From assembly GCA_024679535.1 (NCBI GenBank), contig JAIBDF010000020.1:1-35772 (forward strand): a stretch of DNA of 35,772 bases, given 5' to 3'. Under the pieces are notes generated by a model. The model saw nothing but the letters and a program-made list of their open reading frames with translations, searched no databases and was not told the DNA's origin. This DNA is from Chromatiales bacterium. GTDB lineage: Bacteria; Pseudomonadota; Gammaproteobacteria; Steroidobacterales; Woeseiaceae. Both the position numbers and the translations under genes were made by a program. Each line of letters starts with the position of its first letter. Within the stretch, counting starts at the first letter, position 1. This document shows, piece by piece, positions 1 through 35,772 of the stretch.

Positions 1-225
1 CTCGACATTGGCGTCGACCCCGGCCGCGAATTCGCCAGTGCTCTCAGCGCCTGCGTGGAACAGACCCATTTGTGCAAGATTCGGCAATTTCAGGGGGTGC
101 CCGGACTCGGCACGCACGCGCGCGATACTGCCGAACGTATCGGCGCCAACATCACCGAACTTTTCCGCATCGGCCGTGGCGCCGATACCGAAGGAATCCA
201 ATACGAGAATGATGGCTCTGGTCAT
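1..225 (-). CDS. deoB: Phosphopentomutase, N-terminal part (runs off left edge)
   Basis: DeoB interconverts ribose- or deoxyribose-1-phosphate and the 5-phosphate in nucleoside salvage, in the cytoplasm. The visible 75 codons begin with ATG at 225 and read [16 protein letters not shown], followed by [17 protein letters not shown]. This is the characteristic start of the alkaline-phosphatase-superfamily phosphopentomutases; the Asp of LVLDSFG is the expected metal ligand. About four fifths of the protein lies outside the window. The start is 12 bases after the stop of the nucleoside transporter gene, so the two are very likely cotranscribed with the HAD-GNAT gene. A purine-rich stretch (GAAAAG) precedes the ATG. 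The family assignment is firm from the N-terminus alone; an intact C-terminus cannot be verified. Confidence 0.93.
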
Positions 226-237
226 AATCTTTTCGTG

Positions 238-1461
238 TCACTGTAAGGCGAAGAAAAAACCCGCCAGCGATGCATTCAACAGGTTGACCAGTGTACCTCC
301 AATCACCGCCCTTAGACCAAGTCTTGCTATGTCATGGCGCCTGGTCGGCGCGATGGCACCCAGTCCGCCGAGCAGGATCGCAATGGACGCGAGATTGGAA
401 AAGCCACACAGCGCAAAGGTCACGACCAGCTGCGTATAGGGCGACAGCGTCTCCTTGACCCCGACGAAGGTGAAGTACGCATAGAATTCATTGATCACGA
501 GTTTCTGGCCGATCAGGCTACCGGCAATCGCGGCCTCATCCCACGGCACGCCCAGCAGAAAAGCAATGGGGGCAAACACCTTGCCGAGAATCCACTGCAC
601 GGTCAGGCCTTCGATTCCAACCAGGCCGCCTGCCAGCTCCAGTAGCCCATTGACGAGGAAGATCAGCCCAACGAAGGCGACGAGCATGGCACCGACACCG
701 AGGGCGACCTGCAGGCCAATCATCGCTCCGTTGCCGATCGCCTCGAATATATTGACCGGTTTGTCTTCCTCGGCAACCAACTCGGGTTCCGGTCTTTCGT
801 CGTGTGGCACCGTCTCCGGTATCAGGATCTTGGCCATCATGAGCCCACCCGGCGCCGCCATGAAGCTGGCTGTAATCAGGTACTTGAGCTCAACGCCCAT
901 TTGCGCGTAACCCATCATGACGGCACCTGCTATGGTCGCGCAGCCGCCGGTCATTACGGCGAACAGTTCCGACTGGGTCATGCCCTTCAGATAAGGCCGC
1001 ACCACGAGTGGCGCATCTGTATGACCCACGAATATGTTGGAGACAGCCGATACCGATTCCGCATGGCTCGTGCCCAGCAGTCGATGCAACCAGCCACCAA
1101 GCGTGCCCACGACTCGCTGCATGATGCCAAGGTAATACAGCACCGACATGAGCGCGGCAAAGAATACGATAACGGGCAACACATTGAACGCGACCGTGAA
1201 GCCCAACGACGATTCAATTCTTGTACCGAAGAGAAACTCGATGCCGTGCTTGCCCTGGTTGATAACGAATTGGACACCCTGTACGACTTTGTCGAGGACC
1301 GCTCCGCCCTGGGGTACATACAACACGATCGCGGCAACGGCCGCCTGGATCGCGAAGGCGATGCCGACCGTGCGCCTATTAATAGCGCCACGATTGGACG
1401 ACATCAGGTAGGCGATCCCCAGGATCGTCGCGATGCCGACCACACTCATCAGTACTTGCAT
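238..1461 (-). CDS. nupC: Concentrative nucleoside transporter (CNT/NupC family)
   Basis: This 407-residue inner-membrane protein imports nucleosides with a cation (H+ or Na+). The start is the ATG at 1461 (MQVLMSVVGIATILGIAYLM), because the open frame upstream of it is the antisense-like overlap of the preceding gene. Length and topology match CNT proteins: an N-terminal hydrophobic triplet, a central gate and nucleoside-recognition region, and near residue 330 the family-typical GQKLVINEFYAY stretch. The C-terminus is strongly hydrophobic. It lies 4 bases after the HAD-GNAT stop and 12 bases before deoB, so uptake and pentose-phosphate salvage are encoded together. Substrate range and coupling ion cannot be read from the sequence; the nupC symbol denotes the family. 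Confidence 0.92.
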   Translation of the reverse strand: MQVLMSVVGIATILGIAYLMSSNRGAINRRTVGIAFAIQAAVAAIVLYVPQGGAVLDKVVQGVQFVINQGKHGIEFLFGTRIESSLGFTVAFNVLPVIVFFAALMSVLYYLGIMQRVVGTLGGWLHRLLGTSHAESVSAVSNIFVGHTDAPLVVRPYLKGMTQSELFAVMTGGCATIAGAVMMGYAQMGVELKYLITASFMAAPGGLMMAKILIPETVPHDERPEPELVAEEDKPVNIFEAIGNGAMIGLQVALGVGAMLVAFVGLIFLVNGLLELAGGLVGIEGLTVQWILGKVFAPIAFLLGVPWDEAAIAGSLIGQKLVINEFYAYFTFVGVKETLSPYTQLVVTFALCGFSNLASIAILLGGLGAIAPTRRHDIARLGLRAVIGGTLVNLLNASLAGFFFALQ

Positions 1462-1465
1462 TGTG

Positions 1466-2524
1466 TCACTCCAGCTCGAGATAACGGTCCCTGTCGGATC
1501 CGCTTCCCTCGTGGTCCATTCCGGTATCCCGCCAGCCCCGGCGCAGATAGAAATCATAGGCCGGCGTTTTCGGGTCGGTGCGCAGCCGTACCGGGCCTGG
1601 CGCCTGGCGCCGCAAGTGCTCGACCGCCGCTTCAAGCAGGTCCTCCCCCATTCCATATCCCGATTTTTCGGGCAGGACGAACAGCGCGTTAATCTCACGC
1701 GTGTCCCCGGTCGCCAATGAGAAGCCCTCTATGCGGTCACCGCATATCGCACACCATCCGGCCACCTCCCCCGCTCGCAGCTGATCCGCCACCCCCTCAC
1801 GTGTAATCCCGATTTCGCGCAATTGCTCGTCGTTCATATGATTGTGCTGGACGGACGTTCGCACCTGGAATATGGCCTCCATATCGGCGACGTCCATTGG
1901 CCGGATCGCGTGGATCACCGGGCGGTGATCAATGTACGAATCGATGCCGCTCAGTTCCGGGCCGACCGATACAAACCGCCAGCCAAGCGCTGCGCAGGCA
2001 TCACGGTCCCACGGGCCGTCACCGTAGTAGGTGACGGATCTGAGGCCGTCACCGAGTTGCCCCAGGGCGATCTGCATGATTCCTGTCCTCTCGCGGTGAT
2101 CGTTGGCGGTTGCAAGAGGAATGTTCGCGTAGTCGATGCCGGCCGATTCGAGTTTCAGCGCAGCGCTCTCGCGCCAACCGCCAGTTGCAATGGCGACAGC
2201 ATGTGAGTCAGATGCGGACAGTTCCTGCAGCAGCCCGGATGCGCCCGGGACCTCGATAAACGGCCCGTTTGTCTCAATGTGGTCTCGCAATAACGCCACA
2301 AAGTGAGACCTGATTTCGTCCATCGGATCCCGGGCAATAGGGATGTCGTTATCAGCGAGGATTTGCGACAAGATGCCTGTATCAGTGACGTAATCGTATG
2401 CGTGCAGCGAAGGTCTGAACCGCACCGGGCCCAGCACAGCGTCGACTGCCGCCCGGTAGAGAGCGTCATCAACTGCCGCCGACTGCAACAGCGTGCCGTC
2501 GATGTCGAAAATTATGGCATGCAC
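1466..2524 (-). CDS. HAD-like phosphatase fused to a GNAT acetyltransferase domain
   Basis: This is a predicted 352-residue cytoplasmic two-domain protein. Residues 1-200 are a HAD hydrolase: motif I is FDIDGT (Asp7 and Asp9), a Thr in ATGGW near 114 fits motif II, Lys124 fits motif III, and YYGDGPWDRD (Asp169, Asp173) fits motif IV. A phosphoglycolate-phosphatase-like cap lies between motifs I and II. Residues from about 202 are a GNAT fold, with RPMDVADMEAIFQVR at the start and an acetyl-CoA loop region FVLPEKSGYGMGEDLL. I chose the GTG at 2524 because AGGA sits 6 bases upstream; the longer open frame adds a hydrophobic stretch without homology. It is the first gene of a transcript with the nucleoside transporter and deoB, which suggests a role in nucleotide or sugar-phosphate metabolism. 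The substrates of both domains are unknown. Confidence 0.85.
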   Translation of the reverse strand: MHAIIFDIDGTLLQSAAVDDALYRAAVDAVLGPVRFRPSLHAYDYVTDTGILSQILADNDIPIARDPMDEIRSHFVALLRDHIETNGPFIEVPGASGLLQELSASDSHAVAIATGGWRESAALKLESAGIDYANIPLATANDHRERTGIMQIALGQLGDGLRSVTYYGDGPWDRDACAALGWRFVSVGPELSGIDSYIDHRPVIHAIRPMDVADMEAIFQVRTSVQHNHMNDEQLREIGITREGVADQLRAGEVAGWCAICGDRIEGFSLATGDTREINALFVLPEKSGYGMGEDLLEAAVEHLRRQAPGPVRLRTDPKTPAYDFYLRRGWRDTGMDHEGSGSDRDRYLELE

Positions 2525-2623
2525 AATGAATCCTGATCGGCTAGTAATTCTAAGTCCGAAGAAACCAACGATAACCGAGAGTACCCACAGAAGGAACGTC
2601 GGCACCAGTACTATGCCTGCCCG

Positions 2624-2914
2624 TCATGAAGACAATCGCCACGGCGGGTATCGCCTGTTCTCGCCACCATGAAAAATGCAGATGACGTTGCCGGCCGGGT
2701 CGCGCAAATACGCTTCGCGCCAAAGCCAGCGTTGGTCGAGGGGCTGTGACTCGATCACCAGCCCCGCTGCTTCCAACTCGCGAACCCGGACGTCGACATC
2801 GTCCACTTCGAAATATAGGGTGACGCCGGTTGCTTCAGCGAGTTCGTCGACCGCATGCACCCAGAGCGTCGCGCCATAGTCGGTGGTCGGGAGTGTGACC
2901 TGGTTTAGTTCCAT
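2624..2914 (-). CDS. VOC/glyoxalase-family protein, internally shortened
   Basis: This predicted 96-residue protein resembles small vicinal-oxygen-chelate proteins. The N-terminus MELNQVTLPTTDY is the usual first strand. The second half, with LYFEVDDVDVRVRELEAAG, QRWLWREAYLRDPAGN and HGGENRRYPPWR, is the usual C-terminal module. Between Tyr13 and GATLWVHAVDE, the helix and strands of the first module (from memory of the family about 25-30 residues, with the AFYR..LG motif) are missing. Family members are usually about 125 residues. The ATG at 2914 lies immediately after the T-tract of the cox operon terminator, has no convincing ribosome binding site, and no promoter is evident. It is probably a non-functional remnant, or alternatively a real micro-deletion allele or an assembly gap. 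Confidence 0.7.
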   Translation of the reverse strand: MELNQVTLPTTDYGATLWVHAVDELAEATGVTLYFEVDDVDVRVRELEAAGLVIESQPLDQRWLWREAYLRDPAGNVICIFHGGENRRYPPWRLSS

Positions 2915-2931
2915 CTGGCAAAAACTGTCCT

Positions 2932-2960
2932 CAAAAACAAAAGGCCCGCAAAACGGGCCT
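2932..2960 (-). terminator. Rho-independent terminator of the cox operon
   Basis: A perfect 7-bp stem (AGGCCCG at 2942-2948, CGGGCCT at 2954-2960) encloses the loop CAAAA. Read on the minus strand, the stem is followed by TTTTGTTTTTGA. On the plus strand no T-tract follows, so the signal is one-directional. It sits 24 bases beyond the stop of the subunit IV gene, where a terminator for the oxidase operon is expected. Confidence 0.88.
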
Positions 2961-2983
2961 CCTGGACGAACTGTCACACGACC

Positions 2984-3328
2984 CTAATGGTGTCCGGGCG
3001 TTGCCGGTTCCATCGTGCTTTCGCCATAGTACTCGACCCGCGTGTCCTCGATGTACGAGCCTTCCAGCGACATGAGCCAGATCAGCACGAGCAGGGCCGC
3101 CGGTGGTCCAAGAATTGCCACCTTCAGTGCAAGACGTTCCCAGCCCATGTGCATGAAGATCCAGACGATGCCACCGGCTTTCAGGAACATGAAAGTAAGA
3201 ATCAGTAACGTTCGTACCGGCCCATCATTCATAAAGTCGGTTGCGTAAGACATACCGCTGAGCACAAAAAGCGCGCCCCACATAATCCAGTAGACCTTTA
3301 GCGGATGTTGTTGTCCTTCTTCGGCCAT
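2984..3328 (-). CDS. Cytochrome c oxidase subunit IV-like protein
   Basis: This 114-residue protein has three hydrophobic helices (around residues 13-30, 40-62 and 70-88) with the WIMWGALFVLSGMSY and FMFLKAGGIVWIFMHM patterns of the prokaryotic subunit IV (CyoD/CoxD-like) family. These subunits stabilise the haem-copper oxidase in the inner membrane and carry no redox centre. The ATG at 3328 is preceded by AGGAG at 8 bases; an in-frame TTG two codons upstream is too close to that site. It is the last gene of the oxidase operon, 18 bases after subunit III and just before the terminator. It ends in a His-rich tail (PGHH) of unknown significance. Confidence 0.88.
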   Translation of the reverse strand: MAEEGQQHPLKVYWIMWGALFVLSGMSYATDFMNDGPVRTLLILTFMFLKAGGIVWIFMHMGWERLALKVAILGPPAALLVLIWLMSLEGSYIEDTRVEYYGESTMEPATPGHH

Positions 3329-3346
3329 ACCCAATACTCCTGCCGA

Positions 3347-4030
3347 CTACCAGAGATAAAAGAAAGCGAAAATGAAGACCCAGACGAGGTCGACGAAGTG
3401 CCAGTACAGGCCCGTAATCTCGACAATCTCGTAGTTACCGCCGCGCTTCTCATAAAAACCGTTTTTCACGCGAAATGCGACAACCAACAGGTAAATCACA
3501 CCAGCCGACACGTGCATTCCGTGGAAGCCTGTAATCATGAAAAAGCTCGACCCGAACTGCGCCGCGCCAAACGGGTTCTCCCATGGCCTGACGCCCTCGG
3601 CAATGAGTTTTGACCACTCGAATGCCTGCATTCCGACAAACGTTGCGCCGAGCAGAGCGGTTGCGAGCATGAGCCAAAACGTTTTCTTGCGGTCCTTGCG
3701 GTAACCCATATTCACCGCAAGTGCCATTGTTCCGGATGACGTAATAAGGACAAACGTCATGATGGCAATCAGTAACAGCGGTACCGGGTATCCAAATGCT
3801 TCCAGCGCGAACACCTCCGAGGGGCTCGGCCAGGGATCGGTCGTCGCGATACGGACCGACATGTAGCCGACCAGGAAACAGCTGAAAATGAAGGTGTCCG
3901 AGAGCAGGAAGATCCACATCATGGCCTTGCCCCAGGGCACGCCGAATACCTGCTTGTCCTTCGACCAGTCTTCTACAAAACCGTCTTTACCGGGCGCCTC
4001 TGCGCCACCATCCAGTACCACTTCAGACAT
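3347..4030 (-). CDS. Cytochrome c oxidase subunit III (first copy, coxO/coxP-like)
   Basis: This 227-residue inner-membrane protein belongs to the haem-copper oxidase subunit III family. The helices include WGKAMMWIFLLSDTFIFSCFL, a family-typical first segment, then LGATFVGMQAFEW with the conserved Glu, GFHGMHVSAGVIYL with the conserved His pair, and the final LYWHFVDLVWVFIF. Subunit III supports proton uptake and protects the active site. The ATG at 4030 has GAGGGG 5 bases upstream. It differs clearly from the other subunit III gene immediately upstream, so this is not a recent duplication. It keeps an N-terminal soluble tail of about 35 residues. Confidence 0.93.
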   Translation of the reverse strand: MSEVVLDGGAEAPGKDGFVEDWSKDKQVFGVPWGKAMMWIFLLSDTFIFSCFLVGYMSVRIATTDPWPSPSEVFALEAFGYPVPLLLIAIMTFVLITSSGTMALAVNMGYRKDRKKTFWLMLATALLGATFVGMQAFEWSKLIAEGVRPWENPFGAAQFGSSFFMITGFHGMHVSAGVIYLLVVAFRVKNGFYEKRGGNYEIVEITGLYWHFVDLVWVFIFAFFYLW

Positions 4031-4053
4031 AAAGACCCCTCAGGTCATTAGAG

Positions 4054-4725
4054 TCACGTCGATAACAGCAATCCAAAAAGAATCAGCCAGACCAGTAGCA
4101 GGAAGTGCCAGTAGATAGTACACAGTTCAATACTGCGACGAATCGTCCCGCCCTCCGCCGTGCCCAGCATCACACGAGCCGTCGCCCGCGCCCAAACGTA
4201 CATGCCGCCAATAATGTGCACGGCGTGTGCGCCGGTCAGAAAATAGAAAAATGCATTCGACGGATTGTTGGTGATGAGCTGTCCGCCAGCCTGTAGCTGT
4301 TGCCACGCGATGAGTTGCCCAATGATGAACCCCGCCGTTAACACGCCGGTCGCGATCAAACCCGGCTTCAGTCGCGATGCCTGACCTTTTACCGCGCCAT
4401 TGCGCGTCCATTGCAGCGCAAGACTCGCGAAGATGAGCATCACGGTGTTCGTCCACAGCAGCTGTGGCTCGGTCATCGGCACCCAGTCACCGAGTTCCAT
4501 GCGCAGGGCATAGGCACTCAGGATCAGGGCGAAAAACGAGGTAACCACGGCCATCAGGGCCATTAATGCGATCAGCCGCGTGTTGCTGCTGCCACCGAGT
4601 GGTCCATGATGAGCCGTTGCGCTGACTTGCTCAGCAATCCACGGTTGCGTGTTGAAAGATTGCTTCAACAGCCACCCCAGCAGGGTGGCCAGTATGACCG
4701 CCAACGTAATGAGACCGATTTCCAC
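4054..4725 (-). CDS. Second, divergent cytochrome c oxidase subunit III-like protein
   Basis: This 223-residue membrane protein shares the subunit III fold signs: LLWTNTVMLIFASLALQW, FYFLTGAHAVHIIGGMYVW with the conserved His residues, and a final TIYWHFLLLVWLILFGLLL. Its N-terminal part is diverged from the other subunit III. The start is the GTG at 4725, which overlaps the subunit I stop by one base (TAGTG), with GGAGA about 9 bases upstream, so translation is probably coupled to subunit I. Two adjacent subunit III homologues are known from alternative oxidase operons of the Bradyrhizobium coxMNOP type, in which CoxM is also a cytochrome c-fused subunit II. I infer that this operon is of that kind. 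Confidence 0.88.
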   Translation of the reverse strand: MEIGLITLAVILATLLGWLLKQSFNTQPWIAEQVSATAHHGPLGGSSNTRLIALMALMAVVTSFFALILSAYALRMELGDWVPMTEPQLLWTNTVMLIFASLALQWTRNGAVKGQASRLKPGLIATGVLTAGFIIGQLIAWQQLQAGGQLITNNPSNAFFYFLTGAHAVHIIGGMYVWARATARVMLGTAEGGTIRRSIELCTIYWHFLLLVWLILFGLLLST

Positions 4726-6488
4726 TAGTGATCTTCTCCGTGATCACGTCCCGCCGGCGCTTTGTCGGCCGGTACGTTCTGCGGAATAAAGTCTTCCTCG
4801 TAACCTGGCACGCTGTAGTCGTAAGCCCAACGATGCACTACAGGCAATTCATGCCCCCAGTTGCCATGCTTGGGCGGATGGTCCGGCGTTTGCCACTCAA
4901 GCGTGGTTGCATCCCAGGGATTCGGATCCGACTTCGGGCCTTTCCAGAGGCTCCAGATCATATTCACGAAGAACAGGATCTGTGTCAGGGCAACGAACAA
5001 CGCCGAAATGGTGATCGCAGCATTCAGATCCTGAGCCGAGTCCGGCAGGAACTCCGTATTGCCCATCGCGAAGTAGCGACGCGGCACGCCGGCAAATCCA
5101 AGGTAATGCATCGGCAGATATATCGCGTAGGTGCCGAGGAACGTCATCCAGAAGTGCCATTTGCCGAGCGTCTCGTTATACATCTTGCCGGTAATCTTGG
5201 GCCACCAGTGGTAGATCGCACCGAACACCACCAGCACGGGCGACACGCCCATCACCATATGGAAATGCGCCACGACGAAATAAGTATCGGAGAGCGGCAG
5301 GTCGATCGTCACATTACCCAGGAACAGTCCGGTCAGACCACCGTGGATGAACGTGAAAATGAAACCGATAGCGAACAGCATCGGGACCCGGAGGTGGATG
5401 TTGCCCTGCCACAAGGTCAGCACCCAGTTATAGACCTTGATGGCTGTCGGTACCGCGATAATCAGTGTTGTCGTCGCGAAGAAGAATCCGAAGTACGGAT
5501 TCATGCCAGAGACATACATGTGATGTGCCCACACAATGAAGCTCAAGCCGCCAATTGCGACAATGGCCCAGACCATCATGCGGTAACCGAAGATGTTCTT
5601 GCGTGCATGCGTCGACAAGAGGTCAGACACGATACCAAAGGCCGGCAGTGCCACGATGTAAACCTCGGGATGGCCGAAGAACCAGAACAGATGCTGGAAC
5701 AGGATCGGGCTGCCGCCCGTGTAACCCGGATCAACGCCCATCGATGAGATCGCCGGCATGAAAAAGCTGGTCATGAGCGTCTTGTCGAACAGCATCATGA
5801 TCGCACTGACCAGCAGCGCCGGGAACGCCAGCAAACCCAGAATCGTCGCAATGAATATGCCCCAGACCGACAGCGGCATACGCATCAGCGTCATACCCTG
5901 GCAGCGTGCCTGCAGCACCGTGGTGACGTAGTTGAGGCCACCCATCGTGAAGGCCACAATAAACACAGCCAGTGACGCTAGCATCAGCAAAATGCCCCAG
6001 TCAGTGCCCGGCGTCCCCTGCATGATGGCTTGCGGTGGATACAGGGTCCAACCAGCGCCGGTCGAACCGCCTGGCACAAAGAAACTGATAATCAGAATAA
6101 TGACCGACAGCAGGTACACCCAGTAACTGAGCATATTCAGGTACGGGAACACCATGTCGCGCGAACCGCACTGGAGCGGAATCAGGTAGTTGCCGAAGCC
6201 GCCCAGGAACAATGCGGTCAGCAGGTAGATCACCATGATCATGCCGTGCATCGTGATGAACTGGTAATAGTTCTCGGGATTAATAAAGGAAAACTGGTTC
6301 GGGAAGCCGAGCTGCAGGCGCATCATCGCCGACAGTCCGAGCGCAATCAGGCCGACGAAGATCGCCGTGATGCCATATTGCACGGCAATGACTTTGTGAT
6401 CCTGACTCCAGATGTACTTTGTAAGAAACGTTTGCGGATCGTGGTGCTCTTGTTCGTGATCACGATCGGCGATTGCAACGTATGACAT
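4725..6488 (-). CDS. coxA: Cytochrome c oxidase subunit I
   Basis: This 587-residue catalytic subunit reduces O2 to water and pumps protons across the inner membrane. The visible ligands are complete: His81 (MHGMIM) and His410 for haem a, His408 for haem a3 (VVAHFHMVMG), and His273, His322 and His323 for CuB (FGHPEVY and WAHHMYVSGM). Tyr277 is placed for the His-Tyr cross-link. Glu275 in GHPEV, Asp111 and Asn100 (GGFGNYLIPL) indicate a D-channel, and Thr348-Lys351 (VPTAIKVYNW) a K-channel, so this is an A1-type oxidase. The ATG at 6488 has AGGGTCGGA upstream, 10 bases after subunit II. No assembly genes (ctaB, ctaG, sco) lie in the operon. Confidence 0.97.
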   Translation of the reverse strand: MSYVAIADRDHEQEHHDPQTFLTKYIWSQDHKVIAVQYGITAIFVGLIALGLSAMMRLQLGFPNQFSFINPENYYQFITMHGMIMVIYLLTALFLGGFGNYLIPLQCGSRDMVFPYLNMLSYWVYLLSVIILIISFFVPGGSTGAGWTLYPPQAIMQGTPGTDWGILLMLASLAVFIVAFTMGGLNYVTTVLQARCQGMTLMRMPLSVWGIFIATILGLLAFPALLVSAIMMLFDKTLMTSFFMPAISSMGVDPGYTGGSPILFQHLFWFFGHPEVYIVALPAFGIVSDLLSTHARKNIFGYRMMVWAIVAIGGLSFIVWAHHMYVSGMNPYFGFFFATTTLIIAVPTAIKVYNWVLTLWQGNIHLRVPMLFAIGFIFTFIHGGLTGLFLGNVTIDLPLSDTYFVVAHFHMVMGVSPVLVVFGAIYHWWPKITGKMYNETLGKWHFWMTFLGTYAIYLPMHYLGFAGVPRRYFAMGNTEFLPDSAQDLNAAITISALFVALTQILFFVNMIWSLWKGPKSDPNPWDATTLEWQTPDHPPKHGNWGHELPVVHRWAYDYSVPGYEEDFIPQNVPADKAPAGRDHGEDH

Positions 6489-6498
6489 AGATCCGACC

Positions 6499-7854
6499 CT
6501 ATAGCGTGTTGATGTAGGCGATGAGATCTTTCATCGCCTGCTCGTCGTACAGTGACTGACCCATCAGCCCCATCTGGAACCCGTAGTAGTCCTGTAGATG
6601 TGAACCGCGCACTTCGTCCCGGAAGTACCGCAGCTGGCGTTCGAGATACCAATCCGACATACCCGCGACTCGCGGCGCGTTCAGCGCCTGCACGCCCATA
6701 CCATCCTTGCCATGGCAGTATGCGCAGACGCTGTATTGCTTTGCGCCGGCCATGGGATTGCCACCTTGGCTGGTCTGCTCAACCGGGTTATCCGGGAACG
6801 TCCGGATGTGCGCCACCACGTTATCGACGGCCTGCTCGTCTGCCAGCATCGCGACCATGCCGGTCATCTGCTGGCCGAATGTGTCGGCTGGATTGGTGCC
6901 ACGCAGGCCTTTTTTGTAATTCATGATCTGGCGCTTGAGGTACCAGGACGACTGACCGGCAATCTTCGGCGCGTTCATCGCAACATTACCTTCGCCCTGC
7001 TGCCCATGACAGCTCGCACAAATCGCATATTGCGCCGCACCGATGCCTGCATTACCCGCAGGCTTTGCATTCAGCGCACTGTAGGTCGGCTGATTTGCGA
7101 GCCACGTGTCGTAGTCACCGGCGCTATCGACCACAACAGCGCCGCGCATGGTGTGGTGTCCGATGCCACACAATTCTTCACAGAGGATTTCGAAACGGCC
7201 TTCCTGTGTCGGCGTCAGCCACAGGAAGGTATTCATGCCGGGCACGAGATCCATTTTCACGCGGAACTGAGCAACGGCAAAATCGTGCAGGACATCTTTA
7301 GAGCGCAGTAGGAATTTGACGGGTTTGTCGATCGGGACATGAACCTCAGGGTTGTAAACGAGGATATCGTCCTGACCGTTCGGATCATCCGGGTCCATAC
7401 CGAACGGGTTATCGTTCGATATGCGTTCCGCATCAACCTCGCCGAGCTTGCCGTCGGCACCGGGCATCCGGAAGGTCCAGTGCCACTGCTGGCCAATGGC
7501 CTCCACGACATGAGCTTCCTCGGGGACGTCGACAAATTTTGCCCACACGAACAAACCGGGTGTCAGCATCGCGGCTACACCGACAGCGGTCAGCCCCGTC
7601 AGCCAGGTCTCAAGCTTCTTGTTCTCGGGCTCGTAGGTTGCTCTTGCGCCCTTGCGATAGCGGAACTTGATGACGCAGTAGGCCATGAAGAGGTTGACGA
7701 CGACGAAGACGAAGCCAGTCACGTAAAGAGTGACGTCGACTGTAAAGTCCACCATCCCCCAGTTGGAAGCCAACTCGGTGAATGTCCAAGGACTTAGGAG
7801 GTGAAACAGGAGCGAGCCAACGACGAGCAAAATCAGTACAACGGCTAAAGGCAT
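6499..7854 (-). CDS. coxB: caa3-type cytochrome c oxidase subunit II with two fused cytochrome c domains
   Basis: This 451-residue protein is the electron entry subunit. Hydrophobic segments occur at about 3-20 (possibly a signal), 42-62 and 88-106. The CuA site is complete: His190, Cys225, Glu227, Cys229, His233 and Met236, with QQWHW near 122-126. The tail carries two class I cytochrome c modules with haem motifs CASCH (279-283) and CAYCH (377-381); each has later Met candidates (330/333 and 428/431). The two modules resemble each other (NAPKIAG..SWYLKRQ and NAPRVAG..DWYLERQ), which points to an internal duplication. A diheme tail suggests direct electron uptake from the bc1 complex or a small donor. 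It is the first gene of the operon; GGGGGA lies upstream of the ATG. Confidence 0.96.
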   Translation of the reverse strand: MPLAVVLILLVVGSLLFHLLSPWTFTELASNWGMVDFTVDVTLYVTGFVFVVVNLFMAYCVIKFRYRKGARATYEPENKKLETWLTGLTAVGVAAMLTPGLFVWAKFVDVPEEAHVVEAIGQQWHWTFRMPGADGKLGEVDAERISNDNPFGMDPDDPNGQDDILVYNPEVHVPIDKPVKFLLRSKDVLHDFAVAQFRVKMDLVPGMNTFLWLTPTQEGRFEILCEELCGIGHHTMRGAVVVDSAGDYDTWLANQPTYSALNAKPAGNAGIGAAQYAICASCHGQQGEGNVAMNAPKIAGQSSWYLKRQIMNYKKGLRGTNPADTFGQQMTGMVAMLADEQAVDNVVAHIRTFPDNPVEQTSQGGNPMAGAKQYSVCAYCHGKDGMGVQALNAPRVAGMSDWYLERQLRYFRDEVRGSHLQDYYGFQMGLMGQSLYDEQAMKDLIAYINTL

Positions 7855-7949
7855 ACTTCGTTCATCCCCCGGTGTTGATTATGTTTTTCTTGTTATGTCA
7901 TTGATCAACATACTGGAAAAGATACGTATTTTCCACAATAGACCGCTAT
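7855..7949 (-). promoter_or_regulatory. Leader/promoter region of the cox operon with an inverted repeat
   Basis: This 95-base AT-rich stretch separates the anti-sigma candidate from coxB and must hold the oxidase promoter if the operon is transcribed independently. On the minus strand TTGTGG is followed after 17 bases by CAGTAT, and TTGATC after 19 bases by CATAAT; neither pair is strong. An inverted repeat GGAAAA-N8-TTTTCC lies at 7915-7934 and could be an operator. An FNR-type TTGAT-N4-ATCAA box is not present. No clear terminator for the preceding cassette is seen, so read-through is possible. Confidence 0.4.
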
Positions 7950-8342
7950 TTAGAGACCAATTTCCTGCTTGACTTTTTCCTCGGCTTTCTTGAGATCCGA
8001 TTGGAGTCGATCCAGCTCCTGTTGCAGGGGTCCGGTCAGCATGGCGGTCTCGGCATTGAGATCTAGCGACGGCATTGCAGCGACAATGTTAACGGGTGGC
8101 GCAGCCGGCTGATCCGGCGCACGCCAGTTCGCGATTGCGATTACGGCCACAGCGGCGGCCACACCAGTGATTGTACTCGCCCACCAGAATAGCGGTGGCC
8201 GAGTCACGGGTGCCGGACGACTGCCCTCGAGCTCGGGCGTTGCAGCACGCAATGAAGCTTCGATACGACGCTCGAGCTCATCGCTTACGGACGCATCGAT
8301 TCGTTGTGCGTCGTCGTGCAGTTGTTTGGCTAACTTATCCAT
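7950..8342 (-). CDS. Single-pass membrane protein, probable anti-sigma factor partner
   Basis: This 130-residue protein has an N-terminal cytoplasmic region rich in charged helices (DKLAKQLHDDAQRIDASVSDELERRI), one membrane helix at about residues 52-72 (WWASTITGVAAAVAVIAIANW), and a periplasmic tail ending in a short heptad-like coiled coil (LQQELDRLQSDLKKAEEKVKQEI). The ATG at 8342 is inside the end of the sigma factor gene (shared ATGGATAA, 8-base overlap), so translation is coupled. This position and topology are typical of anti-sigma factors, but no zinc-binding HxxxCxxC motif is present. Function is inferred from context only; it resembles uncharacterised proteins encoded after ECF sigma genes. 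Confidence 0.65.
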   Translation of the reverse strand: MDKLAKQLHDDAQRIDASVSDELERRIEASLRAATPELEGSRPAPVTRPPLFWWASTITGVAAAVAVIAIANWRAPDQPAAPPVNIVAAMPSLDLNAETAMLTGPLQQELDRLQSDLKKAEEKVKQEIGL

Positions 8343-8877
8343 AGGCTTCACTTTGTTGGGCGGCACTATTCAGGTGCGTTCCGAGCACGCGCCGCCCTCT
8401 CATCAGGTTGACTTTGGTCCAGGACGCGGAGCGATCCAGGGCCCTGGAAATATCGTTGACGGACATATCTTCGGCATAGCGCAACCACATGGCCGAGTAG
8501 ACTTCGTCATTGAGCAGCTGGCGTGCGCTGACCCACAGGTTCTCTGTCTCGGAGTCTGCTATGCATTGCTGTAATGGATCGTTCTCCTGGTCCCGCAGAT
8601 CGCCGATCTCTACGAGCTCAGGCCCGCGTAACTTGGCAGCGTTGCGAATCGCAATACGGTAAAGCCAGGTGCTGAAACGCCAACGCGGATCGTAGGAGTG
8701 CAGATAGCGAAACGCTGCTACCAATGTGTCCTGTAGCACGTCCTCCGCATCCGCATAGCTCGGGCTGCGCGTCAGCAAAAAGCGCAGCAGCCGCACTCTG
8801 TAAGCACGCACGAGGTCCGCGAAGGCGTCTGCGGACCCCGCTTTGGCGGCGGCAATCAGTTTGAGTTCGTCACTCAC
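8335..8877 (-). CDS. ECF-type RNA polymerase sigma factor
   Basis: This 180-residue sigma-70-family protein has only regions 2 and 4. Region 2 includes AYRVRLLRFLLTRSPSYADAEDVLQDT and the -10 recognition helix WRFSTWLYRIAIRNAAK (about 66-82). Region 4 includes MWLRYAEDMSVNDISRAL and the recognition helix RSASWTKVNLMRGRR (about 148-163). The start is the GTG at 8877, which overlaps the end of the upstream secreted-protein gene by 8 bases (GTGAGTGA). The downstream neighbour is a one-helix anti-sigma candidate, also overlapping. This suggests a stress-responsive regulator released from a membrane partner. Its target promoters are unknown; whether it drives the adjacent oxidase operon is open. 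Confidence 0.9.
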   Translation of the reverse strand: MSDELKLIAAAKAGSADAFADLVRAYRVRLLRFLLTRSPSYADAEDVLQDTLVAAFRYLHSYDPRWRFSTWLYRIAIRNAAKLRGPELVEIGDLRDQENDPLQQCIADSETENLWVSARQLLNDEVYSAMWLRYAEDMSVNDISRALDRSASWTKVNLMRGRRVLGTHLNSAAQQSEAYG

Positions 8878-9808
8878 TTAACGTCCGAACAACGAGATCC
8901 GGGGCGATTGCCAGGGAAATGCTGAGGTTGTTACCACGGGCTTCAACTTTAGTGCCCTGAATCATGGCAACCATTTCCTCATCCACATCGTCACTGAAAG
9001 CCATCAGGCTCACCAGACCACGAACGACGCTGGCGAGCGATTCGGCCATTTCAGGCTCGGTTGTCACCAGCTTGGCCTCCAGGGCGAGCTTGTCTGCAGC
9101 CGCGGCCATCATAAAGGCAACCTGTTCGGTGTTGCGCAGAATATTGGACTCCCAGTCCGAGTCGGCGTCATCGCCCATGGCCGTAGAGTTCATGCCCGCC
9201 TGCAACAGCGTCTTCTCAGCCGAAAGCACCAGCAGGGCGCCATCGTGGCTGTTCCTGCCAGCAATTTTACCGTTATTCGCGAGCAGGCCCTGCATCTGCT
9301 CCTCTGTGCCGGTAATCAGGATCTTGTTCTTAAGCGCCAGGCTGACCCAGGCCTCATCTTCGAGTGATTCGATGTCTATTTCGAAATCACCATTGGACAG
9401 TTTCAGGGTTTCATCGCCGTCTGTGCCAGAAAAATGATAGTAAGTCTTGCCCGAAGCTTTGAGCGGCGTGAGATCACCCTCGGCGGCAACGAAGGTCATT
9501 ACCTTGTCCCTGGTCTCCTGGCTGATATTGCCTTCAAACAGGATGACAGGCCCCGCGCCTGCGAGCGAAAACGCCGTCATGCTATCCAGTTCACTGTCCA
9601 GATCCACGCCGGCCTCTTCCCTGATATCGGAAAATGCCTCTTCCTGGAGCCACGTATAGACGCCCTGCCCGGGTCCATCCTCACGCATTTGTTCGAGATC
9701 AATGTGGAAATACCAGACGGCTGACCCCGGGAGATCCTCTACATCCGCGGTGGCCAGTACCGGCAGGGTCAGTAGCAGTCCAATAATCAGTATTTTCAAA
9801 TAACGCAT
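8870..9808 (-). CDS. Secreted protein of unknown function, first gene of the sigma cassette
   Basis: This 312-residue protein has a Sec signal peptide (MRYLKILIIGLLLTLPVLATA, cleavage likely after residue 21) and then an acidic soluble domain. I do not recognise the family with certainty; VWYFHIDLEQMREDGPG near the start and TFVAAEGDLTPLKASGKTYY and KILITGTEEQMQGLL further on suggest a repeated alpha/beta fold of the kind seen in uncharacterised periplasmic proteins. No catalytic motif, lipobox or membrane helix is visible. I chose the ATG at 9808, because GAGGG is 8 bases upstream; the in-frame ATG at 9814 is too close to it. The gene overlaps the sigma factor gene by 8 bases, so its product may be the signal input or the main regulated product of that cassette. 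Confidence 0.72.
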   Translation of the reverse strand: MRYLKILIIGLLLTLPVLATADVEDLPGSAVWYFHIDLEQMREDGPGQGVYTWLQEEAFSDIREEAGVDLDSELDSMTAFSLAGAGPVILFEGNISQETRDKVMTFVAAEGDLTPLKASGKTYYHFSGTDGDETLKLSNGDFEIDIESLEDEAWVSLALKNKILITGTEEQMQGLLANNGKIAGRNSHDGALLVLSAEKTLLQAGMNSTAMGDDADSDWESNILRNTEQVAFMMAAAADKLALEAKLVTTEPEMAESLASVVRGLVSLMAFSDDVDEEMVAMIQGTKVEARGNNLSISLAIAPDLVVRTLSE

Positions 9809-9871
9809 CGACATACCCTCAAATCAAGTTCTTATACTGTTATAGGGGCGGTCGCTGGATTCGGTTACACG

Positions 9872-11293
9872 TCAGGCGAATTTTTTACTGCTGGTCATGT
9901 AACTCACGCCAAAGGTCAGCACCAGTCCGGCTAAAAAACCCGGGATTGCCTCGTACAGGCCGTGGTAGTCGGCCTTGAACCAGGTCAGCCAGGCCACGCT
10001 CGCCAGGAATCCCCCGGACATGCCAGCCAGCACACCCTCCCAGGTGATACGTTCATAAAAGAGGATACCCAGTATCACGGGACCGAACGCAGACCCGAGT
10101 CCCGACCACGATGCCAGTACGAAATGGAAGATTACTCGTGGCTCCTGGATACCCAGCACAACGGCGATGGCGCCAATCACGATCGTCACAAGTTTGCCGT
10201 AGCTTGCCAGCCGTGCGTCGCTTTCATCGCTCCCCATGATCTTTTGGTAGGTATCGCGCACCACGGACGAGGACGCCAGAAGCAGTAGCGAATCGACTGT
10301 GGACATGATCGCGGACAAAACCACCACAAGCAGCATCCCTGCGATTATCGGCGGGAACAGATTGTTCGAGATGACCGGGAAGATGGTCTCCGGATCTTCG
10401 AGACCCGGATACAGTGCGCGACCCGCGACTCCGGCCGTTACGGCTCCCGCGGCGAAGATAAACAGCACGACCAGCGACACAATGCGTGCTTTCCGGATTT
10501 CCATATCATCGCGCGCCGACATGTAGCGAATCAGCAATTGCGGCACGCCGATAAACGGCAGGCCGATAGCGACGAAGCTCGCTATGCCAATCCAGGCAGG
10601 CTTGCCGGCAAATGCAAACATGTCGAGCAGCGCAGGGTCCTGTTGAGACAGGGAGAGCTTCACCTCGCCCCACCCACCGGACGCGATGATGGCCGCTGCG
10701 GGTACCGCTATAAGGCCCAGCAACATGAGTACACCCTGCACCACGTCGGTATAGGACACAGCTTTGTAGCCGCCGACAAACGTATACCCAATGATGAACA
10801 CCGCGCCGACGATGACGCCGGTTTTGTAATCCATACCGAGGAAACTCGAGAATGCCTTGCCCGATGCCACCATCTGCGCCGTCACATACGTCGTCACCAT
10901 GACCAATATAATCAGTACGGCAACACCGCGAATCAGGTGCCATTTGTCCTGAAATTTTGCAGCAAGTACATCCGGCACCGTGATCGAATCGGTCTCATCC
11001 CCCAATTTCTTGAGCTTGCGGGACACCAGCCCCCACGACAGCCCGATGCCAATCATTTGACCAACGACGACCCAGTAAGCCTGCGCGCCGACCGCGTAAC
11101 CCATACCCGACAGGCCGAGCAGCAACCAACCACTTTCGCCCGTCGCATTGGTGCTAAACGCCACTACCCAGTAAGGCAGTTTCTTGCCCGCCAGATAGAA
11201 GCCCGAAAGCGTGTGCGTTTCGCGTCGACTCCAGACTGCCAGTGCAGACAGGATGCCGAGATAAACAATGAGGACCGTGACGGTTGTGGACAT
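9872..11293 (-). CDS. Sodium:solute symporter (SSS family, PutP-like)
   Basis: This 473-residue inner-membrane protein is predicted to have about 12-13 helices. SSS signs include the N-terminal SGFYLAGKKLPYW with NATGESGWLLLGLSGMGYAVG, as in PutP (Na+-site helix), GYKAVSYTDVVQGVLM in the middle, and SAIMSTVDSLLLLASSS in the core helix 8 region with the Ser/Thr Na+ ligands. The solute is probably an amino acid such as proline, inferred from overall PutP resemblance. The ATG at 11293 has AGGT 8-9 bases upstream and follows the metalloprotease stop by 20 bases, so it may be cotranscribed and take up peptide-derived amino acids. Confidence 0.9.
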   Translation of the reverse strand: MSTTVTVLIVYLGILSALAVWSRRETHTLSGFYLAGKKLPYWVVAFSTNATGESGWLLLGLSGMGYAVGAQAYWVVVGQMIGIGLSWGLVSRKLKKLGDETDSITVPDVLAAKFQDKWHLIRGVAVLIILVMVTTYVTAQMVASGKAFSSFLGMDYKTGVIVGAVFIIGYTFVGGYKAVSYTDVVQGVLMLLGLIAVPAAAIIASGGWGEVKLSLSQQDPALLDMFAFAGKPAWIGIASFVAIGLPFIGVPQLLIRYMSARDDMEIRKARIVSLVVLFIFAAGAVTAGVAGRALYPGLEDPETIFPVISNNLFPPIIAGMLLVVVLSAIMSTVDSLLLLASSSVVRDTYQKIMGSDESDARLASYGKLVTIVIGAIAVVLGIQEPRVIFHFVLASWSGLGSAFGPVILGILFYERITWEGVLAGMSGGFLASVAWLTWFKADYHGLYEAIPGFLAGLVLTFGVSYMTSSKKFA

Positions 11294-11313
11294 TGGTGCA
11301 ACCTGTTCTGAAT

Positions 11314-13725
11314 TTAGCCGATGGGAGAACCGGGTGGTACCGTCGCCGGCACGAGCATCTTGATGGCATCGGGGTTGTCCATGAGACGCCGCATTTCCTG
11401 TTCCGCGAAACGGTAGTGAACTCGAGCGGCACGATCGCGCGAACTGCGTCCCGATAGCCAGTCCTGCAGCTCAACAATCGCCGCGTATGCGCGAGCTCGC
11501 ACATCGCCGTCGGCGTCTTCATTGAATGCCAGCGCCATCAATCCGTAGAGGACCTGCATATTGGTCTGACGCTGAATGGCCGCCTCGATACCGCTACCGG
11601 GTTCGGAATACCAGCTGGCGCTGAGAAGACCCCGGGCAATGGCATCGAAACCGAGCGAGCCTGCGCGTTCAAGGCGGGCGGCCCGGCGCGGTTCGAGCAG
11701 AACCTGCAGGGTCAGGGCAACCGAACTGCGTGCCGGTGCGATCGCATCGAAATTCATGCCGGTCTTACCGTCGAAGGTCTCGCGAGACTTGGGGTCATTG
11801 GGCACACGCGGCGTAATCGCATCAAGCAGGCTTTGCGGCACGCCCAGAACACCCGGGTCCAGCGTTTTCAGCAAGGCATCGATAGCCTGCTGCTGGCGCG
11901 CCACTGCCACGGGACGGGCATCGTCCTGCCCATCGGCACGCAGGCGGTAATTGAAATACTGCCCGCCTATGAGTTTGCCGACCGCCTGAATCTGAAACCG
12001 GTGCAGCAGATAGATTGGCACCAGGGCTTCTTCGATGGTCGCAAGGGGTCGCCCGATGCGAATATTGCGCTCCGAAAATCGCTGCAGGGCAATGTCACGA
12101 ACGCGCATCAAATGCTCGAGTTCAGCAATCGCATCTGCACCATTGTCCCAAAGGTTGCCATCCGGATGTGACGTGGAAACGGAACGGGAATCCCTGTCTG
12201 CGACGTATTTGAAACCCTGGCGAAACGTTTCGAGCAGGATCTCTGCCCGCTCTTTGGCACGATCTACGCCATCCGGAAAATCCTGGTACGCGTAGAGCAC
12301 TGTTCGCTTGTCCCACTCACCGATGCCCACGTCATAGGCTTCCGACAGATCAAGATCACCCTCCGCAGTGATGCGCACCAGGGGCGCGGGGTAATCCATG
12401 ACCGAGGCGCGATCCTGGGTGCTGGCCGCGAAGTTATGCTCGAAGCCGAGCGTGTGTCCAACCTCATGTGCGGACAACTGCCGAATTCGTGCAAGCGACA
12501 TCTCGAGCATTTCCGGCGGCACCGACTCGTCAACGTAAGGAGCCAGCAGACCTTCGGCGATCAGGTAATCCTGCCGCACACGTAGCGAACCGAGCGATAC
12601 CTGCCCCTTCAGAATCTCCCCGGTGCGCGGGTCAAGAACGGATGATCCATAAGACCAGCCACGGGTCGAGCGATGCACCCACTGGATAACGTTGTAACGC
12701 ACGTCCATCGGGTCCGCGCCGTCGGGCAACATCTCGACCCGGTAAGCGTCTTTGTAGCCCGCCGCTTCGAACGCCTGGGCCCACCAGCGGGCGCCGTCGA
12801 GCAAGGCGGATCGCACGGGCTCGGGGGCGCCTCGATCCAGGTAATAAATTATCGGCTCAACTGCCTCGCTGACCTCGGTCGAGGGGTCCCTCTTCTGCAG
12901 CCGATGGCGGCGGCCGAAACCATTGATCAATTCCCCACCAATCGGTGCCGCATAGTCGGCAAACCCGCCGCTGTCGTAGCGCAACCCGATTACGCCGGCG
13001 CGCGGATCGTAGGGCAGCGGCTCGTAGTTGTCGTCGGGCAAACGAATGAACGAGTGATGCACATGAACTGTCAGTGCAGTGCTGTCCGGCACGACGGTCG
13101 GAAGATGCGGCCCGGTCGCACTGCCGACAAGTGTAATGATCGCCTCAACCTCGGTGTTATCAGGAAATGCCTTGGTACGCGGCAGGAAAATAGCGGACCG
13201 TGAATCGTCCACGCTGAAACTGCCTTCGCCCGCAGCTGCCAGTCGCGCACTCAAAGCATGCGAATCGCGCACAAAAAAGGCGGTGGCATCAATAATCGTC
13301 GACGCAGCGTCACCGTCCATATCGGTAAAGCCCCAGATCACGGACCGGGCGAACGATTCCGCGATCGCCTGGCGCTCGTCGGCACTGTCGCTGCGCGCGC
13401 GATACTGGAGATTGTCTTCGACGAGCAGGATCTTCGGGCCGCTGCGCATGAAGCGCACAATTTTCGTCGCACCCAGCTGCCCACGATCGAGCCCGAGGTC
13501 ATTGGAGCCCACACCTCTTGGCAACGACGTCTGGTAAATGAAGGGCACGTCGAATTCGTCGACGCGCACCAGCATGCGCCCCGTTTCCTCATCCCACCAG
13601 GTATCGATGAAGCCTTCGAAGGACTGGTATGCGGTCACGTCGATCGAGGGCTGTTGGGCAGAGACCTGCCCCGCGGGGAGCAGCAGGTACAGCACGAGTG
13701 TCCAACACAGGAAGCGGTTTGGCAT
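11314..13725 (-). CDS. Secreted zinc metalloprotease (DUF5117/DUF4953-type)
   Basis: This 803-residue exported protein has a signal peptide (MPNRFLCWTLVLYLLLPAGQVSA) and, near residues 420-430, the extended zincin motif HEVGHTLGFEH followed by N and, 15-20 residues on, VMDY (met-turn-like). The N-terminal part (YQSFEGFIDTWWDEETGRMLV, GSNDLGLDRGQLG, YQTSLPRGVG) matches large uncharacterised bacterial zinc-dependent metalloproteases with DUF5117 before the catalytic domain and DUF4953 around it. The start at 13725 is supported by GGAG 5 bases upstream; the longer open frame has no homology. Its substrate is unknown. It is followed by the symporter and preceded by pssA (45 bases). Confidence 0.88.
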   Translation of the reverse strand: MPNRFLCWTLVLYLLLPAGQVSAQQPSIDVTAYQSFEGFIDTWWDEETGRMLVRVDEFDVPFIYQTSLPRGVGSNDLGLDRGQLGATKIVRFMRSGPKILLVEDNLQYRARSDSADERQAIAESFARSVIWGFTDMDGDAASTIIDATAFFVRDSHALSARLAAAGEGSFSVDDSRSAIFLPRTKAFPDNTEVEAIITLVGSATGPHLPTVVPDSTALTVHVHHSFIRLPDDNYEPLPYDPRAGVIGLRYDSGGFADYAAPIGGELINGFGRRHRLQKRDPSTEVSEAVEPIIYYLDRGAPEPVRSALLDGARWWAQAFEAAGYKDAYRVEMLPDGADPMDVRYNVIQWVHRSTRGWSYGSSVLDPRTGEILKGQVSLGSLRVRQDYLIAEGLLAPYVDESVPPEMLEMSLARIRQLSAHEVGHTLGFEHNFAASTQDRASVMDYPAPLVRITAEGDLDLSEAYDVGIGEWDKRTVLYAYQDFPDGVDRAKERAEILLETFRQGFKYVADRDSRSVSTSHPDGNLWDNGADAIAELEHLMRVRDIALQRFSERNIRIGRPLATIEEALVPIYLLHRFQIQAVGKLIGGQYFNYRLRADGQDDARPVAVARQQQAIDALLKTLDPGVLGVPQSLLDAITPRVPNDPKSRETFDGKTGMNFDAIAPARSSVALTLQVLLEPRRAARLERAGSLGFDAIARGLLSASWYSEPGSGIEAAIQRQTNMQVLYGLMALAFNEDADGDVRARAYAAIVELQDWLSGRSSRDRAARVHYRFAEQEMRRLMDNPDAIKMLVPATVPPGSPIG

Positions 13726-13770
13726 GACTTCTCCTTGCGGGCCTAACGGCGGTCCGACGCTAACAATCAA

Positions 13771-14502
13771 TCAGGATTGGCGCGTAATGCGGCCGGCTAT
13801 GATCCCGGCGATCAGCACGAAGAGTCCCATGCCCAGCAGGTACTCGGGAAAGGACCGCGTGATGCCGCAGTAGTAGACACCGGCTATCACAATCACCTGA
13901 AATGCGTTAATGAACAGGCTGTCACGCTTCTTGGCTTTGGGAAAACGAATTCTTGAGATCATGAACAGTGCTAGCACAAACATCATGACAGGCAGATAGA
14001 GGTGCAACGGCATCACACCTGCCAGGTCGGGGTAATGAATCAAAACGAGGATCACCGCCGGTACGAGTCCGCCACCCGCCGCCGTGATCGGCACGCCGGC
14101 AAACCAGCCAGTTGCCGGCTGATCGGAAGTCAGGTTGAATCGCGCCAGACGCATTGCACCCGTTAGCGGAAAGACAGCAACTGCGAGCATCAAGACCCAG
14201 TACTGTCCCGACTCGAACTCGATACCGCCGATTTGCAGGCCGGCATTCAGGGTCAGCACGGCCGGCGCGACACCGAACGAGACCAGGTCGGCCATGGAAT
14301 CGAACTCAGCGCCAAAGTCGGAAGTCGCTTTGAGGAGGCGCGCGGACAAGCCGTCCATCACATCAAGCAATGCGCACCAGACGATGATCCATGCGGCGAG
14401 CTCAAGGTCGCCCAGCTGTGTCGTCACAATCGACGCAATGCCGAGCAACAGACTCAGCGCAGTGAATCCGTTGGGTATGGTGTAGCGAAGGCGACTGCTC
14501 AA
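13771..14502 (-). CDS. pssA: CDP-diacylglycerol-serine O-phosphatidyltransferase
   Basis: This 243-residue inner-membrane enzyme condenses CDP-diacylglycerol with L-serine to make phosphatidylserine, the precursor of phosphatidylethanolamine. The CDP-alcohol phosphotransferase motif is complete around residues 47-72: DVMDGLSARLLKATSDFG then AEFDSMAD, giving the pattern D-x2-D-G-x2-A-R-x8-G-x3-D-x3-D. About eight helices follow, with the serine-type IPNGFTALSLLLG start. The start is a TTG at 14502, because an in-frame stop lies just upstream, no ATG fits the conserved N-terminus, and GAGGT precedes it at 9 bases. This is the membrane-embedded (type II) PssA, not the E. coli PLD-like enzyme. 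Confidence 0.93.
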   Translation of the reverse strand: MSSRLRYTIPNGFTALSLLLGIASIVTTQLGDLELAAWIIVWCALLDVMDGLSARLLKATSDFGAEFDSMADLVSFGVAPAVLTLNAGLQIGGIEFESGQYWVLMLAVAVFPLTGAMRLARFNLTSDQPATGWFAGVPITAAGGGLVPAVILVLIHYPDLAGVMPLHLYLPVMMFVLALFMISRIRFPKAKKRDSLFINAFQVIVIAGVYYCGITRSFPEYLLGMGLFVLIAGIIAGRITRQS

Positions 14503-14575
14503 GGGCTTTCAACCTCTTGTTATTCGTGGACCCATTTTGCATCCGGTGGCCTTGATTATCCACCAATCAACGCGC

Positions 14576-15439
14576 TTAAGGTCCGCCACCCCAGAAACTG
14601 GTGTCCCGGACGTTGGCCCCACTGCCCGAAACACCAATCGGACCACGCGGCACAATCAGCTGCATGCGCATACCATCGCGCTCGACTTCGATCACAACTT
14701 CTTCACCGGGGTCGCCCTGCATCGTCTGGTCGCGCAGATCGGCCATACTGAAAATTCGCTCCCCGTTATACCTCACGATCTCGTCGCCTGCCTGCATCCC
14801 GGCACGGATTCCTGGCGACCCGCTCAGGACCTGCGTGACGTTAACTGCCGTTGGTTGCCCCTGTGCGGCGAGGTAGCGGGCGTAAACATCGTCGCCGACC
14901 TCGGACCGAAGAATGGATTGGGTGGAGTTCATGGACGCATACCTGTCGAACGTCTCTCCGTTGCGTTCCGCTTCCCACTCGGCCTGCAGGGCCTTGAATT
15001 GTGCCGCGGACTCCCGCTGCAGAATCTGCCTGGCCTCATCCTCAGAAAAGCCGCCCTCCACCATCCTGCTGACCCGGCGTTCCTGGTAGCGAATGACCCA
15101 GTCCCGCGTCCCCCCGGAGGTACCGTGCACGGCTTCCCGTACGCGCTCTGCCGACTCCTGTCGAACGGTTGCCGCACGATTGCCAGCGCCCTCCATGCGT
15201 TCGATCTGCGCGAACAGCGTTGCCAGCATATCTTCGAGCGTAATTCTGGCCTCACGCTCCTCGGCAATAATCCGCTCGAGGCGCGCAAACCTGTCCTCGG
15301 CACTCACGCTCTCGGGCAACGCGCCACTCTCAGCCGACTCCACCGAGTGGGTCGTTATCGCGTCCTCGCCGCCAAAAAAGGCGCCGACAGCAAACCCGGC
15401 AAGTAGGCTGATGAGGACAGCAACTGCAATCTTATTCAT
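14576..15439 (-). CDS. Membrane-anchored PDZ-domain protein
   Basis: This 287-residue protein has an N-terminal membrane anchor or signal (MNKIAVAVLISLLAGFAVGAFFGG), a long charged helical region of about residues 45-190 (FARLERIIAEEREARITLEDML and following), and a C-terminal PDZ domain of about residues 190-275 (VLSGSPGIRAGMQAGDEIV, YNGERIFSMADL, EVVIEVERDGMRMQL). The PDZ resembles those of GspC and HtrA-like proteins, but no protease or secretion domain is present. AGGGGG precedes the ATG. It sits 13 bases after the M48 lipoprotein gene, so it may be an adaptor or substrate-recognition partner in the periplasm; the partner is unknown. Confidence 0.85.
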   Translation of the reverse strand: MNKIAVAVLISLLAGFAVGAFFGGEDAITTHSVESAESGALPESVSAEDRFARLERIIAEEREARITLEDMLATLFAQIERMEGAGNRAATVRQESAERVREAVHGTSGGTRDWVIRYQERRVSRMVEGGFSEDEARQILQRESAAQFKALQAEWEAERNGETFDRYASMNSTQSILRSEVGDDVYARYLAAQGQPTAVNVTQVLSGSPGIRAGMQAGDEIVRYNGERIFSMADLRDQTMQGDPGEEVVIEVERDGMRMQLIVPRGPIGVSGSGANVRDTSFWGGGP

Positions 15440-15452
15440 ACGAGCCCCCTAT

Positions 15453-16988
15453 TCATTCCGCGATCTGCGCGGCGACGACTTCTACCGGGCAACCCGATCC
15501 GGTCGCGTACGGCCCCATTCCGGTATTCACGGTCGCAACCCCGCGAGGTTCTATCTGTTCACCCACGTTGAATCGTTTTTGCTGCACGCGGCCCGACGCA
15601 TCGTTATACCGAATCGCTACCTGTACACCCGTGACCGTCACGGAGGTCTCATTTCTAACCGAAATAACGAGATTGTCGCTATTGTCCGCTGAGCACGCAT
15701 GATTAATGTAGGCACCCGGGGTCGACGGCAGGTCGAGGCGGATCAGCTCGCCGGTGGCTGCCTCGCCATACTCACCACCCGCCTCGGCAACAACCTTGAA
15801 GTGCTGAATGGCCTCTGGGAAGTTGCCTCGCGCCTTGGCGATGTCACCGAGCGCGTAATGCGCCGGTGCCGTCGGCAACAGCGCGATACTGTTTTCGAGG
15901 TCAGCAACCGCCGCATCTACCTGGCCAAGTTCCTTTCTCGCGAGCCCACGCTGCAGATGGTAGTAGAAGAAACTGTCACGGCGATCGATCGCACGACTGT
16001 AGTTGGTCACCGCCATGTCAAACTTGTCTTCGACGAGCCGAATATCGCCCCGTAGCGCATGAAAATGCGCTTCATCCGGCAACAGCTTCAGTGCCTGGTT
16101 AACCTTTGCAAGCGCCTGCTGGGCGTCCTTTTCGGCGAGTGCCGTGCGGCCTTCGTCATAGGCCTCATAGGCCGGCTTCAGCTGGTTAGTCCGGCCCATC
16201 ACGGCCTGATATTCGCGCTCCCCGCGCATGCCACCAGGCGGCAGAGTGCTGGCCGTCGCAATGTTCGCACTCACGCGCTCAGGTGACGGCGGATGGCTTG
16301 CAAAGAGTCCGCTTAACCAGTCGGAGCGGCGGCTCTCGCTGAGCCGCACAAACGTCTCCTGGAGCGCCACCGCGCCCTGCGGGTCGTAGCCGGCTTTCGA
16401 CATGTACCGCATGCCATAGAGGTCCGATTCAAGCTCTGCGCTGCGGCCATATCTGGCCAGTCCCGCCTGCGCCAGTACATTGGCGCCGCCGACGATTAAA
16501 GCGCCGTAGTCATTATCACTGGCCGCGATAGCGGTACCCATTACACCGACCTGAATGAGCATCGCGCGGGACTGCTGCTGGGCCGAGTGCCGCGCCGCGG
16601 CATGGACAGCCTCGTGACCGAGCACAGCCGCAAGTTCCGCTTCGGATTCGATCTCAGTGAGTAAGCCACGGTTGATCGCGATCTTGCCGCCGGGTAGCGC
16701 CCAGGCGTTTGGCACCGAGTTATTGAGTACAACGAACTCGTAAGGCAGGTTGACGCCACTTTGTGAAGCTACGCTTTGCCCAACCCGCTGCACGTAGGCC
16801 GTCAGTTCCGGATCAATATCGTAAACGCCGCCCTGTGATTGCTGCATGGGCGAGTAATTCTGCTTACCCATCTCGATTTCCTGCGCGGTGCTCATCATCA
16901 CGAATTCGCGCTGGCCGGTCACCGGGTTAACCGAGCAACCCGTCACCATCAGTAAACTGAGCAGAAGGAAAATAGTTGCCTTACGCAT
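15453..16988 (-). CDS. M48-family metalloprotease lipoprotein with TPR repeats (BepA/YfgC-like)
   Basis: This 511-residue exported lipoprotein has a signal peptide with lipobox LMVTGC (Cys18). The M48 catalytic motif is GHEAVHAAARH at about 124-134 with the third ligand Glu in ELESDLYGMRYM (about 185-193). After residue 270 there are TPR-like helical repeats, then a C-terminal beta-rich domain (SVTVTGVQVAIRYND, FNVGEQIEPRG). BepA-like proteases act in the periplasm in outer-membrane protein quality control. The ATG at 16988 follows GGTGA. It is the first gene of a run with the PDZ protein and pssA. The C-terminal domain after the TPRs is not part of classic BepA and is a difference of this protein. 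Confidence 0.93.
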   Translation of the reverse strand: MRKATIFLLLSLLMVTGCSVNPVTGQREFVMMSTAQEIEMGKQNYSPMQQSQGGVYDIDPELTAYVQRVGQSVASQSGVNLPYEFVVLNNSVPNAWALPGGKIAINRGLLTEIESEAELAAVLGHEAVHAAARHSAQQQSRAMLIQVGVMGTAIAASDNDYGALIVGGANVLAQAGLARYGRSAELESDLYGMRYMSKAGYDPQGAVALQETFVRLSESRRSDWLSGLFASHPPSPERVSANIATASTLPPGGMRGEREYQAVMGRTNQLKPAYEAYDEGRTALAEKDAQQALAKVNQALKLLPDEAHFHALRGDIRLVEDKFDMAVTNYSRAIDRRDSFFYYHLQRGLARKELGQVDAAVADLENSIALLPTAPAHYALGDIAKARGNFPEAIQHFKVVAEAGGEYGEAATGELIRLDLPSTPGAYINHACSADNSDNLVISVRNETSVTVTGVQVAIRYNDASGRVQQKRFNVGEQIEPRGVATVNTGMGPYATGSGCPVEVVAAQIAE

Positions 16989-17060
16989 TACGTCACCATC
17001 ATGATCGTGTTGACAAGTATAACGCCGTAACCCTTGCGGTATATGAAAGGAGAAGAACTC

Positions 17061-17292
17061 ATGGCCTGAAGAGCCCGAAGAAAAAGCCGAGATCTATGAG
17101 ATCGTCAGCGGCGACACCCTGGGCGCCATCGCCAAGCGCTATTACGGCAATGCCTCGAAGTACATGAAGATCTTCGACGCTAACAAGGACATCATTTCCG
17201 ACCCGAACAAGATCTATCCGGGCCAGAAAATCCGCATTCCGCTCGACGACCAGCCAACAAGGGGAACAATATGGACCTTATGGACCTGTTGA
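17061..17292 (+). pseudogene. Truncated LysM-domain gene (Kbp/YgaU-like remnant)
   Basis: In the frame read from 17068, a nearly complete LysM module is seen: EIYEIVSGDTLGAIAKRYYG, then SKYMKIFDANK and NKIYPGQKIRIPL. This matches the C-terminal LysM of BON-LysM potassium-binding proteins (Kbp/YgaU), but the N-terminal BON domain is absent. An excellent ribosome binding site and start (AAGGAG, 8 bases, ATG at 17061) stand upstream, but that ATG is followed only by GCC and TGA, in a different frame. The coding frame itself has no start codon before 17164. This looks like an internal deletion that joined the start to the LysM part out of frame. The frame also reads past the usual family end into the next gene and stops at 17292. 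Confidence 0.78.
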
Positions 17293-17474
17293 AAGCATCG
17301 GGCGGTGGCGACAGCGTTGGCCAGCTGGCGAGCGACGATGGACTTGCCGGCTTCCGTCGGGCCCTCGAAACGGGCGGTCATGATCGTTATATCGACGACC
17401 CATCACTCATGGGTGCGGCCGAAACCCGCGCGGACGGCAACGACATCCTCGGGATGGCGCGCAAGTTCTTTTAG
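17271..17474 (+). CDS. DUF937 (YidB-like) protein with internal deletions
   Basis: This 67-residue product begins with MDLMDLLKASGGGDSVGQLA, then has DGLAGFRRALETGGHDRYID and AAETRADGNDILG, and ends in GMARKFF. Each part is typical of DUF937/YidB-like proteins, which are normally about 150-250 residues, but two middle segments are absent: one after VGQLA and one between NDILG and MARKFF. The reading frame is kept. The second joint falls at a repeat-like DILG/ILG motif, which could have promoted deletion. AAGGGG is 6 bases upstream of the ATG at 17271. Function of the family is unknown; this copy is probably a degenerate one. The recall of full-length relatives is from memory. Confidence 0.65.
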   Translation: MDLMDLLKASGGGDSVGQLASDDGLAGFRRALETGGHDRYIDDPSLMGAAETRADGNDILGMARKFF

Positions 17475-17480
17475 TATCAA

Positions 17481-17507
17481 GCGGCCCCGCACCCCCCGCG
17501 GGGCCGC
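17481..17507 (+). terminator. GC-rich hairpin after the DUF937 gene
   Basis: A strong stem forms from GCGGCCCCGC and GCGGGGCCGC around a C-rich loop, starting 6 bases after the DUF937 stop. It is followed by ATCTTCTCTG, only partly T-rich, so it is a probable but not classical Rho-independent terminator. It separates the small block from the hemerythrin gene. Confidence 0.6.
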
Positions 17508-17570
17508 ATCTTCTCTGCGTAAGTGGTTTTCCCAATAGTGCCGCAGCTCTGGCAGGGCCAAACTGTGGTT

Positions 17571-18119
17571 ATGAAAACCGACTCACGAGCACTCATGACG
17601 GAGCTGCGGGAAGACCACCGCAATATGACCGTTGTACTGGACCTTCTCGACGGGCTCATCGTGGAGATAGAGGCCGACAAGGACCCCGATTTCGAGATGT
17701 TCGATGAAATCATGCGTTACATGACGGTCTATCCGGATGCCGTGCATCACCCTAAAGAAGATATCGTCTACGAGCAGCTGCGCGAGGCGCGACCCGATCT
17801 CACCGAAGATCTGGACCATGTACCCGACGACCACAACGACATCGCGCACCTCGGATCGCTGTTGCGGGACGAGGTAGAAGCCGTGGTTGCCGGCGGCGCC
17901 GTGCGTCGCGAAAAAATGATTGAGGACGCGACCGCCTATGTGCGGCGTCTGCGCAATCACATTCAATGGGAAGAAGAAGATCTCTTCAAGCGCATTGACA
18001 AGATGCTTGACGCAGCGGCCCTACAGGTTGACGTGTCGGAATATGAGCACATCAAGGATCCGGTCTTCGAGCTCGAGATTGAAGCGGGCTTTCGCCGGCT
18101 CCTCGCCAGTCTCCGCTAG
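17571..18119 (+). CDS. Hemerythrin HHE-domain protein
   Basis: This 182-residue cytoplasmic protein has the four-helix-bundle signature of bacterial hemerythrin-like proteins: LREDHRNM near 10-17, a helix with HHPKEDIVYEQL near 57-68, DHVPDDHNDIAHL near 82-94, and HIQWEEEDLFKRI near 128-140. The His and Glu residues fit a non-haem di-iron site for O2, NO or redox sensing or iron handling. The ATG at 17571 opens the conserved part; the longer open frame has no homology. No good ribosome binding site is seen. It is convergent with the outer-membrane barrel gene, with 7 bases between stops. Confidence 0.86.
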   Translation: MKTDSRALMTELREDHRNMTVVLDLLDGLIVEIEADKDPDFEMFDEIMRYMTVYPDAVHHPKEDIVYEQLREARPDLTEDLDHVPDDHNDIAHLGSLLRDEVEAVVAGGAVRREKMIEDATAYVRRLRNHIQWEEEDLFKRIDKMLDAAALQVDVSEYEHIKDPVFELEIEAGFRRLLASLR

Positions 18120-18126
18120 CCAGCCC

Positions 18127-19350
18127 CTAGAAATACCACGCTATCTGCGCGAACACACCGGCGTCGACTGACAAGTAACGGTTCGGGAATGCCGTTGCAA
18201 TGCCACCAAACTCACTACCGTTAGCACCGAGCGGCACGTTGAGGCTGCCCAGCAGCGTCATATTGTCGGACAGGCTGTAGCTCGTCACGAACTGGAACAA
18301 CGCACTCGGATCGCCAAGGTTTACAAGCAAAGTCGGCGTCACCGTCCACAGCGGCGTCATCTCGACCAGGACGTTTGCTGCAAGGTAATGGCGCCCGACC
18401 GTGAACAGCTCGCCTCGCGCGAGACGCAGCGCCAGGTCCGGGTTGCCGGCTATGGCAGCCGGGTCGTAACGGCTGCTCTCTTGCCCGAACCCGTTGTAGT
18501 AGTACTCCAGGGCGCCGCTCATGTTTTTGCCACCCCAGATCCACGAGTACATCAGGTTGCTGACGAACTGCATGCGGGTGTCGGCGCTCGCATCAGTTAC
18601 GACCAGGTCGGCACTCCATACGGCTCCGCCGAGAGGGTGTCCTACACCGATCCCGACCGTGGTGTCGCCATAGCTTTGCGCCACGAGAAGGTCGAATTCG
18701 GCCAGGCCGGCAAAACCATGATACTTGACCGCCGCGGTCGCCTGATCGCCTTCCGCGTCGCCCGTCACCGGATTACGGCGCGCCACATACGCCGCCTGTA
18801 GGTCGTTGCCGTTGTCCTGCAGGTATTGCAGGTACAGCATGTCGTCACCGGCCTTGTACTCCGTGTCGATCGCCGCCGGATTGAACGGGTTAACCAGGTC
18901 CATGGGCGCATACACAAGTCCGTTGCCCCAGGACAGCGCCTGGCGCCCGAAGCGCACGACGGTCTTCTCGCTGGCGTAACCGACCCAGAGACGATCCAGC
19001 CGATGCAGCAAGGCACTATCCCCCCCCTCCGTCAGCACATCGGTAAGATTGAACAGCCGACGGTCGTCATTCGGCAAGCCGCCACCTGATCTGATCGTAT
19101 CGCCCTGCAGGCCGACCAGCTGGTAAGCAGAGTCGAAGGTCCAGTGACCGGACTTGAATGCCAGATTCAGTCGCAGGTCAGCCGTAACGTCCAGCGCATT
19201 CGCCCCGACCAGGTCTTTAAACAGACTGTCATCCGGAAAGCTTTGGCCGACCAATCGCAGTTTGGTATGCCCACCAAACTCGGTTTTGACTTCATCGGCC
19301 GCCGCGACCGAGGCCAGCAGCAGGAATATGAGTAGGGCGCTACGCCGCAT
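18127..19350 (-). CDS. Outer-membrane beta-barrel protein linked to an ABC export operon
   Basis: This 407-residue protein has a signal peptide (MRRSALLIFLLLASVAAA) and alternating amphipathic strands throughout, ending in an aromatic-rich last strand with terminal Phe (AGVFAQIAWYF), as needed for BAM insertion. Conserved-looking pieces are VVRFGRQALSWGNG and PMDLVNPFNPAA, as in uncharacterised porin-like proteins. I do not assign a named family with certainty. It is the last gene of the LolA-like/permease/permease/ATPase operon. The start could be the ATG at 19365 or at 19350; both overlap the ATPase stop, and I prefer 19350 for the signal peptide. Its likely job is the outer-membrane end of that pathway. 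Confidence 0.8.
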   Translation of the reverse strand: MRRSALLIFLLLASVAAADEVKTEFGGHTKLRLVGQSFPDDSLFKDLVGANALDVTADLRLNLAFKSGHWTFDSAYQLVGLQGDTIRSGGGLPNDDRRLFNLTDVLTEGGDSALLHRLDRLWVGYASEKTVVRFGRQALSWGNGLVYAPMDLVNPFNPAAIDTEYKAGDDMLYLQYLQDNGNDLQAAYVARRNPVTGDAEGDQATAAVKYHGFAGLAEFDLLVAQSYGDTTVGIGVGHPLGGAVWSADLVVTDASADTRMQFVSNLMYSWIWGGKNMSGALEYYYNGFGQESSRYDPAAIAGNPDLALRLARGELFTVGRHYLAANVLVEMTPLWTVTPTLLVNLGDPSALFQFVTSYSLSDNMTLLGSLNVPLGANGSEFGGIATAFPNRYLSVDAGVFAQIAWYF

Positions 19351-20032
19351 GCTGCTCGATGTCATCGACTATGCGGCCGTCCAGCATGCGTACCAGGCGT
19401 TTCGCGTAGGCCTGGACGCGCCGATCGTGCGTCGCGATGACAAACGTCGTGTTGTGATGCTCGTTGAGTTCGGTGAATAGCTCCATGAGTTCCGCCGACG
19501 TCTTCGAATCGAGATTCGCAGTGGGCTCGTCCGCCAGCACAAGCTCCGGGCGCGACACGATCGCGCGCGCCACGGCGACGCGCTGCTGCTGTCCCCCCGA
19601 CATCTCAGCCGGCCGCCTCGTTTCAAGTCCCTTGAGGCCCACCTCTTGCAGGATGGCGAACGATTTATCGTGACGTTCTGCAGCAGGTACGCCCTGTATC
19701 TGCATCACGAACTCGACATTCTCCTGCGCCGTCAGGACAGGAATCAGGTTGTAGGCCTGGAAGACGAAGCCGATATTCGCGAGACGCAGGTCAGCCAGCT
19801 GGCCTTTGCTCATCTGGTCAATGCGCTCCCCGGCAATCCAGACCTCGCCGCTGTCGGGAATATCAAGCCCGCCGATGGCATTCAGCAACGTCGTCTTGCC
19901 GCCGCCTGACGGTGACATCAGACACACGAATTCGCCTTTCTCGATATCGACGCTCAGGTGGTCCAGCGCCTTGATGTCCTGATCCCCCTGGCGGTAGGTC
20001 TTGCATAAGTCGATACAACGTACTGCAGTCAT
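19340..20032 (-). CDS. ABC transporter ATPase (LolD/MacB-like)
   Basis: This 230-residue cytoplasmic ATPase has all usual motifs: Walker A at 40-47 (SPSGGGKT), Q-loop FVFQAYNLIPVLT, signature MSGGQQQRVAVARA, Walker B LVLADEPTANLDS and the H-loop FVIATHD. The first Walker A glycine (GPSGSGKS/T in most relatives) is a serine here, encoded by TCA. It is the partner of the two permeases immediately upstream (2-base gap) in the same transcript. MacB/LolD-type ATPases do not import substrates; they drive mechanotransmission or lipoprotein release on the periplasmic side. It overlaps the start of the barrel gene. Confidence 0.93.
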   Translation of the reverse strand: MTAVRCIDLCKTYRQGDQDIKALDHLSVDIEKGEFVCLMSPSGGGKTTLLNAIGGLDIPDSGEVWIAGERIDQMSKGQLADLRLANIGFVFQAYNLIPVLTAQENVEFVMQIQGVPAAERHDKSFAILQEVGLKGLETRRPAEMSGGQQQRVAVARAIVSRPELVLADEPTANLDSKTSAELMELFTELNEHHNTTFVIATHDRRVQAYAKRLVRMLDGRIVDDIEQHAA

Positions 20033-20034
20033 CT

Positions 20035-21264
20035 TTACACCTTTGTAATCGCTTCCACGGGCTCATAGCGCGACGCTCGCCAGGCGGGCGACAGACTCGC
20101 GAAGAAACCAAGAACCAAGACAACAACATTCGCGAGAATGACGTCGTCGACGTCGAGATTGGGGTACAGCACGCTCGAAGCGCCGAACATCTCCATGCCT
20201 TTCGCCACTATGGAAATATCGATACCACCTTCCAGCGGTTTGATCGTGGCCCAGGCAAGCACATCACCGATGAGCAGCCCGACCGAGAGCAGCATCATCG
20301 ACTCGATGATGATTTGCCCGAGAATCATCGCGGGCTTCATGCCGAGCGCCAGCATTAAACCGATTTCCCGAATACGTTCGAACACCGCCATCACCAGCGT
20401 GTTCACAAGACCGAACGAAAGCGCCAGGAAGATAACGATCACCCAGATCAACATGAAGCCGTCCATCATGCCCATCATCGTGCCCAGGTATGTGTCGACC
20501 TCAGTCCAGCGACTCACCTGTACCGCATCGTCAACCCGCTCGACGACCTTGCTGTACAACGGCTCAACGTCCCGGTAATCGTCACCGACAAACGCAACCT
20601 CGGTAACGCTGTCCCCGATCCGCAGCATTTTCTGTGCGGTGCGCTTGCCGACAAACGCAAGGGATTCTTCCGTGGCCTCCATTTCCGCGTGAAACAGTCC
20701 GACCACGCGAAAACCACGATCCGCGATCTCGTTTTCCGGGTCCTGGCTCATGACAACGACGCGCTTGCCTACCCGGGTTTCCAGCGTGTCCGCGAGCTTC
20801 GCGCCAAGCACGATCCCGTTGTCGTCGGGCCCCTCCAGAAAACGGCCGTCAACGGCGTCGTAGTCGATGAACGAAAAGCTGCGCTCCGCCTCTGGATCGA
20901 TACCGAGCAAGGTCACGCCGCGCGACTCGCGTTCACTCGTCACAACCGCCGGCACCCGCACCCTGGCGGCCCAGGCCACCCTGTCCAGGTCCTCGAAGCG
21001 GGCCGCAAGTTCCGCGTCACTGTAGGCGACGCGATTGTTGATACTCGGGTCGTCCAGGTAGTCCGGATCGTGAATCTGTACGTGACCCGGAATGACGCTG
21101 ATCCCATCGACGATCATCTGATCGACCATGCCGCGCGTCAGCGCCGTCATGAAAATCATGGCCCAGGCGCCCACCGCGATGGCGCTCAGCATGACGATGG
21201 TGCGCCGATGGTTACGCCACAGGTAGCGCCAGGCGAGTCGACTGAGTACGACGAACATGCGCAT
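20035..21264 (-). CDS. ABC transporter permease (FtsX/LolC/MacB-like), subunit A
   Basis: This 409-residue inner-membrane protein has the MacB topology: one N-terminal helix (about 24-45, TIVMLSAIAVGAWAMIFM), a periplasmic domain of about 220 residues, and three C-terminal helices containing VIFLALSFGLVNTLVMAVFERIREIG, a FtsX-family signature. The end ASLSPAWRASRYEPVEAI is also typical. The ATG at 21264 shares one base with the previous gene's stop (TGATG). It forms with the next permease a likely heterodimer, as LolC and LolE do. The periplasmic domain contains no recognised enzyme motif. Substrate unknown. Confidence 0.9.
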   Translation of the reverse strand: MRMFVVLSRLAWRYLWRNHRRTIVMLSAIAVGAWAMIFMTALTRGMVDQMIVDGISVIPGHVQIHDPDYLDDPSINNRVAYSDAELAARFEDLDRVAWAARVRVPAVVTSERESRGVTLLGIDPEAERSFSFIDYDAVDGRFLEGPDDNGIVLGAKLADTLETRVGKRVVVMSQDPENEIADRGFRVVGLFHAEMEATEESLAFVGKRTAQKMLRIGDSVTEVAFVGDDYRDVEPLYSKVVERVDDAVQVSRWTEVDTYLGTMMGMMDGFMLIWVIVIFLALSFGLVNTLVMAVFERIREIGLMLALGMKPAMILGQIIIESMMLLSVGLLIGDVLAWATIKPLEGGIDISIVAKGMEMFGASSVLYPNLDVDDVILANVVVLVLGFFASLSPAWRASRYEPVEAITKV

Positions 21265-22493
21265 CAGTTCGTCCTCATCGCTTCAACCGGATGCAGGCGG
21301 CGCAGCCGCAGTGCCGGATATATCGCGGCCGCCAGGGTACACAGGAATACAACCAACGGTCCCGCAAACATTGTGACCAGTGTGGCCCGGGGGTAGACGC
21401 GGCCCGGCAGATTAAACTTGGCCACCATCTCCTCCATGCCCGGATAGGAAAAGCCGTTGACGGTGAACCAGGTCGTAAACAGCGCCCCGGCGATCGCGCC
21501 CAGCAGCAGGCCGATGAATCCCATCATGGTCGTTTCGAGCATGACGAGCCGGCCGAGCCGCCCGGGCTTCAGGCCCAGCGCCATGACGATACCGAATTCG
21601 TGGGTTCTCTCGAGAACGGACATTAGCTGCGTGTTGAGAACACTGAACGCAACCAGGATCACGAGAATTCCATACATGAAGAAGGCGCTGCTCATATCAG
21701 CCTGGATGGCCTGCTTGACGCCTGGCTGCAATTCATCCCAACCCTGCACGACCAGCGCGTCATTTGCCGATAGCATCGTTGCAACGCGCGTCTGCAATGC
21801 CTCTGCCTGATCGAGGTCGGGTGCCAGCAGCACGACCTGGTGGCCAGCACCGTTCATGTAAAACACGTCCTGGAACGTACCGAGTGGCATCTCCGCAATA
21901 TTGCGGTCGATCTCCCTGACGCCGCTATCGAAGATGCCCGCGACGACCACAACGGCCGCGGCAAATGAACCATCAAGGCCACTGCCCAAAATCGTCAGTT
22001 CGTCGCCAACATTGATCCGCAGGTTGCGTGCGAGCATGGTGCCGATAACGATTTCCATCGCATCATTCTGCTCGAGATAACGCCCTTCCTTGATCAGCCC
22101 GGGAATATTCGATACCCGGGACTCGAAGGTTGGCTCCACACCGTAGATACCAATGCCGTAGCTCCGCTCCTCGCTCGATGCGAGCCCAAACGCCCAGCCA
22201 CGAGCGGCAATCGTCTCGCTGTCTAATTCACTGCGCAGACGTGCGGCCAACGGTTGCACGTCGGGCACCACCTGGCGCATCTTCTGGTCATCTTTGTAAC
22301 CCGGCGCCTGGATCTGCATGTGGCCACTGAATACCTGCAGCGTGTTATCGATCATGAGGCCGTACATGCCGAACTGCAGCGAAATCATGAACACGAGAAG
22401 CGTGTTTGAAAACACCATGGCCCCGATCGTGAGCCACGTCCGGCGGGAGTGCCGCCAAAGGTTCCGCCATGCGAGGCGCAGGACGACGTTCAT
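21264..22493 (-). CDS. ABC transporter permease (FtsX/LolC/MacB-like), subunit B
   Basis: This 409-residue protein has the same length and plan as its neighbour, but diverges throughout: an N-terminal helix (TWLTIGAMVFSNTLLVFMISL), a large periplasmic domain with QVFSGHMQIQAPGYKDD, and C-terminal helices with ILVILVAFSVLNTQLMSVLERTHEFG. The end LRLRRLHPVEAMRTN matches the FtsX-family tail. Its start is 3 bases after the LolA-like gene stop. Equal length and matching motifs suggest an old duplication that gave a heterodimer. In relatives such as LolCE, the periplasmic loop of one subunit recruits LolA, so one of these loops may bind the LolA-like partner. Confidence 0.9.
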   Translation of the reverse strand: MNVVLRLAWRNLWRHSRRTWLTIGAMVFSNTLLVFMISLQFGMYGLMIDNTLQVFSGHMQIQAPGYKDDQKMRQVVPDVQPLAARLRSELDSETIAARGWAFGLASSEERSYGIGIYGVEPTFESRVSNIPGLIKEGRYLEQNDAMEIVIGTMLARNLRINVGDELTILGSGLDGSFAAAVVVVAGIFDSGVREIDRNIAEMPLGTFQDVFYMNGAGHQVVLLAPDLDQAEALQTRVATMLSANDALVVQGWDELQPGVKQAIQADMSSAFFMYGILVILVAFSVLNTQLMSVLERTHEFGIVMALGLKPGRLGRLVMLETTMMGFIGLLLGAIAGALFTTWFTVNGFSYPGMEEMVAKFNLPGRVYPRATLVTMFAGPLVVFLCTLAAAIYPALRLRRLHPVEAMRTN

Positions 22494-22496
22494 CTT

Positions 22497-23249
22497 CTAG
22501 TCTCGTGGATTACGCAAGTTCGACAAAGTAAAAACGCTGTCTTTCAGGTCCAGTTCGTACTCGACTTCATTGACCGCAATTTCGGTCCACTCGTCCGGTT
22601 TATCCGTCTTCACCATGCGCTGACGCTTTGCAATAGTACGTCCACCCATGTCGGCAATCTCAAGAGATTTGAGCGTCTTCACGAGTTCGCCGTCCTGATC
22701 AAAAAAGGCGTGTGCGAGCACTACGTGATCGTCACGGATGGTCAACACCTCACTACCCCAGACAACAGCGGCATCCTCGTAGGGGATCGATTCGATCTCA
22801 TAAACGGTCAGTCCATCTTCGACGCTCGTCGACAGTATTGAATGCGTGTACTGATCGATGATGTCATCGGCGCGCGCGACGTCCTTGTTGGAAAAGTCCG
22901 AACCCATCCAGCTTTGCGCCATCATCGATGACGGCACTTTGATCACACGATTGATCTTGGGCGAGAACGTCCACATGCTGTTCTCATCGGTGAGCGTGCC
23001 ATTGCCGCGATCTTTTTTCGGTTCAATCACACGGACGAGCGACTGCTCGTCACCTTTGGTCCACGCCTGCATCGTCATCGCCCGCTCCCAGTCGGGGCGA
23101 TGAATAACCATGGTCATAACCGTATACGAGGACAGGCCCCGCCAGTGATTGACCGCATCGCGGACGATTTGCGTCGCGTCGCGATCCTCGCCGGCAGACA
23201 CAGCCGGCAACACGAGAAGTAGCAGCGGGAACAGGAAGCGGTAATTCAT
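22497..23249 (-). CDS. LolA-like outer-membrane lipoprotein-sorting family protein
   Basis: This 250-residue exported protein has a signal peptide (MNYRFLFPLLLLVLPAVSA) and a periplasmic domain beginning with DATQIVRDAVNHWRGLSSYTV, followed by TMQAWTKGDEQSLVRVIEPKKDRGNG and TFSPKINRVIKVPSSMMAQSWMG. These are marks of the LolA-like family with the incomplete beta-barrel that shields lipids. A His/Cys retention motif is not seen, so it is probably a soluble carrier. ATG at 23249 was chosen for the signal peptide; an in-frame ATG lies at 23264. It is the first gene of the ABC operon and is therefore likely to shuttle a hydrophobic cargo between the permeases and the outer-membrane barrel. Confidence 0.87.
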   Translation of the reverse strand: MNYRFLFPLLLLVLPAVSAGEDRDATQIVRDAVNHWRGLSSYTVMTMVIHRPDWERAMTMQAWTKGDEQSLVRVIEPKKDRGNGTLTDENSMWTFSPKINRVIKVPSSMMAQSWMGSDFSNKDVARADDIIDQYTHSILSTSVEDGLTVYEIESIPYEDAAVVWGSEVLTIRDDHVVLAHAFFDQDGELVKTLKSLEIADMGGRTIAKRQRMVKTDKPDEWTEIAVNEVEYELDLKDSVFTLSNLRNPRD

Positions 23250-23358
23250 AGGCGTATAGACCATTAATCTAGTCCAATGCCCAGTATTTCACATCCGTAG
23301 ATACCGAGTACCCAAACTGTCTGCTAAGCTTGCGCCACGACTTTTGGGAACCCCACTT

Positions 23359-25122
23359 ATGCGCAATTTCTTAGAGGAACTAAAGCGCCGTAATGTCGCG
23401 AAGGTCGCTCTGGTCTACGTCATCGCCGGCTGGCTCACGATGCAGGTTGTCGACGTCATGTTTCCCGCACTCAAGTTGCCCGAGTGGCTGATCTCGGCCG
23501 TCGCCGCTTTCGTCATAATCGGGTTTCCGTTTGCAGTGATCTTCGCCTGGGCGTTCGAAATGACGCCTGACGGCCTCAAGCGCGAGAAAGATGTCGATCG
23601 CAGCGAATCCATAACCCCGCAAACCGGCCAGAAACTGAATCATACGGCGGTGGTTATTCTCGCGATTGCCGTAGCCTTCCTGCTGGTCGACAAATTTGTA
23701 CTGCAGGTGGACAGCGAAGCGATCGACAGTCCCGCAGAAATCGCCGCTACTGAGGAAAAGCCCTCTATCGCCGTATTGCCCTTCGTAAACATGAGTGGCG
23801 ATGTGGAGAACGAGTACTTTTCGGACGGACTCTCGGAAGAACTTCTGAATCTGCTCGCCAAGATCTCGCAACTACATGTTGCCGGACGCACCTCATCGTT
23901 TAAATTCAAAGGGACGAATGAAGACCTCCGCATAATTGGCGAGGCTCTGAACGTCGCACATGTACTCGAAGGCAGCGTCAGAAAGTCCGGCACACGACTG
24001 CGCATTACGGCGCAGCTAATCGACACACAAAATGGCTATCACCTCTGGTCTGAAAATTACGATCGTGAACTGACAGATGTTTTCGCTATCCAGGACGAGA
24101 TTGCGGGTCATGTCGTCGAGGAGCTGAAGGTTCACCTTCTCGGGGCCGAGGTCGCGGTGGCAACCCAGGGCACAACCAATGTCGAGGCCTACAACCAGTT
24201 CCTGCGCGGTAATTATTTCATCGACAACACCAGTGCGGAGAACCTCGAAAAGGCCCGCATTGCTTACGAGACCGCCATCGAATTCGACCCAAACTTTGCG
24301 CGCGCGTACGCCGGTCTGGCCCTCGCCCTGCAGCAGGCCTACAGCGGCTGGGCATCGAGCAGTGGTGGTTCTTTCATTGAGAATTTCCAGCATGTCAGGG
24401 AAGTCGCGGACAAAGCGACACAGCTTGCCCCCGATCATCCCGATTCGCTCATCGCACAAACTGCCGTTGCATTACTCTTGAACTGGGATCTGCCTACTGC
24501 ACGCGCGCAAACTGAAAAGGCTCTCGAGGCGTCACCAAACGACCTCACGATTCTCGGCTGGCACGCCTCCAACCTGATATTTTCCGGGGAATTCAACGCG
24601 GCGGAGGCGCTCCTGACAAATGCCTTAGAGGTCGACCCGCTGTCGCTCGCCACACTGCGCCAGCTCGGCGATTTGTATTCGTTTAGCGATCGCTGCGACC
24701 TCGCCATAGAAACCTACCAACGCGCACTAAACCTTGCGCCCGACACCGGTCGTATCTATGGGCGAATTGCGCGCTGCAAACTTTTTCAGGGTGACGTGGA
24801 AGCCGCCAAGGCACTCAATGTCAAGGAGCCTGTAACCTGGGTACGCGAGACCAACGAGCTGATCATCCTGGGCCGCGAAGGACCGCTTGAGAAATGGCAG
24901 GCAGCGGTTGCGAATTATGAAGACGAATATGGCTTCGGCAATTCCTACCAGATGGCTGAGATTTACGCTGACAAGGGCGATATGGACAAGACGTTTGAGT
25001 GGCTGGATCATGCGGCCCGGGTCAGGGACCCGGGCGGGGTCTGGGCGCTGGCCATGCCCTTCTTTGACGAGGCCAAAAAGGACCCCCGCTGGAAAGATTA
25101 CGAGGCAAAATTCAACCTCTAG
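23359..25122 (+). CDS. Membrane-anchored TolB/TPR protein (adenylate-cyclase-like architecture without cyclase)
   Basis: This 587-residue protein has an N-terminal membrane module beginning MRNFLEELKRRNVAKVALVY, with GWLTMQVVDVMFPAL and GFPFAVIFAWAFEMTPDGLK, found in many proteobacterial adenylate-cyclase-like and regulator proteins. A second helix lies near 93-113. It is followed by a TolB/FlgO-like domain (SIAVLPFVNMSGD, EYFSDGLSEELLNLLA, VLEGSVRKSGTRLRITAQLID) and TPR repeats to the end. No cyclase or DNA-binding domain is present. ATG at 23359 begins the conserved part. It is divergent from the ABC operon (109 bases). Role: probably protein-protein scaffolding or signalling; no specific function is known. 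Confidence 0.85.
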   Translation: MRNFLEELKRRNVAKVALVYVIAGWLTMQVVDVMFPALKLPEWLISAVAAFVIIGFPFAVIFAWAFEMTPDGLKREKDVDRSESITPQTGQKLNHTAVVILAIAVAFLLVDKFVLQVDSEAIDSPAEIAATEEKPSIAVLPFVNMSGDVENEYFSDGLSEELLNLLAKISQLHVAGRTSSFKFKGTNEDLRIIGEALNVAHVLEGSVRKSGTRLRITAQLIDTQNGYHLWSENYDRELTDVFAIQDEIAGHVVEELKVHLLGAEVAVATQGTTNVEAYNQFLRGNYFIDNTSAENLEKARIAYETAIEFDPNFARAYAGLALALQQAYSGWASSSGGSFIENFQHVREVADKATQLAPDHPDSLIAQTAVALLLNWDLPTARAQTEKALEASPNDLTILGWHASNLIFSGEFNAAEALLTNALEVDPLSLATLRQLGDLYSFSDRCDLAIETYQRALNLAPDTGRIYGRIARCKLFQGDVEAAKALNVKEPVTWVRETNELIILGREGPLEKWQAAVANYEDEYGFGNSYQMAEIYADKGDMDKTFEWLDHAARVRDPGGVWALAMPFFDEAKKDPRWKDYEAKFNL

Positions 25123-25155
25123 CCCTCGCTCCACTACCGCTAATCAATTACTTGC

Positions 25156-25176
25156 AGAAACACAGTAGGTGTTTCT
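25156..25176. promoter_or_regulatory. Perfect 8-bp inverted repeat between TPR and CBS genes
   Basis: AGAAACAC (25156-25163) and GTGTTTCT (25169-25176) flank AGTAG. It is not followed by a T-tract on either strand. It lies 34 bases after the TPR gene stop and 77 bases before the CBS gene start, so it could be a weak terminator hairpin or an operator; neither is proven. The rest of the 130-base gap includes a run of eight C and no clear promoter. Confidence 0.45.
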
Positions 25177-25252
25177 CGCAATGGCGCGCGCCCCCCCCGG
25201 GGATAGACTCAAATACAAGAAAGAACAAAAGGAAAATAGAAGGGACGGAATT

Positions 25253-25702
25253 ATGTTCAGCATCGAAGCAATCATGAGTACGAACCTGATCACGGTGCCT
25301 CCGTCCGCGACTCTGGCCGAGGCCCGGACGCTGATGCACGATCACCGGATTCATCATCTCCCGGTTATGGATGGTGAGAAGCTAACGGGCCTGATCTCGT
25401 TAACGAACGTGCTCGCCGCCACCGACAGCTTTCTGCGAGACGACGGAACCCGCATTCATGCCAATGAAATCGGGATCGAGGATGTGATGGTGACGGACGT
25501 CGCAACAGTCGACGTTAACGCCAGCTTGCGTCACGCTGCGCTGTTTCTTGAGAGACACAAGATCGGCTGCCTGCCCGTTCTGCACAATAACAAAATTGTC
25601 GGCATCATCACGGACACGGATTTCGTTGCAGTTGCTATTAATCTCCTCGAACAAATCGAGGAAACGGAGCCTGTCGACGACGACTACGACGACGTCGCCT
25701 GA
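25253..25702 (+). CDS. Tandem CBS-domain protein
   Basis: This 149-residue cytoplasmic protein consists of two CBS domains: one with SIEAIMSTNLITVPPSATLAEA and HHLPVMDGEKLTGLISLTNVL, the second with IEDVMVTDVATVDVNASL and IGCLPVLHNNKIVGIITDTD. Such pairs bind adenine nucleotides and act as energy sensors on a partner. The tail is acidic (EETEPVDDDYDD). ATG at 25253 with AGGGA/CGGA upstream. The gene ends inside the end of the AI-2E transporter gene on the other strand (19-base convergent overlap). No catalytic domain is fused, so the partner is unknown. Confidence 0.9.
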   Translation: MFSIEAIMSTNLITVPPSATLAEARTLMHDHRIHHLPVMDGEKLTGLISLTNVLAATDSFLRDDGTRIHANEIGIEDVMVTDVATVDVNASLRHAALFLERHKIGCLPVLHNNKIVGIITDTDFVAVAINLLEQIEETEPVDDDYDDVA

Positions 25703-26772
25703 TCGGCGGCTTTCGCTCTCTCCCTCTCGCGGAGCGCGTGCTCTGCATCGCGTTCTGAGCCCAGCAGAATAGCAACCCACCGCGTTCTATCGTCGTTTTC
25801 CAACGCCATCTTCAGGGTCATTGTCAGTGGCACTGACAAGAGCATGCCGACAGGTCCGAAGATCCAGCCCCACGCGATCAAACCGACGAATACGACAAGC
25901 GGTGAGATACCCACGCCGTAACCCATAAGGCGCGGTTCGAGAAAGTTGCCAAAGACAAGATTGATACCGATGAACCCCACCGCCGTCGCACCGGCGGCGC
26001 CCGGGCCAATCTGGATGAGTGCAAGCAATACGGCCGGTACCGCGGCAATAATCGAGCCAATGGTGGGTACGTAGTTGAGCAGGAATGCAAACATTGCCCA
26101 GAGTAATGGGAAGTCGACATTGAGCGCCCACGTCAGCAATCCAGCACACATGCCGGTCGCCATGCTGACAAGCGTTTTAATACCCAGGTAGCGACCCAGG
26201 TTCTGCATGAAGTCGCGCGCACCCTGCAACGAATCGGCACTTCTACCAAACGCGGCCTGGAATTTCGTTTTTGCCGTACCCGCCTCGAGCAGAATAAATA
26301 TCATCGTGAAAATGATGAGGAAAGTATTCGTTAATACATCGCGGAGACCATTCAGGATGCCGGCGACGAGAGCCATGGCAAAGCCAGGGTCAATCATGTC
26401 GCTCATGCTCTCGGTTGATTCGTCAACCTTCAGGTGTTTGACAACAAACTCGAAAGCCTGCTGATTAAGGACGTCGAGCCTTGCCTGGTAGGTCGGTAAC
26501 GCCGCCGTAAAGTCGGCAATGGACGTGCCGAGAATCGCACCGACGACCACAAGTATGAGCATCAGCATAGTGACGATGAGCAACGCAGCCAGAACGGAGG
26601 GCACACGATGCGCCTGCAACCAGAGCATCGGGCGCACTGTAATCAGTGCGAGGAACGCTGCAACCAGGAACGGGACCAGCAGTACCGACATCATTTGCAT
26701 GCCGTAAATCACAACGACTACAGCTGCAGCCATGATGATGGCGCTGGATTTGGTTTGCGGTACTTGTTCCAC
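25684..26772 (-). CDS. AI-2E-family transporter (PerM/YdiK-like)
   Basis: This 362-residue inner-membrane protein has seven to eight helices. The C-terminal block has WAMFAFLLNYVPTIGSIIAAVPAVLLA, FGNFLEPRLMGYGVGISPLVVF and GWIFGPVGMLLSVPLTMTLK, which define the AI-2E exporter-like family (UPF0118). Members are linked to export of AI-2 or to Na+/H+ antiport; the substrate cannot be deduced here. The start is a GTG at 26772, as no upstream ATG fits. A charged C-terminal tail (GSERDAEHALRERERAK) is cytoplasmic. Confidence 0.9.
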   Translation of the reverse strand: MEQVPQTKSSAIIMAAAVVVVIYGMQMMSVLLVPFLVAAFLALITVRPMLWLQAHRVPSVLAALLIVTMLMLILVVVGAILGTSIADFTAALPTYQARLDVLNQQAFEFVVKHLKVDESTESMSDMIDPGFAMALVAGILNGLRDVLTNTFLIIFTMIFILLEAGTAKTKFQAAFGRSADSLQGARDFMQNLGRYLGIKTLVSMATGMCAGLLTWALNVDFPLLWAMFAFLLNYVPTIGSIIAAVPAVLLALIQIGPGAAGATAVGFIGINLVFGNFLEPRLMGYGVGISPLVVFVGLIAWGWIFGPVGMLLSVPLTMTLKMALENDDRTRWVAILLGSERDAEHALRERERAKAADQATSS

Positions 26773-26794
26773 GGTCAGATCATCTCACACGCAG

Positions 26795-27184
26795 TTACTT
26801 CTTTTCTTTCGACGTATACAACTCTGCCTCTTCGCGCGTGAGCTGGTCAATCTTCACGCTCCAGCGAGCCAGCGTCGAGCTGATACGCAGCTGGTACAGG
26901 CCGGCTGAATGGAACAGTTTGACGCCGTTGCCGCGATGCTTGGTATACAACACGCGCCCGACATGGCGACTGGTCTTGGCTTCAATCAATGTAATTTCGA
27001 GACCCATCATTGCCTCGAAATCGCCATCGAGGCGCCAGTCGAGAACCCATGGTGACTCAACGCGAAAAATGGCCGTCGTCGTATTGCCGGAGCCCTTGAA
27101 TTCGGCAACACGGGTCTTGGCATCCGCTGGCATGCTCACGCAGGTAAGCATGGTCGCGACGATCAGGACTGTAAGTTTGCGCAT
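26795..27184 (-). CDS. Small secreted protein of unknown function
   Basis: This 129-residue protein has a signal peptide (MRKLTVLIVATMLTCVSMPADA) and a beta-rich domain with FKGSGNTTTAIFRVESPWVLDW, EITLIEAKTSRHVGRVLYT and YQLRISSTLARWSVKIDQL. The plan looks like a single beta-sandwich of the kind that stays in the periplasm. I do not recognise the family. The ATG at 27184 is preceded by GAGG at 5 bases, which decides against the in-frame ATG at 27190. It lies 19 bases after the SDR gene and 22 bases before the AI-2E transporter gene, so it is likely cotranscribed with both. Confidence 0.75.
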   Translation of the reverse strand: MRKLTVLIVATMLTCVSMPADAKTRVAEFKGSGNTTTAIFRVESPWVLDWRLDGDFEAMMGLEITLIEAKTSRHVGRVLYTKHRGNGVKLFHSAGLYQLRISSTLARWSVKIDQLTREEAELYTSKEKK

Positions 27185-27203
27185 AGTCACCTCTGTGCGA
27201 ATT

Positions 27204-28100
27204 CTAGCACTTCAAATAGCGCAGTGACTCGGGTGTGAACGGCTGCGCCTCCCGCCCGATAAGACTTTTGACGGCGTCTGCGGTTCCCGTGTTGCCTTCT
27301 TCGAGCATCGTGAGCTGGTCCCGCGTCACCGGGTAGAACGGCAGCCAGTCAAACAGCGTGGCTCCAATTCGCATGACCCACAAATGCATTGGCAGAATGA
27401 GCTTCGACTTGCCTGCTGCGGCAGCGACACGTTGCACGATTTCGCGCCAGTCCAGCGTTTCGGGCCCTGCCAGTTCGATGGTCTGGCCGAATGTACTGTC
27501 ATCTTGCAGTGACGCACAGAAAGCATCGGCTACATCCTTGATATGTACGGGCGACATCCGCACGCCGGGGAACGCAACAGCCGGCAGCGGCGGCTTGATC
27601 ATGTCCTGAAACAGCTGCGTCGCGAACTCCATCGTGCCGCGCGGGTCGCCGAAAATAACGGACGGCCGCAGCACGGTTACGTCGAGCCCGCTGTGCAGCG
27701 CATGAATCTCCGCACGACATTTGGTTGCCTGGTATTTGGTACCCGGATCCTTGACCCCGATGGCACTCATTAGCAACAGTCGCTGGACGCCAGCTTGTCG
27801 CGCGGCGCTTACCGTATCGACTACGCCCTGGTACTGGGTTTGCTCAAATGTAATACCGCGGCGTGGGAACTCGCGCAGCAGTCCCACATTGTAGATCGCT
27901 GCATCGCAGCCCTTTAGCACCGCTGACAGGGCCGCTGTCGAATCCAGATCACCCGTCACCACATTTACCCTGGCAGGTTGCCGGACTTTGTGCTCGCTAC
28001 CTGGCCTCACGAGCACGTTGACCTCGTGACCATTGGCAAGCAATGCGTCGACCAGGTAACCGCCCACAAAACCGGTGCCACCTATGATTCCAACTCGCAC
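27204..28100 (-). CDS. NAD(P)-dependent SDR, NDUFA9/epimerase-like
   Basis: This 298-residue cytoplasmic protein belongs to the extended/atypical SDR family. The Rossmann motif is GGTGFVGGYL at 8-17; Asp52 of TGDLDS, the YNVGLLRE stretch near 90 and the YQATKCRAE motif near 143-151 fit the atypical NDUFA9-like group, whose catalytic Tyr-Lys spacing is modified. The substrate is unknown. Start is the GTG at 28100, with AAGGAG about 10-11 bases upstream. It is divergent from the YhhN gene with 78 bases between starts. Confidence 0.87.
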   Translation of the reverse strand: MRVGIIGGTGFVGGYLVDALLANGHEVNVLVRPGSEHKVRQPARVNVVTGDLDSTAALSAVLKGCDAAIYNVGLLREFPRRGITFEQTQYQGVVDTVSAARQAGVQRLLLMSAIGVKDPGTKYQATKCRAEIHALHSGLDVTVLRPSVIFGDPRGTMEFATQLFQDMIKPPLPAVAFPGVRMSPVHIKDVADAFCASLQDDSTFGQTIELAGPETLDWREIVQRVAAAAGKSKLILPMHLWVMRIGATLFDWLPFYPVTRDQLTMLEEGNTGTADAVKSLIGREAQPFTPESLRYLKC

Positions 28101-28178
28101 AGTCAGAGTGCTCCTTTACATTGAGGCCTTAGCCTTAAGACAGGCTTGGTTGCAAGAAAATCCCTGTAGACTGCCATA

Positions 28179-28829
28179 ATGATGTCCCCTCGCGTGCTTG
28201 TCACTCTTGTTGGGGTTGCCTGCATCGCCTTGGTAGCCCTGTTGCTCGCAGACATGCCGGCCCCGGCCGCTGCCGCGAAGTTTATTGCCTCGACTGCGTT
28301 TGTTGCCCTCGCGATTCGTAGTGGTGCATTGGCCTCGGTCTACGGGCGCCTCATCCTGACCGGCCTGGCGCTCTCGTGGTGCGGCGATATGTTTCTAATT
28401 GGGAATTCAAAGACGGCCTTCCTCGCCGGGCTGTTCGCCTTCCTGATGGCACACGTTGCCTACGTCGCGGCGTTTGTCCGACACGGCTACGAGCGGCGTT
28501 GGATAGGGGTGGCCATAATTCCGGTCACTGCTATCGCCATTGGCGTCTTTGTCTGGCTGGAGCCATATACTCCGCCCGACCTCCTGAACCCGGTCCGTGC
28601 GTATGTGGCAGTGATCAGCCTGATGGTGATCTTCGCGATTGGCACACAGGGACGCGGCGCTTCGAAGCTAATCGTCGCCGGTGCGACGCTGTTTTTCCTG
28701 TCCGATCTGTCGGTCGCATCGCTGCGGCTCGTGCAAACCCAGTACCCCACCTACATCATCGGGCTGCCGCTCTACTACGCCGGTCAGATTTGCCTGGCGT
28801 TGAGCTCTTCACATTCGCGATCCCACTGA
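28179..28829 (+). CDS. YhhN-family lysoplasmalogenase-like membrane protein
   Basis: This 216-residue protein has about eight helices and the YhhN/TMEM86 marks: AKFIASTAFVALAI, LALSWCGDMFLIG, FAFLMAHVAYVAAFV, LFFLSDLSVASLRLV and a final PLYYAGQICLALS. Family members hydrolyse the vinyl-ether bond of lysoplasmalogens; activity here is an inference. Two ATG codons stand in tandem (28179, 28182). No ribosome binding site is visible; TAGACT ends 6 bases before the ATG. Its 3' end overlaps the LysR gene by 46 bases, in opposite orientation. Confidence 0.88.
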   Translation: MMSPRVLVTLVGVACIALVALLLADMPAPAAAAKFIASTAFVALAIRSGALASVYGRLILTGLALSWCGDMFLIGNSKTAFLAGLFAFLMAHVAYVAAFVRHGYERRWIGVAIIPVTAIAIGVFVWLEPYTPPDLLNPVRAYVAVISLMVIFAIGTQGRGASKLIVAGATLFFLSDLSVASLRLVQTQYPTYIIGLPLYYAGQICLALSSSHSRSH

Positions 28830-29719
28830 GGCGTTCCGGCAAAGCGCTCTACCAGGAAATCGATAAACGCCCGTACGCGATAGGAGAGGTGGCGGGTCGG
28901 CGGGTACACCGCGTAGGCCGGCGTTATTGGCCACTCGATGTCCGTAAAAATCGGAACCAGGTTGCCACGACGAATGGCTTCGGCGGCAAGAAAAGCTGGT
29001 TGGATGATGATGCCCAGGCCATGTGCGGCGGCATTCGACAGGAAGTCCCCGCTCGACGCGCGCATGGCCGTCCTGACCTCGATAACCCTCTTTTTACCCC
29101 GCTCATCCGTCCAGGACCATCGGTCCGGTTCGGCGAGATTCGAGTACACCAGGCAGTCGTGACTGCTGAGCTCCTCCGGGGACTCGGGCATACCGTGCGT
29201 ATTGAGGTAGTGCGGGGACGCCGCAACGACCGTTCTTGAGTCGAACAGCTTGCGCGCGATGAGTGATGAGTCTTTTAGATGTCCGATGCGAACAGCCACA
29301 TCGATACCCTCTTCCACGAGGTCGATCCGCCGGTCGTTCAGGTCGAGATCGAACTTCAGCCTTGGATGCTGCTTGCAGAACGCCGCGATCGGCTTGCACA
29401 TATGACGCACGCCGAACGACAGGGGTAACGCCACTCGCAGGGTTCCTCGGAGTTCGCCGTGCTCCTGCTGCACGGCCGCCTCTGCCTCCTCAAGGTCGGC
29501 GAGAATGCGTGAGCTGTGCTCATAGAAGCTTTGCCCGGTATCCGTCAGGTTAAGGACCCGGGTGGTGCGCCTCAGCAATTGCACGCCCAGGCGCTCTTCC
29601 AGAGCCGACACCCGCCGGCTTACGGCCGACTTGGCGGTATCAAGACGATCGGCGGCCGCCGTAAAGCTGCCGGTTTCCACGACGGCCACAAAGGCCTGTA
29701 AATCCTCGAACTTATCCAT
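28784..29719 (-). CDS. LysR-type transcriptional regulator
   Basis: This 311-residue DNA-binding protein has the LysR winged helix-turn-helix at 1-62 (DLQAFVAVVETGSFTAAADRL, TAKSAVSRRVSALEERLGVQL) and an effector domain from about 90 (LRGTLRVALPLSFG). The residues fit the LTTR group that controls quinone- or electrophile-related genes. The ATG at 29719 has no ribosome binding site; TAAAAT is 10 bases upstream, so the transcript could be almost leaderless. It is divergent from azoR with 110 bases between starts; the inverted repeat between them is the natural binding site. Confidence 0.93.
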   Translation of the reverse strand: MDKFEDLQAFVAVVETGSFTAAADRLDTAKSAVSRRVSALEERLGVQLLRRTTRVLNLTDTGQSFYEHSSRILADLEEAEAAVQQEHGELRGTLRVALPLSFGVRHMCKPIAAFCKQHPRLKFDLDLNDRRIDLVEEGIDVAVRIGHLKDSSLIARKLFDSRTVVAASPHYLNTHGMPESPEELSSHDCLVYSNLAEPDRWSWTDERGKKRVIEVRTAMRASSGDFLSNAAAHGLGIIIQPAFLAAEAIRRGNLVPIFTDIEWPITPAYAVYPPTRHLSYRVRAFIDFLVERFAGTPQWDRECEELNARQI

Positions 29720-29744
29720 ATTGTTGCGTATTTTAGAACAATAT
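29718..29744. promoter_or_regulatory. LysR-type operator: perfect dyad in the lysR-azoR gap
   Basis: ATATTGTT (29718-29725) and AACAATAT (29737-29744) form a perfect inverted repeat separated by 11 bases; the centre T-N11-A pattern is the LysR consensus. The left arm overlaps the LysR start codon and the spacer holds its likely -10 (ATTTTA at 29730-29735, read TAAAAT on the minus strand), implying autorepression. A second smaller palindrome, ACAATATTGT, lies at 29738-29747. Immediately beyond, TTGTCT (29745-29750) and TATTTT (29768-29773) with 17 bases between make a plausible azoR promoter. Confidence 0.72.
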
Positions 29745-29829
29745 TGTCTATAAACCAGTATTTATCTTATTTTCGTCAACAGCGACACTGTTTCCGACAG
29801 TTAGAAATCGACACACCCGGAGACACACC

Positions 29830-30453
29830 ATGACCGCAGCAACACCACTCAGGATCCTCGAAGTACAGGCCAGCGCACGCAGCGCCGGCTCTATCAGTCG
29901 CGACCTCACCGCGGACCTGATCGCAGCCCTTGAGGATAACCACGGCACTATCGAGGTAACGCGACGCGACCTCGCCAACGGCCTGCCCTTCATTGACGCG
30001 GCCTGGGTCGGCGCGAACTTCACACCTGATGAGGATCGGACGAATACGCACAGGCAGATCCTGTCCCGTTCCGATGAACTGGTCGCCGAACTGCAGGCAG
30101 CCGACGTGATTGTGATTGGCGCACCGATTTACAATTTCTCGGTTCCTGCGGTACTCAAGGCATGGATCGATATGATCGCCCGTGCTCGACTGACATTTGA
30201 GTACACTGAAAGCGGCCCCGTCGGGTTGCTCAAGGACAAGAAGGTCTACGCTGTCGTACCCTCCGGCGGCGTACCTGTCGGTAGCCCGATGGACTTCGCG
30301 ACGCCTTACCTGCGTCATGCCCTTGGCTTTGTGGGCATCACCGATGTCGAGATCATCGGCGCCCAGGGCGCCGATCGTGGTAACGACGAGGCCCTCGACA
30401 ACGCACGCGCCCGCATTGCGGAATTGATTCACCTGGCGCCAAGAGCCGCCTGA
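29830..30453 (+). CDS. azoR: FMN-dependent NADH-azoreductase / quinone reductase
   Basis: This 207-residue flavodoxin-fold enzyme reduces quinones and azo compounds with NAD(P)H. The phosphate loop SARSAGSISRDLT (about 15-27), GAPIYNFSVPAVLKAWIDMI (about 97-116) and the PSGGVPVGSPMDF stretch (about 145-157) match AzoR. The ATG at 29830 has CGGAGA 6 bases upstream. The gene is divergent from the LysR regulator and is followed by the pirin gene after 17 bases, so it is probably induced by electrophiles or quinones. Confidence 0.92.
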   Translation: MTAATPLRILEVQASARSAGSISRDLTADLIAALEDNHGTIEVTRRDLANGLPFIDAAWVGANFTPDEDRTNTHRQILSRSDELVAELQAADVIVIGAPIYNFSVPAVLKAWIDMIARARLTFEYTESGPVGLLKDKKVYAVVPSGGVPVGSPMDFATPYLRHALGFVGITDVEIIGAQGADRGNDEALDNARARIAELIHLAPRAA

Positions 30454-30470
30454 GCCGGAAGGAGACAACC

Positions 30471-31169
30471 ATGCTAGACATTATTCGTTCCGACGATCGC
30501 GGCAGCGCAGACCACGGCTGGCTGCAGGCCAAACACACATTTTCGTTCGCGGATTATCAAAACCCCGAGCGTGTGCACTTTGGCAAAGTTCGTGTAATCA
30601 ACGAGGACCGTATTGCTCCCGGACAGGGATTCGCGACGCATCCGCACAACGACATGGAGATCGTGACGTACATCATCAGCGGAGCGATCGAACACAAGGA
30701 CAGCATGGGCAACGGCACTGTTATCTCGGCCGGAGAAGTGCAGCGCATGACGGCAGGTACGGGCGTGCTGCACAGCGAGTTCAATCACTCCAGGGAAGAA
30801 GAACTCCACCTGCTGCAAATCTGGATCTTCCCGGAGGAAAAGAACCTAACGCCAGGTTATGAGCAGACCCTGTTCAGCCGTGAAGAAAAACTCAACCGCC
30901 TGCGCCTGGTGGGTTCGCGCGACGGCAGAGAGGGTTCGGTCACCATCCACCAGGATGTCGATCTGTACGCCAGCATTGTCGAAAAAGACAAAAACGTCAT
31001 GCTTGACGACGTTGCAGATCGCCGCGTACTGGTGCAAATCATATCGGGAAGCGTTGATATGAATGGCGAAACACTTGCCGCCGGAGACGGCGTGCAAATT
31101 CGCGGTGAACCGGCGATCAGCATTACGGCAAACGACGATGCCGAGCTACTGCTGTTCAATATGAGTTGA
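30471..31169 (+). CDS. Pirin-family protein (YhaK-like)
   Basis: This 232-residue bicupin protein has the pirin pattern: GFATHPHNDMEIVTYIISG (about 52-72), giving the metal-binding His57, His59, then HSEFNHS near 101-107 with the third His and Glu. The rest, LLQIWIFPEEKNLTPGYEQ and the C-terminal cupin, is as in the E. coli YhaK/YhhW quercetinase-like group. Pirins can be quercetin 2,3-dioxygenases and redox sensors. AAGGAG sits 8 bases before the ATG. It is in the azoR transcript; the combination is common in quinone-stress modules. Confidence 0.92.
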   Translation: MLDIIRSDDRGSADHGWLQAKHTFSFADYQNPERVHFGKVRVINEDRIAPGQGFATHPHNDMEIVTYIISGAIEHKDSMGNGTVISAGEVQRMTAGTGVLHSEFNHSREEELHLLQIWIFPEEKNLTPGYEQTLFSREEKLNRLRLVGSRDGREGSVTIHQDVDLYASIVEKDKNVMLDDVADRRVLVQIISGSVDMNGETLAAGDGVQIRGEPAISITANDDAELLLFNMS

Positions 31170-31192
31170 GCGCAATGGGTTAGAATAACGCC

Positions 31193-33055
31193 ATGCGAGT
31201 TCTGACCCTGATAGCGAGCCTGTGCCTCGCCGCCGCCTGCGGCGGCGGTGGCAGCAGCTCTGCCGCACCACCCAGTCCGTCACCTGCCTCGACACAGATC
31301 AATGAGATTCAGGGTACCGGCGCAAGCAGTCCGATGGAAGGCCAGACGGTTACCGTGACCGGCATCGTCACCGGTGACTTCCAGGAAAATGACTCGGACG
31401 ACCGCAGGAACCTTGGTGGATTTTATCTCCAGGATGCTCCACCTGACATAGACCTTCAGACTTCCGACGGTGTGTTTGTATTCGACGGCACCGACCCGGC
31501 CACCGATATTGATGCGGGCGACCTCGTTGAAGTAACGGGTACAGTCGCCGAATATTTTGGCGAGACGCAGATTAATGCGACCTCTGTCCGAATCGTCGGG
31601 ATTGGAGCGGTTGTTGCGCGCCCCCTGAGCCTGCCCTTCAATACGACCACGATCAATAGTGACGGCGACCCCATCGCCGATCTCGAACGCTATGAGGGCA
31701 TGCTGGTTGAGCTTCTCGGGACACTGACTGTAAGCGGTCATCACAATCTTGGACGCTTTGGCACCGTCATACTGTCGCAGGGCGGCCGGCTTACGCAGTT
31801 CACGAATAGCAATGCCCCCGATGTCGCTGGATATGCGGCACACGAACAAATGAATGCGCGCCGCTCGATCATTCTGGACGACGGCCTGCGTGTCCAGAAC
31901 CCGACTACGATTCACTACCTGGACGCTGGCGCGGCGGCAAATTATTCGATCCGTTCCGGCGACACGCTCGACGGGGTTGTTGGCGTACTGCGGTACTCCC
32001 GCGGCAGTGGCGGCAGCGGCGACGAAACCTGGCGCCTGATGCCGACCGTTGACCCGCAATTCACGGCAGTTAATCCACGACCGGGCGCGCCGGCGATCGG
32101 CGGCGCATTGCGAGTGGCAAGTTTCAATGTGCTCAACTTCTTTACGACAATAGATGCCGGACAACCCAGTTGCGGACCGCAAAGCAATCAGTCATGTCGG
32201 GGCGCAGACAGCAGCGCCGAGTTTTCGCGGCAACTTGAAAAGACCGTCACCGCGCTGACCATGCTGGACGCAGACATCATCGGCGTTATGGAACTCGAAA
32301 ATAACGCTAGCGATTCGCTGAGAGTATTGGTCGACGCCATGAACGCACGCACCGGCACCTCCGACTACGCCTGGGTTGATACAGGCACGATCCATAACGA
32401 CGTCATAAAAACGGGTTTCATTTACCGCAGCTCGCGCGTATCGACAGTAAGTGAGTTCGCCTTGCTCGATCGCAGTGTTGATTCACGCTTCAATGATGCA
32501 CGTAACCGACCTGCGCTTGCCCAGAGTTTCGCACTTGATGCATCCGGGGCGGTTCTTACCGTAGCCGTGAACCATCTCAAGTCGAAGGGCTCAACGTGCG
32601 ATGCGGATGGCGACCCGAATCTCGCGGATGGCCAGGGAAACTGCAATATCACGCGAACCAATGCGGCGATCGCATTGGCTGACTGGCTGGCCACCGACCC
32701 GACCGGAAGTGGTCATGCCGACGTTCTGATTATCGGTGACCTGAATGCGTACGCCGAGGAGGACCCATTAACAACGTTTGCCAGCGCCGGGTTTACCAAC
32801 CTGCTGGAGTCGCGGACGCATCCATACTCGTTTGTATTTGACGCTCAGGCCGGCGCCCTGGATCACGCTCTTGTGTCCGCGACCCTTGCACCGCAGGTTG
32901 TTGAGACAATCGAATGGCACATCAACGCCGACGAGCCACGCGTGCTCGACTACAACCTCGATAACGGCCGCGACCCGAACCTGTTTGACGGCGCCACACC
33001 TTTCAGGGCATCCGACCATGATCCGGTCGTAATTGGCATCGATCTGACGAACTAG
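31193..33055 (+). CDS. ExeM/NucH-type extracellular nuclease lipoprotein
   Basis: This 620-residue exported protein has a lipobox (LCLAAAC, Cys16), a Gly/Ser/Pro linker, and an OB-fold-like domain of about 35-130 (GQTVTVTGIVTGDFQ, GDLVEVTGTVAEYFGETQI). The catalytic endonuclease/exonuclease/phosphatase domain runs from about 305: RVASFNVLNFF, IIGVMELENN (metal Glu), VNHLKSKGS, LIIGDLNAY (catalytic Asp and Asn), and ASDHDPVVIGI at the end with the His-Asp pair. ExeM-like nucleases degrade extracellular DNA. Many relatives have a C-terminal anchor; none is seen here because of the lipobox. No ribosome binding site; TAGAAT ends 6 bases before the ATG. Confidence 0.92.
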   Translation: MRVLTLIASLCLAAACGGGGSSSAAPPSPSPASTQINEIQGTGASSPMEGQTVTVTGIVTGDFQENDSDDRRNLGGFYLQDAPPDIDLQTSDGVFVFDGTDPATDIDAGDLVEVTGTVAEYFGETQINATSVRIVGIGAVVARPLSLPFNTTTINSDGDPIADLERYEGMLVELLGTLTVSGHHNLGRFGTVILSQGGRLTQFTNSNAPDVAGYAAHEQMNARRSIILDDGLRVQNPTTIHYLDAGAAANYSIRSGDTLDGVVGVLRYSRGSGGSGDETWRLMPTVDPQFTAVNPRPGAPAIGGALRVASFNVLNFFTTIDAGQPSCGPQSNQSCRGADSSAEFSRQLEKTVTALTMLDADIIGVMELENNASDSLRVLVDAMNARTGTSDYAWVDTGTIHNDVIKTGFIYRSSRVSTVSEFALLDRSVDSRFNDARNRPALAQSFALDASGAVLTVAVNHLKSKGSTCDADGDPNLADGQGNCNITRTNAAIALADWLATDPTGSGHADVLIIGDLNAYAEEDPLTTFASAGFTNLLESRTHPYSFVFDAQAGALDHALVSATLAPQVVETIEWHINADEPRVLDYNLDNGRDPNLFDGATPFRASDHDPVVIGIDLTN

Positions 33056-33083
33056 TACTTGTCACCAGCGCCGCGCCATTGAG

Positions 33084-33320
33084 CTAATCGAGATCGTTTA
33101 GCAAGGTATGTAACTCATCGCGCAGCGCCTCGAGAATCATGGCGAGGTCGTGAATCGCAAGGACAGGAGCCCAGCCAGTCCGCGGATTGCCCTCGTCGCG
33201 CTCGTCATCATCCCAGTGGCGATGCAGTACGACCTGGTGCAGCTCACCAACATTGCGAAGAACCTCAATCGCAACGAGGTTGCGCCGAACCTGGTCGTAG
33301 ATTCTATTACCGGATCTCAT
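33084..33320 (-). CDS. Small hypothetical protein
   Basis: The frame encodes 78 residues: RIYDQVRRNLVAIEVLRNVG near the start, a charged HRHWDDDERDEGNP segment, and LAMILEALRDELHTLL at the end. It looks like a helical cytoplasmic protein and the codon choice is not abnormal, but there is no good ribosome binding site and no recognised family. It lies between the ExeM gene end (convergent, 28 bases) and the phospholipase D-like gene. It could be a real small gene or a chance frame. Confidence 0.45.
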   Translation of the reverse strand: MRSGNRIYDQVRRNLVAIEVLRNVGELHQVVLHRHWDDDERDEGNPRTGWAPVLAIHDLAMILEALRDELHTLLNDLD

Positions 33321-33422
33321 AATTGAGACAGACCGGATACCCGCGGAATTTATTTCCGTTTACGATCCATTGTGTCGGGCCACCTCGGCATCATGCAGAT
33401 GCGTGCTGCCAAATGCCCAGTG

Positions 33423-34958
33423 CTAAAGCTCACCCTCGATCGGCATGTGCGAGAAGAACCAGTCTTCGATGCGTTGCATAAATGATGTGGCGGGCTGGGA
33501 CTTAAGCGTGCGGTCGTCGGCAACCCAGTAGACGCTGCTGTCTTCCTGCAGTTTCAGACGCCACGCGTTTGCGCCCGAGAAATCATCTTCCAGTGCGTTG
33601 CGTAGCTTCTGGTTGAACTGATCGCTGACGATAAGGAATCCCATTTCAGTATTGATACGCAGTGACCTTGGATCGAGATTTGCGCTGCCGACAAACACCT
33701 TGTCATGGTCGATGATTAAAGCCTTGGCATGCAGAGCCAGCATCTTGCGGTCTATCGGCGACAACATGTACCGGTCGCGATCTCGAGCATCCGTACGAAC
33801 CTCATGCAGTTCCGCCCCGCTTTCGAGCAGCGTGTTGATGTGATTCCGGTACGCACTGTGCGCGGAGAGATGGTTGTTCGAACCAATCGAATTCGTGAGT
33901 ATTCGTACGCGCACTCCACGATCGAGAGCGCGCTCGACTGCCCCCTCAAGGTTCGGCGTTGGTATCAGGTAGGCCGAGACGATCACAATCTCCGACTCTG
34001 CGCCGTCGAAGATACCGACAAGCTCATTCGCTACCTGAATCGGCGCCTCTTCCCGGTTCGTTGGATTATTCCTGGGAGGTTCGTCCACAAAAAGGATCGC
34101 CTCGCCTGCGTCTGCGCCCTTGATCACTTTGAGCCATCCTGCGATGAGTTCTTCAGGCGACTCTTCGGTGTGCAGATGCTGCGACAAGTCGCTCGTGCGT
34201 CGCGCCTCGGCAAGCTGCTCTGCGGATGCCTTTTTATGGGAGAGCGTCTCGATGGGAAGCGACCAGCGATCGTTCCAGTAGGTATCGAAGGCAACACCGA
34301 CCTCCTGAACAACCTTGCCGCCAAGTAGCAGCTCAAGGTCACGAAAGTTGGCTGTGTCGTCCAGGCCGAAATATTCATCCGCAATGTTTCGACCACCAAC
34401 GATCGCGACCTGGTTGTCGACCAACATTGCTTTGTTGTGCATGCGATGGTCGAGCCGGCGGAATTCCGCCAGGTTTAAGAGCTGCCGCGTCGCAAATCCG
34501 CCGGAGCGGCGCTTAAACGGGTTGAAAACGCGATACTCGATGTTCGGGTGCTCAGCGAGCGCCAGGAGCAGTTCGTCTTCGTGGACCAGAAACGTATCGT
34601 CGACAAGAATCCGTACTGTGACGCCTCGATCGGCCGCCCGGACGATATGGTCCAGCATCATCGCGCCTGCTGTGTCGAAGAACCAGAGAAACGTCTGGAA
34701 ATCGATGCTGTCCGATGCGCTATCGATCGCTCGCAGTCGCCAGTCAAGCGCCGTGGGCCCATCGTTGAGCAGCACATGCCAGTCTTCGGCGGCCGCGGCG
34801 TCCAGCGCATCCCAGATTTCAGAGTGCGCGGGTGGCGCAGTGTACTCCGGTACCTGCTCGATCACCTGGAGCGAAGTGCAGCCCGCTCCAAGAAACAGCG
34901 GCAAAATCAGACAATACCACCACCGTGCGGGAAGAATCTGTGAGCCGTGCAGTTTCAT
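33423..34958 (-). CDS. Phospholipase D-family lipoprotein (cardiolipin synthase-like)
   Basis: This 511-residue exported lipoprotein has a signal with LFLGAGC lipobox (Cys27). Two HKD motifs are complete: HRMHNKAMLVD (about 174-184) with GGRNIADEYF, and LHAKALIID (about 411-419) with GSANLDPRS. Both are needed to form one active site. The domain order is that of ClsC/YmdC-like or PLD-like enzymes; phosphatidyl transfer or hydrolysis at the membrane surface is likely. The start at 34958 is chosen for the signal peptide; the longer frame has no such feature. AG-rich support upstream is weak. It follows the MFS gene by 107 bases. Confidence 0.9.
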   Translation of the reverse strand: MKLHGSQILPARWWYCLILPLFLGAGCTSLQVIEQVPEYTAPPAHSEIWDALDAAAAEDWHVLLNDGPTALDWRLRAIDSASDSIDFQTFLWFFDTAGAMMLDHIVRAADRGVTVRILVDDTFLVHEDELLLALAEHPNIEYRVFNPFKRRSGGFATRQLLNLAEFRRLDHRMHNKAMLVDNQVAIVGGRNIADEYFGLDDTANFRDLELLLGGKVVQEVGVAFDTYWNDRWSLPIETLSHKKASAEQLAEARRTSDLSQHLHTEESPEELIAGWLKVIKGADAGEAILFVDEPPRNNPTNREEAPIQVANELVGIFDGAESEIVIVSAYLIPTPNLEGAVERALDRGVRVRILTNSIGSNNHLSAHSAYRNHINTLLESGAELHEVRTDARDRDRYMLSPIDRKMLALHAKALIIDHDKVFVGSANLDPRSLRINTEMGFLIVSDQFNQKLRNALEDDFSGANAWRLKLQEDSSVYWVADDRTLKSQPATSFMQRIEDWFFSHMPIEGEL

Positions 34959-35065
34959 ATCGAAGTCGAGTTCCCGTTGTGTGGCCAAATATCTTAGCAG
35001 CTGAACGGCCGATTGCTGCCAGTAATCGCTATTTTTGCCAATCGCATTGAGCGTGCGAAACACCG

Positions 35066-35772
35066 CTAGGCGAAACGCCTGCGCAGAGTCACTGACGCCA
35101 TCGACAGCGCAGCAGCGGCCAGCAGGCAATAGCCGCCGAGATAGATCATTTGCGTCGGCAACTCGACCCCCAGATCAATCAACGTCCCTGTAAGCCCTGG
35201 ACCGGCCGCGGTGGCGAAGACTCCGGCCGAAACGGTGACAGCACGCACCGAACCAAGATAGGCCGTCCCGTAAATCTCGGGCCATAAAGAACCGAACAAA
35301 GTCGCGGATATGCCGTAGCTGATACCAAGGAGGACCATCACGATGAACAAAGTGGCGGGCGGCCCGCTGAAGGCCAGTGCAAAGCAGGAGAGCGATAGCG
35401 GCAGGAGACTGTACGGCAGTATGACCGGCGTGCCAAAACGGTCAACCAGCGCACCAGTAATCAGTGCACAGCCGACTGTTGTCAACGACATCACAAGCAA
35501 CGATAGCGCGAACAGCTGCGGCGGCCAGTCATGCAGTGCTGTCATGTAATTCTGATGGTAGAAAATTGTTGTGCCAATAAACGGCGGCGCCAACACGCCG
35601 GTGAGCAGCACCCAGAAGACCGGATCGCGCATCACTTCCCGTCTCGTCCAGCTACGGACATGACGCAGGGACTTCACCAGCTTCGAGTCGCGTGAGTGCG
35701 GTTCGCGCGCCTGTCGATAAGCCCAGAATGCAAACGGCAACCCAATCAGCAGCAAGGCCGCTGCGCCGGCCA
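35066..35772 (-). CDS. MFS transporter, C-terminal half (runs off right edge)
   Basis: The visible part is about 235 codons of a major facilitator protein; the start lies outside the window. It begins inside helix 6, has a long loop (AREPHSRDSKLVKSLRHVRSW), then six helices with GALVDRFGTPVILPYSLLPLSL and GISYGISATLFGSLWPEIYG, and a basic end (TLRRRFA). The EIYGTAYLGSVRA stretch is typical of the MFS group of oxalate/formate- or monocarboxylate-type carriers. Substrate unknown. Transcription on the minus strand runs towards the phospholipase D-like gene. Confidence 0.85.
   Translation of the reverse strand, partial: AGAAALLLIGLPFAFWAYRQAREPHSRDSKLVKSLRHVRSWTRREVMRDPVFWVLLTGVLAPPFIGTTIFYHQNYMTALHDWPPQLFALSLLVMSLTTVGCALITGALVDRFGTPVILPYSLLPLSLSCFALAFSGPPATLFIVMVLLGISYGISATLFGSLWPEIYGTAYLGSVRAVTVSAGVFATAAGPGLTGTLIDLGVELPTQMIYLGGYCLLAAAALSMASVTLRRRFA

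Follow-up and report, generated by a model that had tools for sequence, protein, structure and literature searches.

A conserved five-gene operon encoding a LolA-fold carrier, LolCDE-like ABC components and a predicted outer-membrane barrel, a candidate shuttle route for hydrophobic molecules

On the minus strand of a contig from a Chromatiales bacterium we characterized a conserved operon of five genes, distinct from the Lol system of the same genome, which we interpret with moderate confidence as a shuttle-type route, powered by an ABC machine, by which a hydrophobic molecule would cross the periplasm. The window analysed is the whole stretch of 35,772 nt (GCA_024679535.1, contig JAIBDF010000020.1, positions 1 to 35,772, forward strand). 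In the proposed mechanism, a heterodimer of the two permeases together with two copies of the ATPase would form a type VII (MacB/LolCDE-type) ABC machine lifting the cargo from the outer leaflet of the inner membrane. The LolA-fold carrier would then ferry it over the periplasm inside its greasy half-barrel, and the barrel, probably DUF1302-related, would accept it and either insert it into the outer membrane or release it outside. The operon would thus be the ABC-engine counterpart of RND-driven DUF1302/LolA-fold systems of the AmeABCD type.

Gene organisation and conservation

The five ORFs stand in a tight row and code, in order, for a LolA-fold periplasmic carrier (22497..23264, 255 aa), two LolC/E-like permeases of 409 aa each (permease 1 at 21264..22493 and permease 2 at 20035..21264), an ABC ATPase of the LolD/DevA/FtsE-like kind (19340..20032, 230 aa) and a predicted 18-strand outer-membrane barrel (18127..19365, 412 aa), all on the minus strand. 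The sequence-only reading had proposed this gene set, with gaps of 1-3 bases or overlaps and a barrel terminating in Phe, and each of these features was confirmed. The junctions from carrier to barrel are a 3-base gap, a 1-base overlap, a 2-base gap and a 26-base overlap, the last being shorter should translation of the barrel begin at the internal Met6, and the barrel ORF ends in WYF. A simple scan of 17900-23500 found no sigma-70-type promoter, and it is therefore from the spacing and the conservation of the genes that we infer a single transcript. Profile searches, which the same reading had suggested as a check, assigned the carrier to PF17131, both permeases to FtsX and MacB_PCD (all four matches over the Pfam cut-off) and the ATPase to ABC_tran (111 bits); no Pfam family was assigned to the barrel.

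Of 80 named loci, 61 have all five genes in order, and the remaining 19 are cut by contig ends. These loci include bins named Woeseiaceae, Lysobacterales, Acidobacteria and Thermoanaerobaculales, and one Halieaceae strain. One locus (L138) belongs to Candidatus Litorirhabdus singularis strain IMCC14734, which is recorded as a strain rather than as a MAG. A further 29 genomes gave 32 barrel regions. In 30 of these the barrel adjoins ABC genes, the other two being a region with the ATPase about 5 kb off and a contig-end fragment. The carrier is present in 27 of the 32, and the other 5 are cut by contig or fetched-region ends. The association of barrel and ABC genes persists where barrel identity has fallen to about 26 per cent, and it is seen in three gene architectures. 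Gene-order conservation on this scale rules out a chance neighbourhood and answers the doubt, raised with the original proposal, that the barrel might not be kept with the other four genes.

Other neighbours are common to subsets only. Over 112 loci, the commonest extra cluster is M48 peptidase-like (44 loci), followed by hemerythrin-like (42), AI-2E transporter-like (28) and CDP-alcohol transferase-like (24) clusters, all named from their homologues in the window. The pattern resembles local synteny among close relatives. No cargo gene linked to the operon was detected among the neighbours of the 112 loci.

The carrier and its RND-driven counterparts

The carrier scores 155.9 bits against PF17131 (LolA_like), for a Pfam gathering cut-off of 30, and belongs to this family. 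An N-terminal signal peptide was recognised by eye. Its Met6 is nearly invariant in a 42-row alignment, so the likely start is at 23249, the coordinate given in the sequence-only reading. Foldseek searches with its AlphaFold2 model (mean pLDDT 82.7) gave as best matches 3buu, 9tp6 and 4z48, which are LolA-superfamily or DUF1329 structures; the match to 3buu (E 3.4e-17, TM 0.64/0.72) identifies a LolA fold. PF17131 and DUF1329 proteins also match one another's profiles.

The carrier family is common to RND cassettes that also have barrels. The genome itself holds two related cassettes, one composed of RND, PF17131 and barrel genes (locus L070) and one of DUF1302, DUF1329, YCF48 and RND genes (locus L167). 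At two other loci (L168 and L169), RND pumps are fused to a PF17131 domain, and on a Fusobacteriota plasmid a relative of the window barrel (E 7e-7, 23.7 per cent) lies in a TetR/MMPL/LolA-like cluster. Among 60 sampled PF17131 loci, the carrier adjoins an RND pump in 35, and 17 showed neither engine with the narrow profiles used. Where the carrier comes directly after an RND pump in this sample, the next gene codes for at least 300 aa and ends in F, Y or W in 17 cases out of 17, versus 20 of 187 unlabelled genes; for all carriers closely followed by a long gene, that gene has such an end in 25 of 36 cases. A published system of the RND-driven kind is AmeABCD of Castellaniella defragrans, described as a hydrocarbon-tolerance system made of a DUF1302 barrel, a DUF1329 LolA-superfamily protein, a COG4447/YCF48-type protein and an HAE3 RND pump, the deletion of which lowers monoterpene tolerance (PMC6394551).

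Three points go beyond the sequence-only reading: the presence of RND-driven counterparts in this genome, the partial DUF1302 relation of the barrel and the missing Hook described below.

The ABC machine and the Lol system

By sequence, the permeases are nearest to LolF/LolE and the ATPase to LolD. Together with the LolA fold of the carrier, this is what would be expected of a second, specialised lipoprotein-sorting system, in which the ABC machine would extract particular lipoproteins, the carrier would take them over and the barrel would insert them or flip them to the surface in place of LolB. We regard this alternative, the best surviving of those considered, as unlikely. The permeases score only 108.0 and 136.5 bits against TIGR02212 (lolCE, cut-off 362.45) and the ATPase 222.4 bits against TIGR02211 (LolD, cut-off 307.75), its best NCBIfam profile, all far under the Lol cut-offs. 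In a midpoint-rooted tree from which MacB and other FtsX families were left out, a 100/100 branch split 20 LolC/E rows from 35 rows of the five-gene system; in this tree the permeases of the system form a lineage apart from LolC/LolE.

The genome moreover encodes Lol genes elsewhere: a LolA (C26:114001, 139.7 bits), two LolC/E permeases (C26:62467-64950, 433 and 474 bits versus the cut-off of 362) adjoined by a LolD-like ATPase, and a LolB (C209:38619, 132.6 bits). This rules out that the operon is simply the genome's own Lol system and, with the barrel being kept beside the other four genes, supports the earlier suggestion of a dedicated route distinct from the housekeeping LolCDE.

In E. coli, the recruitment of LolA is reported to require the Hook of LolC, residues 167-179 (PMC10865981). 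We placed the corresponding hairpin through the solved LolF (SPAGVVPR) and the genome's own protein, not through E. coli LolC. Its pattern TP.G..PR was found in 0 of 154 permease rows of the five-gene system; at each of 13 loci out of 13 (10 genomes, counted per locus), one canonical permease of the two has it and the other does not. The Hook segment comprises 19 or 20 residues in the system permeases and 22 to 24 in canonical ones, with 24 for those that carry the hairpin; in the genome's own canonical permease the hairpin starts at about residue 176 (fragment residue 172). The absence of the hairpin counts against lipoprotein sorting, as do the RND pumps adjoining 35 of the 60 sampled related carriers.

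The barrel and the direction of transport

Eighteen strands were counted in the AlphaFold2 model of the barrel (mean pLDDT 90.5). A block of invariant residues (140-176) lies between predicted strands 5 and 6 and may correspond to the third outer loop of porins. The structure search returned general porins and no closer family, an absence to which we attach no weight as evidence. Its best matches were OprD/Occ/BenF porins, tied with the exporter AlgE, so that the fold leaves the direction of transport unfixed.

The window barrel gave no match to PF06980 (DUF1302, gathering score 23.2 bits), its sole listed Pfam match being to an unrelated family at E 0.16. Among its orthologues, 31 of 51 match PF06980 at E<=0.1 (best 4.8e-5) and 1 of 51 matches Porin_4; in a first orthologue set, 6 of 9 matched PF06980 at E<=10 (best 5.9e-6). 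One orthologue (G046) reaches 25.5 bits, covering positions 162-194 only of the profile. The partners in profile-profile comparisons were a pair of DUF1302 proteins, four barrels from RND cassettes and two further proteins, with 2 to 4 rows per partner side. The probabilities were low (12, 0.7 and 16 per cent, with E of 0.0024, 0.079 and 0.0016, the first being the DUF1302 comparison), and the DUF1302 link therefore depends on partial matches near a single motif. We consider the barrel a probable distant relative of the DUF1302 barrels, and the homology may extend over the full protein.

The porin-like fold would also suit a route running inwards, with the barrel admitting a hydrophobic compound that the carrier would pass to the inner membrane for unloading with the help of the ABC machine. 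To our knowledge, however, every type VII ABC machine with an established function transports outwards. The type is likewise associated with export in a study of Borrelia (PMC13078400), and the AmeABCD deletion phenotype is that of an exporter (PMC6394551). Two reports nevertheless lend some substance to uptake: growth of P. putida on Tween 20 requires DUF1302/DUF1329 genes, which could mean import (PMC10866462), and regulation along with aromatic degradation is described for operons that combine DUF1302, PF07044 and a COG1033 exporter (PMC6449761). On balance we judge uptake improbable.

We give very little credence to a MacAB-TolC-like pump, in which a continuous channel would be made by carrier and barrel acting in place of a membrane fusion protein and TolC: the permeases have the expected FtsX/MacB_PCD domains, but the five genes include neither a membrane fusion protein nor TolC, the ATPase is encoded apart from the permeases instead of as a fused ATPase-permease, and the carrier is a LolA-fold protein. 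That the barrel is an unrelated porin merely co-transcribed with the carrier and ABC genes, as its general porin fold might suggest, is hardly credible given its retention beside these genes to about 26 per cent identity in three architectures and the barrel-like genes that likewise follow RND-linked carriers.

Implications of a proposed export shuttle

Under the preferred reading, export of a hydrophobic molecule from the ABC machine through the carrier to the barrel, lipoproteins seem a less likely cargo than a small apolar lipid or secondary metabolite. More tentatively, the operon may represent a general class of envelope exporters, shuttle-type and not tunnel-type, in which a LolA-fold carrier and a DUF1302-like barrel work with interchangeable engines, either RND or Hook-less LolCDE-like ABC. 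The window would then hold the ABC form and the genome both, carrier handover would have arisen independently of the Lol Hook, and every cassette would serve a separate apolar cargo.

Little is understood of the way in which hydrophobic lipids, apart from LPS, phospholipids and lipoproteins, are delivered to the outer membrane. The compact five-gene ABC cassette, which has a carrier and a barrel to itself and occurs beside Lol genes, offers a clean genetic handle on this delivery, through a single deletion and a single carrier that could be purified together with its ligand. Should one carrier/barrel pair indeed accept different engines, many of the LolA-like proteins annotated as 'lipoprotein-sorting' may be dedicated lipid shuttles outside the Lol pathway.

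Comparison with known systems

The operon shares with LolCDE-LolA-LolB an ABC machine with two FtsX-type permeases and a LolA-fold carrier. It differs by its barrel, its separate permease lineage, the missing Hook hairpin and the lack of LolB in the cluster, the canonical genes being located elsewhere in the genome. As AmeABCD is described, both operons combine a barrel in the outer membrane and a periplasmic protein of the LolA superfamily with an energised transporter in the inner membrane. In the window, however, the RND (HAE3) pump is replaced by the ABC ATPase and two FtsX-type permeases, AmeC (YCF48-type) has no counterpart among the five genes, the carrier is a PF17131 protein of 255 aa versus a DUF1329 protein of 451 aa, and the barrel has 412 aa versus 605.

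The nearest published analogue that we found is the BBJ23-29 cluster of Borrelia, which is reported to group a MacB-like ABC transporter, a LolA-like carrier and a barrel. In this spirochaete, however, the barrel is of the Omp85 family, a single permease is proposed to act as a homodimer, and two TPR proteins and one further unknown protein are present (PMC13078400). Apart from this Omp85 case, no published ABC/LolA-like/DUF1302 cluster was recognised among the matches listed from the open-licence literature. LolA2/LolB2 of the Flavobacterium johnsoniae flexirubin locus likewise include a LolA-like carrier for which a role in a single pathway was suggested, the cargo being the pigment or its precursors, or lipoproteins of the locus, but the carrier is paired with a LolB-like lipoprotein, and neither 'ABC transporter' nor 'RND' occurs in the text (PMC11885536). 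For P. putida, a DUF1302 barrel, a DUF1329 protein and a transporter (PP_0765/PP_0766 and PP_2018/PP_2019) were proposed as one system; there, the transporter is called a multidrug efflux transporter and, judging from the locus numbers, the genes lie at two sites of the genome (PMC10866462). The operon is best read as a version of the carrier-plus-barrel route for hydrophobic compounds in which an ABC engine stands in place of the RND pump.

Operon layout and family assignment

The five genes proposed by the sequence-only reading are all present on the minus strand, separated by gaps or overlaps of a few bases and, at the ATPase/barrel junction, by a 26-base overlap. They encode a LolA-like carrier (22497-23264; Pfam PF17131), permease 1 (21264-22493) and permease 2 (20035-21264), both matching FtsX and MacB_PCD in Pfam, an ATPase (19340-20032; ABC_tran) and a predicted barrel (18127-19365) to which Pfam assigned no family. 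The first three junctions from the carrier to the ATPase are a 3-base gap, a 1-base overlap and a 2-base gap. The best NCBIfam models were lolCE for the permeases and LolD for the ATPase, with scores far under the cut-off. By PDB sequence search, the permeases were closest to LolF and LolE and the carrier to 4z48, 3buu, 9tp6 and 3bk5.

Conservation and variant gene orders

Barrel relatives were detected in 10 of the 97 genomes of the order, the window's own included, and the contexts fetched at this level displayed the five-gene order in 7 genomes beyond it. The system genes of G035 are split over two contigs, and just distant, contig-split pieces were seen in G043. Beside its five-gene form, G015 carries a second copy of four genes, corresponding to the ordering carrier-permease-ATPase-barrel (L064:6106-9989), in which there is one permease and the barrel shows 26 per cent identity across 258 residues.

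When named genomes were scanned, 358 stretches encoding a barrel relative came up, and the best 80 were retained. These belong mostly to bins named Woeseiaceae or Gammaproteobacteria/Proteobacteria, and also include two Acidobacteria bins, one Thermoanaerobaculales and strain Candidatus Litorirhabdus singularis IMCC14734; the barrels of named relatives are 91 to 71 per cent identical to that of the window, which points to a Woeseiaceae-type gammaproteobacterium as its source. The order read from the sequence, barrel included, is complete in 61 of the 80 loci, while a contig end cuts the upstream side of the remaining 19 (in one of which, L117, permease 2 is read as two pieces).

At class level, the barrel profile matched 32 of 369 genomes at E≤1e-5 (28 of 314 among the better genomes). 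We fetched 32 further regions from the 29 matching genomes that were new to the analysis; ABC genes adjoin the barrel in 30 and the carrier is present in 27, while a contig or region end truncates each of the 5 without it. In L213 a same-strand ATPase lies about 5 kb from the barrel, with no clear gene call in the stretch between them (L213:7556-12759); L216 is a contig-end fragment, and L224, from the same genome, contains ABC genes plus a further barrel fragment. Five regions (L218-L222) exhibit a variant order: carrier, ATPase, a double permease fused into one protein of at least about 840 aa, and a distant barrel. Neighbour genes past the five are common to subsets of loci only. In L214 the ATPase is read as two pieces (L214:7834-8836), perhaps owing to a frameshift or a sequencing error.

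Permeases without the Hook

In a tree of 55 permeases, built without MacB and in which some system-side branches are long, a 100/100 branch parts 20 LolC/E rows from 35 system rows (permease 1, permease 2, distant pairs, fused halves and one single permease). On sequence grounds, the system permeases are not LolC/LolE. The Hook (167-179) of E. coli LolC is described as required for LolA recruitment, with a Hook-LolA contact predicted in every LolC/LolF examined there (PMC10865981). The sequence of its hairpin is TP.G..PR for these genomes, and a solved LolF has SPAGVVPR. At 13/13 loci, drawn from 10 genomes with some loci fetched twice, one and only one of the canonical (housekeeping) pair of permeases has the TP.G..PR hairpin; none of the 154 system permease rows has it. 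The Hook segment counts 24 residues with the hairpin, and 22-24 in the other canonical permease, whereas the system rows have 19 or 20. Since the system permeases lack the hairpin, they must engage the carrier differently.

Barrel

The AlphaFold2 model of the barrel (mean pLDDT 90.5) has, by our own count, 18 predicted strands. Among solved folds, the BenF/OprD/Occ porins come closest, with Z up to 23.7, level with AlgE at Z 23.1. Invariant residues are concentrated at 140-176, between predicted strands 5 and 6, a block that would sit where porins have the lumen loop L3. DUF1302 (PF06980) matches in barrel orthologues fall around the same stretch; with a limit of E≤10, 6 of the 9 proteins of an initial set matched (best 5.9e-6), and with E≤0.1, 31 of 51 did so in a larger one (best 4.8e-5). 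The window barrel itself had no match to DUF1302, and profile-profile tests returned low probabilities. We regard the barrel as probably DUF1302-related rather than as an established member of that family.

RND-driven counterparts

AmeABCD is described as a monoterpene-tolerance system made of a DUF1302 barrel, a DUF1329 protein of the LolA superfamily, a COG4447/YCF48-type protein and an HAE3 RND pump (PMC6394551); for DUF1302 and DUF1329 proteins of P. putida, it was proposed that together with an efflux transporter they make up a new transport system (PMC10866462). The window's own genome holds a whole AmeABCD-type cassette (DUF1302, DUF1329, YCF48, RND) at L167, and a third cassette at L070 with TetR (named by eye), RND, a PF17131 carrier and a 395-aa barrel-like protein. 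In two relatives, an RND (MMPL) pump of about 1060 aa is fused to a PF17131 carrier forming the C-terminal 180-190 residues (L168:4223-7414, L169:3629-6811), and a barrel-like gene comes next at each. The sole plasmid record matching the window barrel, from the fusobacterium Haliovirga abyssi (L300:3545-16942), has a cluster of TetR, an MMPL pump, a PF17131 carrier, a ferredoxin gene and a relative of the window barrel, and nearby a second set made up of LolA-like, MMPL and annotated DUF1302 proteins.

A search of 75 genomes of the class located 85 PF17131 places, spread over 37 of them. We sampled 60, omitting 8 ABC loci and 1 RND locus that had been seen earlier, together with 16 more according to list position. 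Of the 60, 35 have a same-strand RND pump at most 6 kb away and 4 an ABC permease; with our narrow profiles, 17 had neither engine, and the carrier was unrecognised in 4, three of them with permease and ATPase matches. In a second, stricter count, leaving 10/60 without a recognised carrier, an RND pump directly precedes the carrier in 17 cases, all followed by a gene of at least 300 aa with an aromatic end; in the comparison set, such genes were 20 of 187 unlabelled genes. When all carriers with a gene of at least 300 aa within 300 bases downstream are considered, the end is aromatic in 25 of 36. From these neighbour counts, the pairing of a carrier with a barrel-like gene is common and the engine varies, RND being the commoner engine in this sample. 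At L284, two LolA-like genes of 280 and 287 aa are adjacent.

Proposed working and alternatives

The working that we favour, with moderate confidence, is that the ABC machine would extract the cargo and hand it to the carrier, which would deliver it to the barrel; the assembly of a complex, the nature of the cargo, the direction of transport and the hand-over to the barrel are all inferred. The missing Hook of the system permeases and the RND-linked relatives of the carrier make a lipoprotein cargo less likely. An import route, suggested by a barrel fold that also suits uptake porins and by the P. putida genes, described as required for growth on Tween 20 (PMC10866462), is less probable. Finally, the operon is not the housekeeping Lol system, as the same genome (95 per cent complete) encodes outside it LolA (C26:114001), two LolC/E permeases above cut-off (C26:62467-64950) with an adjoining LolD-like ATPase, and LolB (C209:38619), a second set of Lol genes that bears out the distinction from LolCDE drawn from the sequence. 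LolB, as well as LolC/E matches above cut-off, was found in 10/10 genomes tested.

Comparison with published systems

Pathway-dedicated LolA-like proteins were suggested for the flexirubin pathway of Flavobacterium (PMC11885536). Weak LolB binding is reported for P. gingivalis LolA3 (PMC13103446), and iron-regulated operons containing MMPL, LolA-like and ABC genes for P. gingivalis and P. intermedia (PMC10434189). Among the open-licence papers searched, we recognised no description of an ABC-driven version that has a DUF1302-like barrel. The closest published ABC cluster that we found, Borrelia BBJ23-29, differs in its barrel, described as an Omp85 protein (PMC13078400).
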